Assembly (NCBI GenBank): GCA_028283605.1
Contig: JAPWKH010000019.1
Coordinates: 1 to 64,000, forward strand
Direction of reading: 5' to 3'
Length of the DNA stretch: 64,000 bases
Origin: Arachidicoccus sp.
GTDB taxonomy: Bacteria > Bacteroidota > Bacteroidia > Chitinophagales > Chitinophagaceae
The position numbers and the translations under genes were made by a program. Shown here one piece after another: positions 1-64,000 of this stretch (the stretch's first letter is position 1; each line of letters opens with the position of its first letter). The notes below the pieces were generated by a model. The model saw only the letters and a list, made by a program, of their open reading frames with translations. It was not told where the DNA came from and made no database searches.

Positions 1-96
1 AAAAACATTTTGTGCATAATCCATCGTTCCTGTTGCTATTACAAATGGCTCCATCGGAATGCTGAAACGGTAAATCTCAGTATGCAGTATTTTCAT
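1..96 (-). CDS. Dipeptide epimerase (enolase superfamily), N-terminal fragment
   Basis: Only the first 32 codons lie in the window; the gene reads leftward off the edge from an ATG at 94-96. The fragment has the typical start of L-Ala-D/L-Glu epimerases and other muconate-lactonizing-type enolase-superfamily enzymes: a beta strand (MKILHTEIYRFSIPM), then the EPFVIATGT segment of the capping domain. These enzymes epimerize dipeptides released from peptidoglycan. The catalytic lysines and metal ligands lie outside the window, so substrate specificity cannot be judged. The assignment rests on N-terminal similarity only. Confidence 0.6.
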   Translation of the reverse strand, partial: MKILHTEIYRFSIPMEPFVIATGTMDYAQNVF

Positions 97-156
97 ATTA
101 ATTTATCAGTTTATCAAACTTAATAATATTCCGTCTATTAAAATCAATCATAAAAA

Positions 157-186
157 AAAGAGACTGTTCATACGACCAGCCTCTTT
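157..186 (-). terminator. Intrinsic terminator after the lipocalin-like gene
   Basis: A 10-bp stem (aaagagactg / cagcctcttt, one G-T wobble) with a 10-nt loop. On the minus strand it is followed by eight T (A-run at 152-159). It lies 25 bp beyond the stop of the lipoprotein gene. T-rich sequence also follows on the plus side, so it could act in both directions. Confidence 0.7.
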
Positions 187-211
187 CTTATTTTTTTATA
201 CGGAAATATAT

Positions 212-760
212 TTATTCTCTTACAAAATCGTAATAAACATACGCTGTTTTACCATCTACAGTAACCGGAGACATTAATGTAAACCCTGTTTGCGAAGTGC
301 TTGTAAAATTGAGAATATATCCTTCGGTAACTTTCTTCGCCTTTTGTCCATTTAATATTTTCAACTGAAATATTTTTTGCTTGTTTTCATCTGTACGTAC
401 AGACCAAACAATGTTTCTTGTACCGGCATAGCAATCGCCATTTTGCGGAATGGTATAAGTTCCATTTCCATTATGCGGCAAAACCCATTCACTTCCTATG
501 AAACAGTTGGGAGTAACATCGTCAAAAACAGTTGTTTCTAATTTTACTTTTGTAAGAATGGTTGCCGAAGTATTCCCGGCATCATTGAAGGTTTCTTTGT
601 GCGTTGTAGAACGAGTATCTACGCCGGTTACACGCACATCGCTTACTTTATAAGTACCGTTTAGCTGTACGCCTTCTACTACATGTGATGTTGAAGAGCA
701 GCTTGTAAAAATAATGATTAAGGAAACTAACATTCCAATGGATGAAAGTATTTTTTTCAT
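212..760 (-). CDS. Lipocalin-like lipoprotein
   Basis: A 182-residue protein of unknown physiological role. Residues 1-21 are a lipoprotein signal: basic MKK, a hydrophobic stretch, then the lipobox IFTSC with Cys at about 21. The mature protein is therefore probably lipid-anchored in the periplasm or outer membrane. The remainder is a beta-rich domain (ENGTYKVSDVRV-like start, repeated strands, ending KTAYVYYDFVRE) that resembles the lipocalin-like domains common in Bacteroidota lipoproteins; this family call is by eye. It is monocistronic, with its own promoter (808-838) and terminator (157-186). Confidence 0.55.
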   Translation of the reverse strand: MKKILSSIGMLVSLIIIFTSCSSTSHVVEGVQLNGTYKVSDVRVTGVDTRSTTHKETFNDAGNTSATILTKVKLETTVFDDVTPNCFIGSEWVLPHNGNGTYTIPQNGDCYAGTRNIVWSVRTDENKQKIFQLKILNGQKAKKVTEGYILNFTSTSQTGFTLMSPVTVDGKTAYVYYDFVRE

Positions 761-807
761 GTGTATTTATTTATGGTTTATTTTGCGTAATTGATTGATA
801 TCAGCAT

Positions 808-838
808 CAAACATAACTTGTATAACTATTTTAGCAAA
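808..838 (-). promoter_or_regulatory. Bacteroidota-type promoter for the lipocalin-like gene
   Basis: On the minus strand, TTTG (835-838) is followed after exactly 19 bp by TATGTTTG (808-815). This matches the -33 TTTG / -7 TAnnTTTG consensus described for Bacteroides and Flavobacterium. The -7 element lies about 48 bp before the ATG at 760. Confidence 0.65.
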
Positions 839-887
839 AATAATATTAGTAATAATTATAAGCAATTGAAATGCCAAAATTTAATAA

Positions 888-1919
888 TTACCAAACAGCC
901 CTAGCTGATGAACTAATGTCTAAAGAAGAAAATTGATTGCCCAAAAATTTGTAATAACCGGTTATGGCAATCATCGCGGCGTTATCTACACAATATTGAA
1001 AATCAGGAATGAAAGTTTCAATATGATTCTCCTTACCAAAATCCAATAATGCATTTCTCAAACCACTATTTGCGCTTACTCCGCCGGCAATGCAAACTTG
1101 CTTTATACCTGTTTGCGCAACAGCTTTTTTTAATTTTTTAATCAAAATATTTACAATGGCGTGCTGTATAGATGCACAGAGATCATTTAGATTCTTTTGA
1201 ATAAAATCAGGTTCGGTCTTTACTTGTTTTTGCAAAAAATACAAAACAGAAGTCTTTACACCACTGAAACTGAAATTAAATTCCGGGATTTGCGGCTCAG
1301 CAAATTTGAATGCAAGCGGATTTCCATCTTTTGCATATTTATCTATCAACGGCCCTCCTGGATATGTAAGTCCAAGCAACTTTGCAGTTTTATCAAATGC
1401 TTCTCCGGCAGCATCATCAATAGTTTCTCCTAATACTTCTAATTGTAAAGGGCTTTTGGCAAGCACAATTTGCGTATGGCCGCCGCTAACAGTCAAGCAC
1501 AAAAAAGGAAATGATGGCTTTTTATCAGAAATCAGATTTGCCAATACATGCGCCTGCATATGATGTACGGCAATCAGCGGTTTTTCAAGTGCCAATGCAA
1601 GTGATTTGGCAAATTGACCTCCAACCAGCAAACTTCCTATTAATCCCGGCGCTTGCGTAAAAGCGATAGCCTGAATATCTTCTTTCTTTATTCCCGATTC
1701 TTTTAAACATTCAGAAACCACAGGAACGATGTTTTGCATGTGTGCACGACTTGCCAATTCCGGCACCACTCCGCCATATTGCTCGTGTATTTTTTGCGTA
1801 GCAATTATATTGGATAATATTTTCCCGTTTATACAAATAGCAGCGCTTGTTTCATCACAGGAACTTTCAATGGCTAATATGGTTATATCTGTATTTTCCG
1901 GCATAAACAAATACGGCAA
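888..1919 (-). CDS. tsaD: tRNA N6-adenosine threonylcarbamoyltransferase
   Basis: Transfers the threonylcarbamoyl group from TC-AMP to A37 of ANN-decoding tRNAs (t6A), in complex with TsaB and TsaE. The 343-residue length is normal for TsaD. Visible ASKHA/Gcp signatures are ESSCDET (18-24), the metal-binding HMQAH (120-124), SGGHTQ (145-150), GEAFDK (172-177) and the late AGGVSANSGLR and VDNAAMIA motifs. Two starts are possible, 1919 or the Met five codons in (MPENTDITILAIESS); the shorter form matches typical homologues better. It begins 2 bp after the stop of the upstream gene (1922-2635), so the two are probably co-transcribed. Confidence 0.95.
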   Translation of the reverse strand: MPYLFMPENTDITILAIESSCDETSAAICINGKILSNIIATQKIHEQYGGVVPELASRAHMQNIVPVVSECLKESGIKKEDIQAIAFTQAPGLIGSLLVGGQFAKSLALALEKPLIAVHHMQAHVLANLISDKKPSFPFLCLTVSGGHTQIVLAKSPLQLEVLGETIDDAAGEAFDKTAKLLGLTYPGGPLIDKYAKDGNPLAFKFAEPQIPEFNFSFSGVKTSVLYFLQKQVKTEPDFIQKNLNDLCASIQHAIVNILIKKLKKAVAQTGIKQVCIAGGVSANSGLRNALLDFGKENHIETFIPDFQYCVDNAAMIAITGYYKFLGNQFSSLDISSSARAVW

Positions 1920-1921
1920 AT

Positions 1922-2635
1922 TTAATGATGTTCTTTATAATCTTTCAGTTTGTCATTCACATAATAAAGAAGGTCATCGTCCGAATTATGCGTGCGAAGC
2001 CATTTATATGTTGGCAGATATCTTGTTATAAAAGTCTCTAATTCTTTCCCTTTATAACCTGTAAGACTATGTATTAAAATTGAATTAAATCGGAATTTTA
2101 CATATTGCTCTTCTTCATTTTCTTCAAAAAATTTAAGCGCTCTCCTCTTTTTTTTCTCTTTTCCAGAAAAGATCCTGTCAAGGCTAAATCCTATTCCTGC
2201 ACCGGAATTTGAACTTTCAACAAGATGATGGGAATACCCGACAATATCTGCAAAATTGTTCCTTCGCTCTATGCTATCCTGCTGATAATCTGCATAACTA
2301 TACGATGATACAAGAACACTTTTTAGTTCGTGTACTTTAGGTATAAAGAATATCGTAAAAGTGTCTCTTGCAGCCAAATTTCCATTGAGTGCAAACCGCT
2401 TCTGCCAATATCCCACTTTTACGAATGTCAAAGTATCATTCAAACTTCCCTGAATAACAAAAAGCCCTTTGCCATTTGTAATATCTCCTGCTCTGGTATT
2501 ATTATTAATAACATGCACATCTTCTACAGGTAAAAGTGTCAGGCTGTCAATCAGTTTTCCATAAAAATATTTTGTTTGTGAATAGGAGGCCGCAGAAATG
2601 AGTAGAAAAAAAATAAACAGAATAGTGATTCGCAT
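1922..2635 (-). CDS. Exported protein with carboxypeptidase-regulatory-like domain
   Basis: A 237-residue protein with a Sec signal peptide (residues 1-19, cleavage after SYS). Residues 21-100 form a beta-sandwich of the CarboxypepD_reg-like type (GKLIDSLTLLPVEDVHV, then TNGKGLFVI and DTLTFVKVGY), as found at the N-terminus of SusC-like receptors and as a stand-alone domain in Bacteroidota. The C-terminal half is charged, contains a lysine/arginine cluster (about 155-165) and has no recognised domain. It is transcribed just ahead of tsaD with a 2-bp gap, which looks like operon packing, not functional linkage. Its specific role is unknown. Confidence 0.65.
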   Translation of the reverse strand: MRITILFIFFLLISAASYSQTKYFYGKLIDSLTLLPVEDVHVINNNTRAGDITNGKGLFVIQGSLNDTLTFVKVGYWQKRFALNGNLAARDTFTIFFIPKVHELKSVLVSSYSYADYQQDSIERRNNFADIVGYSHHLVESSNSGAGIGFSLDRIFSGKEKKKRRALKFFEENEEEQYVKFRFNSILIHSLTGYKGKELETFITRYLPTYKWLRTHNSDDDLLYYVNDKLKDYKEHH

Positions 2636-2712
2636 TGGATAATAAATTTACAGAAAGTAATTTACTCTAAAAATCAAAGCGATAATTTATTTTCTATATA
2701 ATGTTTTACAAA

Positions 2713-2740
2713 AAAGAACCACGCAATTGCGTGGTTCTTT
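2713..2740 (-). terminator. Bidirectional-looking terminator after the OmpA-family gene
   Basis: A perfect 12-bp inverted repeat (aaagaaccacgc / gcgtggttcttt) with an AATT loop. A-rich sequence lies on the left (T-run on the minus strand) and T-rich on the right. It is 37 bp downstream of the stop at 2778. Confidence 0.8.
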
Positions 2741-2777
2741 CATTTATCATTCATCTTTAAAGCTAATTAATTAGCTA

Positions 2778-4500
2778 TTAAGATTTTTGCAAATTTGGAT
2801 GTGGAGCAGGAACTGTACTTGGACCTTCTTCTGTAGTAGGTTGTAAGTCTACAGTATTTGCATCACCATCATAACCATAAGTGAATATGATACGACCTTC
2901 TGCGATACCGCCTTTTTCAACTAAGTAAGACTTAACAGCATTTACTCTATCCCAGCTCAATTGTTGAGCGCGTTTGTTAGATGCACCGTAACCAACCAAT
3001 TTAACTTTACAATCAGGGCTTGCATTTAATTGAGCTACTGCAGCATCTAAAGTAGATTTAGATTCATCGCTCAATTTAACGCCTGATTTGCTGAAGTGTA
3101 CGCTTGGTAAGCTTGAAATACCGCAACCAGCAGGAGCAAGTTTCAAATTGTGTAAGCTATCCAACAAATCTTTGCAACATTGTGGAGTTGGTTCAGTACC
3201 TACACCATCAGCATCAACCGGGAACCAGTTTTGCGGAGTAAGAACTTGTTTATCACGGCAATCAGGAACACCGTCACCATCTGTATCCAAAGAACGACCA
3301 TGAGTATCAACAGGGCATCCTGCTGGAGTATTTGGTTCCAAATCAAATTGATCAGTAACGCCATCGCCATCAGCATCAGGTAATACATCTTTAACAGCCA
3401 GTCTATCATAAACATAGTTGTTAGGATTAACCCACCATAGTGGTTCTAAACGTTTGCTTGTGCTACCCAAATTGAAGTTGAAACGAATGCGAGTTGAACT
3501 TAAGATAGTATTTCTTTGTTCTGCTTGAACAACAAGCCCACTATATGTACCGTTGTCAAATATATAACCGAATTTTTGCTCAATACCTAAGTTAAAGTGA
3601 GCGCCAAAGCGGAAAGCAACACCTAAACCTGCATTTAAGCCATGCTTAGTATTCCAACCTGCTTTACCAACAACGTCATCACGATTACCATCACGAATAT
3701 CACTTAAATTAGTTTCATATTTATCCTTATCGTTACCTGTACCGGTTTTGAATAAACTGTTGCTTTGACCTTCTTTTAAAACATCTTTTACCGCATCTTT
3801 AATATCGCTACGGCTACCTGTTAAATTAGTAAAATCATAAGCATCTCCACTAGCATCAAGTAAGTTTGCGCCTACTTTTCCATAATAGAAACTATAGCCT
3901 AACAATGCATAGAAATTCACATGTGGATTACCATGATAAGGACTGATTGAATTTAAACTTGCGATCAAATCCACAGATCCTTGATGTAAGTTTGTTTTGA
4001 AGTTTGGAAGGTAAGATTGTCCTGTTGCCAATTTTCCACCTGTTGCGGCAGACAATTCTGCAGAGGCATCTCTAGTTCTGTAATCCTGACCATAGTTGAT
4101 AGAATAGTCATAACCCAAACGCAAGAGAAAAAACATGACCCAAAGACTTTCTTAATGAAATACCTGCACCATATCCAAATTTAGGATCAACAGGTGTAAA
4201 CAAGAATGATGGGCCTACGCTGATACCTAATTCCCACATATCTTTCGGACGTCCGGGATATGGAGAAGTGTGATTTGCAAAGGCGGCTTGTTTGCTTTTA
4301 TTAGAAAAATGATCCGGACTGTATATCCATGAATCGTCGGCTGATGTGCCGGCAGATAATGCCGCATCCGGGTGCTCGCTTGTTGCAGGACTTGTTACAA
4401 CCGTAGTTGTTGTGGTTGTAGTGGTCGAGTCTTGAGCAAAAGCTGCTGTAGAAATCAGACCTAAAAGGCCTAACATCATCGTGTACTTTTTGCTTGCCAT
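2778..4500 (-). pseudogene. OmpA-family outer-membrane porin, broken by a +1 frameshift
   Basis: Two overlapping reading frames (4500-4108 and 4136-2778) together encode one protein of about 570 residues. The first holds a signal peptide (MASKKYTMMLGLLGLISTAAFA), a Thr-rich stretch and the first barrel strands, and ends ...SLGHVFSLAFGL. The second continues ...LRLGYDYSINYG with barrel strands, two thrombospondin type-3 Ca-binding repeats (DADGDGVTD, DTDGDGVPD, about residues 254-294 of the second frame) and a C-terminal OmpA peptidoglycan-binding domain. Removing one T from the coding-strand T6 (A6 at 4128-4133) joins the frames as ...GHVFLLRLGYDYS. Otherwise the gene looks healthy, with a strong promoter and a terminator. 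A sequencing indel is more likely than decay of an abundant porin. Confidence 0.8.
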
Positions 4501-4551
4501 AAGTAGTGATTTAATTTTTTTAATTTAATGCTTCCAATTAATATTCGGGGG

Positions 4552-4582
4552 CAAAAATAGTTATTGTTTTTAAAATTGCAAA
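4552..4582 (-). promoter_or_regulatory. Bacteroidota-type promoter for the OmpA-family gene
   Basis: On the minus strand, TTTG (4579-4582), a 19-bp spacer and TATTTTTG (4552-4559) match the -33/-7 consensus exactly. The -7 box is about 50 bp before the ATG at 4500. The rest of the 290-bp gap to the polyprenyl synthase start is AT-rich and shows nothing else. Confidence 0.7.
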
Positions 4583-4792
4583 TTTTTATTACATTTAATT
4601 GTTTAATTTCTTTCGAACTAAATAAAAATTGCACTCTTTTATTTCCTCCCCTGAATAATTTTATCAACAAGATTTTAACAGATATCGTGCCAACTTCTTC
4701 ATTTTATGAAAAAGCAATGGAATTATTTATATCGTTTATTTATTTATCTATATTTTAATGTGATTATATTGCGCTTTTATTTCTTTTTTATA

Positions 4793-5755
4793 GTGAAATC
4801 TGCCAGTCAATTAATATCATCCGAATTAGCGCAATTCGAAGCACATTTTAAAATTGCCGTTAAGAGCAGAGTCCCCTTGCTTGACAGAATAATGCAGTAC
4901 GTCGTAAAACGTAAAGGCAAGCAATTACGGCCCATGTTTGTTTTACTTTCTGCCAAACTCGGCGGTGATGTAAATGACAAAACTTACCGTGCAGCGTCTT
5001 TAGTTGAATTGTTGCATACAGCTACACTCGTGCATGATGATGTTGTAGATGAATCTTTTGAGCGGCGCGGATTTTTTTCAATAAATGCATTATGGAAAAA
5101 TAAAATTGCAGTTTTGGTAGGCGATTATTTGTTGTCCAAAGGTTTGCTTTTATCTATTGATAATAATGATTTCAGAATACTGCAAATTCTTTCAACAGCA
5201 GTAAAACAAATGAGCGAAGGCGAATTGCTGCAAATGGAAAAATCGCGCAACCTGAATTTGGACGAATCTGTATATTACGAAATTATCAAAGGGAAAACCG
5301 CGTCTTTGCTTTCTTCCGCATGCGGTGCGGGAGCTTGCTCAACATTTGATAATGAAGAAGATATTATACGTATGGAAAATTTCGGTGAAAAAGTTGGAAT
5401 GGCATTTCAAATAAAAGATGATTTGTTTGACTACGGCTCTTCAAAAATAGGAAAGCCTACCGGAAACGATATTCAGGAGAAAAAGCTGACGCTGCCTCTA
5501 ATTTATACTTTGAATAACTGCGACAATGCGCTCAGAAAAAAGATTATTTATATAGTCAAAAACCAAAACACGAAAAAAGATAAAGTTGATTTTGTAATTC
5601 AATCCGTACAACAATTCGGAGGTATAGAATATGCAAAACAGAAAATGTATGCCTTTCGTGATGAAGCTTTGGAACTATTATATTTTTATCCCAAAACCGA
5701 AACCAGAGATGCACTGGAAGAATTGGTAAGATTTACTACTGACAGAGAATATTAA
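4793..5755 (+). CDS. Polyprenyl (octaprenyl-type) diphosphate synthase
   Basis: A trans-isoprenyl diphosphate synthase that elongates FPP with IPP units, probably to supply the menaquinone side chain. Both aspartate-rich motifs are present: HDDVVDE in helix D and DDLFDYG in helix H, along with KRKGKQLRPMF near the N-terminus and GEGELLQ-like MSEGELLQM. The open frame begins at 4706, but its first 29 codons are a hydrophobic, Phe/Tyr-rich stretch not expected in this soluble family. I therefore place the start at GTG 4793 (VKSASQLISSEL), giving 320 residues, the usual size. Its stop overlaps by 4 bp the stop of the convergent gene at 5752. Confidence 0.88.
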   Translation: MKSASQLISSELAQFEAHFKIAVKSRVPLLDRIMQYVVKRKGKQLRPMFVLLSAKLGGDVNDKTYRAASLVELLHTATLVHDDVVDESFERRGFFSINALWKNKIAVLVGDYLLSKGLLLSIDNNDFRILQILSTAVKQMSEGELLQMEKSRNLNLDESVYYEIIKGKTASLLSSACGAGACSTFDNEEDIIRMENFGEKVGMAFQIKDDLFDYGSSKIGKPTGNDIQEKKLTLPLIYTLNNCDNALRKKIIYIVKNQNTKKDKVDFVIQSVQQFGGIEYAKQKMYAFRDEALELLYFYPKTETRDALEELVRFTTDREY

Positions 5756-6231
5756 TCCGCAAACAAATTTTCCAAAACATAATAAACAATGGGGCAAAAC
5801 TCCGAATTTTTTAAAGTAATGTTTTTTCTTTTAAACAATACATCTTCATTTGTATAAGGAAAACGAGCGCAATCGGAAGGCCGCACATCATAAATATTGC
5901 ATGTATTATCTTCATTCAAAAACGGGCATGGAGAAGATTTTACCACATAATCGCCTTCATCATCCATATTCAGGTATTGAATGATAAAGTCCGATTCTTT
6001 CATTCCCAAAAATTTACTGATTCGTTTAATATCGGGCATTTTAAACCTCGGCGAATAATTTTTGCAGCATTGCGCGCATTGCAAACAATCTACTTTCTCA
6101 AAAGCCTCTCGATGCAATTGCGGCAAGCGTTTCAACACAGCATTTTTATTCGCTTTCTGCAAACCGTTTGCATACTTTTTTTTATTGTTTAAAGATTGCC
6201 GTTGCCAATTATTGAAGTTGACATTTATCAT
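5752..6231 (-). CDS. YkgJ-family cysteine cluster protein
   Basis: A 159-residue protein with the cysteine pattern of the zinc/iron-chelating YkgJ family: CLQCAQCC at about 49-56, then CPFL...TCNIYDVRPSDCARFPY at about 102-125. The family is thought to bind Fe-S or zinc; members are implicated in metal handling or flagellin modification, but no general function is established. It is convergent with the polyprenyl synthase and divergent from the ABC-2 permease, so it stands alone. Confidence 0.8.
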   Translation of the reverse strand: MINVNFNNWQRQSLNNKKKYANGLQKANKNAVLKRLPQLHREAFEKVDCLQCAQCCKNYSPRFKMPDIKRISKFLGMKESDFIIQYLNMDDEGDYVVKSSPCPFLNEDNTCNIYDVRPSDCARFPYTNEDVLFKRKNITLKNSEFCPIVYYVLENLFAD

Positions 6232-6342
6232 TCAGCAAAAGTAATCATTTAAAATATTACCGAAATTTTCGATGCCTATTACAAGGCAAGCGCATTACAT
6301 TTGCAGCGTTTATATTACTGTTCAAATTATTTCTGAAAATTC

Positions 6343-7443
6343 ATGTCCGTCAAATATAATCAGTTCAGGGCCATGCTGGCAATTGCCCGCGGTTCATTTA
6401 TAGCCACATTACGCAGTCCTTCAACCGTGGTTTTCAGTATCGGTTTTCCATTAGTATTTATTTTGGCTTTTGCCTTTATCGGGAATAATTCTGTTCCGCA
6501 AATAGAAGTGGCGCTTTCGCCAAATGCAGATACAATGAATGCTGTTTACATGAAAATTGCACAGGCTCCCGGCATCGCTATCAAAAAAGAATCGCCTGAG
6601 CTGCTGAAGGAAAATTTAGAAAAGGGCCAAATATCCGCTTTGTTGAATATCCAAAAAACCAATGATGCACGTTATGAAATTTCCATAAAAACTTCACAAG
6701 CAGTAAACCCGAAAAGCATTGCTATTCTTACATCTTACTTGAACGCAGTTACTCAAGATTTAAATAAACCGAATAATTGGCAGGCTAACAATTCTGTTTT
6801 TATCAACAATAAAATAGAAAAAATTCCGGGCCGCGTTTACAGAACAATTGATTTCATTCTTCCGGGACAATTAGGTTTTTCTTTATTAAGCGCTGGAATC
6901 TTCGGCGTAGCATTTTTATTTTTTAATCTGCGGCAACAATTGGTTTTGAAAAGATTTTTTGCCACACCGATTACGAGAACTTACATTGTATTTGGCGAAG
7001 CATTGAGCAGAGTAGCTTTTCAAATGATAGCCGCCGTTGTGATCATATTTATAGGCGTTGTGTTTTTTAAATTCACACTTGTAAGAGGCTGGATTACTTT
7101 TATCGAAATAATGATTTTGAGTTTTTTCGCTCTCGTGGTGTTTATGGGTTGCGGATTTATCGTGAGTAGCGTGGCTAAAAACGAAAGTACCATTCCGCCG
7201 TTTGCGAATTTATTTACGTTACCTCAATTTTTATTGGCCGGCACATTTTTCTCCATAGATAATTTCCCGAAATGGATGCAGCCATTGTGCAACATTTTAC
7301 CGCTCACGCATTTCAACCATGCCATGCGCGAAATTTCTTTTGAAGGCGCAAGTTTATTAAGCTGTTGGAAAGATATTGGTAATATATTTATTTGGGGCAT
7401 TATCGTTTACGCAATTGCCATAAAAGTTTTTCGATGGGAATAA
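6343..7443 (+). CDS. ABC-2 type transporter permease
   Basis: A 366-residue membrane protein: one N-terminal transmembrane helix (about 26-46), a large extracytoplasmic domain (about 50-175), then five hydrophobic segments in the C-terminal half with the PxFANLFTLPQFLLAGTFF region typical of ABC-2/YhfK-DrrB-like permeases. It would form the membrane half of an exporter. No ATPase gene is adjacent, so it must pair with a subunit encoded elsewhere. A TACATTTG box at 6296-6303 fits a -7 element 40 bp upstream of the start, but I see no good -33 partner. Confidence 0.8.
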   Translation: MSVKYNQFRAMLAIARGSFIATLRSPSTVVFSIGFPLVFILAFAFIGNNSVPQIEVALSPNADTMNAVYMKIAQAPGIAIKKESPELLKENLEKGQISALLNIQKTNDARYEISIKTSQAVNPKSIAILTSYLNAVTQDLNKPNNWQANNSVFINNKIEKIPGRVYRTIDFILPGQLGFSLLSAGIFGVAFLFFNLRQQLVLKRFFATPITRTYIVFGEALSRVAFQMIAAVVIIFIGVVFFKFTLVRGWITFIEIMILSFFALVVFMGCGFIVSSVAKNESTIPPFANLFTLPQFLLAGTFFSIDNFPKWMQPLCNILPLTHFNHAMREISFEGASLLSCWKDIGNIFIWGIIVYAIAIKVFRWE

Positions 7444-7501
7444 TGATTGTGAATTGCATATATTTCTTACAAGAAAAAACATTTAAATCCAATTTAGATA
7501 A

Positions 7502-8005
7502 ATGAAATTTATAAAATTAATTATCATCAGCATTATAATATTATTCTTATTAATTACATGCGCAGGGCTTTTGTTTCCGCCGAATGTAACCGTAATGCGA
7601 TCTGTAAATATCAATGCTCCGGAAGATAGTGTGTACTGTATGCTGAGCAATATGAACAACTGGCAAAGGTGGTTATTTGACAGCGAGCGCTCACCAAAAA
7701 TATTATCTCAAAATTCTAAAGGATTAAACGCTCAAGCACAAGTAGGAAAAAGTAAAATAACGATTACGCAAGTAACCGATTCTTCTATAGAATCCGTTTG
7801 GGAAACAGGTAAAATACATAATCAGATTTGCGATTTTGTGCTTGGGAAAAATGTGCAATCGCCCGGCATTCAGGTTACCTGGTATTTTCGCCAGCATCTT
7901 CGCTGGTATCCATGGGAACGAATCGGCGCCGTTTTGAATGAGAAAATTTTAGGCCCGTCGATGGATAGTTCTTTTGCTCGATTAAAAAGAGAAATGGAGC
8001 AATAA
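7502..8005 (+). CDS. Membrane-anchored SRPBCC-family protein
   Basis: A 167-residue protein with one N-terminal transmembrane segment (about 7-27), then a START/SRPBCC-like fold: VTVMRSVNINAPEDSVYCMLSNMNNWQRW is the characteristic opening of polyketide cyclase/dehydrase-like proteins. Many Bacteroidota encode such stand-alone anchored SRPBCC proteins; the ligand is unknown. It follows the permease by 58 bp on the same strand and may share its transcript. Its stop is 3 bp from the convergent glycosyltransferase stop. Confidence 0.7.
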   Translation: MKFIKLIIISIIILFLLITCAGLLFPPNVTVMRSVNINAPEDSVYCMLSNMNNWQRWLFDSERSPKILSQNSKGLNAQAQVGKSKITITQVTDSSIESVWETGKIHNQICDFVLGKNVQSPGIQVTWYFRQHLRWYPWERIGAVLNEKILGPSMDSSFARLKREMEQ

Positions 8006-8008
8006 ATT

Positions 8009-9181
8009 TTATACCATTACTTTTCCCGGACAATTTTTTGAGCTGCTGCCGATAATCGACTCTCCATTTTCATAAAACCAAAAAACGTTTTCTGCCGGCG
8101 CGTTTTTCCGAAGCATATCTATAGCGTTTTGATAAGAAAATTTTTCTCCGATACAAAAAATAATTGCATCGGTCTTTTCTGTTGCAAAATTTACATCCGC
8201 ATTATTTTGAATAAAACATTGTGCGCCGGGAAAGTTTCTTATACAAATATTTTTTGCCTGTTTAGCCGCAATATTATCTCCGGTTAAAAATATTTTTTCG
8301 AAAAAAACAGAAGGATTTTCTACTTTCTCAAAAGGTTTCGCAAGCGCTGCAACAGCCGATCTGCCTTTTATCGCGAGCTTTAAGAAATTTGTATAAAAAA
8401 ATCCGGAAGAGCCTTTGTAATGCTTTTCTACAAACAAACGCATAGCTCCGTAAAATATTTTTACATATTCCTTACTTGCCTTTTTTGTGCTTTCCCCTTT
8501 AAAATGAATGATAGGAAGATTACCTAAATAATAATTTTTATACCCTGTTTTTTGCAGCTCGTAACTTAAGTCTATATCTTCTCCGTACATAAAATATCGT
8601 TCATCAAAACCATTGATTTTCTTTAATAAGTCAATTCTTGCAATGATGAATGCTCCTGCCAATACATCCACATCATGTACTTTATTTTTATCTAAAAATC
8701 CCAAACTATACTTGCCGAATGTCTTAGACTTCGGAAAAATTTTTTCGATGAGGAATAATTTGTAAAAAGATGTCATTGCCGAAGGAAAAGATCGTTTGCT
8801 TTCAGGCAGAAATATTCCGCTTCCAGTAAGCAATTGAACACCCGCCGCGGCGGCATCTTTATGATTATCCAAAAAATGAATGCAATCAATTAATGTATTT
8901 TCAGCGATAATCGTATCAGGATTCAGATATAAAACATATTCTCCTTTCGCAATCCCCAAGCCTTGATTGTTGGCTTTGGCAAAGCCTGTATTTTTTTTAT
9001 TTTCTATAAATATTACCGAAGGATATTTCGGTTTAAGATAAGCAAGACTTTCATCTGATGAATGATTATCCACAACAATAATTTCGCCGTTCAGGCTTTG
9101 CATAGCTGCATTTGCAGCATGAAGGCAATGTTCCAAAAAATATTTGACGTTGTAATTGACTATTATAATGCTTAGTTCCAA
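8009..9181 (-). CDS. Family 2 glycosyltransferase
   Basis: A 390-residue GT-A glycosyltransferase of the rhamnosyl/galactofuranosyl-transferase-like type. It opens with MELSIIIVNYNVKYFLEHCL, followed by the nucleotide-binding VVDNHSSDES (about 36-45), ENKKNTGFAKANNQG, and the metal-binding LYLNPDT motif (about 84-90). MYGEDIDLSYELQK (about 198-211) is the acceptor-side acid motif. The C-terminal 110 residues form an added domain with Rossmann-like sequence (TDAIIFCIGEKFSYQNAIDMLR) seen in many Bacteroidota GT2 proteins. It probably acts on cell-surface glycans; donor and acceptor are unknown. Confidence 0.88.
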   Translation of the reverse strand: MELSIIIVNYNVKYFLEHCLHAANAAMQSLNGEIIVVDNHSSDESLAYLKPKYPSVIFIENKKNTGFAKANNQGLGIAKGEYVLYLNPDTIIAENTLIDCIHFLDNHKDAAAAGVQLLTGSGIFLPESKRSFPSAMTSFYKLFLIEKIFPKSKTFGKYSLGFLDKNKVHDVDVLAGAFIIARIDLLKKINGFDERYFMYGEDIDLSYELQKTGYKNYYLGNLPIIHFKGESTKKASKEYVKIFYGAMRLFVEKHYKGSSGFFYTNFLKLAIKGRSAVAALAKPFEKVENPSVFFEKIFLTGDNIAAKQAKNICIRNFPGAQCFIQNNADVNFATEKTDAIIFCIGEKFSYQNAIDMLRKNAPAENVFWFYENGESIIGSSSKNCPGKVMV

Positions 9182-9452
9182 TCCCTATTATTTTTAATAC
9201 AAATATCTGATGAAGATAAAAGAATAATTCCTTTCTTGACTTGCGTTTTATCGACTATGAATATACACAATCGGATTTTAATTTAAGCAGCAGCTCATTT
9301 CTTAACCAAAATTTTTTATAGGAATAAATCATTTTATATAGAAACTATTGTAATTTTACACCGCAATAAAAAAGCGCATTAACAATTTTTATTTACACTT
9401 CATTTTTTAGAAGTTGGAAAACTATCATATACAAAACGATTTATTGGCTACA

Positions 9453-9482
9453 CAGCACGAAATGTTGTGTGCTGATTTTTTT
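9453..9482 (+). terminator. Terminator-like hairpin in the arg leader
   Basis: A 6-bp GC-rich stem (cagcac 9453-9458 / gtgctg 9469-9474), a 10-nt loop and then A followed by seven T (9476-9482). No plus-strand gene lies upstream that would need it. The loop contains the ATG of the putative leader peptide, so ribosome binding there would be expected to compete with hairpin formation. Confidence 0.4.
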
Positions 9483-9536
9483 GTTGTTAACGCTCCCCGC
9501 TCCTGCTTTCCTCAATCACGACGACCGAGACATTAA
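9462..9536 (+). CDS. Possible Arg-containing leader peptide of the arg cluster
   Basis: A 24-codon ORF (ATG 9462, TAA 9534) whose product begins MLCADFFVV and ends SRRPRH. It has four Arg codons: CGC at 9498, CGA CGA at 9519-9524 and AGA at 9528, three of them in the last five codons. Position (88 bp before the first arg gene), small size and clustered Arg codons fit a ribosome-stalling leader peptide. There is no visible Shine-Dalgarno sequence, as is normal in Bacteroidota. A chance ORF cannot be excluded without comparative data. Confidence 0.4.
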   Translation: MLCADFFVVNAPRSCFPQSRRPRH

Positions 9537-9567
9537 TCATGTTTTTATTTCGGAAAATATAAAACCC

Positions 9568-9593
9568 TACTTTATGCAAAAAGGCATGAAGTA
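9568..9593 (+). promoter_or_regulatory. Hairpin between leader ORF and first arg gene
   Basis: A 10-bp stem (tactttatgc / gcatgaagta, one G-T wobble) with a 6-nt loop, 32 bp before the GTG start at 9625. It lacks a T-run, so it is not a classical terminator. It also contains a 6-codon ORF (ATG 9574 to TAA 9592). It may be part of a switching leader structure or control translation start. Confidence 0.35.
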
Positions 9594-9624
9594 AATTATC
9601 GTCATATTATCATCAAATAATCAA

Positions 9625-10329
9625 GTGGAAAATTCAAATAATATAATTGTTCGTGTGGCAAATGAAAATGACACACATTATGCACAGCAAATCGTAGATG
9701 AAATGGCTTCGTCCGCAAAGGCGCGCGGCACAGGCATTGCAAAGCGTTCTCCCGAATATGTGGCAAATAAAATATGCGAAGGCAAAGCCGTAATTGCTGT
9801 TACAACAGATGGGGCTTGGGTTGGCTTTTGTTATATAGAAGAATGGAGCCATGGAGAATTTGTTGCCAACAGCGGATTAATTGTGTCACCCGCTTTCAGA
9901 AAAAGCGGCGTAGCCAAGCGCATCAAAGAAACGATCTTTGCATTGTCGCGCAAGAAGTATCCCGACGCAAAAATTTTCGGACTAACAACGGGATTAGCAG
10001 TAATGAAAATTAACAGCGACTTGGGTTACGAGCCGGTTACTTATAGTGAATTGACACAAGACGAAACCTTTTGGGCAGGTTGTAAAAGTTGTGTAAACTA
10101 CGATATTCTGATGAGCAAAAACCGTAAAAACTGTATGTGTACTGCAATGCTTTTCGATCCGAAAGACCATTATAAGCCTGAAGAAACGCAGGAATATTTT
10201 AAAGAAAAATCGAAGATATACGAGCGTTTGCTGCGCTTCAAACAATTATTCCTGAAAAAAGATAGCGCCGAAGCGGGCGGAGGTGATATAAAGCCGAAGC
10301 ATCATTTTTTTGAAAGGTTTCATTTTTAG
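9625..10329 (+). CDS. GNAT-family N-acylglutamate synthase (BT3761 type)
   Basis: Probable first enzyme of arginine synthesis: acylation of glutamate with acetyl- or succinyl-CoA. The 234-residue protein has the GNAT fold core GLIVSPAFRKSGVAKRI (about 84-100), where R-K-S-G-V-A matches the CoA-binding (R/Q)xxGx(G/A) loop. It belongs to the Bacteroidota acetyltransferase lineage placed first in arg clusters; the Bacteroides thetaiotaomicron member BT3761 was assigned by genetics as N-acylglutamate synthase. A four-Cys set (C153, C156, C170, C172) and a His/Phe-rich tail (KPKHHFFERFHF) are unusual for a GNAT. The start is GTG 9625; an in-frame TAA lies 33 bp upstream and there is no ATG between. 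Confidence 0.75.
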   Translation: MENSNNIIVRVANENDTHYAQQIVDEMASSAKARGTGIAKRSPEYVANKICEGKAVIAVTTDGAWVGFCYIEEWSHGEFVANSGLIVSPAFRKSGVAKRIKETIFALSRKKYPDAKIFGLTTGLAVMKINSDLGYEPVTYSELTQDETFWAGCKSCVNYDILMSKNRKNCMCTAMLFDPKDHYKPEETQEYFKEKSKIYERLLRFKQLFLKKDSAEAGGGDIKPKHHFFERFHF

Positions 10330-10360
10330 AATATAGAATTGAAAGTTGAAAATGGAGAAT

Positions 10361-10484
10361 GAGATTTCTCCTATCATCGAAATGACGGTTCAAGAGTTTT
10401 TATTTTCTAAAATCATTTTCAGTATTGAAGAAAATAAGAATGCCTACACCCGTCATTCCGAACGAGGCACGAGTGAGGAATCTC
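10361..10484. repeat. Imperfect palindromic interspersed element
   Basis: Sits in the 217-bp gap between the acylglutamate synthase and argG. The ends are imperfect inverted copies: the left begins gagatttctcc and reaches aatgacgg (10388); the right begins ccgtcattccgaacgag (10450) and ends gtgaggaatctc (10484). The 'gtcattccgaacg...gaggaatctc' core is familiar from intergenic repeats in Bacteroidota genomes (recollection, not a search). An AT-rich tract with repeated 'aatttataatt' follows to 10540. Confidence 0.6.
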
Positions 10485-10546
10485 AAGTTCAACGAAGTCA
10501 ATCTCAATTTATAATTCATAATTTTTAATTTATAATTAAATAAATC

Positions 10547-11746
10547 ATGTCAAAATCAGTTGTATTAGGCTTTAGTGGCGGATTGGATACCACGTTTTGT
10601 GTAAAATATTTAAGTGAAGACAAAGGTTACGACGTTCACAGCATCATCGTGAACACAGGCGGTTTTAATGATGAAGAGTTGAAGAAAATTGAAGAACACG
10701 CTTACAAGCTTGGCGTAAAAACACACACAACAATTAACGCGATTAAAAATTATTACGACAGAATCGTTAAGTATTTAATATTCGGAAATGTGCTGAAGAA
10801 TAATACATATCCTTTGAGCGTAAGCGCAGAACGTTTGGTGCAAGCCTTGCACATGGCTGAACACGCAAAGAATTTGAACGCCGATGCTGTTGCGCACGGA
10901 AGTACAGGTGCGGGCAATGATCAGGTGCGTTTTGATATGATTTTAAACATCATTGTTCCCGGTATTGAAATCATCACACCGATACGCGATTTGAAGCTGA
11001 GCCGCGAAGAAGAGATTGAATATTTGAAGAAGAAAGGCGTGGAGTTGAATTTTGAAAAAGCGGCTTATTCCATTAATAAAGGTTTGTGGGGTACAAGCGT
11101 CGGTGGGCGTGAAACGCTTACCAGCAAAGGTTTTCTGCCGGAAGAAGCATTTCCTACACAAGTTACAAAAACGGGAACGGAAGAAGTGAAACTTCATTTT
11201 GAAAAAGGCGAACTCACTTCCGTGAATGATAAAATATTTGAGCATCCGTCCGAAGCCATTCAGTATTTACAAAGTATTGTTGCGCCATACGGCATCGGGC
11301 GTGATATTCACGTGGGCGATACCATTATCGGCATCAAAGGCCGCGTGGGATTTGAAGCGGCTGCGCCTGTTGTAATTATCAAAGCGCATCATACTTTGGA
11401 AAAGCATGTGCTTACTAAATGGCAATTACCCACGAAAGACAATCTCGCTATTTTCTATGGCAATTATTTGCACGAAGGACAAATCCTCGACCCTGTGATG
11501 CGCGACATTGAAGCATTCTTTACAAGCTCGCAACAGCACGTAACGGGCGATGTGTTTGTGCAGTTATTCCCTTATCGTTTTCAGGTGTTGGGCATCGAAT
11601 CGAAATATGATTTGATGAGCGCGAAGTTTGGCAAATACGGCGAAATGAACAACGGCTGGACGGGCGAAGACGTGCGTGGTTTCAGCAAGATATTTGGTAA
11701 TCAAGTAGCGATTTATGAATCAGTAAAAGAAAGTGAAAAGTCTTAA
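10547..11746 (+). CDS. argG: Argininosuccinate synthase
   Basis: Joins citrulline and aspartate using ATP to give argininosuccinate. The 399-residue protein has the N-type ATP pyrophosphatase P-loop FSGGLDTT (9-16), an STGAGNDQVRFD-like substrate segment (about 118-129) that replaces the classical GKGNDQVRFE, and SVGGRETLTSKGF. It belongs to the branch of ArgG-like proteins used by Bacteroidota, which diverges from the E. coli and Bacillus types. It is the second arg gene of the cluster, separated from the first by the palindromic element. Confidence 0.92.
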   Translation: MSKSVVLGFSGGLDTTFCVKYLSEDKGYDVHSIIVNTGGFNDEELKKIEEHAYKLGVKTHTTINAIKNYYDRIVKYLIFGNVLKNNTYPLSVSAERLVQALHMAEHAKNLNADAVAHGSTGAGNDQVRFDMILNIIVPGIEIITPIRDLKLSREEEIEYLKKKGVELNFEKAAYSINKGLWGTSVGGRETLTSKGFLPEEAFPTQVTKTGTEEVKLHFEKGELTSVNDKIFEHPSEAIQYLQSIVAPYGIGRDIHVGDTIIGIKGRVGFEAAAPVVIIKAHHTLEKHVLTKWQLPTKDNLAIFYGNYLHEGQILDPVMRDIEAFFTSSQQHVTGDVFVQLFPYRFQVLGIESKYDLMSAKFGKYGEMNNGWTGEDVRGFSKIFGNQVAIYESVKESEKS

Positions 11747-11789
11747 TTATCGGGTATTTTAATAAACTGTAACGAAATAAAGAGAGACT

Positions 11790-12419
11790 ATGGAATGGCT
11801 TGATAAATGGAACGAAAGGTATAACAGCGAGGAGTTTGCCTACGGTAAAGAACCGAATCTATTTTTAAAAGAACAATTGGAAAAGCTAAATGCGGGAACA
11901 ATACTTTTTCCTGCGGAAGGCGAAGGGCGTAATGCAGTTTTTGCAGCCAAGCTTGGTTGGAAAGTTTCGGCTTTTGATATCAGCATCGAAGGGCAAAAGA
12001 AAGCTTTGCAACTTGCAGAAACGAATAATGTAAACATAGATTACCAAGTTGGCGAATTGCAAGCATTGGATTATGGTGTTAATCAGTTTGATGTAATTGC
12101 ACTTATCTACGCTCATTTTCCCGCAAACATAAAATCTTTATACCACAGAATATTGAACACATATATTGCGAAGAACGGATTGATTATTTTAGAGGCTTTT
12201 AGCAAAAAACATATTGATTATGTTTCTAAAAATCCTAAAGTAGGCGGACCTAAAGATATTGCTTCTTTATTCTCGATTGATGAAATAAAAAACGATTTCC
12301 CTAATTATGAAATTGTAGAATTAGAAGAAAAGGAAATAAATCTGAATGAAGGATATACGCACAATGGAACAGGTTCAGTCATAAGATTTGTCGGAAGAAA
12401 AAAGGAAAAGAATTTATAA
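11790..12419 (+). CDS. Class I SAM-dependent methyltransferase (TehB/TPMT-like)
   Basis: A 209-residue small-molecule methyltransferase. The opening [26 protein letters not shown] is typical of TehB/thiopurine-methyltransferase-like proteins. SAM motif I is [19 protein letters not shown] (about 38-56), followed by the acidic strand-2 end VSAFDIS (about 59-65) and the motif IV region [11 protein letters not shown]. The substrate is unknown. It lies within the arg cluster, 43 bp after argG, with no evident pathway connection. Confidence 0.75.
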
Positions 12420-12420
12420 T

Positions 12421-12497
12421 TTTCACACAAAGGCACAACGATATAAGCAAAGCATACAACGTTGTTTCTTTTGTAAGCTTTGTTTCGTTGTGTGAAA
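12421..12497. repeat. Nested inverted repeat upstream of argC
   Basis: Outer arms tttcacacaa (12421-12430) and ttgtgtgaaa (12488-12497) are perfect complements. Inside are caaagc (12448-12453) / gctttg (12477-12482) and the self-complementary caacgttg (about 12457-12464). The element fills the gap between the methyltransferase stop and the argC start and would fold in the polycistronic mRNA. No T-run follows. Confidence 0.55.
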
Positions 12498-12506
12498 TAT
12501 TTAGTT

Positions 12507-13500
12507 ATGATAAAAGTCGGAATCATAGGCGGAGCAGGATATACAGGCGGCGAGTTGGTAAGATTATTAATCAATCATCCGCAGGCGGAAATTGTTTTTG
12601 TAAACAGCAACAGCAATGCAGGCAATCTTATTTCTTCTGTTCATCAGGATTTGATTGGCGAAACGGATTTGAAATTTTCAGGCGAATTGAGCGATAATAT
12701 TGACGTGCTTTTTTTGTGTCTGGGACACGGCGATTCAAAGAAATTTTTATCGGAAAATACAATCCCTTCCAACATAAAAATTATTGATTTAGCGAATGAC
12801 TTTCGTTTGGCAAAAGATGCGCAGTTCGGGGAAAGAAATTTTATTTACGGATTGCCGGAAATCAATAAAACTGAAATTCAATCTGCGCAAAGCATAGCAA
12901 ATCCCGGCTGTTTCGCCACTTCCATTCAGTTGGGTTTGTTGCCTTTGGCGAAAGAAAATTTACTTGAACGAAATTTATACAACAGGCATTACAGGTTCAA
13001 CAGGCGCAGGACAAAAGCTCGCAGCAACTTCGCATTTCAGTTGGCGCGCCAATAATATTCAGGCGTACAAAACCTTGACACATCAGCATCTCGGCGAGAT
13101 ACAGCAATCATTGCATCAGTTGCAAAACAGTTTTCCGTTAGCGGAAGAAACCAGTGAAGCATTGAACTTTGTTCCCTGGCGTGGTGATTTTACGCGCGGC
13201 ATTTTTATCAGTTCAACCATCAGTTGTAAACTATCTTTGAACGATTTGAATGATTTGTACAAAGATTTTTATAAAGACGCTGCATTCACATTTGTAAGCG
13301 ATGAACCAATTTTTTTAAAGCAGGTTGTGAACACGAATAAAGCCGTTATTTATTTAGAAAAAATCGGAACGAAACTGGTTGTTCATTCCGCATTGGACAA
13401 TCTGCTGAAAGGCGCATCAGGACAGGCTTTGCAGAATATGAATTTAATGTTCGGGCTCAATGAAACGGAAGGATTGAGGTTGAAAGCAACAGGCTTTTAG
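12507..13500 (+). pseudogene. argC: N-acyl-gamma-glutamyl-phosphate reductase, broken by a +1 frameshift
   Basis: Reduces acylglutamyl phosphate to the semialdehyde with NADPH. The first frame (ATG 12507, MIKVGIIGGAGYTGGELVRLL) carries the Rossmann GGAGYTGG (8-15) and the catalytic-Cys motif ANPGCFATS (C135), then runs into unrelated residues and stops at 13055. The family sequence resumes in the +1 frame at 12964 (NEIYTTGITGSTGAGQKL) and continues to 13500 with the C-terminal domain (THQHLGEI, PWRGDFTRGIF, GASGQALQNMN). Dropping one T of the TT at 12964-12965 joins them as ENLLNEIYTTG, about 330 residues. If the indel is real, the gene is inactive. Upstream frame extends to a TTG at 12480, but MIKVGIIGG is the canonical start. 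Confidence 0.85.
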
Positions 13501-13545
13501 ATTGTGTTTCATATCTTAATTTAATGAACTTGAAAGATACATTGT

Positions 13546-14019
13546 ATGAAAATATTATTTCTTGTATTAAGTATTACATTTTTTTCTGCAAATACATATT
13601 CGCAGGATAACACTGATACTACAGCTTTAAAGGCATCACTTGCAAACGCGACTGCCGCAATTAGAAGTGCTTTTGAAAAAGGCGATGCAGCTTTAGTTGC
13701 ACAATTACATAGTCCGAATGTTATTAAATATTTTGGCGGCAATAATGTGATAGTAGGTAGAGATGCTGTAGAAAAAGGTGCGAGAGAGTGGTTTCAAAAT
13801 TCAAAAGTGGCATTTATCGAAAACACTATTGAGAATACTGAATTTGTTGGGAACATTGCAATACAGACTTCTATTTTCGGAATTAAAACAACTCCAAAAA
13901 ATGGAGGAGCATCTTCCATAAACAGAGGTCGTTCCATGGTAATTTATATTCAAGACAAAAATAGCCCGACAGGTTGGTTAACATTGCGCGAGTTTGTCCA
14001 AGAAGCGCCGACCAAATAA
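13546..14019 (+). CDS. Exported NTF2-like (DUF4440/SnoaL-type) protein
   Basis: A 157-residue protein with a Sec signal peptide (residues 1-20, ending TYSQ). The mature part is a single NTF2-like cone: an N-terminal helix (ATAAIRSAFEKGDAALVAQLHSPNVIKYF), then VIVGRDAVEKGAREWF and paired beta strands ending GWLTLREFVQEAP. Such proteins act as small ligand-binding or isomerase-like domains; the ligand is unknown. It separates argC and argD on the same strand and has no arginine-related function that I can support. Confidence 0.7.
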   Translation: MKILFLVLSITFFSANTYSQDNTDTTALKASLANATAAIRSAFEKGDAALVAQLHSPNVIKYFGGNNVIVGRDAVEKGAREWFQNSKVAFIENTIENTEFVGNIAIQTSIFGIKTTPKNGGASSINRGRSMVIYIQDKNSPTGWLTLREFVQEAPTK

Positions 14020-14067
14020 ATTTAATAATAAAAATATACTGAAGTAAAATTTTAAACTAATTATAAA

Positions 14068-15235
14068 ATGAATCATTTATTCAACGTTTATCCGCTCAAC
14101 GATATTACTATCACAAAGGCTCAAGGCGCTTATGTTTGGGACGATAACGGTATTCAATATCTGGATATGTACGGCGGACATGCCGTGATTTCTATCGGTC
14201 ACACGCATCCCCATTGGGTAAAGCGGATTGAGGAGCAATTGGAACAGATTGCATTTTATTCCAACTCAGTAAAGATTCCCATTCAGGCTGAATTAGCGGA
14301 GAAATTAATCAAAGTAAGCGGCAAAGAAAATTATCAGTTATTCCTTTGCAACAGCGGCGCGGAAGCAAATGAAAATGCGTTGAAAGCTCGCATCGTTTCA
14401 CACAGGAAGAAAGAAAGTGATTGCATTTAACAAAGCGTTTCACGGACGAACTTCTTTAGCTGTTGCAGCAACAGATAATAAAAATATTGTTGCACCTGTG
14501 AATGAAACGGACAACATTATTTTTCTTCCGTTCAATGATGAAGCGGCATTGGAAAAATACTTTCATGAAAATGGGAAAGAAGTTGCAGCCGTAATTATTG
14601 AAGCGATTCAAGGTGTAGGCGGGATAAGGATTGCAGACGACTCTTTCCTGCAAAAAATCCGTTCGTTGTGCGATGAATACGGCGCGGTTTACATTGCCGA
14701 TGAAGTGCAATGCGGTTACGGAAGAAGCGGTAAATTTTTCGCTGCGGATTATGCCAATGTTGATGCGGATATTTACACAATGGCGAAAGGAATGGGCAAC
14801 GGGTTTCCTATCGGCGGCATTTTGATTGCGCCAAAATTTGAAGCGAAATACGGAATGTTGGGAACGACTTTTGGTGGTAATCATTTGGCTTGCGCGGCGG
14901 CGTTGGCTGTGCTGGAAGTAATTGAACAGGAAAATTTGATTGAGCAATCCAAGCAACGCGGCACATATTTGTTGAACAGATTAAAAAGCATTGACGGCAT
15001 TGAAAACGTGCGCGGACGCGGCTTAATGATTGGCTTTGATGTGCCTGACGCGATTAAAGATTTGCGCAAAAATTTATTGTTCAATCACTATGTGTTTACA
15101 GGCGAAGCCAAACCGAATGTGATTCGTTTGTTGCCGTCTTTGGCGATTACCAAAAAACAAGTGGATGAATTTTTGGATTTGCTGAAAGAAGAAGTGGAAA
15201 GTTTGAGTGCGAAAGAAAATATTGTAATAAATTAA
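14068..15235 (+). pseudogene. argD: N-acylornithine aminotransferase, broken by a +1 frameshift
   Basis: A class-III PLP aminotransferase converting acylglutamate semialdehyde to acylornithine. The first frame (14068-14430) has the N-terminal region and CNSGAEANENALK (about 94-106), then diverges. The second frame holds RKKVIAFNKAFHGRTSLA, the PLP-binding DEVQCGYGRSG and the Schiff-base lysine in TMAKGMGNGFPIGG, ending at 15235. Removing one A of AAA 14383-14385 gives ...NALKLASFHTGRKKVIAFNKAFHGR, the expected family sequence, and about 388 residues. All catalytic features are otherwise intact, so this is either a very recent mutation or an indel in the assembly. Confidence 0.88.
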
Positions 15236-15237
15236 AA

Positions 15238-15687
15238 ATGAAGAACCTCGTTTTTATATTATTAATGCTCCCTTTGTTTAGTTTCAGTCAAACTACACAG
15301 ACAAATTATAAACACGATAGCATTTATAATTTTTTGTTTAACAAAGATTCTATCGTTATAAAAGTTACAGATAAAGACAGCAATGTTTATTCAAAATCTG
15401 ATTTGCTTTATATAGAAAAAAATTATCCTGAATTATTAGACAATAAATATACATTGTCACCAGAAGAAGTTTATAATCAGAATAATTGTGCGGAAAATGA
15501 TTCTGTTTTTCATCACTTTGCAAGTGAAGTAGGACAGGATGAGTTTTATGTTCTATACGGTTATTTTTTAAGCATAAGAAACGGAGCAAATAAATATAAA
15601 ATAGAGAGAAAATTGTTTACAATATATGAAACAATAAATTCTATCAATACAAAACTGGAAACGCGGATCAGGAATTTGGACATATGA
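15238..15687 (+). CDS. Exported hypothetical protein
   Basis: A 149-residue protein starting 2 bp after the argD stop. It has a clear signal peptide (MKNLVFILLMLPLFSFSQ, residues 1-18). The rest is polar, rich in Asn/Tyr/Lys, with two Cys-poor alpha/beta segments and one Cys (NNCAEN, about 80); no domain is recognised. Its stop overlaps the start of the next small ORF by 4 bp (ATGA), so the two are translationally coupled. It is more AT-rich than the arg genes on either side, suggesting later insertion into the cluster. Confidence 0.55.
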   Translation: MKNLVFILLMLPLFSFSQTTQTNYKHDSIYNFLFNKDSIVIKVTDKDSNVYSKSDLLYIEKNYPELLDNKYTLSPEEVYNQNNCAENDSVFHHFASEVGQDEFYVLYGYFLSIRNGANKYKIERKLFTIYETINSINTKLETRIRNLDI

Positions 15688-15947
15688 GTTGGAGAATTTA
15701 TGGTTATGCAGAATATGGAATTTATTTGTTATCAAAATTTCAAGATGTTCAGTTCGATTATTCTAAACAAAAAGAACTCTTCATTCAATCTTTGAAACAA
15801 TACATTACAGATAAAGTTAGTGTTGATTTTGATATTGATGATAAAGTAAAGTTTAAGAACAAATTATTTGAATTGGTAAATAAATTAGATAAAGGAATTG
15901 ATAATTATTCCTTATCATGTCTAAATTTTGAGACCACTTATTATTAA
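15684..15947 (+). CDS. Small hypothetical protein
   Basis: An 87-residue protein overlapping the previous gene's stop by 4 bp (ATGA). It is hydrophilic with no signal peptide or membrane segment; the sequence MSWRIYGYAEYGIYLLSKF is followed by a Lys/Asp-rich helical part (DKVKFKNKLFELVNKLDKG). I do not recognise the family. The tight coupling suggests it works with the exported hypothetical protein before it. Confidence 0.45.
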   Translation: MSWRIYGYAEYGIYLLSKFQDVQFDYSKQKELFIQSLKQYITDKVSVDFDIDDKVKFKNKLFELVNKLDKGIDNYSLSCLNFETTYY

Positions 15948-15953
15948 AATTAG

Positions 15954-16395
15954 GTGATTTTTCAAAGCGACTTTAAACGAATTAGATGAACTAAGCATTT
16001 TGTTTGATGAGTATCGTCAATTTTATAGAAAAGAATCTGATGTTGATGCAGCAAGAAATTTTCTGAAAGAAAGAATTGAACGTAACGAATCTGAAATCTT
16101 TTATACAAAAAATGATGATGGGTCAATGACTGGCTTTGTGCAACTCTATCCTATTTTTTCTTCAGCAAGAATGAAAAGAAAATGGTTGCTGAACGATTTA
16201 TATGTTCGCAAACCCTTTCGTGGTAAAGGTTTCGGCGTTGCGTTAATTGAAAGAGCAAAACAATTAGGCAGAGAAACAGGCGCTCATTCATTAGCTTTAG
16301 AAACGGAGAAAACAAATACAATCGGAAATAGTTTGTATGTAAAAACAGGATTTGAGCAAAGCTCTGATTGGAATTTTTATGATTATACACTTTAA
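15954..16395 (+). CDS. GNAT-family N-acetyltransferase, N-terminus probably disrupted
   Basis: The C-terminal acetyl-CoA fold is complete: LNDLYVRKPFRGKGFGVALIERAKQLGRETGAHSLALETEKTN contains the R-G-K-G-F-G pyrophosphate loop. The continuous frame opens only at 15958, after an in-frame TGA at 15955-15957. It reads FFKATLNELDELSILFDEYRQFY, the usual start of this family but without its initiator Met-Ile. Removing one T from T5 at 15958-15962 would give a GTG start at 15954 (MIFKATLNEL). Alternatively translation begins at TTG 16000, losing the first helix. The substrate is unknown. It lies 13 bp before the carbamoyltransferase gene. Confidence 0.6.
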
Positions 16396-16408
16396 TAATT
16401 GATAAAAA

Positions 16409-17377
16409 ATGTCTTTACTAAAAAATAATAAATTCACTTCCGTAGAAGACGTTACAGATATAAACGGCTTGGTAGCAAAAGCATTGGCATACAAAGCAAA
16501 TCCCTTTGCTGATGCGGCTTTGGGCGTAAATAAAAGAATCGGTTTATTGTTTTTAAATCCAAGTTTGCGCACACGGTTAAGCACGCAGATTGCAGCGAAA
16601 AATCTCGGAATGGAAGCCATTGTTTTCAATGTGGACAAGGAAGGCTGGAAATTAGAGTTTGAAGAAGGCGCGATTATGAGCGGCAATACTTCGGAACATG
16701 TGAAAGATGCAGCGCCTATTCTCGGAAGTTATTTTGATATTCTCTGCATTCGTACTTTTCCTTCACTTGTCAATCGCGAAGATGATTACAGCGAATTGTA
16801 CATTAGCGAGTTCATCAAATATTGTGGCCGTCCAGTAATCAGTTTGGAAAGCGCAACGTTGCATCCATTACAATCTTTAACTGATGTGATTACGATTACA
16901 GAACAAATTCAATCTTCAAAAATCGTAAAACCAAAAATCGTTCTCACTTGGGCACCGCACGTGAAAGCATTGCCACAGTGCGTTTCCAACAGTTTTTCGC
17001 AATGGATAAATGCGTGGGACGGCAAAGGCGAATTTGTCATCGCGCATCCGGAACATTATGAATTGGCGGAAAAATTTACCAAAGGAGCAACCATCACACA
17101 CAATCAGGATGAAGCGTTGAAAGACGCCGATTTCGTCTATGTAAAAAATTGGAGCACATATAACGATTACGGAAAAATTTATGAAAACGACCCATCTTGG
17201 ATGTTGTCATTAGAAAAATTAAAACAAACCAACAACGCCAAAGTGATGCACTGTTTGCCTGTTCGCCGCAATGTAGAATTGAGTGATGAAGTGTTGGACA
17301 GTACACACAGTATTGTAACACAAGAAGCGGGAAATCGCGTGTGGGCAGCGCAAGCCGTTATATCAGAATTGTTGTAG
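16409..17377 (+). CDS. N-acylornithine carbamoyltransferase (AOTCase/SOTCase type)
   Basis: Carbamoylates N-acetyl- or N-succinyl-ornithine instead of free ornithine. The 322-residue protein has the carbamoyl-phosphate loop NPSLRTRLS (50-58, the variant of STRTR), HPLQSLTD (about 152-159, equivalent of HPxQ) and MHCLPVRRNVEL near the C-terminus. Family knowledge: Xanthomonas AOTCase and Bacteroides fragilis SOTCase differ by a key Glu/Pro in the 80s loop, here near EGAIMSGNTSEH (87-98); I cannot align it safely by eye, so acetyl versus succinyl specificity is open. The acyl route requires later deacylation, consistent with the deacylase gene downstream. Confidence 0.88.
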   Translation: MSLLKNNKFTSVEDVTDINGLVAKALAYKANPFADAALGVNKRIGLLFLNPSLRTRLSTQIAAKNLGMEAIVFNVDKEGWKLEFEEGAIMSGNTSEHVKDAAPILGSYFDILCIRTFPSLVNREDDYSELYISEFIKYCGRPVISLESATLHPLQSLTDVITITEQIQSSKIVKPKIVLTWAPHVKALPQCVSNSFSQWINAWDGKGEFVIAHPEHYELAEKFTKGATITHNQDEALKDADFVYVKNWSTYNDYGKIYENDPSWMLSLEKLKQTNNAKVMHCLPVRRNVELSDEVLDSTHSIVTQEAGNRVWAAQAVISELL

Positions 17378-17395
17378 AAGTAATAAGTTGTAAGA

Positions 17396-18184
17396 ATGGA
17401 TAAATTATTTGTAATAAAAATCGGCGGCAACGTAATTGACAACGAAGAAAATCTTTCATCGTTCTTACAATCCTTTGCATCCATTCAATCCAACAAAATT
17501 CTCGTACACGGCGGCGGAAAAATTGCAACGAAAATAGGCGAGCAATTGGGCATCAAATCCAATTATATCAACGGTCGCAGAATTACGGATGATGATACAA
17601 TAGATTTGGTTACGATGGTGTACGGCGGATTGGTCAATAAAAAAATTGTTGCACACTTACAGGCAAAAAGTTGCAATTCCATCGGTTTAACTGGAGCTGA
17701 TGCGAATATTATTCCCGCAACAAAACGTCCTGTAAAAGAAGTTGATTTCGGTTGGGTAGGGGACGTTTATAATGATCAATTGAAAATTGACAATGTACAA
17801 TTGTTTCTTGAAAGTGGCATTACACCTGTGTTTGCACCGCTTACACACGACGGAAACGGGCATATTTTAAACACAAATGCCGACACGATTGCATCTTCGT
17901 TAGCTATCGCATTGTCGAAAGATTACGATGTACGATTGATTTATTGTTTTGAAAAGAAAGGTGTGCTAGAAAATGTGAACGATGAAAATTCCGTTATCCG
18001 AAATATCAATAAAGAAAAATATCGGCAATTGTTGCAAGAGCAGAAATTGTTTGAAGGCATCATTCCGAAAATAGATAATGCTTTTGCCGCGATTGATGCA
18101 GGCGTGAAAGAAGTGTTGATTGGCGACGCAAAAGATTTATTGAAGAATACAACGGACGAAACGGAAGGAACGCTGATCAATTAA
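17396..18184 (+). CDS. argB: N-acylglutamate kinase
   Basis: Phosphorylates N-acetyl- or N-succinyl-glutamate. The 262-residue length and motifs fit the amino-acid kinase fold: VIKIGGNVI (6-14), VHGGGKIATKIGEQLG (37-52), NGRRITDDDT (about 59-68), LTGADANIIPA and the C-terminal ATP-binding PKIDNAFAAIDAGVKEVLIGD. It lacks the N-terminal helix of arginine-inhibited hexameric enzymes, which fits an arginine-insensitive form, with control at the transcriptional level more likely. It follows the carbamoyltransferase by 18 bp. Confidence 0.92.
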   Translation: MDKLFVIKIGGNVIDNEENLSSFLQSFASIQSNKILVHGGGKIATKIGEQLGIKSNYINGRRITDDDTIDLVTMVYGGLVNKKIVAHLQAKSCNSIGLTGADANIIPATKRPVKEVDFGWVGDVYNDQLKIDNVQLFLESGITPVFAPLTHDGNGHILNTNADTIASSLAIALSKDYDVRLIYCFEKKGVLENVNDENSVIRNINKEKYRQLLQEQKLFEGIIPKIDNAFAAIDAGVKEVLIGDAKDLLKNTTDETEGTLIN

Positions 18185-18213
18185 AAATGGATAATTGACA
18201 ATTAAAAATTATT

Positions 18214-19341
18214 ATGTCTGATTCACAATTCACAACTCATAAGTTATTATACAACGAAGCAATTAATCTCTTAAAACAATTAATTGCAACACCGTCATTT
18301 TCCAAAGAGGAAGACGGAACGGCTATTATTATCCGGCAATTCTTTACAGATAAAAATATTCCCTCACAAAGATTTCTGAATAATATTTGGGCAATCAATA
18401 AGTATTTCGATTCGCTGAAACCCACGCTATTGTTGAATTCACATCACGATACGGTAAAGCCGAATGCGAAATACACCAAAAATCCTTTTGAACCGATTGA
18501 AGAAAACGGCAAGTTGTATGGCTTGGGAAGCAACGATGCAGGCGGCTGTTTGGTTTCGTTAATTGCTGTGTTCGTTCATTTTTACGACAAGGAAAATTTG
18601 CCTTTTAATATTGTTCTTGCAGCAACTGCTGAAGAAGAAATTACAGGAAAAAACGGCATAGAAGCGCTGTTGGTAAACGATGTATTTTTAAAGAGTTTAC
18701 ACAATCCTGATTTTAAAAACGAGCAGGATAAATGGTTTGCAATTGTTGGCGAACCGACCCAAATGGAATTAGCCATTGCCGAAAAAGGCTTAATGGTTAT
18801 TGATGCAACGGCGCAAGGCATCGCAGGGCATGCGGCGCGCAACGAAGGCGAAAATGCTTTGTACAAAGCCATACGCGATATTCAATGGTTTGAAACTTTT
18901 AAGTATCCGAAATCTTCGGAATGGCTTGGCGAAGTGAAGCAAACCGTTACCGTGATTGAAACGGAAAACAAGGCACACAACGTAGTTCCTGCAACTTGCA
19001 ATTTTGTTGTGGACATCCGCATTCCGGATTGCTATACGCACGAAGAAATTATTGAAATTATCAAACAAAATATTCAAAGTGATTTTAAAGAACGCAGCAT
19101 ACGTCTGCGTTCTACGCGAATTGAAGTCAATCATCCTCTGGTGCAATCGGGCGTTACGTTAGGTAAAAAGCCTTACGGTTCACCTACTTGCTCGGATAAA
19201 GCACTGATTCCTTTTCCTGCAATGAAATGTGGTCCGGGCTTCAGCGGACGCAGCCATACAGCCGATGAATTTATTTTTTTAGATGAAATAAAAGACGGCA
19301 TTGACACGTATATCAAAATGATTGAAGGAATTTCTCTCTGA
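18214..19341 (+). CDS. argE: M20-family N-acylornithine/N-acylcitrulline deacylase
   Basis: A zinc metallopeptidase-fold hydrolase expected to remove the acyl group from acylcitrulline in this pathway. Metal ligands are visible in NSHHDTV (75-81, H78 and D80), GSNDAGG (D108), the ATAEEE general-base site (138-142) and AGHAARNEGENA; the last ligand His lies in GRSHTADEF near the C-terminus. The 375-residue length is normal. The gene closes the arg cluster; argH, which would complete the pathway, is not next to it. The first in-frame ATG at 18214 gives a normal N-terminus (MSDSQFTTHKLLYNEAINLL). Confidence 0.88.
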   Translation: MSDSQFTTHKLLYNEAINLLKQLIATPSFSKEEDGTAIIIRQFFTDKNIPSQRFLNNIWAINKYFDSLKPTLLLNSHHDTVKPNAKYTKNPFEPIEENGKLYGLGSNDAGGCLVSLIAVFVHFYDKENLPFNIVLAATAEEEITGKNGIEALLVNDVFLKSLHNPDFKNEQDKWFAIVGEPTQMELAIAEKGLMVIDATAQGIAGHAARNEGENALYKAIRDIQWFETFKYPKSSEWLGEVKQTVTVIETENKAHNVVPATCNFVVDIRIPDCYTHEEIIEIIKQNIQSDFKERSIRLRSTRIEVNHPLVQSGVTLGKKPYGSPTCSDKALIPFPAMKCGPGFSGRSHTADEFIFLDEIKDGIDTYIKMIEGISL

Positions 19342-19391
19342 GAAAAACTTTGTAGTTTAGCCTTTCTTTAATAATCATTAATTTACTTTTT

Positions 19392-20190
19392 ATGCAAAAT
19401 CATGAAATAGACTATAAGATTTTTGGAGAAGAAATGCAATACGTAGAAATCGAGCTTGATCCGGATGAAACTGCAATCGCAGAGCCGGGAAGTTTTATGA
19501 TGATGGAAGACGGTATTCAAAATGCAAACCATTTTCAGCGACGGAAGTAATCAAAACGGCAGCAGTATTCTCGATAAACTTTTTTCCGCAGGCAAAAGGT
19601 TATTGGTAGGCGAAAATTTGTTTATGACAGCTTATACTAATGTCGCTTCACAAGGCAAGCGTCATGTGAGTTTTGCCGCACCTTATCCGGGAAAAATCAT
19701 CCCGCTTGATTTGAATACGCTGGGGAATAAAATCATTTGTCAGAAAGATGCATTTTTATGTGCAGCAAAAGGCGTTTCCATTAGTATAGAATTTCAAAAA
19801 AGATTAGGCACGGGGCTCTTCGGAGGCGAAGGTTTTATCATGGAAAAATTAGAAGGCGACGGAATGGCATTTATGCATGCCGGCGGGCATATTACCGAGC
19901 GCGAATTGCAGCCTGGCGAAATATTGAAAGTAGATACAGGATGTATCGTAGGATTTACAGACAATGTAAGCTACGATATAGAATTTATCGGTGGAATAAA
20001 AAACACTTTGTTTGGCGGCGAAGGTGTATTCTTCGCCTTATTACAAGGTCCCGGAAAAGTTTGGATTCAAACATTGCCGATCAGCCGACTAGCAAGAAGA
20101 GTATTGGCTTATGCTACCGTAAAACAAAAAGATGAAGGCAGCATTCTCGGCCCTTTAGGAAGAATTTTCGATGGCGATAACAGCTTTTAA
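19392..20190 (+). pseudogene. TIGR00266/AIM24-family protein, broken by a +1 frameshift
   Basis: The family sequence begins at ATG 19392 ([24 protein letters not shown], then [14 protein letters not shown]) but this frame stops at 19549. It resumes in the +1 frame at 19522 ([14 protein letters not shown]) and continues to 20190 with FMTAYTNVA, GGEGFIMEKLEGDG, MHAGG and LFGGEGVFFALLQGPGKVWIQTLPISRLA. Removing one A from AAAA 19519-19522 gives [14 protein letters not shown], about 265 residues, the normal AIM24 length. These beta-prism proteins have no established bacterial function. An internal start at 19522 would omit only about 43 residues, so a shortened product is conceivable. Confidence 0.82.
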
Positions 20191-20193
20191 AAA

Positions 20194-20229
20194 ATATGTG
20201 TTACAAAGATGTTGCTTTGTAACACATAT
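20194..20229. terminator. Bidirectional terminator between convergent genes
   Basis: A perfect 15-bp inverted repeat (atatgtgttacaaag / ctttgtaacacatat) with a 6-nt loop, 3 bp after the TIGR00266 stop. The minus strand has a T-run directly after the stem, suiting the convergent gene that ends at 20263; the plus side is less T-rich. Confidence 0.75.
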
Positions 20230-20262
20230 ACTTTCATTTTGTAAGTCAATAATAGGTACTCT

Positions 20263-20598
20263 TTACGAAGCACTTAATTGCCTTGTAAGATCTTTAGCAT
20301 TTACATTTTTCCAATTGCATATTGCTATTTCTTTTAGGCTTAACTGCGCCTTAATATCGTCTATAGCAATTTGTAATTGTTCGTTATCCACCCGGCCAAT
20401 AAAGTAATCATGAAACTGATCTAAACTATCCTTTACATCCATTATATCATTTACAGATTTGATATCATTTATTTGTGTAAATAGTAATCTCTTCTCTGAA
20501 GAAAATAATGTTTTTTCTTTGGAGGCGGAACGTATTAAAAGAAAAAAGAATACTAAGAGAATACATAGCAAAAATACTGCTAAAGTTATTGCGTTCAT
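20263..20598 (-). CDS. Small membrane-anchored hypothetical protein
   Basis: A 111-residue protein with one N-terminal transmembrane helix (MNAITLAVFLLCILLVFFFLLI), then a hydrophilic, mostly helical tail rich in Asp, Ser and Lys. The open frame reaches 20667, but the first 23 codons (Phe/Thr-rich) are unlikely coding, so I chose ATG 20598, where a normal signal-anchor begins. No family is recognised. It is transcribed alone, convergent with the TIGR00266 gene. Confidence 0.6.
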   Translation of the reverse strand: MNAITLAVFLLCILLVFFFLLIRSASKEKTLFSSEKRLLFTQINDIKSVNDIMDVKDSLDQFHDYFIGRVDNEQLQIAIDDIKAQLSLKEIAICNWKNVNAKDLTRQLSAS

Positions 20599-20771
20599 GT
20601 GTAGTTTTGTTGTTGTGGTCGTTAAAAAATAAAAAGGGTTACAAAATCTAAATGGGAAAGTTAGCAACTATTTTTGATATAAAAAATTATCCACAAAAAT
20701 AATTAACGCAAGTTTATAAAAAGTAGATTAATGTCAAAGTAACCCCATTATTTAAATCTGTGTTTTTCAAT

Positions 20772-22133
20772 TTACTTCTCTGCTGCAATGGTTTTTACAT
20801 TTACAAATTCCAAAATGCCGTTTCTTCCTAATTCTCTGCCGTAACCGGATTTTTTTATTCCTCCGAATGGCAGGCGTGGATCAGATTTGACTAATGAGTT
20901 GATAAAAATACTACCACTGTTTATTTTCTTAGCGATAGCAATACCCCGGTCAACATCGCGCGTCCAAATGCTTCCTCCTAAACCATAAACGGATTTGTTG
21001 GCAAGCGTAATTGCTTCCTCATCGTTTTGCGCAACAATTACCGATGCGAGCGGGCCAAAAGCCTCTTCGGTAAATGTTGACATTGTGCTATTCACATTCA
21101 TTAATAATGAAGGCTGAAAATTACATCCGTCAATTTCTCCGCCAATTTTTAATAAAGCACCTTTGCTAACGGAATCTCTCATTTGTTTCTCCAATTGCTG
21201 CGCTAAATCTAATCTTGCCATCGGGCCGGTAGTTGTAATTGAATCAAATGGATTTCCCTGTTTTAAGAGGGCAATGTTTTTGATTAAATTTTCCGTAAAA
21301 TCGTCCGCAGCTTCTTTTACTACAATAAATCTTTTAGAAGCTATGCAGGACTGGCCGGCATTCTGCATCCGCGACTGAATGGCAATTTTAGCGGCCTGTT
21401 CTATATCAGCATCCTGCAATACAATCAGCGGGTCACTTCCGCCGAGTTCCATTACCGTTTTTTTAATATACTTGCCCGAAAGAGCGGCAACGGAAGAGCC
21501 CGCTTTTTCACTCCCGGTAAGCGTTACACCCTGAACAATATTGCTCGAGATTATTTTTTCCACCAATGGAATATCAATTACCATCGTTTGAAATACGCCT
21601 TTCTCTGCACCGGCTTCTTCAAAAATTTTTTCTATGGCGAGTGCGCAGCCGGTAACATTAGGTGCGTGTTTCAAAAGCGCTATATTGCCGGCCATAAGTG
21701 TTGGCGCAGCAAATCTAAAGGTTTGCCAGAAAGGAAAATTCCACGGCATTACAGCGAATACCGCGCCTATCGGCGAATAAGTTATAAAGCTTTTGTAATA
21801 ATCTGAATCCAAGCCTTCATCTTGCAAAAATTTTTCTGCATTCTCGGCAAAATATTCACATACCCAAGCGCATTTTTCAATTTCGGCAACAGCTTCCGGA
21901 ACTACTTTTCCCATTTCATGGGTAATGAGTGCGCCGAGTTTATTTTTATCTCTTTTTAAAATGGCGGCAACACTTCGTAATATGCCGACTCGTTCTTCAT
22001 AACTTTTCGATGACCAAACGGGATATATTTTTTCGGATAAAGAAAGTGCGTTTGATACATTCTTTTCATTCATTAATGGATATTCTGCAATTACTTCCTG
22101 CGTGTAAGGGAATATGGATTTAAATGTATTCAT
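20772..22133 (-). CDS. NAD(P)-dependent aldehyde dehydrogenase (succinate-semialdehyde type)
   Basis: A 453-residue ALDH lacking the N-terminal extension of longer family members, as in the short succinate-semialdehyde dehydrogenase branch. Visible are PWNFPFWQTFRFAAPTL (cofactor site), FTGS-equivalent TLTGSEKAGS, the catalytic-base motif VMELGGSDPLIVL, and the nucleophile motif NAGQSCIASKR. The C-terminal PFGGIKKSGYGRELG is also typical. It oxidizes an aldehyde such as succinate semialdehyde to the acid. It is a single gene; the substrate is inferred only from the subfamily. Confidence 0.88.
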   Translation of the reverse strand: MNTFKSIFPYTQEVIAEYPLMNEKNVSNALSLSEKIYPVWSSKSYEERVGILRSVAAILKRDKNKLGALITHEMGKVVPEAVAEIEKCAWVCEYFAENAEKFLQDEGLDSDYYKSFITYSPIGAVFAVMPWNFPFWQTFRFAAPTLMAGNIALLKHAPNVTGCALAIEKIFEEAGAEKGVFQTMVIDIPLVEKIISSNIVQGVTLTGSEKAGSSVAALSGKYIKKTVMELGGSDPLIVLQDADIEQAAKIAIQSRMQNAGQSCIASKRFIVVKEAADDFTENLIKNIALLKQGNPFDSITTTGPMARLDLAQQLEKQMRDSVSKGALLKIGGEIDGCNFQPSLLMNVNSTMSTFTEEAFGPLASVIVAQNDEEAITLANKSVYGLGGSIWTRDVDRGIAIAKKINSGSIFINSLVKSDPRLPFGGIKKSGYGRELGRNGILEFVNVKTIAAEK

Positions 22134-22197
22134 TACAATATTTTAAAGGTATTTTTAATCGTTGCAGAATGGAGAAAGAAAGGAGACAAACTGAAAA

Positions 22198-24123
22198 TTA
22201 TTTCAATATTACCGCGCCCAATTCTGTGGTAAGATTTTTTTCTTCATCTTTCAAATGCTTATAGACCATCATAAGTTTTAACTGCTCTTCATACACTTTA
22301 GATTGATCTAATTCTGCCTGTGTTTGCTCCAGCATTTTTTTTATTTTTCTAAGTTTAAAATAGATTAAACTTACTTTGGCATCTTCAAGCGAAACATCTT
22401 TATCAAGCACTTTTTGTTCTTTCTTCGTATTGCCCAAACGTTCATCCCATTGACGGCTCAATTCGTATTTGGATAATGTAATATTAGCCACGAGTTCTTG
22501 CATCTTATTATCCAACAAATACATTATAGACTTGGTTGTGGGCTGTAACCCTTGCCTGTACTGTGTTTCGTACAGCTGCATCAATTGTTCGTAATTATTA
22601 TTATCAAAAGGAAATGCCTGGATTTCATTAAAAATATAATCTGCTATCGTTTGATGTTCATCGAATGGTTTCAGTCCGTATTCAAATACTACACGAAGAA
22701 TATTTTTTTCCTGAAGCTCATCATTGTCTGTAATAAATACATCAGGCGATTCAATTGTTTCCTGTTCTTTAACTTGGTCTTCGAATGCCTTATTTTTTTC
22801 TTGTTTAGCTACGCTATCGCGTTTGTATTTATTGACGAGCGTAGTTAATCCCGTTTCATCAATTTTTAGAATTGCCGCACACTGCTTTATGTATTCCTGC
22901 TGTTTGGTAAAATCTTCCGCTTTGTTGATTTTACTTAGCGAATCTGCAACACGATTTACAACCTCATTCTTCTTACTAATATCGTTGCCCGCATCGCGCA
23001 GCATGATTTCTAACTGAAAAAGTATAAAATCTTTTTTATTATCTTGAACGAATTGTTTGAAAGCATTCGCTCCAACTTTTTTTACATAGCTGTCGGGATC
23101 TTCATTATCCGGAATTAATACCAGCCGCACATTCAATCCTTCTTCCAAAGCCATATCCAATCCGCGCAAAGCAGCTTTTACACCGGCGTTGTCGCCATCA
23201 TATATAATGGTAAGATTATCCGTGTATTTTTTTATCAGTCGGATTTGCTCAACAGTAAGCGAAGTACCGCCGCTTGCCACAACATTGTCCACGCCGGCCT
23301 GTGCAAGACTGATAACATCGGTATAACCTTCCACCAATAAGCATTCATTATTTTTATCAATGGAATGCCGCGCAAAGTAAGACCCGTAAAGGATTTTGCT
23401 TTTTACATAAATTTCATTCTCCGGTGTGTTAATATACTTCGGTGCATTCTCTTTTTTACCGATAATTCGCGCTCCGAAACCGATGATTTTTCCTGAATTA
23501 TTATGAATAGGAAAAATAATCCTGCCGCGGTAATTATCCTGCAATTCATCGTGATAGCTTCTTACAAGACCGGAACGCAGCAATAATTCCGGATTGTATT
23601 GATTTGTCAAAGCAGCTTTGGAAAAGGCATCGCGCACATCGGGCGAATATCCAACTCCAAATTTCTGCAGAATACTGTCTGTAAATCCGCGCTCATACAA
23701 ATAAGTAAGTGCAATGTTGCGCCCTTCTTCGGTTTCAAAAAGCTGTTCTGCAAAAAACTTTTGCGCAAATCCGTTGATGATATAAAGGCTGTCTGCTGTT
23801 TGCGCATGCGCTTTTGCTTCATCGCTCATTTCGGTTTCTTCCACCTCAATGCCATAGCGATTTGCCAGCCAGCGCAATGCTTCCACGTAACTGTATTTCT
23901 CATGCTCCATGAGAAACGTAATGGTGCTTCCGCTTTTGCCGCAACCGAAACATTTAAAAATTTCTTTCGAGGGCGATACCGTAAACGACGGCGATTTTTC
24001 GCCATGGAAAGGACAAAGCCCGAGATAATTTGCTCCGCGCCTTTTTAATTTCACAAACTCGCCTACCACATCAACTATATCAATGCGGGAAGTAATTTGT
24101 TCTATGGTTTGCGGCGTTATCAG
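22198..24123 (-). CDS. dnaG: DNA primase
   Basis: Synthesizes RNA primers at the replication fork. Order of domains: CHC2-type zinc ribbon (CPFHGEKSPSFTVSP...FKCFGCG), catalytic N-domain with YLYERGFTDSILQKFGVGYSPD and FPIHNNSGKIIGFGAR, TOPRIM domain (LLVEGYTDVISLAQAG, then IYDGDNAGVKAALRG) and a C-terminal DnaB-interacting region. Standard start codons open the frame only at GTG 24069 (MVGEFVKLKRRG). That would remove the conserved N-terminal helix, whose sequence ITPQTIEQITSRIDIVDV is in frame directly upstream. An in-frame TGA at 24130-24132 leaves CTG (24121-24123) or ATT (24127-24129) as the probable start. I use CTG, which puts the initiator where other DnaG proteins have Met-Ile. Confidence 0.88.
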   Translation of the reverse strand: MITPQTIEQITSRIDIVDVVGEFVKLKRRGANYLGLCPFHGEKSPSFTVSPSKEIFKCFGCGKSGSTITFLMEHEKYSYVEALRWLANRYGIEVEETEMSDEAKAHAQTADSLYIINGFAQKFFAEQLFETEEGRNIALTYLYERGFTDSILQKFGVGYSPDVRDAFSKAALTNQYNPELLLRSGLVRSYHDELQDNYRGRIIFPIHNNSGKIIGFGARIIGKKENAPKYINTPENEIYVKSKILYGSYFARHSIDKNNECLLVEGYTDVISLAQAGVDNVVASGGTSLTVEQIRLIKKYTDNLTIIYDGDNAGVKAALRGLDMALEEGLNVRLVLIPDNEDPDSYVKKVGANAFKQFVQDNKKDFILFQLEIMLRDAGNDISKKNEVVNRVADSLSKINKAEDFTKQQEYIKQCAAILKIDETGLTTLVNKYKRDSVAKQEKNKAFEDQVKEQETIESPDVFITDNDELQEKNILRVVFEYGLKPFDEHQTIADYIFNEIQAFPFDNNNYEQLMQLYETQYRQGLQPTTKSIMYLLDNKMQELVANITLSKYELSRQWDERLGNTKKEQKVLDKDVSLEDAKVSLIYFKLRKIKKMLEQTQAELDQSKVYEEQLKLMMVYKHLKDEEKNLTTELGAVILK

Positions 24124-24156
24124 ATTAATTCAAAAATAAAAAGTAAATAATAAATG

Positions 24157-24549
24157 CTATTTCTTCGCTAAAGCGAAAGCTAATAAAACCCAGCCTGCAA
24201 TAAAACATAATCCGCCAAATGGCGTAATGATGCCGAGCTTCATCAATGCTGCATTATTAGCATTCACAGCATAAGTAAGCAAGTATAAAGAACCGCTGAA
24301 TAAGATAATGCCAACGATAAAAAAGATGCCTGACAATTTCATTAATTGAGTATTGCCGTAATAAAAAACAATGCCTGTAAGCGCAAGCGCAAATACGTGA
24401 TAAAACTGGTAACGCACGCCTGTTTCAAAAATCTGCAAAGCATTCGCCGTTACTTTTTCTTTTAATCCGTGCGCGGCAAAAGCGCCAAGCGCAACACTTA
24501 ATGCACCGAGTATCGCCGCAATTTGTATGAATGATTTATAAATGTTCAT
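24157..24549 (-). CDS. DUF423 family membrane protein
   Basis: A 130-residue integral membrane protein with four hydrophobic helices and the family signature ALGAFAAHGLKEK after the first helix, then a GVRYQFYHVFAL segment and FSGSLYLLT. The function of DUF423/YgdD proteins is not established. The frame extends to 24615, but ATG 24549 (MNIYKSFIQIAAILGAL) gives a normal start. It overlaps the end of aroK by 14 bp, so the two are translationally coupled. Confidence 0.85.
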   Translation of the reverse strand: MNIYKSFIQIAAILGALSVALGAFAAHGLKEKVTANALQIFETGVRYQFYHVFALALTGIVFYYGNTQLMKLSGIFFIVGIILFSGSLYLLTYAVNANNAALMKLGIITPFGGLCFIAGWVLLAFALAKK

Positions 24550-25045
24550 GGATAATTTTTTCGAAATTTTTATTAGATATTTCGTCTCCGAATAAATGGT
24601 GCTGCGACAATTCATAATACGTCCGGCGCTCTTCCAGTTTGTTCTTTAAGAAATTGTGCAAATCTTCATTTTGCAAATCTTTGATCAAAGGTCGGTGATC
24701 TTTTTGTTGTTTCAGCCGCCCGACCAAAATTTCAACAGGCTCATCCAGCCAAATTGTGATGCCATTCTTGTTCATCCATTTCATATTATCGCCAAAAGAT
24801 GCCGTGCCGCCGCCCGTAGCCAAAACAAACGATTTTTTCTCAGCGAACCATCGCAATATTTCAGCTTCTTTTTTTCTGAAATATTGCTCTCCTTTTTCGG
24901 CAAAAATTTCCGAAATCGTAGCTTCTTCGTTAAGCTCTATTAAATTGTCCAAATCGTAATGGCCGGTTTTTAATTTATTCGCCCATTTCTTGCACCAGTA
25001 GCTTTTGCCTACACCCATTAATCCTATCAAAAATATTTTTGCCAT
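24536..25045 (-). CDS. aroK: Shikimate kinase
   Basis: Phosphorylates shikimate in the common aromatic pathway. The P-loop is GLMGVGKSYWCKKWA (about residues 8-22); the substrate-binding D-x-D equivalent is HYDLDNLIE; FRKKEAEILRWF and the conserved TGGGTASF follow. HRPLIKDL forms the lid region with its Arg. At 169 residues from ATG 25045 (MAKIFLIGLMGVGKS) it has normal length; the open frame extends 8 codons further upstream, but that start is atypical. Confidence 0.93.
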   Translation of the reverse strand: MAKIFLIGLMGVGKSYWCKKWANKLKTGHYDLDNLIELNEEATISEIFAEKGEQYFRKKEAEILRWFAEKKSFVLATGGGTASFGDNMKWMNKNGITIWLDEPVEILVGRLKQQKDHRPLIKDLQNEDLHNFLKNKLEERRTYYELSQHHLFGDEISNKNFEKIIHEHL

Positions 25046-25163
25046 AAAAATGTCTACAAATATTTCCAAAAGTAAAAGAAGAAATTATAATGAGGAATTA
25101 AAATCAGTATCCATAGCATTAGGATTGTTTCTTTTTCTTGCAATTCTTATCTAACTTTATTCC

Positions 25164-25778
25164 ATGTTCTTACATGTACATCCCGATAATCCGAATGAGC
25201 GTAATATTAAAATTATTGCAGAGTGCTTGCTGGACGGCGGCATTATTATTTATCCTACAGATACAATTTACGGGCTTGGCTGCGATATCTTCCAACATAA
25301 AGCCATTGAACGCATCGCTCAAATAAAGCATATCGATTTGCGAAAAATCAATATGAGTTTTATTTGTAAAGACCTGAGCGATTTAAGCCTTTATACAAAA
25401 TCGATTTCAACACCACTGTACAGAATGCTTAAGGAATATTTGCCTGGTCCATATACCTTTATTCTGCCGGCAAGCAAGGAAGTGCCAAAGATTTTGCAAA
25501 CAAAAAAAAATACCATCGGCCTGCGTGTACCTGATAATAAAATCTGCAAAGCGTTGTTAAACGAACTGAATCATCCCATACTTTCCACTTCGCTTCCGGG
25601 AGAATTTGTGGAAGAGTACACAGATCCCGAACTTATATACAGGAACTTTGAAAATATTGTGGATATTGTGGTTGACGGTGGCGCCGGTGGCGTAATACCT
25701 TCTACGATTGTTGATTGCACAAAGGAACAATATGAAATTATACGCGAAGGCCTGGGCGTTTTTGAAACTGAAGAATAG
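25164..25778 (+). CDS. YciO-type Sua5/YrdC family protein
   Basis: A 204-residue YrdC-fold protein. The opening HPDNPNERNIKIIAECLLDGGIIIYPTDTIYGLGCD and the later NMSFICKDLSDLSLYTK and GPYTFILPASKEVP match E. coli YciO more closely than TsaC/YrdC. Family members bind nucleotide and bicarbonate; TsaC makes threonylcarbamoyl-AMP for t6A, whereas YciO-type proteins have an uncertain role with weak activity reported. It may or may not be the partner of the TsaD encoded at 888-1919. It is monocistronic and divergent from aroK. Confidence 0.8.
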   Translation: MFLHVHPDNPNERNIKIIAECLLDGGIIIYPTDTIYGLGCDIFQHKAIERIAQIKHIDLRKINMSFICKDLSDLSLYTKSISTPLYRMLKEYLPGPYTFILPASKEVPKILQTKKNTIGLRVPDNKICKALLNELNHPILSTSLPGEFVEEYTDPELIYRNFENIVDIVVDGGAGGVIPSTIVDCTKEQYEIIREGLGVFETEE

Positions 25779-25914
25779 ATTTTTACTATCATAAAGATTG
25801 GACATATATTTATGTAGTAATTTTTTGAAGTAGTATTATGTAAGAGAATGTTTTTTAGTAGCCAACTATTTATTATTTCGACTAACTTCGCAACATTCCT
25901 TTCTTTCTTAGCAG

Positions 25915-27720
25915 ATGAAGCAGTTACAAATAATTTTACAGTTTTTTTTTACACGCTTACGATACGGAATTTTGTTACTGAAAAGGCGGATGACCGAAAG
26001 GCAATTCCTTCTTTTTTGCTGCATCATTGTAGGCGCACTGGCAAGCATGGCAGCCATTATTCTAAAACTGTTTGTTGTAAAACTGGAACAATATTTTTTT
26101 GAAAGTTCTAAATATGGCGATATTGTCTGGTATCAGGCGCTGATTCCGGTGCTTGGAATCGGGTTGAGCAGTTTATTAATAGAACGCGTTTATAAAAAGA
26201 ATTTTTTGAAAGGCAATGATAAGATTGTGTATGCTATGGCAAAAAAACAATCGGAACTTCCTTTCAGTCAATGCTATTCTCATATTGTAACGGCCGGAAT
26301 TACCGTTGGGCTCGGCGGCTCATGCGGATTGGAATCACCGATGGTTGCAACAGGTGCAGCGATAGGATCTAATCTTGGGCGCGCAACATTTTTGCCTTAT
26401 AAAGAAAAAACTTTATTAATAGCATGCGGCATTGCTTCCGGTATTTCTTCTGCATTCGGTGCACCTATTGCAGGCGTATTGTTTGCATTGGAAGTTTTGC
26501 TGATAGATATGTCTATTACTTCATTCATTCCGTTGCTGATATCTGCTGCAATAGGCGCATTGCTGGCAAAAATTATCTTGGGCGATAATGTATTGCTTAC
26601 ATTCAATACCATTAAGGAATTTAATTATAAAAATATTTTTTTGTTTGTGGGGCTTGGTTTGCTGGCCGGCTGTATGTGCCTTTTTTATACAAGAACATTT
26701 CACTGGTTGGAACACAGATTTGCCGCAATGAAAACTCCGGTACAGCGTTGGGCAATCGGTTCTTTTTTTCTTGCATGCCTTATTTTTATTTTTCCGCAAT
26801 TGTTCGGCGAGGGTTATTCGTTTATAAAAACGCTTGCCGAAACCGGGCAGATAGAAAAAAATTCAATCTTGATAGCACATGTAGATAATGAATGGTGGAT
26901 TCTACTTTTCATTGCAGGCATTATGTTTTTCAAAGTATTTGCCGCAGCATTTACTATACTTGGCGGCGGTAACGGCGGCAGTTTTGCGCCGTCTCTCGTC
27001 ATCGGCGCGTTGCTTGGATTTATTGTCGGCAGGTTTTTTCAACTGATAGGCTATGTAAATGTGCCTGTTACAAATTTTGTTGTAGCCGGTATGGCCGGTA
27101 TGCTGAGCGGCGTATTCTTTGCACCGCTTACAGCTATATTTTTGGCAGCTGAAGTTACAAATGGATATTCTTTGTTTATCCCTTTAATGATTGTTGCTGC
27201 AATTAGTTTTTTTGTAGTGCGTTCTTTCGAACCTCTTTCGCTCGAAATGAAAAAGCTCTCACAGCAATCTGCACTTAACCCTACCAACAGAGATAAATTT
27301 TTATTGAGCAGGCTGGAGCTAAGGTTTTTAATAAGAAAAGATTTTCCGCATTTTAATGTCAATGCTTCGCTGAAGGATATGCTGATTGCTTTGCATGATA
27401 CAGATAAAGATGTATATGCGGTTACGGATGATAAAAATATTTTGCAAGGCGTGATTTACCTGAACGATGTTAAAAATATTTTATTTGATAATGCCAATAA
27501 CAAAGGTGAAGATATACGAATAACTGCCGGCGATTTGATGATGAAGCAAATACCGCTAACCATAGAAGATGATATGGAATCTGCTCTTTTGAAATTTGAG
27601 AAATTAACTTCAGCAAAAAATATATTGCCTATAACAGACAGCGAAAACAAATGGCTGGGCTTTATTTCCAAATCGTCTATTCTGGATAAATACCGTGCGG
27701 AAATTATTCGCAGTTCGTAA
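25915..27720 (+). CDS. CLC-family chloride channel/transporter with CBS domains
   Basis: A 601-residue polytopic protein. The CLC selectivity motifs are GSCGLESP (equivalent of GREGP, retaining the gating Glu), the GIASGISSAFGAPIAGVLFALE helix region and GGGNGGSFAPSL. After the last helix (about residue 435) two CBS-like modules follow (LKDMLIALHDTDKDVYAVTDD and MKQIPLTIEDDMESALLKFEKL). It is a probable Cl-/H+ antiporter or Cl- channel regulated by nucleotide binding. The first ATG (25915) adds about 25 basic/Phe-rich residues before the MTERQFLLFCCIIV helix; the Met at codon 26 is an alternative start. Confidence 0.87.
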   Translation: MKQLQIILQFFFTRLRYGILLLKRRMTERQFLLFCCIIVGALASMAAIILKLFVVKLEQYFFESSKYGDIVWYQALIPVLGIGLSSLLIERVYKKNFLKGNDKIVYAMAKKQSELPFSQCYSHIVTAGITVGLGGSCGLESPMVATGAAIGSNLGRATFLPYKEKTLLIACGIASGISSAFGAPIAGVLFALEVLLIDMSITSFIPLLISAAIGALLAKIILGDNVLLTFNTIKEFNYKNIFLFVGLGLLAGCMCLFYTRTFHWLEHRFAAMKTPVQRWAIGSFFLACLIFIFPQLFGEGYSFIKTLAETGQIEKNSILIAHVDNEWWILLFIAGIMFFKVFAAAFTILGGGNGGSFAPSLVIGALLGFIVGRFFQLIGYVNVPVTNFVVAGMAGMLSGVFFAPLTAIFLAAEVTNGYSLFIPLMIVAAISFFVVRSFEPLSLEMKKLSQQSALNPTNRDKFLLSRLELRFLIRKDFPHFNVNASLKDMLIALHDTDKDVYAVTDDKNILQGVIYLNDVKNILFDNANNKGEDIRITAGDLMMKQIPLTIEDDMESALLKFEKLTSAKNILPITDSENKWLGFISKSSILDKYRAEIIRSS

Positions 27721-27730
27721 ATTATTTTCT

Positions 27731-28828
27731 TTATAAAGTCCTGTTTAGCTCAGACAATTTTGGCCGCAGCCTTGCTTTTGATTTATTGAAAATATTCTGT
27801 CCTTTGTCAATCCCTTTGCGTATTTGCTTTTGCCTTTCCAAAGGCATATCCAAAGTTTCCAAACATTCTACTGAGCAGCAATGATTGTACTTTGAAGCGC
27901 ATTCCTCACATTGAATAAACAGTAAATGACAGCCTTCGTTTTTGCAATTGGTGTGTGTATCGCAAGGCTTGCCACATTGATGGCAATACGCAATTACATC
28001 ATCGGTTATTCTTTCTCCCAAACGATTATCAAATACAAAATTCTTTCCTATAAACTTGCTTTCTAAATTTTCTTTTTTTATTTGTTGCGCGTAATTGATA
28101 ATACCGCCTTCCAAATGATATACGTTTTTAAATCCTTTGTGCAACATCCATGCGCTCGCTTTTTCACAACGAATACCGCCGGTGCAATACATCACAATAT
28201 TTTTATCTTCTGCTTTACCTTTCAGTAAATCAACAGCCATATTTAACTGGTCTTTGAACGTATCGGAAGGAATTTCTATTGCATTTTCAAAATGGCCAAC
28301 TTCATATTCGTAATGGTTACGCATATCCACAACAATAGTATCATTGTTTTGCAGCATTTCATTCATGCTTTTTGCATTCACATACTTTCCTTTGGTATGC
28401 ATATTGAATGATTCGTCTGTAATGCCATCTGCCACTATCTTTTCCCGAACTTTTACTTTCAATACCCAAAAGGATTTACCGTCATCATCTACTGCGATAT
28501 TTAAACGAAGATTTTGAAAACCATCTATAGAATGAATGAATTTTTTAAATTCTTCAAAATTATTTTCCGGTACGCTCATCTGTGCGTTGATGCCTTCTTT
28601 GGCTACATAAATACGCCCGAAAGCATTCATTACAGATAAATTCTTGTAGAGATAATCGCGAAATTCCTGTGGATTTTGAATCGGAAAATATTGATAGAAA
28701 CTTATTGTAGTACGCTTAAAAGTTTCCTGCATTAATTGTTGTTTCAATACTTCGTTTGAAACGCGGTTGTGTAGAACTGACATTGTATTTAAATTTCTGA
28801 CATCTGCTTTTTCAAGCAAATGTTCCAT
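27731..28828 (-). CDS. trhO: tRNA uridine(34) hydroxylase, rhodanese family
   Basis: Oxygen-dependent formation of 5-hydroxyuridine at tRNA position 34. The 365-residue protein has the N-terminal acylphosphatase-like domain (FYQYFPI...[10 protein letters not shown], about 45-85), the rhodanese domain with catalytic loop CTGGIRCEK (215-223) and a cysteine-rich C-terminus ([15 protein letters not shown]...[19 protein letters not shown]), all typical of TrhO/YceA. It is monocistronic; its stop is 11 bp from that of the convergent CLC gene. Confidence 0.9.
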
Positions 28829-28911
28829 GAAAAAAATATGGACTCACATTTCAGGTGAGCAAAATTGCGTTGCAAATTTATGCTATTTTCTCAATTGTTT
28901 TAATATGATTG

Positions 28912-29475
28912 TTATGTATGGGGATTTGTACGATGCACTTCCTTTATTCTATCAATTGTTTTCCTTGATTGGAATTTAACAAAGTGAAAAATATATGTGA
29001 GAGATAATCCAATCATACAACCAAGCATCACGCCACCTGCTCTTTCTAAAGCTATATTCCAAAAATAATTTCCTTTTTCATGCATTGTAATTATAAGAAC
29101 AGCAACAACGGCCGATTTTGTAGCAGCCTTAAGATTAAACCATTCACATATAATCATGGATAGAGTAATGCTTATACATATAATAAGCATATTAATATTG
29201 TGAAAATAGGATGCCCCTAAACCAACTAATGCTCCAATCAGATTTGCTTTGATCCTATTCGCAGCTATTACCATTGCATCTTTTTTGTCCGGAGAAATTA
29301 CAAGTATTATTGAGAACAAACACCAAGCGCCTATAACCGGATAAAAATGATAAATACTAAAGCCAATAATAGCACTTATTAAACACTCGCCTATATAAAT
29401 AGCATATTTTTTTTGCTCCCGTCTTGTCATAAGATAGGTATTAATTCGGGTAACAAAATTAATCATTCTTACCAT
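28912..29475 (-). CDS. FUSC/aromatic-acid-exporter-like membrane protein
   Basis: A 187-residue integral membrane protein with about five hydrophobic helices. The pattern (YIGECLISAIIGFSIY, then RIKANLIGALVGLGASY and ERAGGVMLGCMIGL) resembles the FUSC-like and ArAE_1 families, whose larger members export aromatic acids. There is no long cytoplasmic domain, so it corresponds to the membrane half only. The substrate is unknown. It is a single gene. Confidence 0.65.
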   Translation of the reverse strand: MVRMINFVTRINTYLMTRREQKKYAIYIGECLISAIIGFSIYHFYPVIGAWCLFSIILVISPDKKDAMVIAANRIKANLIGALVGLGASYFHNINMLIICISITLSMIICEWFNLKAATKSAVVAVLIITMHEKGNYFWNIALERAGGVMLGCMIGLSLTYIFHFVKFQSRKTIDRIKEVHRTNPHT

Positions 29476-29580
29476 TCAAGATTTGGTGATCATAGAACAT
29501 TGCACGAGAATTAAAAAAATTTTCAAAAAAGAAGTTCCAATTATTGCAGAATTTATTTAATAAGTTTAATCCCTATTGCT

Positions 29581-30696
29581 TTATTTTTCTTTTTCACTTT
29601 CGCTTGACAACCGCTTTATTAGCTTTACTTCTTCTTCGTTAAATGGAGTTCCGTCTTTTCTCAAAATGTCGTGAAACCATATTTTAGGATCGGATCCGTC
29701 GGGCACAGGTACCCCCCATTGATATTTGGTGTTTGTCTTCCCGTCAACAAAGCCCCAACTTAATGCACCTACTTGTTCCTTTTTTAATAACGGCATAATG
29801 TTGGAAAAAAGGCTGTTGTTTTTTCTTGCCATATATTCCGTACATACAAGCGGGCGGTCAAAATGTTTTAAATTTTCAATCACCTGTCGGTGATCTTCAG
29901 GATCACGATAATTGTGGTAAGTAATAATATCGGAATTTGACAATATATAGGATATAATTTTTATAGATGGGCAATCCCAAAGGGGTGATGTAAGTGGTTG
30001 ATCAGGATTAACTTCCCGTGCCCAAGTAAATACTTGTTTGAGAAGCGGGAAAGATTTCTCTCCGTAAGCAGAACCGGCTTCATTATATAAATCCCACATC
30101 GCAATTCGATTGTCATGCTTAAAAGCACTTAAAATATCTTTAACGTACGCTTCAAGCGTTTTGGCGCAATTGGAATCTTTGAAATAAAGATCTCCGGGAT
30201 CTCTTACCCATCCACTATTGTGAATTCCCGGCTTGGGATCGGGCTGCCGTCCGGCATGATATGTGGGACTCCAGCAATCATCAAAAAATACAAATATAGT
30301 TTGTATTTTTTGTTTGGATGCAATGTTTAAATATGTATCTATCCTATTCTTAAATCCTTGTTTATCTATTTCCCATGCGAGATGATGCAAGAATACACGC
30401 ACGCAATTAAAGCCTAAATTTTGTGCCCATCCCAATTCGCGATCAATAGTAGCGGAATCGAATGTTTCAGCTTGCCACATTTCTAATTGGTTGATGGCAG
30501 TGCTCGCAATAAAATTGCATCCGCGTAACCAACCCTCCTTTGCTTTCCAATCGTTCGTGCGATTAAGTGACCATTGCGCGATGTTGTTATCTTTTTCGTG
30601 TTGTTCATTTTTTTCCAATCCATTACAAGAGATGAAAAAAATAAATACCGATATAGAAATCCATTTGATATATTGAATTTTTCGCGTGAAATTCAT
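29581..30696 (-). CDS. GH5-like glycoside hydrolase lipoprotein
   Basis: A 371-residue protein with a lipoprotein signal (WISISVFIFFISCN, Cys at about 25) followed by a TIM-barrel hydrolase. GWLRGCNFIASTAINQLEMWQ and LGFNCVRVFLHHLAWE form the first strands, MWDLYNEAGS carries the acid/base Glu, HNYRDPEDH the conserved His-Tyr, and PLVCTEYMARKN the nucleophile Glu. This matches clan GH-A, GH5-like enzymes (cellulase/mannanase type); the polysaccharide is unknown. The frame extends to 30759, but ATG 30696 (MNFTRKIQ) gives a proper signal peptide. No Sus-type genes are adjacent. Confidence 0.8.
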   Translation of the reverse strand: MNFTRKIQYIKWISISVFIFFISCNGLEKNEQHEKDNNIAQWSLNRTNDWKAKEGWLRGCNFIASTAINQLEMWQAETFDSATIDRELGWAQNLGFNCVRVFLHHLAWEIDKQGFKNRIDTYLNIASKQKIQTIFVFFDDCWSPTYHAGRQPDPKPGIHNSGWVRDPGDLYFKDSNCAKTLEAYVKDILSAFKHDNRIAMWDLYNEAGSAYGEKSFPLLKQVFTWAREVNPDQPLTSPLWDCPSIKIISYILSNSDIITYHNYRDPEDHRQVIENLKHFDRPLVCTEYMARKNNSLFSNIMPLLKKEQVGALSWGFVDGKTNTKYQWGVPVPDGSDPKIWFHDILRKDGTPFNEEEVKLIKRLSSESEKEK

Positions 30697-30780
30697 AGAC
30701 GTATTTTTAAATAGATTCAACTTTAAAAAACATAAATACAATTTAAGATTGACAGACAAGTTATTGCATTTTATATATAA

Positions 30781-30804
30781 TTTTATGTTGTCTGCAACAT
30801 AAAA
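30781..30804. promoter_or_regulatory. Perfect palindrome upstream of the histidine kinase gene
   Basis: A 10-bp inverted repeat (ttttatgttg / caacataaaa) around TCTG, in the 134-bp divergent gap between the GH5-like gene and the histidine kinase, 27 bp before the kinase ATG. The symmetry and position fit an operator for a dimeric regulator. A terminator role is less likely because no gene ends here. Confidence 0.45.
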
Positions 30805-30830
30805 TTATTTGTAGACATAAAACTATTGCC

Positions 30831-32762
30831 ATGCGCTGCTTTCGCCATTTATGCGTATCAGTCATACTGCTAATAAGTTTTTGCTTTGCTTTCGGGCAGC
30901 AAAGCGGCGTGCTTTCCAACGTTGCTATCAGAGGCTTTTCTGATTCTGTTTTAAAAGCAGGCCAGATATTTTATTTCATCGATTCTTCAAAATTCTTAAG
31001 CCTTGCGCAAGTACAACAAAAGCAATTTTATCTTTTGGATAAATCGGTTGCTAATAATTTATTGCATAAAAATATTTGGCTGAAGTTTGCATTGCAAAAT
31101 AATTCGCCGGATACGTTACGTTTAATAATTCTTACAGGCGAACTTAATTATACGCAATTGTATTTTTATTCCGGCGGAAAAATATTTTCCGAAGCCGAAT
31201 CGGGAAACTTGCGAAATGCAGACAAGGCTAAAACTTATGCCGAACAAACAAGTTTGTCTCTTAAACTCTCATTGCTGCCTTACAAGCAAGGCGACGTATA
31301 TGTAAAAATAAGGCAGATTACGAAAGATTATTCTTTTAACGGGATTACTATATTAAGTAACCGGCAACTGAACTATGAAACCGGTTATGTTTATTTCTAT
31401 TTTCGGTTTCACGGTATTATAGAGATATTTTTTATGGGCTTTATATGCTGCCAAATTATCTATATTCTGATGCAATGGCTTGCGATTAAAAGAAAAGAAT
31501 ATCAGTTTTATTTTCTTTACCTGCTGGCGCTGATTCTTTTTTATATGAGTTTTGAGGAATATTATTTTGGCAGAATAATTTTGTTTCAGCGCTTTCCGGC
31601 GCTTGCCATTTATGTGAATGTTGCACTTCAAGTAATAGCCTACTATTTCTACTATCGCTTTATTTGGTATTTTCTTGATGTTGCTGCTATAGCTCCAAAA
31701 CTTAGCAAACAAATGAAGAAGATGGAATATTTTCTTTTGGCATATTTCGTTTTCGATCTTGTATTTATTATTGCGACGTTTGACGTTACACTAGAGAATC
31801 AGGTTTTCACTTTTGTGGATATTATCCTGTTTTTTATTACAGCATATTTTATTGTTTATCTATTCAGGAAACACCGGAATCCATTGATATATTTTGTTCT
31901 GAGCGGAAGTTTGTGTGTTGGCATCGGAAATATGTTGGGCGAAATTTTTTCTACAATCGAACAAACTTATCACGTTACTATCGGCACGGTAAATAAGCTT
32001 TGGTATTCCCAGCTTGGAATCATGATAGAAATTGTTTGCTTTACCGCCGGGTTAGGTTATAAAAACAGAATGAATGAAAAAGAAAAAATAGCAAGCCAAC
32101 AAAAACTAATTGAACAGTTGAGAGAAAACCAGGCATTGCAAAACAAAATGCAAAACATTCGTGATAAAATTGCCCGCGACCTGCACGACGATGTAGGCGC
32201 TACGCTCAGTACGGTAATGCTGTATAGTAATGCAGCCAGGCAAAAAGAAAATATTTTATCGAAAAATGAACTGATGGATTTTATTAATAAAATCGGCGAA
32301 ACATCTGCACAAATGATAGATGATATGAGCGATATTGTCTGGGCGGTAAATCCGCGAAACGACACTATGAAAAAAATATTCAGCCGCATGCAAGCTTTTG
32401 CTGCTCCGCTTTGCGCAGCTAATAATATTGAATTGTCTTTTAATACGGATGATAATTTACAAGAGGAAACTTTGCCAATGGATAAACGAAAAAATATTTA
32501 TCTCATCTTTAAAGAGGCGATGAATAATGCAGTAAAGTATGCCTCGTGCAGCAAGATTTTCATAGAAATATTAAAGAAAGAAAAGGATTTGCATTTGATG
32601 ATAACAGACAATGGAAAAGGATTTGATTTGCAATGTCATGCCGATGGAAACGGTCTTTCCAACATGTCTCACCGAGCGATGGAGATGAAAGGAGAATTAT
32701 ACATTCATACCGAAATCGGAAAAGGAACATTCATTGACTTATCTATAAAACTAATTATATAG
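30831..32762 (+). CDS. 7TMR-DISM sensor histidine kinase (HisKA_3 type)
   Basis: A 643-residue sensor. Signal peptide (1-22), then an extracytoplasmic beta-rich 7TMR-DISMED2-like domain (about 40-180) with the typical NIWLKFALQNNSPDTLRL, seven transmembrane helices (about 190-410), a coiled coil (412-445) and the kinase core. IARDLHDDVGATLS carries the phospho-accepting His452 in a HisKA_3 dimerization domain; ITDNGKGFDL and GNGLSNMSHRA are the ATPase G1/G2 boxes. It should phosphorylate the NarL-type regulator encoded convergently 16 bp downstream. Extracellular ligands of DISMED2 domains may be carbohydrates (family inference). Confidence 0.9.
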   Translation: MRCFRHLCVSVILLISFCFAFGQQSGVLSNVAIRGFSDSVLKAGQIFYFIDSSKFLSLAQVQQKQFYLLDKSVANNLLHKNIWLKFALQNNSPDTLRLIILTGELNYTQLYFYSGGKIFSEAESGNLRNADKAKTYAEQTSLSLKLSLLPYKQGDVYVKIRQITKDYSFNGITILSNRQLNYETGYVYFYFRFHGIIEIFFMGFICCQIIYILMQWLAIKRKEYQFYFLYLLALILFYMSFEEYYFGRIILFQRFPALAIYVNVALQVIAYYFYYRFIWYFLDVAAIAPKLSKQMKKMEYFLLAYFVFDLVFIIATFDVTLENQVFTFVDIILFFITAYFIVYLFRKHRNPLIYFVLSGSLCVGIGNMLGEIFSTIEQTYHVTIGTVNKLWYSQLGIMIEIVCFTAGLGYKNRMNEKEKIASQQKLIEQLRENQALQNKMQNIRDKIARDLHDDVGATLSTVMLYSNAARQKENILSKNELMDFINKIGETSAQMIDDMSDIVWAVNPRNDTMKKIFSRMQAFAAPLCAANNIELSFNTDDNLQEETLPMDKRKNIYLIFKEAMNNAVKYASCSKIFIEILKKEKDLHLMITDNGKGFDLQCHADGNGLSNMSHRAMEMKGELYIHTEIGKGTFIDLSIKLII

Positions 32763-32778
32763 TTTATAAAAAACAAAA

Positions 32779-33423
32779 TTAGTTTTTCTTAAATTTTCTT
32801 ACTGCATCCATCTTGGAACTTACATGAAGCTTGTCGTAAATATGGCAGATATGCGTGCGGATTGTACTGATGCTGATAAATAATTTATCCGCTATTTTTT
32901 GATAACTAAATCCTTCTGAAAGCAGTTGCAAAATTTCCTTCTCTCTTCCGGAAAGTTTAAAATCGTTTACCTGCGGATTCATTTTTTCGCGAAATAATTG
33001 TAAAGCCTTGTTTGCAATTGCAGGTGTCATGGGCGCTCCGCCATTATACAGACTGATCAACGAAAATATAATTTCTTCAGGCGGCGTTTTCTTTAATAAA
33101 TATCCGGATGCGCCGGCGCAAATGGAATCAAATATTTTTTCATCATCCTCGAATACCGTAAACATGAGAACGCGAATAGAAGGAAAATAATAATGAATGG
33201 TTTTTACGGCATCGATACCTGAATCGCTATTCTTCAATTCAATATCCATCAACACAACATCAGGATTGGCTTTGCGAAACAATGTAACAAGCTGGCTGCT
33301 GTCACTCATCACAGTTACCACTTCAAGGCGGCCATGTTCGTTCAGTAACTGCGCAAGCCCATTGCGCATGGCAATATTATCTTCCACAATTGCCACTTTT
33401 ATTTTAGCTTCAACTCTTATCAC
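32779..33423 (-). CDS. NarL/LuxR-type response regulator
   Basis: A 214-residue regulator. The receiver domain has acidic residues EDN (14-16), the phospho-acceptor D60 in VVLMDIEL, the switch Thr in VLMFTVFE and Lys in YLLKKTPPEE. A GerE/LuxR helix-turn-helix follows from about 150 (LSGREKEILQLLSEGFSYQKIADKLFISISTIRTHICHIYDKL). It is convergent with the histidine kinase gene (16 bp between stops). A convergent arrangement is unusual for a cognate pair, but the HisKA_3 plus NarL-type domain match and adjacency support pairing. Confidence 0.9.
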   Translation of the reverse strand: MIRVEAKIKVAIVEDNIAMRNGLAQLLNEHGRLEVVTVMSDSSQLVTLFRKANPDVVLMDIELKNSDSGIDAVKTIHYYFPSIRVLMFTVFEDDEKIFDSICAGASGYLLKKTPPEEIIFSLISLYNGGAPMTPAIANKALQLFREKMNPQVNDFKLSGREKEILQLLSEGFSYQKIADKLFISISTIRTHICHIYDKLHVSSKMDAVRKFKKN

Positions 33424-33552
33424 TTTAAACGTTTTAGTAGCTAAAGTTACGGCTGCATAGCGATTTCCGTTATCGGATGAACATCTGATTTTTGTTTTCT
33501 GTTTTTTTCATATATAAGATAAAGGTTTATTTTTGTTCCAACAATTTGCCAA

Positions 33553-33828
33553 ATGTTATTCACACAAATTTTAGGATATACTGCAGGCGCTATTACTTCG
33601 CTCACATTTTTGCCTCAGGTAATCAAAACATGGAAAGAAAAATCTGCTAAAGATGTATCGCTTACGATGTTTGTAGTAGCGGCTTCCAATGAAGTTTTAT
33701 GGATCATTTACGGAATACTGCAAAACGATTGGGTAATTATTCTTACCAATGTTTGCGTGCTTGCCATGTCGCTTGTTATGATTTTTTTGAAACTGAAATA
33801 TAATACTAAGAAAGAAGTTAAACAATGA
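33553..33828 (+). CDS. SemiSWEET sugar transporter
   Basis: A 91-residue three-helix membrane protein. SLTFLPQVIKTWKEKSAKDVSL carries the PQ motif and the SxxDVS stretch typical of SemiSWEETs, and NEVLWIIYGIL and DWVIILTNVC form helices 2 and 3. Members dimerize to make a sugar uniporter; the sugar is unknown. Its last codons overlap rdgB by 4 bp (ATGA), so the two are translationally coupled. Confidence 0.88.
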   Translation: MLFTQILGYTAGAITSLTFLPQVIKTWKEKSAKDVSLTMFVVAASNEVLWIIYGILQNDWVIILTNVCVLAMSLVMIFLKLKYNTKKEVKQ

Positions 33829-34415
33829 TTTCTACAGAATTAATATTTGCTACCAATAATCCAAATAAAGTAAAAGAGATATCGAAGATTGTGCCAGCAA
33901 ACATCCGCGTAAATTCTTTAAAAGATGCCGATATAAATATTGATATTCCCGAGCCGTACAATACGCTGGAAGAAAACGCATCGGAAAAATCAAGAACGAT
34001 ATTTACGCTTGCAAAGCAAAATTGTTTCAGCGAAGACACAGGTTTAGAAGTTGATGTATTAAATAGAATGCCCGGTGTTAAAAGTGCGCGCTATGCCGGC
34101 GAGCCGACAAATGATGAAAAAAATATTGAAAAATTATTAAATGAAATGACCGGAAAAGCCAATCGTAGCGCACGTTTCAGAACCATCATTTCTTTAATTT
34201 GGGATAATAAAGAATATTTTTTCGAAGGTATTTGCGAAGGAAAAATCCTTAATGAAAAACGCGGTGAAAATGGTTTTGGCTACGATCCTGTCTTTGTTCC
34301 GAATGGAAGCCATAAAACTTTTGCACAAATGGATATTGAGGAAAAAAATTTATACAGCCATCGAAGGAAAGCATTTGATAAGTTAGTAAAATTTCTTCAT
34401 AATCCTATCATTTGA
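33825..34415 (+). CDS. rdgB: XTP/dITP diphosphatase
   Basis: A house-cleaning enzyme that hydrolyses XTP, ITP and dITP to monophosphates. The 196-residue HAM1/RdgB fold shows FATNNPNKVKEI (8-19), the substrate/metal region FSEDTGLEVDVLNRMPGVKSARYAG, and FGYDPVFVP near the C-terminus with SHRRKAF. The 3' end overlaps the end of the convergent recF gene by 19 bp. Confidence 0.93.
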   Translation: MISTELIFATNNPNKVKEISKIVPANIRVNSLKDADINIDIPEPYNTLEENASEKSRTIFTLAKQNCFSEDTGLEVDVLNRMPGVKSARYAGEPTNDEKNIEKLLNEMTGKANRSARFRTIISLIWDNKEYFFEGICEGKILNEKRGENGFGYDPVFVPNGSHKTFAQMDIEEKNLYSHRRKAFDKLVKFLHNPII

Positions 34416-35479
34416 TATTGAAGATCCAATTCTTTGAAAGCCTCGTCCAGCCTGTGTTTATGTGTATCAGTTATAAAAATCTGAGAGTCTGATCCAATAC
34501 ATACTTTTCGTAAAAGATTCAGCATTCTCTGTTGGTCAAGCTTTTCAAATACATCGTCCAGCAACAGAATGGGAAATTGTTTTTTTATCTCTCTGATAAA
34601 ATAATATTCCGCCAATTTTAATGCAAATAACATACTCTTTCTTTGTCCTTGTGAAGCGACTTGCTTAAAGGATTCATTATCCAAATAAAAATGTAAATCA
34701 TCTTTATGAATGCCGTCAGTCGTACGCTGAAGCAACAGATCTTTTTGCCTGTTTTCTTTTAATAACATTAAAGAATTTTCTTGCAACAATGCCGACGAAT
34801 AAAGTATTTGAATGGCTTCATTTTTCTCCGCGATTTCGTTGTATTGTTGTATTACAAGCGGAATTATTTTTTCGGTAAATTCTTTTCGTTTTACAAAAAT
34901 AGATTCTCCGTATTCCGCCAGCTGTTTATCAAATATATCCAACAAATCATAATTGCCCGATTGCGTTTCGGCAATGTTTTTCAAGCAACTGTTTCTTTGC
35001 AGTAGAATGCGGTTGTAATTAATGAGAGATTGCAAATATGCCGGATACAACTGTGATAAAACCGTATCCAGAAACTTGCGTCTTTCCTCGCTTCCGCCTG
35101 TGATAATGATTGCATCATCGGGCGCAATCATCACAGCAGGAAAACGGCCGATATGTTTGGAAAATTTTTTTATTTGTTCGCCGTCTGTATAAAATTCTTT
35201 TCTGCCATTTTCACGAAACACACAGCTCACTTCACTATCCTTAGGGTTTTCACTAACGATACCTCGAATGGCAAAACCGTTTTCGCCATAATAAGTATTT
35301 TTTATTTCCGGTTTAGAAAAATAGCTTTTGGTAAAACACAAATAATACACGGCATCCAGTAAATTGGTTTTGCCGCTCCCATTTGCTCCGCAAATACCGA
35401 TGATCCTGTCTGTAAAATCAAAACTTGCGGACAGATAATTTCGGAAATGTACCAGCGATATTTTTTTTACAAAAGGCAT
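34397..35479 (-). CDS. recF: DNA recombination/repair protein RecF
   Basis: An SMC-like ATPase that loads RecA at gaps with RecO and RecR. Walker A is GANGSGKTNLLDAV (about 32-45); KSYFS and ASQGQRKSMLFALKLAEYY (signature) and PILLLDDVFEKLD (Walker B) follow, ending with IFITDTHKHRLDEAF. At 360 residues from ATG 35479 (MPFVKKISLVHFRNY) the length is typical; the frame is open 23 codons further, but that extension is not family-like. The recF and rdgB transcripts overlap head-on. Confidence 0.93.
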   Translation of the reverse strand: MPFVKKISLVHFRNYLSASFDFTDRIIGICGANGSGKTNLLDAVYYLCFTKSYFSKPEIKNTYYGENGFAIRGIVSENPKDSEVSCVFRENGRKEFYTDGEQIKKFSKHIGRFPAVMIAPDDAIIITGGSEERRKFLDTVLSQLYPAYLQSLINYNRILLQRNSCLKNIAETQSGNYDLLDIFDKQLAEYGESIFVKRKEFTEKIIPLVIQQYNEIAEKNEAIQILYSSALLQENSLMLLKENRQKDLLLQRTTDGIHKDDLHFYLDNESFKQVASQGQRKSMLFALKLAEYYFIREIKKQFPILLLDDVFEKLDQQRMLNLLRKVCIGSDSQIFITDTHKHRLDEAFKELDLQYQMIGL

Positions 35480-35492
35480 TCTACGAAAATAT

Positions 35493-35523
35493 AAAACGGT
35501 ATCCAAATAATGAATACCGTTTT
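35493..35523 (-). terminator. Terminator between pyk and recF
   Basis: A 10-bp inverted repeat (aaaacggtat / ataccgtttt) with an 11-nt loop, located between the pyk stop (35549) and the recF start (35479), both on the minus strand. On the minus strand the stem ends in TTTT and an AT-rich tract follows. Confidence 0.65.
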
Positions 35524-35548
35524 TTAAAACAATGATAAAGTGTAACAA

Positions 35549-37054
35549 TTATTTCTTGTACCCGACTTTTGTAATTTTTAAAACATTCGTTGGCAAATGA
35601 TCGTGAATAGGTGTGCTGCCTGTGTTTACAACTATATCGCCATCTTTGATGAACTTCCTTTCGCGCAGAATATTTATCTGGTCAAAAATAATTTGATCCA
35701 GGCTTGTTTCTTCTTCATAGAAAAATGCACGCACGCCCCAACTGATGCTGAGTTGGTTAACTACCTTTTTCTGTTTCGTAAAAATATACAATGGTGTCTT
35801 TGGGCGGTAACTGCTTATCCTGAAAGCTGTATCGCCTGATTGTGTCATACCAATCAATGCATCAGCATGTACTTCCTGTGCTATTTTACATGCATTGTAA
35901 CATATTGCATCGCTTAATATAGACGGGGAATGAGATATTACTTTTATTTCATTGCCCCGATTATACGGATAATCCGTGCGCTCTACTTCCATTATAATTT
36001 TGCGCATTGTTTCCACTACCAATGCCGGATGATTTCCCGTTGCGGTTTCCGCACTCAGCATTACCGCATCCGCGCCTTCCAGCACAGCATTTGCCACATC
36101 GGTAATTTCGCTTCGGTTTGGCTTTATATGTTCTATCATACTTTCCATCATTTGCGTAGCTACAATTACCGGCTTGGAACGATGAATGCATTTGCGAATG
36201 ATTTCTTTTTGTGCCATAGGAATTTTTTCTACGGGTAACTCAACGCCTAAATCTCCGCGAGCCACCATCACGCCGTCGGACTCGTTAATTATATTGCGTA
36301 AATCCAACATGGCTGAAGGCATTTCTATTTTGGCCATTACTTTTATCTTACTGCCCTTCAGTTGTGTCCTTCTTTTTAAATCGATAATGTCATCTGCTTT
36401 TCTTACAAAGGAAAGCGCAACCCAATCAAGATCGTACTCCAAAATAAATTCAAGATCTATCAAATCTTTTTCTGTAAGCGCAGGCAGCGAAATGTTGGTA
36501 TCGGGCAAATTAACGCCTTTGTTGGGCAAAAGATATCCGCCGTAAGAAACTCTTACTTTTACATCTCCTGAAATTTTATCTACACTATCAACAACTACTT
36601 CAATTTTTCCGTCATCTATTAATATTTTTTCTCCTGCGGTAACGTCGTTGTGTAGATTGGGATAAGAAACATAAATTTTTTCTTTTGTGCCTATTACTTT
36701 TTCGGTAGATGTAAACGTAAGCATATCTCCCGGATTTATTTGCAATCGATCATTTTCTATTTTCCCTACTCTTAATTTAGGCCCTTGCAAGTCTCCGAGA
36801 ATAGCAATATTATAAGGTTCAAGCGTATTTATCTTCCGGATATTTTGGATTATCTCATGTTTATTTTCATGTGTTCCGTGTGAAAAATTTAAGCGAAATA
36901 CATTTACGCCGGCTCTTGCGAGTTCAAGCAGTTGATCGTATGTTTCACAAGCGGGCCCTACTGTTGCAACGATTTTTGTTTTGTGAAAATTGTGTTCTAT
37001 ACCTGCATTGGCATCCATTTCCCTATGCAAATACTTTTCTAAATTATCAGACAT
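35549..37054 (-). CDS. pyk: Pyruvate kinase
   Basis: Last step of glycolysis: PEP plus ADP to pyruvate plus ATP. The 501-residue protein has KIVATVGPACETYDQLLELARAGVNVFRLNFSHG at the N-terminus, the DLQGPKLRVG B-domain junction, the active-site motif KIEMPSAMLDLRNIINESDGVMVARGDLGVE (catalytic Lys in AKIE) and ATQMMESM, then a C-terminal domain ending NVLKITKVGYKK. The extra N-terminal residues (about 1-25) are common in Bacteroidota. It follows pfkA by 41 bp in the same direction. Confidence 0.95.
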   Translation of the reverse strand: MSDNLEKYLHREMDANAGIEHNFHKTKIVATVGPACETYDQLLELARAGVNVFRLNFSHGTHENKHEIIQNIRKINTLEPYNIAILGDLQGPKLRVGKIENDRLQINPGDMLTFTSTEKVIGTKEKIYVSYPNLHNDVTAGEKILIDDGKIEVVVDSVDKISGDVKVRVSYGGYLLPNKGVNLPDTNISLPALTEKDLIDLEFILEYDLDWVALSFVRKADDIIDLKRRTQLKGSKIKVMAKIEMPSAMLDLRNIINESDGVMVARGDLGVELPVEKIPMAQKEIIRKCIHRSKPVIVATQMMESMIEHIKPNRSEITDVANAVLEGADAVMLSAETATGNHPALVVETMRKIIMEVERTDYPYNRGNEIKVISHSPSILSDAICYNACKIAQEVHADALIGMTQSGDTAFRISSYRPKTPLYIFTKQKKVVNQLSISWGVRAFFYEEETSLDQIIFDQINILRERKFIKDGDIVVNTGSTPIHDHLPTNVLKITKVGYKK

Positions 37055-37095
37055 TCGTAATTGATTTTAATAAAAATTTTTATAACGTTCTTGGA

Positions 37096-38079
37096 TCAGC
37101 TTGCCAGTATTTTTACTATGCGCAACCAATCCGGATCAATGGTATGTTTTTCTCTTATCGCAATTTCCAAAGGCGTGTACTCGATTTTATTATTCACTAT
37201 GCCTACCATTACGTTGGAAATGCCGTTCATAAATGCTTCTATTGCATGATAACCCATTCGGCTTGCTATCAATCTGTCCAAACAAGTCGGAGAACCTCCA
37301 CGCTGGATATGGCCGAGAATAGAAACTTTTGTATCAAAACCCGGTATGCGTTCTTTAATAATTCTTGCCACTTCATTGGCTCCGCCGAATGCATCGCCTT
37401 CTGCTACAACAACAATATTTACCAGCTTTTTTCTTTTTTCTTTTTCTGACAAGGAAGCGATTACATCTTCGATATTAGTGGCAGATTCGGGAATCAGAAT
37501 ATTTTCCGCACCGGCAGCAATACCGCTGTGTAAGGCAATATAGCCTGTATGGCGTCCCATTACTTCCACGATAAATAATCTGTCATGCGCATCTGCCGTG
37601 TCGCGAATTTTATCAATTGCTTCCAATGCGGTATTTACGGCCGTATCGAAACCGATTGTAAAATCGGTGCCGAATAAATCTTTATCAATCGTTCCGGGCA
37701 AGCCTATTACCGGTAAGCCGAATTCGCTTTGCAATTTCATACCTCCGGTAAAACTTCCGTCACCGCCGATAACTATTAATCCGTTAATGCCTCTTTTTTC
37801 CAAATTGGCATAAGCCTTTTTTCTGCCTTCTGGTGTGTAAAATTCCTTGCAGCGCGCAGATTTCAGAATTGTTCCTCCTCGTTGAATAATATTAGCAACA
37901 GATTTGGAATCCATTTCGAATATATCGTCTTCCAGCATTCCGCTGTATCCACGCATAATACCGAAAACATCCATTCCGAAATAAAGAGCTGTTCTTACAA
38001 CTGCGCGCAATGCGGCATTCATACCGGGAGAGTCGCCTCCTGAAGTAAGCACAGCAATTTTGTTTATTTTATCGGGCAT
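37096..38079 (-). CDS. pfkA: ATP-dependent 6-phosphofructokinase
   Basis: Phosphorylates fructose 6-phosphate. The 327-residue bacterial PfkA has AVLTSGGDSPGMNAALRAVVR (about 8-28), GGDGSFTGG (ATP and Mg site), the catalytic loop PGTIDKDLFGTDFTIGFDTA with TIDKD, and IVEVMGRHTGYIAL (MGR, substrate binding), then LGHIQRGGSP. Either ATG 38085 (MYMPDK) or 38079 (MPDK) could start; I use the latter. It forms a glycolytic pair with pyk immediately downstream. Confidence 0.95.
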   Translation of the reverse strand: MPDKINKIAVLTSGGDSPGMNAALRAVVRTALYFGMDVFGIMRGYSGMLEDDIFEMDSKSVANIIQRGGTILKSARCKEFYTPEGRKKAYANLEKRGINGLIVIGGDGSFTGGMKLQSEFGLPVIGLPGTIDKDLFGTDFTIGFDTAVNTALEAIDKIRDTADAHDRLFIVEVMGRHTGYIALHSGIAAGAENILIPESATNIEDVIASLSEKEKRKKLVNIVVVAEGDAFGGANEVARIIKERIPGFDTKVSILGHIQRGGSPTCLDRLIASRMGYHAIEAFMNGISNVMVGIVNNKIEYTPLEIAIREKHTIDPDWLRIVKILAS

Positions 38080-38252
38080 ATACAATTTTATATAAAACCA
38101 TGAGAACGTTTGCGTACTTGCTCATTTCGTTGCGAATGTACAAAATTGGAATATAAACCGACTAAGCAGCTACACTATATTTTTACTAACTCTTTGACAA
38201 ATGATGTTTTTATTAAAAGCAGGACGAATAATTAACTATATATTTTAACTGA

Positions 38253-38285
38253 TTTGTTTGTATCATTAAGTGAAACTTATGTTTG
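38253..38285 (+). promoter_or_regulatory. Bacteroidota-type promoter for acs
   Basis: A TATGTTTG -7 box (38278-38285) lies 17 bp after TTTG at 38257-38260, or 21 bp after TTTG at 38253-38256. The predicted transcript start is about 45-50 bp upstream of the ATG at 38342. Confidence 0.6.
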
Positions 38286-38341
38286 TTTTATCAGTTGAAT
38301 ACGTGAAAAGTTTGTAATATTACGCACTAAAAAATTGTGTT

Positions 38342-40258
38342 ATGTCTTATCCTTACCAGATAAAATCTTTTGAAGAGTATAAAGAAGTTTATGAAAGAAG
38401 CATTCAGCAACCGGAAAATTTTTGGGCAGATATTGCAAGCAATTTTCAATGGCGGCGCAAGTGGGACAAAGTTTTGGAATGGGATTTCAAAAACCTTGAC
38501 GTAAAATGGTTTACCAATGCAAAATTGAACATTACAGAGAATTGTATAGACAGGCATTTAGAAAAACTTGGCAATAAACCGGCAATCATTTGGGAACCCA
38601 ACAGCCCGGATGAACATCATCGTGTGCTCACCTATAACGACTTATATAATAAAGTAACTCAGTTTGCCAATGTGTTAAAAAACAACGGTGCTAAAAAAGG
38701 CGACCGTATTTGTATTTATATGGGAATGATTCCGGAGTTGTCTATTGCCGTTCTGGCATGCGCAAGGATCGGTGCGATACATTCCGTTATTTTCGGAGGA
38801 TTTTCAGCAAGAAGCATTGCGGACAGAATTCAAAATGCTAATGCAGAATATGTAATTACTTGCGACGGCGCATTTAGAGGCGCAAAAGATATTCCCCTTA
38901 AATCTTTGATAGATGATGCATTGGAAAGCTGCCCATTTGTGAAACGCGTAATTGTTTGTACACGTACACATACTCCCGTTTCCATGATTAAAGGAAGAGA
39001 TGTATGGTGGGAAGATGAAATTAAAAAAGTAGAAACACTTGCAATGGCGCCCGCACAGGCCGAAGAAATGGATGCCGAAGACATGCTCTTTATTTTATAC
39101 ACTTCCGGCTCTACGGGAAAACCCAAAGGTGTTGTACATACTTGCGGCGGTTACATGGTTTATACAAATTACAGCTTTGTAAACGCATTCAATTACAAAC
39201 AGGGTGATATTTATTTTTGTACCGCAGATGTCGGCTGGATTACCGGCCACAGCTATATTATTTACGGGCCGCTAAGCGCCGGCGCTACGACGCTTATGTT
39301 TGAAGGAGTTCCAACTTATCCGGATGCGGGAAGGTTTTGGGATATAGTAGATAAGCACCGCGTAAATATTTTATACACCGCCCCAACAGCTATTCGTAGC
39401 TTGATGAGCTTTGGAGAAGAACCTTTGCAAGGAAAAAATTTATCAACTTTAAAAGTTTTGGGATCTGTAGGCGAGCCTATTAATGAAGAAGCCTGGCATT
39501 GGTTTCACGAAAAAATAGGAAAAGACAAATGCCCGATTGTAGATACATGGTGGCAAACAGAAACAGGCGGTTTTATGATTTCAAACTTAGCAAAAGCAAC
39601 GCCGGAAAGAGCAAGTTGGGCAACGCTGCCTTTACCCGGCATACAACCTTGTCTGATGGATGAATCAGGAAAGGAAATAGAGGGGGCGGGAAGTGGAAAT
39701 CTTTGTATTAAATTTCCCTGGCCTTCTATACTTCGTACTACTTACGGCGATCATGAGCGATGTAAGCAAACATATTTCAGCACTTATGAAAATAAATACT
39801 TTACCGGCGATGGCGCACTTCGTGACGAAGAAGGAAATTATAAGATTACAGGCCGAGTGGATGATGTGCTGAATGTAAGCGGGCACAGAATAGGAACTGC
39901 TGAAGTTGAAAATGCTATTAATATGCATTCAGGCGTTGTAGAAAGTGCTGTGGTTGGCTATCCACATGAGATAAAAGGGCAGGGAATTTATGCTTATGTA
40001 ATATATAATGGAGATCATAATGCAAAAGATCCTGACGCTATCAGAAAAGATATTACTGCCACCGTAACACGTATCATCGGGCCAATTTCCAAACCGGATA
40101 AAATACAGTTTGTATCAGGATTACCGAAAACGCGCAGCGGAAAAATTATGCGCCGAATACTTCGCAAAATAGCAGAGAATGAAACGGATAATTTAGGCGA
40201 TATCTCAACACTCCTCGATCCTCAAATAGTTGATGAAATTAAAGAGGGAAAGCTGTAA
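38342..40258 (+). CDS. acs: Acetyl-CoA synthetase (AMP-forming)
   Basis: Activates acetate, ATP and CoA to acetyl-CoA via acetyl-AMP. The 638-residue ANL-family enzyme has the P-loop YTSGSTGKPKGVVHT (about 258-272), the CoA/adenylate region TWWQTETGGFM, FTGDGALRDEEGNYKITGRVDDVLNVSGHRIG (hinge) and the acetylatable Lys in KTRSGKIMRRILRK (about 612-625). Full length is as expected for Acs. It is single, with its own promoter. Confidence 0.95.
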   Translation: MSYPYQIKSFEEYKEVYERSIQQPENFWADIASNFQWRRKWDKVLEWDFKNLDVKWFTNAKLNITENCIDRHLEKLGNKPAIIWEPNSPDEHHRVLTYNDLYNKVTQFANVLKNNGAKKGDRICIYMGMIPELSIAVLACARIGAIHSVIFGGFSARSIADRIQNANAEYVITCDGAFRGAKDIPLKSLIDDALESCPFVKRVIVCTRTHTPVSMIKGRDVWWEDEIKKVETLAMAPAQAEEMDAEDMLFILYTSGSTGKPKGVVHTCGGYMVYTNYSFVNAFNYKQGDIYFCTADVGWITGHSYIIYGPLSAGATTLMFEGVPTYPDAGRFWDIVDKHRVNILYTAPTAIRSLMSFGEEPLQGKNLSTLKVLGSVGEPINEEAWHWFHEKIGKDKCPIVDTWWQTETGGFMISNLAKATPERASWATLPLPGIQPCLMDESGKEIEGAGSGNLCIKFPWPSILRTTYGDHERCKQTYFSTYENKYFTGDGALRDEEGNYKITGRVDDVLNVSGHRIGTAEVENAINMHSGVVESAVVGYPHEIKGQGIYAYVIYNGDHNAKDPDAIRKDITATVTRIIGPISKPDKIQFVSGLPKTRSGKIMRRILRKIAENETDNLGDISTLLDPQIVDEIKEGKL

Positions 40259-40305
40259 GTTAAACCCTATTATTTTAATTCGTAAATTAGTCTGAGAATC
40301 TTTAT

Positions 40306-42678
40306 ATGAAAAATATAATTCTCGGGGCATTTTTCTTTTCTTGCTTTAAAGTTGCCATTGCGCAAGAAAGTTGGAACTCACATTTCAAGCAAATTCTTTT
40401 TATTGCTACAGATAAAACGCTTTATACTAATAGCGAGACAATTTGGTTTGCCGGATATATATTGAAAGACGTTCAGGGCTATGAATCTGCAGCGGATATG
40501 CTAATTGTGAGTTTAATTGAAACCGCAAGTAAAAAAAATATTCTTCAGAAAAAATATTTATTGCTAAACGGTTTTTGTTCAGGTAGCTTGTTGTTGCCGG
40601 ACTCCATCAAATCCGGCAGCTATGAATTATATGCATTTACCAATTTAGTTGATACAAACAAAATTCCTATTGGAGAATTTCATCGTCATATTACCATCAA
40701 ATCAGATTATAAAAACTCATTTAAAGCAAGCTACGAAATTCAAAATTCATTAATGAAAGATGATTCCGTAAAAATTGCCGTGAAAGTTTTTTCAAACGAT
40801 ATTAAAATAGCATCACATACAATCATTCAATATTTTCTTTCGAATAAAAAAACAGAATCTTTAAAATTGGATAATTTTGGCAGAGGAATAATCAATTTTA
40901 AAAGAAAAGATTTATCTGAAAAAAAATTACACTTAATCGCTTTGTTTAATAACGAAAAACAAGAAGATTATATTTCTCTACCCAACCCTGAGTCAGAAAA
41001 AAACATTTCAATAAAATTTTTTCCGGAAGGCGGTTATTTAATTAAACAAATACCAAATCATTTAATTTGGGAAGCAAAGAATGGTAATGGTCAACCGCAA
41101 AAAATAAAAGCTTGTCTTTTGGATGGAGAAAAAATTTTAGATACAATTGAAACAAACGAAAATGGAATTGGAGAATTTTTTATTACTCCAAATATCAATG
41201 ATAATTATACGCTAAAAATAATAACTGATAACCAGTCTAATATATATTTTCCTTTGCCCGCTTCTTTAAATAGTGGCATTGCTCTAAACGTAAAACAGGC
41301 AATAGTTGATGACACATTACATATAAATATGCATTCCGACAAACATAGGATTGTAACTATTCAAATCAGAAATTTAAACTTTGACTCCTCTCTTAATTTT
41401 GAACAAGTAGAAATACAAAGTAATCGAAATGTAAGCATTCCTTTATCGAATGTAATTAAAGGTTTAAATGCGATTACTATTTTTGATGTAGATGGCAAAC
41501 CATTGGTTGAGCGATTATTCTTTGCACATTACGATCACAAAACTATTGCTAACATTGAAACAGATTCATTTAAGTATAATATCAGAAAACAAATAAAAGT
41601 ATCAGTACATCTTGTTGATAAAAACAACAACCCCATTAAACAGGGAATAATGAGTGTTGCTTGTGTTCAACGCAACAGGATTGAAACTGCTTATCAAAAT
41701 GATATAGAATCTTATTATTTCATCGGTCATTTATTTGACAGTATATCTTACTTTGTCTCAAGCAAAAGATTTTTCGAAAGCAAATCCTATCTTGAAAATC
41801 TTTTATTAACCAAAGGCTGGAGAAAATATACATGGCAAAACGACAATCTTTTGCAAAAAGAAATCACAGGTATAAATAAACTTTCTTTATCCGGAAGAAT
41901 TGTAAAAAACGATAAGCCCTTAAAAAAACCGGAAACACTTATACTATTCAAGAATACATCAATAACAAGCTTTCCTACCGACAGCGAAGGAAAGTATGTC
42001 TTAAATGTTTCTCAGATCGCTGTTCCGGAAAATAAGTATATCTACTTAGTCATTGACAAAAGAGAAAACTTTCAAAATTTTGGCATTCTTCAAGACTCTC
42101 TGCCAGAAAAAGAAAGTCGTGAAAGAATACCTACACTTCTGTTTGATGAACCTATAAAACAACCTGTTTTAAATAATGCATTAGAAGTTTTGCAAAGTGA
42201 TTTTAATGGGCATGCTTTAAAAGACGTTTCGGTAAAAAGCAATGATAAAAATGTTGTTTTTGGCTCAAATGCATGTGGTGATTATGTTTGTTTATACAAC
42301 GTGCTGAATTGTCCAAATCATCCGACAGGTCCACATACATTGCCCATTGCTGGCAATGTGTATTATTCGCCTGGTGATGGAAAAAAGGTTGTGTACGAAG
42401 GGTGTAATACAGCTTCTTTACACAATGCTTCCATAAGAAAAATTGATGGTGTTTATTATGCTCGTGAATTTTATGGAATGGATAGTCTAACGCTTACTCA
42501 ACCGGATATTCAAACAATGTCTACAATATATTGGAACCCTTTTGTAGTAACAGACGACAATGGCACAGCACATTTTTCTTTTTATACTTCCGATGTAAAA
42601 GATTACTTCAACATTGTTGTTCAAGGAGTATCCGTTAAAGATTTATTTTATAATGAAAAAACGATTCAAGTAAATTAA
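40306..42678 (+). CDS. Large exported MG2-like beta-sandwich protein
   Basis: A 790-residue exported protein (signal peptide 1-19, ending AIAQ). The mature start FIATDKTLYTNSETIWFAGYI is the bait-less MG2-type motif of alpha-2-macroglobulin-like proteins seen in many Bacteroidota surface proteins; several further Ig-like beta-sandwiches follow, then a carboxypeptidase-regulatory-like stretch (LSLSGRIVKNDKPLKKPETLILFKN). Near 665-715 there is a four-Cys insert (SNACGDYVCLYNVLNCPNHP ... YEGC), before a final WNPFVVTDDNGTAHFSFYTSD module like the end of TonB-plug MG2 proteins. There is no TonB-dependent barrel. AT-richer than its neighbours. Function unknown. Confidence 0.65.
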   Translation: MKNIILGAFFFSCFKVAIAQESWNSHFKQILFIATDKTLYTNSETIWFAGYILKDVQGYESAADMLIVSLIETASKKNILQKKYLLLNGFCSGSLLLPDSIKSGSYELYAFTNLVDTNKIPIGEFHRHITIKSDYKNSFKASYEIQNSLMKDDSVKIAVKVFSNDIKIASHTIIQYFLSNKKTESLKLDNFGRGIINFKRKDLSEKKLHLIALFNNEKQEDYISLPNPESEKNISIKFFPEGGYLIKQIPNHLIWEAKNGNGQPQKIKACLLDGEKILDTIETNENGIGEFFITPNINDNYTLKIITDNQSNIYFPLPASLNSGIALNVKQAIVDDTLHINMHSDKHRIVTIQIRNLNFDSSLNFEQVEIQSNRNVSIPLSNVIKGLNAITIFDVDGKPLVERLFFAHYDHKTIANIETDSFKYNIRKQIKVSVHLVDKNNNPIKQGIMSVACVQRNRIETAYQNDIESYYFIGHLFDSISYFVSSKRFFESKSYLENLLLTKGWRKYTWQNDNLLQKEITGINKLSLSGRIVKNDKPLKKPETLILFKNTSITSFPTDSEGKYVLNVSQIAVPENKYIYLVIDKRENFQNFGILQDSLPEKESRERIPTLLFDEPIKQPVLNNALEVLQSDFNGHALKDVSVKSNDKNVVFGSNACGDYVCLYNVLNCPNHPTGPHTLPIAGNVYYSPGDGKKVVYEGCNTASLHNASIRKIDGVYYAREFYGMDSLTLTQPDIQTMSTIYWNPFVVTDDNGTAHFSFYTSDVKDYFNIVVQGVSVKDLFYNEKTIQVN

Positions 42679-42823
42679 TTTACTCGCAAACTTAATCTCT
42701 TATAAATACCAAATAAGCCATTAATTTTTTCAATATAATAGCATGTATTTTTATGATAAATATTCATAAAATAATTCTACTTAATCAATTCTTTAATTGA
42801 AATTATACAAAGTATTTACAAGT

Positions 42824-42864
42824 AATAACCAACCTAAATTTTTAAGAAATACAGATTGGTTATT
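42824..42864. terminator. Probable terminator between convergent genes
   Basis: A 9-bp inverted repeat (aataaccaa / ttggttatt) with a 23-nt loop followed by a short T-rich stretch, in the 211-bp gap between the MG2-like gene and the convergent DUF937-like gene. The long loop lowers confidence; the rest of the gap is AT-rich with nothing else visible. Confidence 0.4.
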
Positions 42865-42889
42865 TTATACAAAAACAGACAAATAAAAA

Positions 42890-43315
42890 TTATAACAAAC
42901 TCTTCAACTTATCCAGCAATCCGCCACCTCCTAATGCACTGGCAACAGACTGTTCAGTCACATTGCTGTTGTTGGGGTCTGAAAATTGTCCGCTAAGTTT
43001 GCTGAGAACACTTGGTACAATGGAGCTGCTGAGGCTTGAAGCAATTGCCGGATTTAATCCGAATTTTTGAGACAGTGAACTTGTGAGGCTTCCTAAAATG
43101 TTTTGGCCAATGCCGCTATTAGCCGCATTGCCGCCGCCAAGCATTCCTATAATACTGCCGATTCCTCCACCGGATACCGCCGATTGCAATTCACTTAAAA
43201 TAGAACTATGGGCATGTTGTGCAATGGCATCTGCCTGATCATTGGAAACATCGCTTGCATTAAATACTGCTGAGCCTGTTGCTTCTTTTACTAAATTTTC
43301 TAATTCTTCTAACAT
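42890..43315 (-). CDS. DUF937-like Gly/Ser-rich protein
   Basis: A 141-residue protein: an N-terminal helical region (MLEELENLVKEATG, then IAQHAHSSILSELQS), a glycine/serine-rich middle (SGGGIGSIIGMLGGGNAANSG, about 68-88) and a C-terminal helical repeat ending SALGGGGLLDKLKSLL. The arrangement resembles DUF937/YidB-like proteins, which are of unknown function. No signal peptide is present, suggesting cytoplasmic location. It is a single gene. Confidence 0.6.
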   Translation of the reverse strand: MLEELENLVKEATGSAVFNASDVSNDQADAIAQHAHSSILSELQSAVSGGGIGSIIGMLGGGNAANSGIGQNILGSLTSSLSQKFGLNPAIASSLSSSIVPSVLSKLSGQFSDPNNSNVTEQSVASALGGGGLLDKLKSLL

Positions 43316-43374
43316 AGAGGTTGGTGTTTAATTTTGAAAAAGTTAAAGTACACATATTTTTTACTTATATCCAA

Positions 43375-44514
43375 TTATTTTTTATTAAATAATATACTCA
43401 CGGGTTTTGAGACAGAAACCGATTGATTGATGTATGAAAGTTTGCCTGTGTCCGCATGAATGCTATACACTTTTATAGTATTATCATCGCGGCTTGCAAC
43501 CAATAAAAATTTCCCGTCAGAAGAAATATTGAAATCACGCGGATGTTTGTCTGTTTTAATTTTTGCAACGCTATCTAATGTACCATTTTCATTTATTTTA
43601 AAAACAGCAATATCATTCGCTTTGCCGCGATTAGAAGTATATAAAATTTTTCCGTCAGGGCTTATTCTTATAGCTGCGCTTCCCTTATCGTTGCTGTCCG
43701 GAATATCCGTTGAAGTAATGGTTTGTAAATAAGTCAGCGAATCATCTTGAAAACTATAAGCTATTACTTTTGCTTCCAATTCGCATAATAGATACACAAA
43801 CTTTCCGCCCGGCGCAAACGCAAGATGCCTCGGCCCAAATCCCGGATTTATTTTATATGTTTTTACATGAGGCTCATCAACCGGTTTGGAGGATTTTGCA
43901 TCAAAAGGATATTGGTACAAAGTATCGTTTCCCAAATCGCAAACAAACAAAAACCGCTCATCTGGCGACAAAATAGTTGAATGCGCTCGCGCCTGCGATT
44001 GGTTTTGATTTATGCTTTTTCCTATGTGCTGTATTATCTGAACTGCTGAAGATAACTTTCCTTCATCGTCTGTTTTATACACTGAAAAATTGCCGCTTCC
44101 GTAATTGGATTCTATGACTACTTTTCCTGTAGAGTCTACTGTAACAAAGCATGCGGCGCTGCCATTTGCAGGAACTTTATTTAAAAAATGCAAGGTTCCT
44201 TTTTCTTTATCAAATGAGAATGCAGAAACAGTATTGATTGTATCCGGATTTTCATTTACGGCGTATAAATATTTTTCGTCTTTGGTTAATGCGAGGTAAG
44301 AAGGATTCGCTATATTGTCGGTATGGGAAATTTCTCTAAGCGTTCCTTTATTTTCGTCGAAATTATAAATATAAATTCCGTTGGTGTGGCTGCTGTCCGT
44401 ATAAGTTCCTACAAAAACGTATTGATTGCTTTGCATCTCTCTTGTCTTACAACTTAATAAGAAAGCTAAGGTAATAATGAAGCAAGTATTAAAAGATAAT
44501 TTCAACATAATCAA
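43375..44514 (-). CDS. Lactonase-family beta-propeller lipoprotein (6-phosphogluconolactonase-like)
   Basis: A 379-residue protein with a lipoprotein signal (ITLAFLLSC, Cys at about 22) and a seven-bladed propeller of the YbhE/lactonase family: VGTYTDSSHTNGIYIYNFDENKGTL opens blade 1, and recurrent 'SPDGKxLY/V' strand pairs (ILSPDERFLFVCDLG, RISPDGKILYTSNRG, NISSDGKFLLVAS) mark the blades; GPRHLAFAPGGKFVY carries the conserved RH. Cytosolic homologues hydrolyse 6-phosphogluconolactone; a lipid-anchored one may act on another lactone or sugar derivative. Start at 44514 or ATG 44508. It lies 10 bp downstream of the EEP-family gene. Confidence 0.82.
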   Translation of the reverse strand: MIMLKLSFNTCFIITLAFLLSCKTREMQSNQYVFVGTYTDSSHTNGIYIYNFDENKGTLREISHTDNIANPSYLALTKDEKYLYAVNENPDTINTVSAFSFDKEKGTLHFLNKVPANGSAACFVTVDSTGKVVIESNYGSGNFSVYKTDDEGKLSSAVQIIQHIGKSINQNQSQARAHSTILSPDERFLFVCDLGNDTLYQYPFDAKSSKPVDEPHVKTYKINPGFGPRHLAFAPGGKFVYLLCELEAKVIAYSFQDDSLTYLQTITSTDIPDSNDKGSAAIRISPDGKILYTSNRGKANDIAVFKINENGTLDSVAKIKTDKHPRDFNISSDGKFLLVASRDDNTIKVYSIHADTGKLSYINQSVSVSKPVSILFNKK

Positions 44515-44524
44515 GAAGTATTTA

Positions 44525-45577
44525 TTATCGTACTTTTTTTAATAAAATAAAATAAGTCGGGAAGTGGTCGCTATAACCGCTATTGAATGTATTGCCGCTG
44601 TATGTTCGCAAAGGATAGCCTTTATAATGGCCAATGGTTTCTATCAGATACGGTTTTTTAAATACATGGTTTTGATAATAAAAAAATCCGGTTTGTTTTT
44701 TATCGAGCCACGATTCCGACAACATGATTTGATCGAATAAACTCCACGCATCCTGATAAGCCAAAGTGCCTAATCCTTTTTTATAAAAATCTACCCATGG
44801 ATTATATAATTGCCCTTGTTGCAATTGGCTCACATCGCCGGTAGTATTTAAATATTTAGTTATGCTTTCATTTACGGGATCATCATTTAAATCGCCCATA
44901 AAAATAATTTTATCATTGGGGTTGTTTTTCATAATGTCGTCAATCTGCCTGCGTGCCACCGATGCAGCGGAGTCCCGTGCGGGCGCAGAGCGTTTTTCAC
45001 CACCATAGCGGCTTGGCCAATGGTTTACGAAAATATCTATCCGCTCGCCGCCCAGCAATCCCGTAACCCATAAAATATCGCGTGTAAAATTGGAAGCTTT
45101 GGAATCTTTTGGCAATTGTACAAATAATGGCTTGCTGCTTTGTACCGTAAAATATTTAGGGTTATAAATTAAAGCAACATCCACGCCACGCGTATCTCGG
45201 GAGTCGTAATGTACAAATTTGTATCCGCGTTTTGCAATTTGCGGATCATGTATCAAATCATTCAGCACGGTATCGTTTTCTATTTCTGCACAGCCCAGAA
45301 TTGACGGCCCGTCGGGATTTACATCTGTTCCTATTTCCGATACAACTTTTGCGAGGTGCTCTACTTTGGTTTTATATACTTCGCCTGTATAGGCTTTTGC
45401 TCCGTTCGGCAAAAATTCATTATCGTCTACATTGGGGTTATCTATCGTATCATAAAAATTTTCCATGTTGTAAAATGCAACAATAGCAGTGCTATAAGTG
45501 CTTTTTTGCGCATGTAAAAAAGAGGTGCATAATAAGCAGCTAATTATTAAATAAAATCTTGCATTATTCATTTTCAT
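44525..45577 (-). CDS. Exported endonuclease/exonuclease/phosphatase-family protein
   Basis: A 350-residue secreted protein (signal peptide ending FLHAQ at about 24). EEP-fold motifs: VAFYNMENFYD (metal-binding Asn/Glu), ILGCAEIENDTVL (Glu), DIFVNHWPSRYGG (His-Trp-Pro-Ser-Arg), IIFMGDLNDDP (catalytic Asp-x-Asn) and GYSDHFPTYF (terminal Ser-Asp-His). Such proteins are phosphodiesterases/nucleases; the substrate is unknown. Together with the downstream lactonase it forms a probable two-gene transcript. Confidence 0.85.
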   Translation of the reverse strand: MKMNNARFYLIISCLLCTSFLHAQKSTYSTAIVAFYNMENFYDTIDNPNVDDNEFLPNGAKAYTGEVYKTKVEHLAKVVSEIGTDVNPDGPSILGCAEIENDTVLNDLIHDPQIAKRGYKFVHYDSRDTRGVDVALIYNPKYFTVQSSKPLFVQLPKDSKASNFTRDILWVTGLLGGERIDIFVNHWPSRYGGEKRSAPARDSAASVARRQIDDIMKNNPNDKIIFMGDLNDDPVNESITKYLNTTGDVSQLQQGQLYNPWVDFYKKGLGTLAYQDAWSLFDQIMLSESWLDKKQTGFFYYQNHVFKKPYLIETIGHYKGYPLRTYSGNTFNSGYSDHFPTYFILLKKVR

Positions 45578-45688
45578 TGTTTTCTATGTTTTAAATCGAA
45601 CAGCTCTAATTCATTAATGAAAAAAGACAGATATAACAAAGATGAGAGATTTTTGTGGTGCATACTCATATTCATAACAAAAAAATTG

Positions 45689-45710
45689 CCCGATACAAAA
45701 ATATATCGGG
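45689..45710 (-). terminator. Terminator after the ABC exporter gene
   Basis: A 7-bp GC-containing stem (cccgata / tatcggg) with an 8-nt loop. On the minus strand it is followed after a few bases by seven T (A-run 45679-45685). It is 85 bp past the exporter stop at 45795. Confidence 0.65.
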
Positions 45711-45794
45711 GATTATGTTTTGATATAGTTTATAAAGAAATATTTTAATTGAATGCTTACCGAAAAAGCTTAAGATTGCAGGGCTGTTGTAAGC

Positions 45795-47603
45795 CTATTT
45801 CACTTCCTGCATTTTTACCAGCCTGTTGTAGATTCCATTTTCTATTTGTAAGAGATCTTCATGTGTGCCCCGTTCGGCAATTTCACCTTTGTTTAATACA
45901 ATGATCTGATCGGCGTTTCGAACGGTTGATAATCTGTGTGCAATTACCAGCGATGTGCGGTTCGCCATCATTTTATTGATTGCATCTTGTACCAGCCGTT
46001 CGCTTTCCGTATCCAGCGAAGATGTGGCCTCGTCTAAAATAAGAATGGGGGGATTTTTCAATACGGCACGCGCAATGGTTACGCGTTGTTTTTCGCCGCC
46101 GCTTAATTTATTTCCGCGGTCGCCGATATTGGTTCTGAATTTTTCTTCTTTATGCTCAATGAAATTATAAGCGTTTGCTACTCTGGCAGCATCTTCTATT
46201 TCCTGCTCATTTGCATCATGTTTTCCTAAAGCGATATTGTTGGAGATTGTATCATTAAACAATATCGGCTCCTGCGTTACGATACTAATCTGTTCTCTTA
46301 AAGATTGTAATGAATAATCTTTTATATTTTTCCCGTCGATCAATAATTCGCCGCCACTTACATCATGAAATCGTGGAACCAAATCGGCCAAGGTACTTTT
46401 TCCGGCGCCGCTGCTTCCTACAATGGCAACTGTTTTTCCTTTCGGAATTATTAAATTAATATTTTTCAACACCTTTGTTCCGTCAGTATAATCGAAGGAA
46501 ACATTTTTGAATTCTATCTCATGTTGAAATTTGAGTTGTGCAACTCCTTTGTCTTCTATAATTTCCGGTGTTTGCAAAAAATCTTCAATCCTTACAAGCG
46601 CAGAGCTGCCACGCTGAATGTTAAAAAATGAAGTGGATAATGTTTTTGCAGGATTGATGATGAATGCAAACATAGCGATATAAGAAAGTAAATCCCCCCC
46701 CTGCATTACATGATATTTAACGACAAGCATACCGCCAAAAAAAAGAATTGCCGATAAAACGATAACTCCCAATACCTCTGTCAGAGGAGAGGCCAAATCT
46801 CTCCTTCGTGCCATTTTGTTGCGTAGCAAAAACATCGCATTGTTTACCGAATCATATTTTTTATACATGAGATTTTCAGCTATAAATGCTTTTATTACAC
46901 GAATACCGGTAAGCGTTTCATCCAAAATAGACAAAGAAATACTTTGTTGTTCACTCATGGATTTAGACTGCTTTTTGAGTAAACGGCTTACGCGTCCTAT
47001 TACAATTCCGGTGACGGGTAATAATATAAATAAACCTATAGACAGGATTGGACTCATGATAATCATCCAGCATAAATACCCGATAATGGTTAGAGGATCT
47101 TTTATCAATCCTTCCAAGGTTCCCACTATAGAACTGTCCACTTCACCGATATCATTGGTCATACGAGACATTATATCGCCTTTTTTCTGATCGGTAAAAA
47201 AACCTATGGGTAATTGTAGTACTTTGGTATACATTTCATCACGCAGATTTTTTATGATAGAACTTCTTATAGGTGCAGATATGATGTTGGATAAATAAAT
47301 GAAAACATTTTTCAGCACAGTAGATAAAATAATAATGATACAAACTACAGCAATGGCTGCGAATTGACCATGATTTTCTACTTCATTGTTCAAATAAACT
47401 ATAATAAATTTCATGCTGGATTTGCTCTCCAGCAGATTTTTTACCGAGCTTTTATCATCGCCGATTATCAGTGTAAGAAAAGGCGAAAGCATTCCGATAG
47501 AAATGATTCCAAATAAAGTACCTAAAATTGTAAATAACGTATAACTGAACAGTTTCGTTTTATAATGACCGAGATAATTAAAAATCCGTTGGAATTTCTT
47601 CAT
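45795..47603 (-). CDS. ABC exporter, fused permease-ATPase (MsbA-like)
   Basis: A 602-residue half-transporter. An N-terminal six-helix type-1 exporter domain (about 1-330, with FFTDQKKGDIMSRMTNDIGEVDSS coupling region) is followed by the ATPase: Walker A GSSGAGKSTL, Q-loop TQEPILFND, signature NKLSGGEKQRVTIARA, Walker B ILILDEATSSLD and the switch His in IAHRLST. Likely exports a lipid, possibly lipid A precursor, by family. The open frame extends to 47660, but ATG 47603 (MKKFQRIFNYLGHYK) is the usual start. The coding strand has a G8 tract (C8 at 46694-46701) in codons for QGGD. Confidence 0.9.
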   Translation of the reverse strand: MKKFQRIFNYLGHYKTKLFSYTLFTILGTLFGIISIGMLSPFLTLIIGDDKSSVKNLLESKSSMKFIIVYLNNEVENHGQFAAIAVVCIIIILSTVLKNVFIYLSNIISAPIRSSIIKNLRDEMYTKVLQLPIGFFTDQKKGDIMSRMTNDIGEVDSSIVGTLEGLIKDPLTIIGYLCWMIIMSPILSIGLFILLPVTGIVIGRVSRLLKKQSKSMSEQQSISLSILDETLTGIRVIKAFIAENLMYKKYDSVNNAMFLLRNKMARRRDLASPLTEVLGVIVLSAILFFGGMLVVKYHVMQGGDLLSYIAMFAFIINPAKTLSTSFFNIQRGSSALVRIEDFLQTPEIIEDKGVAQLKFQHEIEFKNVSFDYTDGTKVLKNINLIIPKGKTVAIVGSSGAGKSTLADLVPRFHDVSGGELLIDGKNIKDYSLQSLREQISIVTQEPILFNDTISNNIALGKHDANEQEIEDAARVANAYNFIEHKEEKFRTNIGDRGNKLSGGEKQRVTIARAVLKNPPILILDEATSSLDTESERLVQDAINKMMANRTSLVIAHRLSTVRNADQIIVLNKGEIAERGTHEDLLQIENGIYNRLVKMQEVK

Positions 47604-47665
47604 ATATTTCAAAAGAATAGAACCGCAAAAGTAACTAATTTTACATCCAACAAAACGCAAAGATT

Positions 47666-48034
47666 ATGGAAGAGGGAAAAAGACAAAAGCAGGTAGCGAA
47701 AGTAATTAAGGAAGAAATAAATTTAATTTTTCAGCATTTGGGCTTAACGATGATTGGAGGCGGAATGGTTTCCATCAGCGATGTAAAGGTGACACCGGAT
47801 TTATTGGAAACAAGAATATATTTAAGTTTCTTTCAGGTACAGGACAATAAAGCCGCTTTAAAATTAATAGAACAAAAAGCCGGAGAAATAAAAAAGCAAT
47901 TATCAAACAAACTTAAAAACCAGTTGCGGCGCATTCCGGTAATTCAGTATTACGCCGACGATACGCTGGAACATGTTTTTCACATGGAAGAATTGTTTAA
48001 GCAAATAAATGAAGAGTCGAATAAGAATGTGTGA
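47666..48034 (+). CDS. rbfA: Ribosome-binding factor A
   Basis: A late 30S maturation factor that binds 16S rRNA. The 122-residue KH-like protein shows RQKQVAKVIKEEINLIF (6-22), VSISDVKVTPDLLETRIYLSFFQ (about 36-58) and the C-terminal LRRIPVIQYYADDTLEHVFHMEELF. It is divergent from the ABC exporter. In related genomes rbfA is usually followed directly by a FtsX-like permease gene; here a toxin-antitoxin pair lies between them. Confidence 0.92.
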   Translation: MEEGKRQKQVAKVIKEEINLIFQHLGLTMIGGGMVSISDVKVTPDLLETRIYLSFFQVQDNKAALKLIEQKAGEIKKQLSNKLKNQLRRIPVIQYYADDTLEHVFHMEELFKQINEESNKNV

Positions 48035-48073
48035 TTGTAAAATAAGTTTAATTAATTTTCAAAAAACAATTTT

Positions 48074-48277
48074 ATGTTGACCATTAAGCCACAATATATT
48101 AAAGACAGTGAAGGCAAGGGGTTTGTTATTCTTTCGCAAAAAGAATATGATAAATTAATGGACGAACTTGAAGAATTAGAAGATATTCGTTTGTACGATG
48201 AAGTGAAGAAAAATGATGACGGCAAGAAAATTTTATTCTCTGATTATCTTAAAAAAAGAAAGAAAAAGAATGCCTGA
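48074..48277 (+). CDS. Antitoxin of a RelE/ParE-type system
   Basis: A 67-residue protein, MLTIKPQYIKDSEGKGFVILSQKEYDKLMDELEELEDIR, with the Phd/RelB-like N-terminal strand-helix (PQYIKDSEGKGFVILSQKEYDKL) and a basic, Lys-rich tail (KKRKKKNA). Such proteins neutralize the toxin encoded next and often autorepress the operon. It overlaps the toxin gene by 8 bp, the usual coupled arrangement. Confidence 0.8.
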   Translation: MLTIKPQYIKDSEGKGFVILSQKEYDKLMDELEELEDIRLYDEVKKNDDGKKILFSDYLKKRKKKNA

Positions 48278-48527
48278 ATACGTCGTTGTTTTATCCAAAA
48301 GCGCACAAAAGCAATTAGATAAAATTCCCGATTTAGTTGCAAATCCGATACTTGACGCAATAGCTGCATTAGAAAAAAATCCTCGTCCGAACGGATGTAA
48401 AAAATTAAAAGGCAGAAATGGTTATCGAATCAGAATTGGAAATTACAGAGTTATTTATGATATTTTCGACAGAGAACTTATTGTAGATGTCATTGCAGTA
48501 GGAAACAGAAAAGATGTTTACAAATAA
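48270..48527 (+). CDS. RelE/ParE-superfamily toxin
   Basis: An 85-residue type II toxin, probably a ribosome-dependent mRNA endonuclease. VVLSKSAQKQLDKIP and NPRPNGCKKLKGRNGYRIRIGNYRVIYDIFDRELIVDVIAVGNRKDVYK show the conserved K-L-K-G-x-x-G-Y-R-x-R-x-G-x-Y-R-(V/I)-x-Y motif and C-terminal VGxRxxVY. The frame opens at 48213 but ATG 48270 (MPEYVVVL), inside the antitoxin end, is the natural start. Confidence 0.88.
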   Translation: MPEYVVVLSKSAQKQLDKIPDLVANPILDAIAALEKNPRPNGCKKLKGRNGYRIRIGNYRVIYDIFDRELIVDVIAVGNRKDVYK

Positions 48528-48549
48528 ATCTGTCTTTTAAAATAAGTGC

Positions 48550-49776
48550 ATGAACTTCCTTTTCGCATGGCGATATTTTAAAGCAAAAAAATCTACCAAT
48601 GTAATTAATATTATTGCATGGATAAGTATTGTTGCCATTGCCGTAGGCGCAGCAGCGCTCATTCTTGTGCTCAGTGTTTTCAATGGTTTTGAAGGATTGG
48701 TCAAATCCATGTACGGCGATTTTTATCCTGATTTGCGCGTATCGGCTATTGAAGGAAAATATATTCAACCAACTCCTAATCAAATTGCTCAGTTGCGCCA
48801 AATAAAAGGTATTACCAACTTCAGTCTCACATTAGAAGCAAAAGCCTTGCTGGTAAATGGCGATCAGCAAACTATCGTTTATCTGAAAGGCGTAGACAGC
48901 AATTACCGCAAAATAGTTTCATTATATAAACATATTACGGGAAGCGGAAAATACGATTTGGGTACCAAAGAAAATCCCTCGATTATTCTTGGCGGCGGCG
49001 TTGCATACGCAATAAATGCTGATCCTGTTTTAGCCAATCCGCTTACTATTTTTTTCCCGAACAGAAACAGCAACGATTTCAGCAACATACAGAATGGAAC
49101 CTATTCTTTCGAAATAAACGAAGCGGCAATTTTCAGGATTCAGGAAGATTTTGATAATAAATACGCTTTTACCAATATTGATTTTATCCGCTACATGATC
49201 GATATATCGGATAGTGATTATACGGCCATCGAAATAAAAGTAGGTTCCGAAAAGGAGATAGCCGCAATACAAAAACATGTTCAATCCATATTTGGAAAAA
49301 ACTATCAGACGCAAACGCGCTTTCAGCAAAACCAAAGTTTGTTCAGCGTGATGCAAATGGAGAAATGGATTATCTATATTATTTTATCTATTATTCTTGT
49401 AATCGCTGCATTCAATATGGTAGGCGCTTTAACGATGCTGATATTGGAAAAGCGAAAAGACATTGCCGTGCTAAAAGCAATGGGTGCTACTAATGCTTTT
49501 ATTCAAAAAATATTTTTAAGCGAAGGGTTTTTATTGGCAGTACTTGGCGGTTTTGCAGGCATGTTCATCGCATTTGTATTCTGTTGCATTCAGCTTAAAT
49601 ATCATGTCATCAAACTTGAGGGGGGTTCTTTCGTAGTTGATTATTATCCTGTGGCAATGAATGTTTCCGATTTTATCATGGTTGGTATTACTATATTTAT
49701 TGTAGCAATATTGGCATCGTGGATACCTGCACGCCAAGCAGCCGTAAAAGAATTTTCATTAAAAAGCGGAGAATAA
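48550..49776 (+). CDS. FtsX-like ABC permease (LolC/LolE type)
   Basis: A 408-residue permease with the MacB/LolCE topology: one helix near the N-terminus (NIIAWISIVAIAVGAAALILVLSVFNGFE, about 19-46), a large periplasmic domain (about 47-265) and three C-terminal helices, with LEKRKDIAVLKAMGATNAFIQKIFLSEGF as the FtsX hallmark. It would transfer outer-membrane lipoproteins to LolA or act in a related export system, with an ATPase encoded elsewhere. It starts 22 bp after the toxin stop. Confidence 0.87.
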   Translation: MNFLFAWRYFKAKKSTNVINIIAWISIVAIAVGAAALILVLSVFNGFEGLVKSMYGDFYPDLRVSAIEGKYIQPTPNQIAQLRQIKGITNFSLTLEAKALLVNGDQQTIVYLKGVDSNYRKIVSLYKHITGSGKYDLGTKENPSIILGGGVAYAINADPVLANPLTIFFPNRNSNDFSNIQNGTYSFEINEAAIFRIQEDFDNKYAFTNIDFIRYMIDISDSDYTAIEIKVGSEKEIAAIQKHVQSIFGKNYQTQTRFQQNQSLFSVMQMEKWIIYIILSIILVIAAFNMVGALTMLILEKRKDIAVLKAMGATNAFIQKIFLSEGFLLAVLGGFAGMFIAFVFCCIQLKYHVIKLEGGSFVVDYYPVAMNVSDFIMVGITIFIVAILASWIPARQAAVKEFSLKSGE

Positions 49777-49779
49777 AGC

Positions 49780-50436
49780 ATGAATATTTACATCACATCT
49801 GCTACACCTTTTGAAGTACAACCATTAAAAGAACTGGTCAGTAAATGTGATTTGAAAAATATTCATTTTCATGTTTCAGGCGTAGGTATTTTACAAAGTG
49901 TATTCTCCATTCATAAGCTTATAACAGAGCAATCGCCTGATTTTATATTGCAGGCCGGTATCGCCGGAACATTTGATGAACAGTGCATTCTGGGCGATGT
50001 AGTTTTGGTAAAAGAAGAATTTTCAGGAACTTCCGGCGTAGCGGAAAACAATGAATGGAAAGATATATTTGATTTGAATTTAGCGCAAAAAGATCTTCAT
50101 CCGTTTACCGGCAAAAGCCTTATAAACCCTTGGCTCAAAGATTACAAGCAACTCTCTTTAAAAGAAATTCGGGCTGTTACGGTCGATGAAATTTCTACAG
50201 ATAAAAATCGTATCGCGCAGTTAAAACAAAAGTATAATCCATACATCGAGTCAATGGAAGGCGCAGCGTTGCATTATTGCGCATTGCAATACTATATACC
50301 TTTTTTGCAAATTCGCGGCATATCCAATTTTGTCGGCGACCGCAACAAACAAAACTGGAAAATAAAAGAAGCCATTCAAAATGTCTGTGAAAAAACTTTC
50401 GCGTTGCTTGAAAATATGGCAGGCAAAAAACCGTGA
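49780..50436 (+). CDS. mqnB: Futalosine hydrolase
   Basis: Splits futalosine (or 6-amino-6-deoxyfutalosine) in the alternative menaquinone pathway. The 218-residue protein has the PNP/MTAN fold: LQAGIAGTFDEQCILGDVVLV, AVTVDEISTD, and the active-site SMEGAALHYCALQYYIPFLQIRGISNFVGDR, where the MEGA and terminal Asp motifs match nucleoside hydrolases of this type. Its presence implies the futalosine route, common in Bacteroidota that lack the men genes. It starts 3 bp after the permease stop. Confidence 0.88.
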   Translation: MNIYITSATPFEVQPLKELVSKCDLKNIHFHVSGVGILQSVFSIHKLITEQSPDFILQAGIAGTFDEQCILGDVVLVKEEFSGTSGVAENNEWKDIFDLNLAQKDLHPFTGKSLINPWLKDYKQLSLKEIRAVTVDEISTDKNRIAQLKQKYNPYIESMEGAALHYCALQYYIPFLQIRGISNFVGDRNKQNWKIKEAIQNVCEKTFALLENMAGKKP

Positions 50437-51093
50437 TTATTTAAACAAATCATTCAGCCTCTCATCTTCATAATTCTCTATACAAAAAAGCACATTATCA
50501 TACTGCTCAAAATCTTTCGCTTCATGAAACGTTGTGAGAACGATCGCCTTGAAACCTCCGTTACGCGCGGCTTCTACACCTTTGGGAGCATCTTCAAATA
50601 CAATAGCATCTGTTGGATTTACCTGCAATAATTCTGCGCATTTCAAAAACACTTCCGGATCCGGCTTGCTCTTCTCAACATCTTGCGCATCTACAACAAC
50701 AGGAAAAAAATCCCGCAAATGCAAATTATCAAGCACAAACTCTACATTTGTTGTAGGTGCAGCGGTGCCGATAGCAAGTCCAATATTTTTTTGTTTCGCC
50801 TTTTGCAAAAATGCATGCAGGCCCGCAATCAAATGCAAATGCGGCCGAAAAGCATCTTGATACGCCTGCTCCTTACTCAATATAATTTTCTGCAACACAT
50901 CGGGCTCAAATTTATTCTCGCCAAAAATTCTGTCAAACATTTCTTCCGCCTTTCCATACATGTGTAGTTTCGTTTCCTCCAGCGACATATTCGCATTCAA
51001 ATTATTCAACACTTTATACCACGCAATGGTATGATATTCCATATCATCAACCATCGTCCCGTTCATATCAAAAATAAAACTCCTTGCAACCAT
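50437..51093 (-). CDS. HAD-family phosphatase with DxN motif
   Basis: A 218-residue HAD hydrolase of the beta-phosphoglucomutase/phosphatase type, with an alpha-helical cap (about 15-80). Motif I reads FDMNGTMVDD, so the usual second Asp (DxD) is Asn. Motif II is IGTAAPTT, the conserved Lys lies in KSKPDPEVF and motif III in FEDAPKGVEAARNGG. The D-x-N replacement removes the general acid and may alter catalysis; a similar FDMNGTM motif is, as far as I recall, found in related Bacteroidota proteins. The substrate is unknown. The stop abuts that of mqnB. Confidence 0.8.
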   Translation of the reverse strand: MVARSFIFDMNGTMVDDMEYHTIAWYKVLNNLNANMSLEETKLHMYGKAEEMFDRIFGENKFEPDVLQKIILSKEQAYQDAFRPHLHLIAGLHAFLQKAKQKNIGLAIGTAAPTTNVEFVLDNLHLRDFFPVVVDAQDVEKSKPDPEVFLKCAELLQVNPTDAIVFEDAPKGVEAARNGGFKAIVLTTFHEAKDFEQYDNVLFCIENYEDERLNDLFK

Positions 51094-51450
51094 ATTACGT
51101 TTTATAATTTATTAAAAAAAAATTTTGGGGCGTGCCACCGTTCGCGCCTCCGCAATTACAAATGTGTCCCAATCATTCAAACATACTTTACACGTATGCT
51201 CACGCTGTCGGGCTATTCGGCACTCCGCTTCGCTTCGGTGCTTCGCGCAGCTACGCACCACTCACTACGTTCGTGCGCCTACTATCCCTCACGCAACCAA
51301 TGCAGTCATTGATCTGTTTATTACTACAGTTATCAATATTGCATCGCCATGCGAATATACAATCAAGCCGGTTAAATTTATTGTAATATCGATCGGATAT
51401 CTTATCAGATTCCAAAATCGTTGTTGTAGTATGTTATAGCAATAATTTTC
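51094..51450. other. 357-bp intergenic region with interspersed repeat
   Basis: Contains the GC-rich repeat at 51127-51294. The rest (51295-51450) is AT-rich spacer with two short palindromes (ttacacgtatgc-like and aatatcgatcggatatc region), neither strong. Small open frames here use the GC-rich repeat and show no protein-like composition, so I call no gene. Confidence 0.7.
51127..51294. repeat. GC-rich imperfect palindromic interspersed repeat
   Basis: Starts ggggcgtgcc and ends ctatccctcacgc, with internal stem-forming pieces such as tccgcttcgcttcggtgc and tacgcaccactcactacgttcgtgcg. The GC content is far above the flanks. The 'gtcgggctattcg ... ctatccctcacgc' pattern is one I recognise from intergenic spaces of many Bacteroidota genomes (recollection, no search done); I know of no assigned function. 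Confidence 0.7.
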
Positions 51451-52005
51451 CTAGTGCTTTCTCTCTTCATATTTTTTCTCTGCTGCTTGCGCTTTCTCAA
51501 AATCCAAAACTACACCATTGATGCAATAGCGCAATCCGGTAGGTGGCGGGCCATCATTAAACACGTGTCCAAGATGCGAATGGCAGCGGCCGCATTCTAC
51601 TTCTGTGCGGCTCATTCCGTAGCTGTTGTCTTTTAAATAAATTACCGAAGTTTTTGATATAGGTTCATAAAAACTCGGCCAGCCGCAACCGCTCTCAAAT
51701 TTTGTATCACTTTTGAAAAGAGGGTTGCCACAAACAGCACAATAGTAAGTGCCAATTTCTTTAGATGTTTCAAACTTACTTGTAAAAGGCCTTTCCGTAC
51801 CTTTTTCACGCGCAATATTATAAACATCCGATGGTAATAATTTTTTTAGCTCATCGTCATTTACATCCACTTTTGAAGTGTCTGTGTGGGAATAATAAGC
51901 CGGCTTATTTTCTTTATTCATAGTCTTATTATTTTGTGCATGGCAACATTGTAAAGTTATTGTGCTTACAATGAACATTGCTATTGAAATAAAATTCAGT
52001 TTCAT
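51451..52005 (-). CDS. msrB: Exported peptide-methionine (R)-S-oxide reductase
   Basis: Repairs methionine-(R)-sulfoxide in proteins. The 184-residue protein has an N-terminal signal with a lipobox-like LQCC, then the MsrB domain: two Zn CxxC pairs (YCAVCGNPLF and VECGRCHSHLGH), GCGWPSFYEP and the catalytic Cys in RYCINGVVLDF. A secreted or lipoprotein form would protect envelope proteins. It is monocistronic. Confidence 0.88.
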   Translation of the reverse strand: MKLNFISIAMFIVSTITLQCCHAQNNKTMNKENKPAYYSHTDTSKVDVNDDELKKLLPSDVYNIAREKGTERPFTSKFETSKEIGTYYCAVCGNPLFKSDTKFESGCGWPSFYEPISKTSVIYLKDNSYGMSRTEVECGRCHSHLGHVFNDGPPPTGLRYCINGVVLDFEKAQAAEKKYEERKH

Positions 52006-52156
52006 TCGTAAATTTTTATTTTTTCATCCGGCGAATGAAAAGACACGTATAACTCTATTCATCTGTGTGTGAAAATTTATTATGCTCCGTTTCATACATT
52101 AAAGTTATCATTAATTCTGTAATCAATGTAACAGTGAAACAATAAAGAAAAGCTAA

Positions 52157-53083
52157 TTAGATTTTTCTTTCCAAAAACAGCTCTGCAATCATACAGCGCG
52201 CGCTGCCGCCGCCAATCGATTCTATTGTTGGAATATTTACCGGAAGTAATTGTGTATGTAATGATAAAATGCTTTTTTGTTTTTCCGTTAATGCATCAAA
52301 TGCAGTCCGGCTTAGTACTGTAAATTTTTCATCGCTTTTATTTTTTACCTGAATCATATTTCCGGCAAACTTTTTTACTTGTTCCTGCGATATATCAATC
52401 AATTCATGATGCGTATTTTGTAAGCAACTTATTATTTCTTTTTGTTCCGCTTCGTAAGGAATGGAATCCAAACAAATAACCACATAATTTTCGCCCATGT
52501 GCATCATCACATTGGTATGATAAATGGGTGTTCCGTTTTCATCAACCGACAAAAAAGAAATTGGCTTGTAGCCATAAGTATCGGCAAATTTTTCAAATAT
52601 TTTTTTATCTGTTCTTTCAGATATACAAGCGTACACTATTTTGTTTTCATGATCAAATATCATGCTGCCTGTGCCTTCCAGAAAAATATTTTCTTTTTCG
52701 TATTCGCTCCAGTCGCGCTCTTCCACAATTATGAATTCGTTTCTGATGGATTGTAATACAGGGTTTTGTTTTTCTATTCTTCTGTTTTCGGCAAACATCG
52801 GAAATACAATCAGCTTACCGCCGGGTAAAGTGCAAAACCAATTATTTGGAAAAACGGCATCCGGCTTTTCCGGCTTTTGTGTATCTTGAATTACAGTTAT
52901 ATCTATGTCTTTTTCGCACAATAATTTTACCATCGCATCAAATTCTTCAATCGCTTTTTCTGCAATATTTATCGATGTACTTTCGGATTGCTTTTGCTGA
53001 AAAGCATTGTTTGCGGCAGTTTCGGCATTGAAACCAAAACTTGCCGGACGAACCATTAAAATTGATGAAGCGAGTTGTGACAT
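52157..53083 (-). CDS. ctlX: Citrulline utilization hydrolase
   Basis: A 308-residue member of the arginine-deiminase/amidinotransferase fold. PDAVFPNNWF, the active-site Asp/His pair in EGTGSMIFDHENK and TPIYHTNVMMH, and the nucleophile Cys in SIGGGSARCMIAE match the CtlX family, to which fitness studies assigned a role in citrulline breakdown in Bacteroidota. It probably converts citrulline, the product of the adjacent arginine deiminase, toward ornithine. It is 23 bp from that gene on the same strand, so they are likely co-transcribed. Confidence 0.8.
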   Translation of the reverse strand: MSQLASSILMVRPASFGFNAETAANNAFQQKQSESTSINIAEKAIEEFDAMVKLLCEKDIDITVIQDTQKPEKPDAVFPNNWFCTLPGGKLIVFPMFAENRRIEKQNPVLQSIRNEFIIVEERDWSEYEKENIFLEGTGSMIFDHENKIVYACISERTDKKIFEKFADTYGYKPISFLSVDENGTPIYHTNVMMHMGENYVVICLDSIPYEAEQKEIISCLQNTHHELIDISQEQVKKFAGNMIQVKNKSDEKFTVLSRTAFDALTEKQKSILSLHTQLLPVNIPTIESIGGGSARCMIAELFLERKI

Positions 53084-53106
53084 AGAAAATCTTTAGCCCG
53101 ATAATT

Positions 53107-54621
53107 TTATATTTTATTCCTCAACAAAGGCAAGCTCATGCAATGTGCACCGCCGCGCGCGCGGGAAAGTTCGGAAGATGGTAATAGTATCAATGTGTTT
53201 TGTATATCCTGCGGCGTAATTTTTTTCGATGAGAAATCACTGAATAATTCTTCTGCCTTTTTTACATCAAAGCCGTTTTCTTTAAAAGCCTGAATGGTCA
53301 ATTCATTTCTATCATAACCAACTACAACGCCTTCTTTTAACGCTAATAAATTACATGCATCTGTCCATTGCTCACGCACATTATATGGGAATATATTATT
53401 GCCGCTGTATATAATTTTTACATCTTCTTCGCGCACGCCAAAGTCTTCCATACTTATTTCACGCAGCAAAGATTCCAAACCTTTTATGCTGTCGGAAATA
53501 TTTTTCTTATAATTTTTTGCAGGATTATATGTTTCGCCAAAAGGCTTTTGGTATCTAAGAATTTCTACTTTAAATTCATCAATATGGTTTTGCAGAAAAT
53601 GCTTGTAATAATTATATCTTCCTGCATTGTGCGCTTTTATATTCTTTTCGGAGAATGCGCCGAACATAACCCAAGTATTTCTGCTGACTTGCGTAAACAC
53701 TGTATCAATGTGCATTACAGCACGGTTCTTCGGTATTTTGATTACAGTAATTTTTTCAATTCCGGTAGCAGCATCCGCAAAAATATTATGAATTACTTCA
53801 TTGATGCCGGCAGGCGTTGTACGTTCGCTGCAACCTATTAAAATATGATTTGGCGCAATCATCATTACGTCGCCGCCCTCGAGGCTTACTTTTTCCAAAG
53901 CTTGTTCTTCTTCGCTTAACAAAAAGAAATTCGCAGGTTCTGCAATTTCAATAAGTTTCTCTTCTTTGTTTTTAAACAAAAAATGTTGAGCAATGAATTT
54001 AGTCAACAAAGATTCTCTTTCGCGTGCTGCAGTAGCCGCATTGCTGAGCAAAAGATGGCTATTGATTGTAATAGCAATATCTCTTGTGAAAAGAAAGTTT
54101 GGTAAGGGTGCAAAAAGAAATTCGCTGTTTTTATTTTTACGGTCATTGATGATTCCGGTAATGAGCGCAACTGCCAAATCCGTTGATTTTTCAATCTGCA
54201 TTAATTTTCTTTCGGTCTTCGTGCTGCTTCCTTCCCACGCGCAGACTGCAGATATAATGCGGTTTCTAACGTTTTCTTCTTCTAAAATACGGGATAATAA
54301 AAATTGAATATCCAATACTTTGCTGCTGTTGAAATATTCCGGCTTATCGGGCTTGTAGCAATCGGGCTGTTGTTTATCGGCTTGTGATTTTTCGAAATCG
54401 AGGATGTATTTTATTTTTTCTTCATCCAAAAAATACAACAGCACTTTTATATATTGATTGTATTCTTTTCGCATTTGCGAGAGATATACAGTATCGTCAT
54501 ACAACCATTCTTTAAACTTTGCGGGAACTACTTTTCCGATGCCGCTGTCGGGACTGTGAATGATAAGTTTTTGAAGTTCGCCTATTTCTGATGTAACATT
54601 GATTTGCTCATTTTGCCACAT
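53107..54621 (-). CDS. Arginine deiminase family protein
   Basis: Hydrolyses arginine to citrulline and ammonia. The 504-residue protein has the ADI/amidinotransferase signatures PLPNFLFTRDIAITIN, SLEGGDVMMIAPNHILIGCSERTT, MHIDTVFTQVSRNTW and the terminal nucleophile motif ELSRARGGAHCMSLPLLR. It is longer than classical ArcA (about 410) because of an inserted region after the first strands (about 60-150). The frame reaches 54642, but ATG 54621 (MWQNEQINVTSEIG) is the better start. It precedes ctlX, forming an arginine-citrulline catabolic pair. Confidence 0.85.
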   Translation of the reverse strand: MWQNEQINVTSEIGELQKLIIHSPDSGIGKVVPAKFKEWLYDDTVYLSQMRKEYNQYIKVLLYFLDEEKIKYILDFEKSQADKQQPDCYKPDKPEYFNSSKVLDIQFLLSRILEEENVRNRIISAVCAWEGSSTKTERKLMQIEKSTDLAVALITGIINDRKNKNSEFLFAPLPNFLFTRDIAITINSHLLLSNAATAARERESLLTKFIAQHFLFKNKEEKLIEIAEPANFFLLSEEEQALEKVSLEGGDVMMIAPNHILIGCSERTTPAGINEVIHNIFADAATGIEKITVIKIPKNRAVMHIDTVFTQVSRNTWVMFGAFSEKNIKAHNAGRYNYYKHFLQNHIDEFKVEILRYQKPFGETYNPAKNYKKNISDSIKGLESLLREISMEDFGVREEDVKIIYSGNNIFPYNVREQWTDACNLLALKEGVVVGYDRNELTIQAFKENGFDVKKAEELFSDFSSKKITPQDIQNTLILLPSSELSRARGGAHCMSLPLLRNKI

Positions 54622-54693
54622 AAATTTTTTATTGATCCACAAGCAAGATAAGCGATTTTTTGTGAAAGGATTTTTGTGAAGAAGAAAGGAATT

Positions 54694-55140
54694 TTAAAAT
54701 ATCAGATATTCCCTGTTCGGCAATTCGCTGTGCGGTATTTCGGAAGCCAGTTGAATTCCGTCCATAGAATTGATGATATGCAGCAAGTCCTGTAACTGAT
54801 TGTAATAATTTATATCGCCTTTTACAAGCCAGATAAAATCTATATTTTTAAATTCGGGCAGCAGTACTTCGCCATCATGCCTGTTGTCGTACAAATAATG
54901 TTTTACATGGCTGTGAACTACATCTGACTGATAGACCGGAAAATGGTAAGTGCGCTGTTTCTTTTTTAATTCAATAACAATATCGGTATTCAACCGGAAA
55001 TCAAAATTGAGCGTTTTATTTAAGCGAAGGCAAAACTTATAACTCTTGTGCGAGGTTACAATTCCGATGATGATAGCATCTTCGAAAAACTCTTCGTAAG
55101 AATCCGTAACATCGAGGATTAAAGTTTTGTTATTCTTCAT
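54694..55140 (-). CDS. IPExxxVDY-like family protein
   Basis: A 148-residue protein from ATG 55140 (MKNNKTLILDVTDSYEEFFEDAIIIGIV). Conserved-looking features are YKFCLRLNKTLNFDFRLNTDIVIELKKK, GEVLLPEFKNIDFIWLVKGD and the C-terminal HSELPNREYLIF. The length and arrangement resemble the small cytoplasmic IPExxxVDY family of Bacteroidota, which has no known function; the match is by memory and moderate. The open frame extends to 55191. Single gene. Confidence 0.5.
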   Translation of the reverse strand: MKNNKTLILDVTDSYEEFFEDAIIIGIVTSHKSYKFCLRLNKTLNFDFRLNTDIVIELKKKQRTYHFPVYQSDVVHSHVKHYLYDNRHDGEVLLPEFKNIDFIWLVKGDINYYNQLQDLLHIINSMDGIQLASEIPHSELPNREYLIF

Positions 55141-55250
55141 TCTTATCAGGCTGACTGCAAATTTAAAATTTATTGTATAAATCAAAAACACTTTATTCTT
55201 CCCAACAGCATACGGTTTTATAATTTATCTTTGCAAGCCAAGAATTTATT

Positions 55251-55907
55251 ATGACCATTCATAAAGAAGGCACCGCCTCAATCGTTATCGCAGCAATTAT
55301 AGTAGCCGTTGCAAGCCTTATTGCTAATTATTTTTTAATGCCTCGTTTCGGCTATATTTACTTAGCAATACTTTTTATACTTATCGTTTTATTTCTTTTT
55401 ATAGTTTCTTTTTTCCGTATTCCACAAAGGCAATTTTCATCGGGCGATAATAAAATTATTGCTCCTGCAGACGGCAAGCTTGTAGTAATAGAAGAAATGG
55501 TTGATGATGAATATTTCAAAGGCACGCGTTTACAGCTAAGCATTTTTATGAGCCCGGCAAACGTGCATGTAAACCGTTATCCAATCAGCGGAAAAGTGAT
55601 TTACAATCAATACCACAAAGGAAAATATTTGGTGGCATGGAATCCAAAATCTTCCACCGAAAACGAAAGGCAAAGCGTAGTGATACAAAATAATAAAGGG
55701 AAAATTTTAGTAAAACAAATTGCCGGCGCTCTGGCAAAACGTATTTGCAACTATGCCAAAGTGAATGAGGAAGTAAAACAAAACAATGAATTGGGCTTTA
55801 TAAAATTTGGCAGCCGTGTAGATGTGTTGCTGCCCATTGGCACAGATATAAAAGTACAGCTCAATCAAAAAATTGTAGGCGGCGTTACCGTTTTAGCAAC
55901 ATGGTAA
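55251..55907 (+). CDS. Phosphatidylserine decarboxylase-family protein
   Basis: Converts phosphatidylserine to phosphatidylethanolamine. The 218-residue protein of the short, archaeal/Bacteroidota type has two N-terminal transmembrane helices (about 10-54), VVAPADGK-like KIIAPADGKLVV (about 67-78), HVNRYPISG and the self-cleavage site KFGSRVDV, with the Ser that becomes the pyruvoyl group at about 182. It is followed 10 bp later by rpiA. Confidence 0.88.
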   Translation: MTIHKEGTASIVIAAIIVAVASLIANYFLMPRFGYIYLAILFILIVLFLFIVSFFRIPQRQFSSGDNKIIAPADGKLVVIEEMVDDEYFKGTRLQLSIFMSPANVHVNRYPISGKVIYNQYHKGKYLVAWNPKSSTENERQSVVIQNNKGKILVKQIAGALAKRICNYAKVNEEVKQNNELGFIKFGSRVDVLLPIGTDIKVQLNQKIVGGVTVLATW

Positions 55908-55917
55908 AAAAATTTTT

Positions 55918-56595
55918 ATGAATAATCCCAAACAAATTGCCGGAGAAAAAGCGGCGGAATATATTGAGAATGGTATGTGTGTAGGGCTTGGCACAGGTTC
56001 TACTGCATATTTTGCAATTCAGAAAATAGGACAAAGGGTGAAAGAAGAAGGCTTGCAGGTAAAATGCCTTGCAACTTCAAAAGAATCTGAACAATTGGCT
56101 AAAGAATTAAATATTCCGATTTATACTTTTGATGAAATAAAAGAATTGGATGTAACCATTGATGGCGCCGATGAAGTGGATAAAAATTATAATCTTATTA
56201 AAGGAGGCGGAGGCGCTTTGCTGAGGGAAAAAATAATTGCATACATTACCAAGCATTATATCATCATAGCAGACGAATCTAAAGTTGTAGATACTCTCGG
56301 TAAATTTCATTTGCCGGTAGAAGTAGTACAGTTTGGCTGGCAAATAACTTTTAGCCATTTGCAACAATTAGGCTGCATTCCCAAGCTGCGGGAAAAGAAC
56401 AATGAAGTTTTTATTACCGATAACGGCAATTATATTTTGGACTGCGACTTTACAGAAATAAAAAATCCTAAAACATTACAGGCGAATATTCATGCTGTGC
56501 CCGGTGTAGTGGAAGTAGGCCTTTTTATAGAACGTGTTAATACTTTGATTGTCGGACATAAAGACGGTTCCATCGAAGTAAAAAGTATAAAATAA
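55918..56595 (+). CDS. rpiA: Ribose-5-phosphate isomerase A
   Basis: Interconverts ribose 5-phosphate and ribulose 5-phosphate. The 225-residue protein has VGLGTGSTAYFAIQ (22-35), the catalytic DGADEVD (about 81-87), KGGGGALLREKI (catalytic Glu) and DESKVVDTLGKF, all as in RpiA. It is co-directional with the decarboxylase gene. Confidence 0.94.
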   Translation: MNNPKQIAGEKAAEYIENGMCVGLGTGSTAYFAIQKIGQRVKEEGLQVKCLATSKESEQLAKELNIPIYTFDEIKELDVTIDGADEVDKNYNLIKGGGGALLREKIIAYITKHYIIIADESKVVDTLGKFHLPVEVVQFGWQITFSHLQQLGCIPKLREKNNEVFITDNGNYILDCDFTEIKNPKTLQANIHAVPGVVEVGLFIERVNTLIVGHKDGSIEVKSIK

Positions 56596-56632
56596 TTTTT
56601 CGTTTGATTTTGCTGATAATATTTTAAGCATG

Positions 56633-57094
56633 CTAATTATTTTTCAATAATCTCACTACTATCTTATCAATGGGTAATGTAACGCTATTTTCGTTTAAAT
56701 CATTTATAGCAATCCATCGAAACACTTCGCTTTCGCCGTCTGGATCGGCGATTTGTTCGGGCGAAAAATCAAAAGGCTTACTGCGTGTTTTCAATTTTTC
56801 GAGTTCGTTGCAATGAACAAAATAATAAATGGAAATTATCTGGTGATCTTTATTGAAAGCTGATTGCTGATAAAAATCAGTTGTATAAAAATGATTTCCG
56901 ATAGTTATATTTAAACCCGTTTCTTCGAGAAACTCGCGTTTCAAACAATCTCTTGTGCCTTCTCCGAATTCCAAACCGCCGCCGGGAAATTTTGTAATGT
57001 AATCTCCTTTTACAAACTCGTCGCTTACCAGGATTCTGTTTTGCTCGTCTTGCAAAATCCCATATACGCGGATATTGAAGCTATTCATCTCCAC
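56633..57094 (-). CDS. Nudix hydrolase
   Basis: A 153-residue Nudix-fold protein. The Nudix box runs GGGLEFGEGTRDCLKREFLEETGL (about 38-61), fitting GX5EX7REUXEEXGU with E45 and REFLEETG. FVKGDYITKFPGGGLEF precedes it. Substrate unknown; probably a nucleoside diphosphate derivative. The start at 57094 overlaps the stop of the SPFH gene by 14 bp, indicating coupling. Confidence 0.88.
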   Translation of the reverse strand: MEMNSFNIRVYGILQDEQNRILVSDEFVKGDYITKFPGGGLEFGEGTRDCLKREFLEETGLNITIGNHFYTTDFYQQSAFNKDHQIISIYYFVHCNELEKLKTRSKPFDFSPEQIADPDGESEVFRWIAINDLNENSVTLPIDKIVVRLLKNN

Positions 57095-58007
57095 TTTTTT
57101 TCATTTGTGCCATTGCCATAATTTGTTTCATGGTTTTATCCATGCCTTCGCTGCTGCCATCAAGAAAGATTACGTTTCCTTTGCCATGTTCTGCAAAGTT
57201 CTGAATGGCTTCCGTCCACATGCTGAAGAGAATTACATTCGTATCTAAATTTGCCTGCCGCATTTGCGCAGCCGCATCAGTCATTCCTTTTGCAACTTCT
57301 TCACGAAACAGCGCAACACCCTGACCTCGTAAACGTGCAGCTTCTTTTTCCGCTTCCGCAGAAATTTTAATAGCATTTCCTTCCGCTTCGGCAGCTTTTG
57401 TTTTTGTTATTAATAATGCTTGCCCTTCGTTTTCGGCAGCAGCTTTTAAATTGTTGCTTGCTACCACTTTGCTCATGCTTTCCATAATTACTTTATCAAA
57501 CGTGATGTCGTTGATTTGTAAATCGAGCAAATGATAGCCCCAATCTTCCAATACATGATCTACTTCTTCTTTTACAGAATTCACAATATCTCTGCGCAGC
57601 GTAAGTATCTCAGCTTGTTTTTTCGAAGCAACATACGAGCGTACATTTCCTTCAATCGTGCGTACAAGCGCTTGCATCAGCTCTCTTTCGTTGATAAATT
57701 TAAATGCCACTTTCTGAATGGTTTCCGCATCGGAAGCCATTACGGCATACAGCAACATGGTTTTAAAATATACATTCGCCTGGTCAAAAGTTACTGCCTG
57801 AAATTCCATTTCGGCAGAGCGGTTTTGAATGCTGATTCTTTTATAAATATTTTCCAATAAAGGAATTTTGAAATTCAATCCCGGACGAAGAACTCGACGA
57901 TATTTTCCAAACATAGTTACAACTGCAATTGTTCCCTGGTTTACACTGACCAATCCGGAAAAAATAATAATGAGGATAGCAACAGCTAATATATATGGCA
58001 CATACAT
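57081..58007 (-). CDS. SPFH/Band-7 domain membrane protein
   Basis: A 308-residue protein with one N-terminal transmembrane helix (about 4-22, ILAVAILIIIFSGLV), a Band-7/SPFH domain (NQGTIAVVTMFGKYRRVLRPGLNFKIPLLENIYKRISIQ...) and a C-terminal alpha-helical, Ala/Glu-rich coiled coil (TKAAEAEGNAIKISAEAEKEAARLRGQG, about 205-235). Stomatin/QmcA-like proteins form membrane microdomain scaffolds; the specific partner is unknown. It is upstream of and overlaps the Nudix gene. Confidence 0.88.
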   Translation of the reverse strand: MYVPYILAVAILIIIFSGLVSVNQGTIAVVTMFGKYRRVLRPGLNFKIPLLENIYKRISIQNRSAEMEFQAVTFDQANVYFKTMLLYAVMASDAETIQKVAFKFINERELMQALVRTIEGNVRSYVASKKQAEILTLRRDIVNSVKEEVDHVLEDWGYHLLDLQINDITFDKVIMESMSKVVASNNLKAAAENEGQALLITKTKAAEAEGNAIKISAEAEKEAARLRGQGVALFREEVAKGMTDAAAQMRQANLDTNVILFSMWTEAIQNFAEHGKGNVIFLDGSSEGMDKTMKQIMAMAQMKKSGDE

Positions 58008-58045
58008 AACAATAAATTTTTCTGAAAGTTAGATATATTTGTTTG

Positions 58046-58726
58046 ATGAAAAAAATTGCAATCATCGTTGCAGGCGGCGCAGGAACCAGAATGGAATCAA
58101 TTCTTCCGAAACAATTTTTATTATTAAAAAACAAACCTATTCTTTGGCATTCTATTAAGGCATTTGCAAGTGCATTTGATGATATTGAAATGATCATTGT
58201 TTTGCCTGAAGAATATATTGAAGAGGGCGTGAATATAGCAAAAGAATTTACTGATGCTCATAATATTGATTTTGTAAAAGGTGGAAATACTCGATTCGAT
58301 TCCGTAAAAAACGGATTGGGTTTGATAAAAGAAGAAGCAATTATTTTTGTACATGATGCTGTTCGTTGTTTAGTAAGCGCAGAGATGATTCAACGATGTT
58401 ATGAACAAGCGTTGCATCAAGGAAACGCTGTTCCCGCAATTGTAGCTACAGATACAATAAGAATGATTGATGGCGATAAAAGTATTTCAATAGACAGAAA
58501 CAAAATCCGCATCATACAAACGCCTCAGACATTTCAATCAACAATTTTATTACCTGCTTTCGAACAAGAGTATCGGGAAACTTTTACTGATGAAGCAAGC
58601 GTAGCGGAGTCGTTTGGGAAAAAAATTTTTTTAATCGATGGAGAAGTCGAAAATATTAAAATCACAAGACCCATAGATTTGATGATTGCGGAAAAGGTAT
58701 TAGAAAAAAGAATTTACAAATCATAA
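58046..58726 (+). CDS. ispD: 2-C-methyl-D-erythritol 4-phosphate cytidylyltransferase
   Basis: Third step of the MEP isoprenoid pathway (CTP plus MEP). The 226-residue protein opens IAIIVAGGAGTRM (nucleotide-binding glycine-rich loop), with KQFLLLKNKPILWHSIKAF and VHDAVRCLVS (HDAxR), ATDTIRM, and IKITRPIDLMIAE near the end. ATG 58046 is preferred over TTG 58043. It implies the MEP route upstream of the polyprenyl synthase encoded at 4793. Confidence 0.93.
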   Translation: MKKIAIIVAGGAGTRMESILPKQFLLLKNKPILWHSIKAFASAFDDIEMIIVLPEEYIEEGVNIAKEFTDAHNIDFVKGGNTRFDSVKNGLGLIKEEAIIFVHDAVRCLVSAEMIQRCYEQALHQGNAVPAIVATDTIRMIDGDKSISIDRNKIRIIQTPQTFQSTILLPAFEQEYRETFTDEASVAESFGKKIFLIDGEVENIKITRPIDLMIAEKVLEKRIYKS

Positions 58727-58737
58727 ATCATTATAAA

Positions 58738-59739
58738 ATGAAAGCGGCTGTATTATACGGAATTAACGAAGCGCTTACAATAGAAGATGTGGCAATCCCA
58801 GAATTGGCTGATGATGAAGTTTTAGTAAAACTAAAAGCGGCTTCTTTAAACAAACGCGACTGGTGGATTCAGAAGGGACAATATGCAGGTTTGAAATTTC
58901 CGATTATCATCGGCAGCGATGGAGCAGGCGTGGTTGAAGCAACCGGTAAAAATGTTGATGAAAATTTAAAAGGCAAAAAAGCCATTATCTATTTTATGAA
59001 AAACTGGGGCAATAATGAAAGATTCCAATCGCAAGATGCAATAATGCTAGGCCTGCCTGAAAACGGATGTTTAGCGGAATTTGTAAAAGTAAAAGCCGAT
59101 CAGATTTTTTCGAAACCTGCCAATTTAAGTTTTGAAGAAACCGCAGCATTGCCGGTTGCCGGCGTTACCGCTTACAGGGCTTTATTTACCAAAGGAGAAT
59201 GTAAACAAGGAGACAAAGTATTGATCTCCGGTGTTGGCGGAGGCGCGGGTTCATTTGCTTTACAATTCGCTGTTGCTGCCGAAGCTGAGGTTTGGATAAC
59301 TTCGAGTTCGGACGAAAAAATAAGTAAGGCTGTAGCTGCAGGAGCGAAGGGTGGCGTAAATTACAGAATGGAAAATTGGGATAAAAAACTTTCGGACGAA
59401 GCCGGCTATTTTGATGTGATTATCGACAGCGCTCTCGGCGATGGTTTTGCAAACTTGGCAGGATTAGCGGCGCGTGGTGGAAGGATTGTATTCTTTGGAG
59501 GAACCGCCGGCAATCTTCCACCATTAAATGGCAGGCCAATATTTTGGAAACAAATCAGTATTCTTGGCACAACGGGCGGCTCACCTTCAGATTTTAAAAA
59601 CATGCTTGCTTTCATCGAAGAAAAAAATATCCATCCGTTTATTGATGCGGTTTTTTCTTTGGACGATGCAGAAAAAGCAATCCGTACGATGGATTCATCG
59701 GCCGGCAAGTTTGGAAAAGTTGTACTTAGTATCAGTTGA
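58738..59739 (+). CDS. Zinc-independent MDR oxidoreductase (quinone reductase-like)
   Basis: A 333-residue medium-chain dehydrogenase/reductase. The N-terminal GroES-like domain (LKAASLNKRDWWIQKGQYAG) lacks the catalytic-zinc Cys and His; the Rossmann part has LISGVGGGAGSFALQFAVAAEAEVWITSSSDEK (NADP site). This is like quinone oxidoreductase/alginate-type MDRs without zinc. Substrate unknown. Starts 12 bp after ispD; its stop abuts the convergent fRMsr gene. Confidence 0.85.
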   Translation: MKAAVLYGINEALTIEDVAIPELADDEVLVKLKAASLNKRDWWIQKGQYAGLKFPIIIGSDGAGVVEATGKNVDENLKGKKAIIYFMKNWGNNERFQSQDAIMLGLPENGCLAEFVKVKADQIFSKPANLSFEETAALPVAGVTAYRALFTKGECKQGDKVLISGVGGGAGSFALQFAVAAEAEVWITSSSDEKISKAVAAGAKGGVNYRMENWDKKLSDEAGYFDVIIDSALGDGFANLAGLAARGGRIVFFGGTAGNLPPLNGRPIFWKQISILGTTGGSPSDFKNMLAFIEEKNIHPFIDAVFSLDDAEKAIRTMDSSAGKFGKVVLSIS

Positions 59740-60213
59740 TTATTTCATTAACAAAGAAACAATCTCTTCCAAAAACATTTTATCCGTTTCATCGAAATGG
59801 GAATAATGCTCGCTATCTACATCCAGTACAGCAATCACTTCTTTATTTTTAAATAATGGAACTACAATTTCCGATTTGGAATCTGCGCTGCACGCAATGT
59901 GGCCAGGAAATTTATTCACATCATCAACAATGATCGTTCGGCCTTCTGCCCAAGCCGTGCCGCAAACGCCTCGTCCTTTTTTGATACGCGTACATGCCAC
60001 AGGACCTTGAAACGGGCCGAGAACCAGTTCGCCATTTTCAACAATATAAAAACCTGTCCACCACCAATGAAATTGCATGTTTAAAGCCGAAGCAATATTC
60101 GCCATATTGGCAATCAAATTATTTTCGCCATCCAGCAATCCTTTGATTTGCGGCAATATGTTTTGATATTTTTTTTCCTTAGTTCCTTGTACGATTACTA
60201 AACTCTCTGACAT
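59740..60213 (-). CDS. Free methionine-(R)-sulfoxide reductase (GAF domain)
   Basis: Reduces free Met-(R)-sulfoxide. The 157-residue GAF protein has WTGFYIVENGELVLGPFQGPVACTRI, RGVCGTAWAEG (catalytic Cys) and a third Cys in HIACSADSKSEIVVPLF, the three conserved cysteines of fRMsr, followed by LDVDSEHYSHFDETD. ATG 60213 (MSESLVIVQG) is preferred; the frame is open 11 codons further. It complements the MsrB encoded at 51451. Confidence 0.87.
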   Translation of the reverse strand: MSESLVIVQGTKEKKYQNILPQIKGLLDGENNLIANMANIASALNMQFHWWWTGFYIVENGELVLGPFQGPVACTRIKKGRGVCGTAWAEGRTIIVDDVNKFPGHIACSADSKSEIVVPLFKNKEVIAVLDVDSEHYSHFDETDKMFLEEIVSLLMK

Positions 60214-60232
60214 AAAATAAATTGAAAATAAA

Positions 60233-60259
60233 AAAACCCGAAACAAAAGTTCGGGTTTT
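60233..60259 (-). terminator. Terminator after the RRM gene
   Basis: A 10-bp perfect stem (aaaacccgaa / ttcgggtttt) with a 7-nt loop, followed on the minus strand by T-rich sequence. It is 20 bp beyond the RRM stop (60280) and just before the fRMsr start. Confidence 0.8.
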
Positions 60260-60279
60260 CTATATAGTCAAAAACTAAA

Positions 60280-60624
60280 TTAATAATTGTTTCTGCCATA
60301 TCCGCCGCCTCCGCTGTTACGGTCACGATATCCGCCGCCTCCGCCGTTGCCGTAGCTTTTCTTTTTATAACCGCCATCAGGATTTTCCTGCTTTTGGTTT
60401 ACAATAATTTTGCGGCCGCCAACTTCGCTTTCGTGAAGGCCGGAGATTGCAGCATTTGCAGCAGCATCGTCTGCCATTTCTACAAATCCGAAGCCTTTTG
60501 AACGGTTGTTGTTGAATTTGTCTGTAACAACTTTTGCAGAAATTACTTCACCGTATGGTGAGAATAAATCTTGTAAATCATCGCTGGTCAAATTCCAGCT
60601 GAGGTTTCCTACGTAAATGTTCAT
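60280..60624 (-). CDS. RRM RNA-binding protein with glycine-rich tail
   Basis: A 114-residue protein: one RRM (1-80) with RNP2 IYVGNLSW (3-10) and RNP1 KGFGFVEM (about 44-51), then a Gly/Tyr/Arg-rich low-complexity tail (YGNGGGGGYRDRNSGGGGYG, about 92-111). This resembles the cold-induced RNA-binding proteins of Bacteroidota and cyanobacteria. It has a good promoter and a roughly 100-nt 5' UTR, which may confer temperature or post-transcriptional control (inference). Single gene. Confidence 0.9.
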   Translation of the reverse strand: MNIYVGNLSWNLTSDDLQDLFSPYGEVISAKVVTDKFNNNRSKGFGFVEMADDAAANAAISGLHESEVGGRKIIVNQKQENPDGGYKKKSYGNGGGGGYRDRNSGGGGYGRNNY

Positions 60625-60729
60625 TTTAATTTTTTTGAACTTGTTAATAATAAAACAGAGTAACCAAAGCCCAAAAACAATTACGTAAAAAACGTCCGTT
60701 AAAAGGATGGAAAACTGTTAATTCTATAA

Positions 60730-60759
60730 CAAAGATAGATTTATTTATGGATTAGGCAA
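60730..60759 (-). promoter_or_regulatory. Bacteroidota-type promoter for the RRM gene
   Basis: On the minus strand, TTG (60757-60759) is followed after 19 bp by TATCTTTG (60730-60737), matching -33/-7. The -7 box is 106 bp before the ATG, giving an unusually long 5' UTR. Confidence 0.65.
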
Positions 60760-60789
60760 TTTTTTTTAAATTAATTTTTTGTGTCCGAT

Positions 60790-62430
60790 TTATTCTGTAT
60801 CAGGCTGATTATCCCAGCTTTTACAATAATTATTACCCCATAATTTATAGCGTGCTATTTCGTTTTGCAGCCTTATTTTAAAATCATCATAATTTTTATT
60901 TTTTATTTGTGTCCAGCCAATTTCGGCAACGGCAGCCATGCGTGGAAAAATCATGTATTCTACTTTTGCCGGGTCAGCCATATATTCGGTCCACACATTC
61001 GCCTGAAGACCGGATATATATTTCGTTTCCTCTTTCGTCAATTTAGATGAGTAAGGATCGTATTCATATACGCGTTTAATCGGTAAGTAACCGCCAATAG
61101 TCAAAGAGTCTTCATTTTTTATTTGTGAATGATCCAAATACAGCCAGCCGCCCGGAGTCATGATTACGTTGTGATGTTGCTGTGCTGCAGCAATTCCACC
61201 CTCTTCCCCGCGCCAGCTCATGATGGTGGCGTTAGGCGCAAGGCCTCCTTCCAAAATCTCGTCCCAGCCTATAATTTGTCGGCCTTTGCCGTTGAGATAT
61301 TTTTCTATTCTTTGTACAAAATAACTTTGCAGCCCTTCTTCATCTTTTAATCCGAGATTTTTTATTAATTGCTGGCAATAGTCCGATTTTTTCCAGTAAT
61401 CTTTGGGCGCTTCATCGCCGCCTATATGAATATATTTTGAAGGAAATAATTTTATTACCTCGTCCAAAACATTTTCTATAAATTTAAATGTATAATCCGT
61501 AGGCGCATATATATCCGGATAAACGCCCCAGCTTTGTTGAACCTGCTTACCGGTAGAATCTCCGCACCATTTTACACCGGATAGAATTTTTGTATCTTGA
61601 TTGGGAAAACAGCTAAGTTGCGGATAGGCGGCAATAGCGGCGGAAGAATGCCCGGGCATTTCAATTTCAGGGATGATAGTAATATACCTGTCAGAGGCAT
61701 ATTTTACAACGTCTTTGATTTCGTCTTGTGTATAGAATCCGCCGGTTTTTTCGCAATCATTTCCTGTTCCGGGATGATGGCCTATAATAGTGCCGTTTCT
61801 CCATGCGCCTTTTTGTGTAAGAAGCGGATATTTTTTTATCTCAATTCGCCAGCCTTGATCTTCCGTCAGATGCCAGTGAAAAATATTGAACTTGTGCAAC
61901 GCCAAATAATCAATATATTTTTTTACAAAATCTACCGGCATAAAATGCCTTCCGCAATCCAGCATCATTCCTCTGTAAGCCAGCCTCGGCGCATCTTTTA
62001 CGAATACGGTGGGAATTTGCAAAGTTGGAGAAACCGTTGTAGGAAGGAGCTGAATTAATGTTTGCATGCCGTAGAACAATCCTTCTTCATTACCGGAGGA
62101 AATAATTATTGAATCTTTTGATACATTCAATGTGTAGCTGCCAAGAGTGTCTTTATTATTTTCATACCGGAATAAAATAAAATTATTATGAAAGCCGGCT
62201 TTGTTTCTATCCGGTGAAATATTGTAGAACCTGCTTAAATAATTGATAAAATAGACAGCCGTTTTGGTTCCTTTGCCCGGAACATTGGTTACAATTTTTG
62301 TTTTAGATGAGAGAATAAAATTTCCTTGTTTGGCCGTAACGCTTTCAGGTTCGGGAATAATTTGTACGCTTTGAGAAATTGCAAAACGAAAAAATAATGC
62401 AGAGATAATAAGGAGATAACACCTTTTCAT
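60790..62430 (-). CDS. Beta-N-acetylhexosaminidase (GH20)
   Basis: Cleaves terminal GlcNAc/GalNAc, probably from chitin or glycans. The 546-residue exported protein (signal peptide 1-19) has the N-terminal GH20b domain (QIIPEPESVTAKQGNFILSSKT), AYRGMMLDCGRHFMPVDFVKKYIDYLALHKFNIFHWHLTEDQGWRIEIKKYP, EIEMPGHSSAAIAAYP and the catalytic pair in HIGGDEAPKDYW. IGWDEILEGGLAPNATIMSWRG supplies substrate-binding residues. It is divergent from pdxA. Confidence 0.92.
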   Translation of the reverse strand: MKRCYLLIISALFFRFAISQSVQIIPEPESVTAKQGNFILSSKTKIVTNVPGKGTKTAVYFINYLSRFYNISPDRNKAGFHNNFILFRYENNKDTLGSYTLNVSKDSIIISSGNEEGLFYGMQTLIQLLPTTVSPTLQIPTVFVKDAPRLAYRGMMLDCGRHFMPVDFVKKYIDYLALHKFNIFHWHLTEDQGWRIEIKKYPLLTQKGAWRNGTIIGHHPGTGNDCEKTGGFYTQDEIKDVVKYASDRYITIIPEIEMPGHSSAAIAAYPQLSCFPNQDTKILSGVKWCGDSTGKQVQQSWGVYPDIYAPTDYTFKFIENVLDEVIKLFPSKYIHIGGDEAPKDYWKKSDYCQQLIKNLGLKDEEGLQSYFVQRIEKYLNGKGRQIIGWDEILEGGLAPNATIMSWRGEEGGIAAAQQHHNVIMTPGGWLYLDHSQIKNEDSLTIGGYLPIKRVYEYDPYSSKLTKEETKYISGLQANVWTEYMADPAKVEYMIFPRMAAVAEIGWTQIKNKNYDDFKIRLQNEIARYKLWGNNYCKSWDNQPDTE

Positions 62431-62533
62431 TCATTGAAAGTTTAAAAGATGACAGAATGCTTAAAAGTAAAAAATAAGATTCAATTAAACTACTTTCACG
62501 GCAACGTTTACATAGAGAAACCTTTAAATGCCG

Positions 62534-62541
62534 TACTTTTG
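62534..62541 (+). promoter_or_regulatory. Possible -7 element of pdxA
   Basis: TACTTTTG matches TAnnTTTG, 32 bp before the ATG at 62574. The -33 partner is weak: only TTTA at 62507-62510, with a 23-bp spacer. Confidence 0.35.
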
Positions 62542-62573
62542 GAAAATAATTTTTTATAAGATTCAAATTATTC

Positions 62574-63665
62574 ATGAGTCAGGAAACAGAAAAGCCTATT
62601 ATAGGTATCACTTGCGGCGATATAAACGGGATTGGAATTGAGATAATCATCAAATCTTTAGCCGATAACCGTATATTGGATATTTGTACTCCAATTGTAT
62701 ATGCAAATACAAAAAGCATAAATTTTTACCGGAAAATATTAGATGAAAATTTTCAATTTTCAATTATTAAGGAAGATGGTAAAATTAATTTTAAACAACC
62801 GAACATTGTGAATTGCTGGGATGAGGATATAAACATTACACCCGGAAAATTAAATGAAGACATAGGAAAATATGCATTCTTTTCCTTACAGGCTGCGGTT
62901 AAAGATTTAAAAGGCAATAAAATTGCAGGATTGGTAACGGCGCCCATTCATAAAAAAACAATTCAGTCAGACGAATTTACTTATAGCGGCCATACGCCTT
63001 ATCTGCGCGACAACTTTCAAAAAGACGATGTTGCCATGCTGATGATTGCAGAAAATATGCGCGTAGCGGTTTTGACGGAACATATTCCTGTTTCTGAAAT
63101 TGCGCAGCATGTAACCAAAGAAGCAATTGTTCGCAAACTTGAAATTATCAATGAATCTCTAAAGAAAGATTTTGATATTAATAAACCCAAAATTGCCGTA
63201 TTAGGATTGAATCCGCATGCAGGCGATGAAGGCTTGATTGGAAACGAAGAAATAACGATAATAAAACCAGCCATACAAGCGGCAAAACAAAAAAATATTT
63301 TAGCTTTCGGGCCATACAGCGCCGACGGATTTTTTGCACATGCACAATATGAAAAATTTGATGCGGTATTGGCTATGTATCACGATCAGGGGTTAATTCC
63401 ATTTAAATCGCTCGCAAATTCAGAAGGTGTAAATTATACAGCGGGCTTGCCCATTGTGCGTACAAGCCCGGATCACGGTACAGCTTTTGATATTGCCGGG
63501 AAAGGAATCGCCCATCACGAATCATTCATGGAAGCAATATTTAAATGCGTGGATATTTGGAGAACAAGGAAAGAGTACGATGAGGCACGTAAAAATCCTT
63601 TGCAGCGCAATAGCGCCAAAGTAATTGCTAACATGGAAGATGAAAAAGTAACAGAAGAAGAATAA
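62574..63665 (+). CDS. pdxA: 4-hydroxythreonine-4-phosphate dehydrogenase
   Basis: Oxidizes 4-phosphohydroxy-L-threonine in pyridoxal phosphate synthesis. The 363-residue protein has IGITCGDINGIGIEII at the N-terminus, VTAPIHKKTI, YSGHTPYLRD, VAVLTEHIPVSEI, the metal His region LNPHAGDEGLIGNEE, and MYHDQGLIPFK with SPDHGTAFDIAGKG, as in PdxA. It precedes a co-directional gene by 18 bp. Confidence 0.94.
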   Translation: MSQETEKPIIGITCGDINGIGIEIIIKSLADNRILDICTPIVYANTKSINFYRKILDENFQFSIIKEDGKINFKQPNIVNCWDEDINITPGKLNEDIGKYAFFSLQAAVKDLKGNKIAGLVTAPIHKKTIQSDEFTYSGHTPYLRDNFQKDDVAMLMIAENMRVAVLTEHIPVSEIAQHVTKEAIVRKLEIINESLKKDFDINKPKIAVLGLNPHAGDEGLIGNEEITIIKPAIQAAKQKNILAFGPYSADGFFAHAQYEKFDAVLAMYHDQGLIPFKSLANSEGVNYTAGLPIVRTSPDHGTAFDIAGKGIAHHESFMEAIFKCVDIWRTRKEYDEARKNPLQRNSAKVIANMEDEKVTEEE

Positions 63666-63683
63666 TTTTTCAGAATTAATGAT

Positions 63684-64000
63684 ATGTACAAAATAGAAAA
63701 CGATATACTGATAGTTGAGATTGCCGAAAAAGGCGCAGAGATTCAACGAATATTTAATAAAGAAACATTGCTGGAATACATCTGGAACGGCGATCCGGCA
63801 TATTGGGCAAAACATTCGCCCGTATTATTTCCGATTGTGGGTTCATTAAAAGGCGGCAAGTATACTTACGAAGGCAAAGAATATGCTTTGAGCAGGCATG
63901 GTTTTGCAAGAGACAAAATATTTGAAGCAGAAAACGAATCTCCTGAAAGTATTATCCTGAAACTGCAGGACACTGAAGATACATTCATTGCTTATCCTTT
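63684..64000 (+). CDS. Aldose 1-epimerase-like protein, 5' part
   Basis: Runs off the right edge; 105 codons are visible. The start MYKIENDILIVEIAEKGAEIQRIF is followed by YIWNGDPAYWAKHSPVLFPIVGSLKGGKYTYEGKEYALSRHGFARDKIF, the typical beginning of the YeaD/galactose-mutarotase-like family (Trp-Pro-like loop, HGFARD). It probably interconverts hexose anomers or binds sugar phosphate. Confidence 0.8.
   Translation, partial: MYKIENDILIVEIAEKGAEIQRIFNKETLLEYIWNGDPAYWAKHSPVLFPIVGSLKGGKYTYEGKEYALSRHGFARDKIFEAENESPESIILKLQDTEDTFIAYP

Follow-up and report, generated by a model that had tools for sequence, protein, structure and literature searches.

A short reading frame whose last codons are rich in Arg stands directly before the arg cluster in the window (the whole stretch of 64,000 nucleotides of Arachidicoccus DNA analysed here), and comparison with relatives confirms, at the level of the DNA, that this observation is real and beyond chance. 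We consider it likely that the frame is the gene of a leader peptide in which ribosomes would stall at the Arg codons, thereby sensing arginine shortage and adjusting expression of the arg genes. The initial annotation had described a leader ORF with Arg codons preceding the arg genes, and this description holds for the window as well as for relatives in the genus and the family. The features to which the text refers are the following (class A is the group of related loci defined below).

Positions 9351 to 9358, plus strand: promoter-like -7 box TAATTTTA, matching the motif TAnnTTT[GA] that is enriched in class A
Positions 9414 to 9536, plus strand: leader ORF of 40 codons from TTG, LENYHIQNDLLATQHEMLCADFFVVNAPRSCFPQSRRPRH and stop; all 33 class A loci have a TTG in this frame
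Positions 9443 to 9476, plus strand: hairpin 1, inside the leader ORF and followed by seven T (9476 to 9482); -14.1 kcal/mol with segment 9440 to 9485 folded alone, z -3.5
Positions 9462 to 9536, plus strand: 24-codon frame from ATG, the 3' part of the longer TTG ORF in the same frame
Positions 9498 to 9500, plus strand: Arg codon 29 (CGC), Arg being conserved here in six of six genus genomes
Positions 9519 to 9530, plus strand: Arg cluster CGA CGA CCG AGA (R36 R37 P38 R39), the proposed stall site, with codons conserved in class A
Positions 9525 to 9553, plus strand: possible hairpin 2 (CCGA...TCGG), whose loop contains the leader stop; a weak structure here, z -0.4
Positions 9568 to 9593, plus strand: hairpin 3, with no T run after it; -11.9 kcal/mol, z -5.2
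Positions 9625 to 10329, plus strand: NAT, the GNAT-type acetyltransferase gene that opens the arg cluster, with start GTG at 9625

The leader frame and its surroundings

The frame noted originally, from ATG 9462 to 9536, encodes MLCADFFVVNAPRSCFPQSRRPRH and ends 88 nt before the GTG of NAT at 9625. Its four Arg codons, three of them within the last five codons, and its distance from the first arg gene were all confirmed in the sequence. No stop interrupts this frame on its 5' side as far as a TTG at 9414. The ATG version is probably too short, and the conserved frame would begin at this TTG, whose codon position is shared by all six genus genomes, unlike that of ATG 9462. In class A, a TTG-initiated frame was present in all 33 loci, with a length of 35-42 codons (for L048 and L065, the scripted start is a TTG four codons 5' of the aligned one). 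Gaps of the class A alignment inside the leader ORF are mostly multiples of three, and the differences at codon positions 1, 2 and 3 number 656, 549 and 896 (2430 codon comparisons between related pairs, which are not independent). At the sequence level this excess of third-position differences shows coding constraint on the class A leader, although part of the conservation at wobble positions could come from RNA structure instead of codons.

The gene 5' of the arg cluster (8009-9181) is on the minus strand, therefore 9182-9624 is intergenic and has room for a promoter; the annotation had also stated correctly that no plus-strand gene upstream needs a terminator. Following NAT, the cluster contains argG-, argC- and argD-like genes, a carbamoyltransferase gene, an argB-like gene and a gene for an ArgE/DapE-type deacylase. 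Several of the profile matches in the cluster are below the curated cut-offs, while argB is above its own. For NAT, the Pfam GNAT matches are weak, with PF00583 at 21.1 bits, barely above the cut-off, and PF13508 below it.

We also looked for promoter-like signals. In class A, 26 of 33 loci contain the motif TAnnTTT[GA], which we take to be the Bacteroidota -7 element, at 180-161 nt 5' of the leader stop, compared with 1.0 expected, a result that counts motifs and not mapped starts. In class B it is enriched in two neighbouring bins (34 and 27 of 64 loci). No bin between the leader stop and NAT exceeded chance. In the window, the transcript would be expected to begin a few nucleotides 3' of the box at 9351-9358. 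Regarding the possibility of a transcription start downstream of 9536, raised as evidence against a leader, the only enriched promoter-like box is upstream of the ORF, again as judged from motif counts and not from a mapped start.

Conservation of the Arg tail and its codons

In the genus, NAT was found in six of six genomes, each time preceded by an Arg-tailed leader. These leaders share the core VNAPRS(F/C)FPxxRRPRx before the stop, and many of their codons differ at the wobble position. The initial annotation had made its reading depend on conservation of the frame and of the Arg codons in relatives; once aligned, both proved to be conserved. A profile search with the leader peptide in 244 family genomes gave strong matches only in five genus genomes (E 1e-13 or better; next best E 0.003), and the sixth, G001, was not among the matches, unlike the other five. 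As the leader peptide cannot be traced by sequence beyond the genus, we used the orthologous positions before NAT for the wider comparison. A pattern search for the Arg cluster in the window's own genome was too loose and was abandoned (116 matches, and 247 in a reversed control).

NAT homologs are encoded in 121 of 147 genomes of the family Chitinophagaceae, the family to which named records with NAT also point (80 loci retained out of 586). We used 117 of these, leaving out G047, G094, G132 and G147 (partial match, or upstream DNA missing or unretrieved). For each locus, and in real and shuffled sequences alike, we took the most Arg-rich frame among those that have 16 or more codons and end 60-200 nt 5' of NAT. 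Results showed at least three Arg in the last eight codons in 85/117 loci, compared with 3.4% of mononucleotide shuffles and 3/117 on the other strand; the remaining 32/117 are below three. With a threshold of at least two Arg, the count rose to 113/117 (mononucleotide shuffles 23%). Dinucleotide shuffles of an earlier, partly overlapping set, which did not include L073 (71 nt upstream only), gave at least three Arg in the tail in 1.2-4.2% of cases. Second NAT copies are outside these family counts; some family genomes, such as G020, G059, G064 and G100, carry a second and more distant copy. Outside the family, at least three Arg were found in the tail of 25/42 NAT loci (shuffles 4.5%; other strand 3/42), with 17/42 below three, and the tails have endings typical of their clade, for example RRIPRRR. 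Within the family, a further leader type has RR as its last two residues (e.g., ...PVVVRR) and was seen in L246-L249, L253, L256, L258, L263, L264, L271, L277, L302 and L303.

When 141 NAT loci were sorted by their leaders (a set without L073 and without L145, a copy of L001), 33 fell into class A, 64 into class B and 44 into neither, the last group including loci of other families. Class A, to which the window leader belongs, has the tail RRPRx or a near variant; it includes L050 and L071, which do not differ in their last 220 nt, and several near-identical pairs. Class B has tails such as PRPRRGC and SRPRRRPEC, and its leader stop lies in the 5' arm of a stem, CTGAYAGGACGA...CCYRTCAG, which is the sole helix in the RNAalifold consensus of the 64 sequences. 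Part of the leader N-terminus is common within class A, while between the classes the peptides share only Arg and Pro and differ outside the Arg/Pro tail.

The choice of codons is conserved as well. Counting back from the stop, each of the 33 class A loci has CGA at codons -5 and -4 and an Arg codon of some kind at codon -2. CGA accounts for only 56 of the 567 Arg codons (9.9%) in 46 genes of the window. In class B tails, 42% of the Arg codons are CGA, and in the leader tails of 25 other-family loci CGG is the commonest Arg codon (48/97).

RNA hairpins around the leader stop

The hairpins and the seven T reported in the initial annotation are present, since both 9453-9474 with its T run (9476-9482) and 9568-9593 were recovered by scan or folding. 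The terminator scan of 9182-9700 on the plus strand gave two overlapping hits, both at the hairpin 9453-9474 with the seven T (0.2 expected from shuffles). The interpretation of this hairpin as a terminator preceding the leader, with the start ATG in its loop, is not supported: the hairpin sits inside the leader ORF, because the conserved frame begins at TTG 9414, and among the other five genus genomes the T run is kept only in L002. A terminator-like hairpin with a T-rich tail inside the ORF was found in 14/33 class A loci (1.6 expected), mostly at hairpin 1. Its homologous helix was paired in 143/165 cells, compared with 54-86/165 when slid by 1-3 columns, and the pairing survives sequence change. 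Being 5' of the Arg codons, hairpin 1 could act as a pause signal.

Sliding-window folding gave structure peaks common to classes A and B at hairpin 1 (about 90-45 nt before the stop, mean z -1.96 in class A and -0.96 in class B) and just after the stop (hairpin 2, 45 nt from the leader stop, mean z -1.59 and -1.66). A third peak, 30-74 nt after the stop in the region of hairpin 3, was seen in class A only (mean z -1.45). In the window itself hairpins 1 and 3 are both strong, hairpin 3 standing further from chance.

The class B hairpin, found in L041 and 63 more loci, begins at the leader stop and has a core of about 29 nt with a nearly invariant AGGACGA strand; it had no match in the window (0 in G000). 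We considered it as a widespread regulatory motif and rejected the idea: a loose pattern occurs in 52/147 family genomes and the hairpin in 32/117 arg loci, while the remaining matches look scattered and a reversed control also matches many genomes. Rfam gave no match in the window, three matches in 10 related loci, each under its gathering score, and none for the class B hairpin in the class B loci tested.

Proposed stalling at Arg codons, rival readings and known systems

From the ORF, its Arg codons and their choice, the promoter-like box, the hairpins and the conservation, all of which are seen in the sequence, we infer translation from the TTG, the stall, and the arginine response together with its direction. 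The message would begin near 9360, and ribosomes would initiate at TTG 9414 and translate the 40 codons through hairpin 1. When charging of Arg-tRNA is low, they would pause at CGA CGA CCG AGA before the stop, and a paused ribosome would keep the RNA open at the stop and 3' of it, allowing polymerase or ribosomes to proceed into the arg genes. With ample arginine, ribosomes would finish and leave, and the RNA past the stop would refold or be exposed to Rho, so that expression falls. Candidate outputs are Rho-dependent termination, a weak intrinsic terminator and translation. Considering that the terminator and gene-start signals are weak and that Rho is encoded in the window's genome, we commit to the Arg-codon stall as the sensor and not to one output, with Rho-dependent termination as a first guess.

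Among the rival explanations, a transcription attenuator of the his/trp type, in which the stall picks an antiterminator over an intrinsic terminator formed by hairpin 3 with a weak tail, is rather unlikely in our judgement. Hairpin 3 is very stable, and terminator-like sites between leader stop and NAT exceed the shuffles in class A (7/33 loci, including the genus loci L002, L004 and L007, with 1.6 expected), as do those in the last 130 nt before NAT across the family (17/117, shuffles 5.8). In the window, however, hairpin 3 lacks a T run and was called by neither scan, and the terminator scan found nothing after the leader stop; only 3/117 family loci pass strict criteria and class B is at chance (4/64, 3.5 expected). 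The His leaders of the same family, which are built on the attenuator plan, served as a control. We found hisG in 24 of 30 family genomes; 20/24 of these loci, the window's own genome included, have a frame with at least four His in the last 12 codons, and a terminator-like site was present in 20/24 (shuffles 1.7; 16/24 under strict criteria). Attenuators of this family are therefore within reach of the scan, and most arg leaders show no terminator. As a general output, the intrinsic terminator was rejected for most loci despite the modest excesses. Control of translation, with the stall refolding the RNA and making the NAT start accessible, seems unlikely too. With a ribosome blocking the Arg codons, the gene start of class A became slightly more open (0.508 to 0.545, Wilcoxon p 0.005; up in 55% and down in 15% of the 33 loci), but the 64 class B loci were unchanged (0.492 to 0.491) and the change in the window was near zero (0.594 to 0.611), in a comparison between free and ribosome-blocked folds only. 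Start-codon unmasking as a general output is thus unsupported. On the same grounds, the arginine switch that the initial annotation saw in the hairpins is a tentative proposal.

It is improbable that arginine itself is sensed, either by a nascent chain whose basic C-terminus arrests the ribosome or by a class B stop-codon hairpin that binds a ligand. The tails do finish a few codons from the stop and contain Pro besides Arg, and a strand AGGACGA that hardly varies among the 64 class B loci would suit a ligand-binding RNA. Against this, the residues besides Arg and Pro vary between the classes, so that the conserved sensor peptide 5' of the stall that marks an arrest peptide was not found; the window has no class B hairpin; and the fixed choice of CGA in class A favours reading of codons. 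Least probable is a conserved small protein, or an Arg-rich frame due to chance, with no regulatory role: although the third-position differences indicate coding constraint, the tails are far above shuffles and tied to the NAT gene, and the peptide outside the tail diverges strongly.

Stalling at the Arg codons, the reading that we prefer, can be considered together with the distribution of the repressor ArgR, as arginine genes are best known as its targets. The C-terminal domain of ArgR (PF02863) was found in 0/147 family genomes. In a draw of 118 genomes from the phylum, ArgR was found in 45, NAT in 47 (the same at E 1e-30 and 1e-6) and both in none, although these are not 118 independent cases, because the pattern follows phylogeny by families and amounts to few independent events. 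The exclusion fits a leader doing the work of ArgR, and in Chitinophagaceae the leader may take the role that ArgR has in other bacteria. If so, a large bacterial group without ArgR would have an Arg-codon leader in its place, kept down to a rare codon pair. A broader version is possible but tentative: a phylum-wide arginine leader of Bacteroidota would replace ArgR where it is absent and would be read through the hairpin at the stop codon, by Rho or another factor, with class B using the AGGACGA hairpin, and not through an intrinsic terminator.

Ribosome-mediated attenuation of the his/trp type is the general model for leaders of amino-acid operons, and in the His leaders of the family, as in the arg leaders, a short ORF precedes the operon and contains a cluster of codons for the amino acid that the operon produces. 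The arg leaders correspond to an amino-acid leader in the broad sense, a short conserved ORF with clustered product codons before an operon; the intrinsic terminator between leader and first gene that defines a classical attenuator is what they mostly lack, whereas His leaders of the same family have this textbook element. A further difference from the his/trp type is that the Arg codons of class A lie only 2-5 codons before the stop. The fungal arginine attenuator peptide and enterobacterial SpeFL are conserved upstream peptides that sense a ligand in arginine or polyamine control. They resemble the present case in linking an upstream peptide to such control, but they need a conserved peptide, whereas our classes share only Arg and Pro.

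In Staphylococcus aureus, rbfL is described as an 8-codon leader with rare Arg codons that senses arginine limitation by pausing; it overlaps the rbf ribosome binding site and represses rbf at low arginine (PMC13009471). The leader described here has rare Arg codons as well and would likewise act through pausing, but it has 40 codons and ends 88 nt before the arg gene. Within the same phylum, leader-peptide attenuation was inferred upstream of amino-acid operons in Flavobacterium psychrophilum, with pheA and hisG named; the section on leaders in that paper makes no mention of arginine (PMC9723704). No arginine leader of Bacteroidota was described in the open-licence papers that we searched. 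If confirmed, this leader would offer a simple test bed for gene control by ribosome stalling in Bacteroidota, and many short ORFs that now lack an annotation could readily be given one.

A few minor observations concern the DNA itself. On contig 23 of the window's own genome (L315), a His-rich leader, ...SHTHHHHFLSEG and stop, is followed by a terminator-like hairpin 5' of hisG. Within the arg cluster, methyltransferase-like and acetyltransferase-like ORFs (11790-12419 and 16000-16395, judged from their translations only) are found among the arg genes. In the window, the argC-like gene (12480-13500) and the argD-like gene (14068-15235) are both broken into two frames, through either an error of the draft assembly or real decay of the genes; their counterparts in G004 (L329), a close relative, are single frames of 346 and 386 aa.
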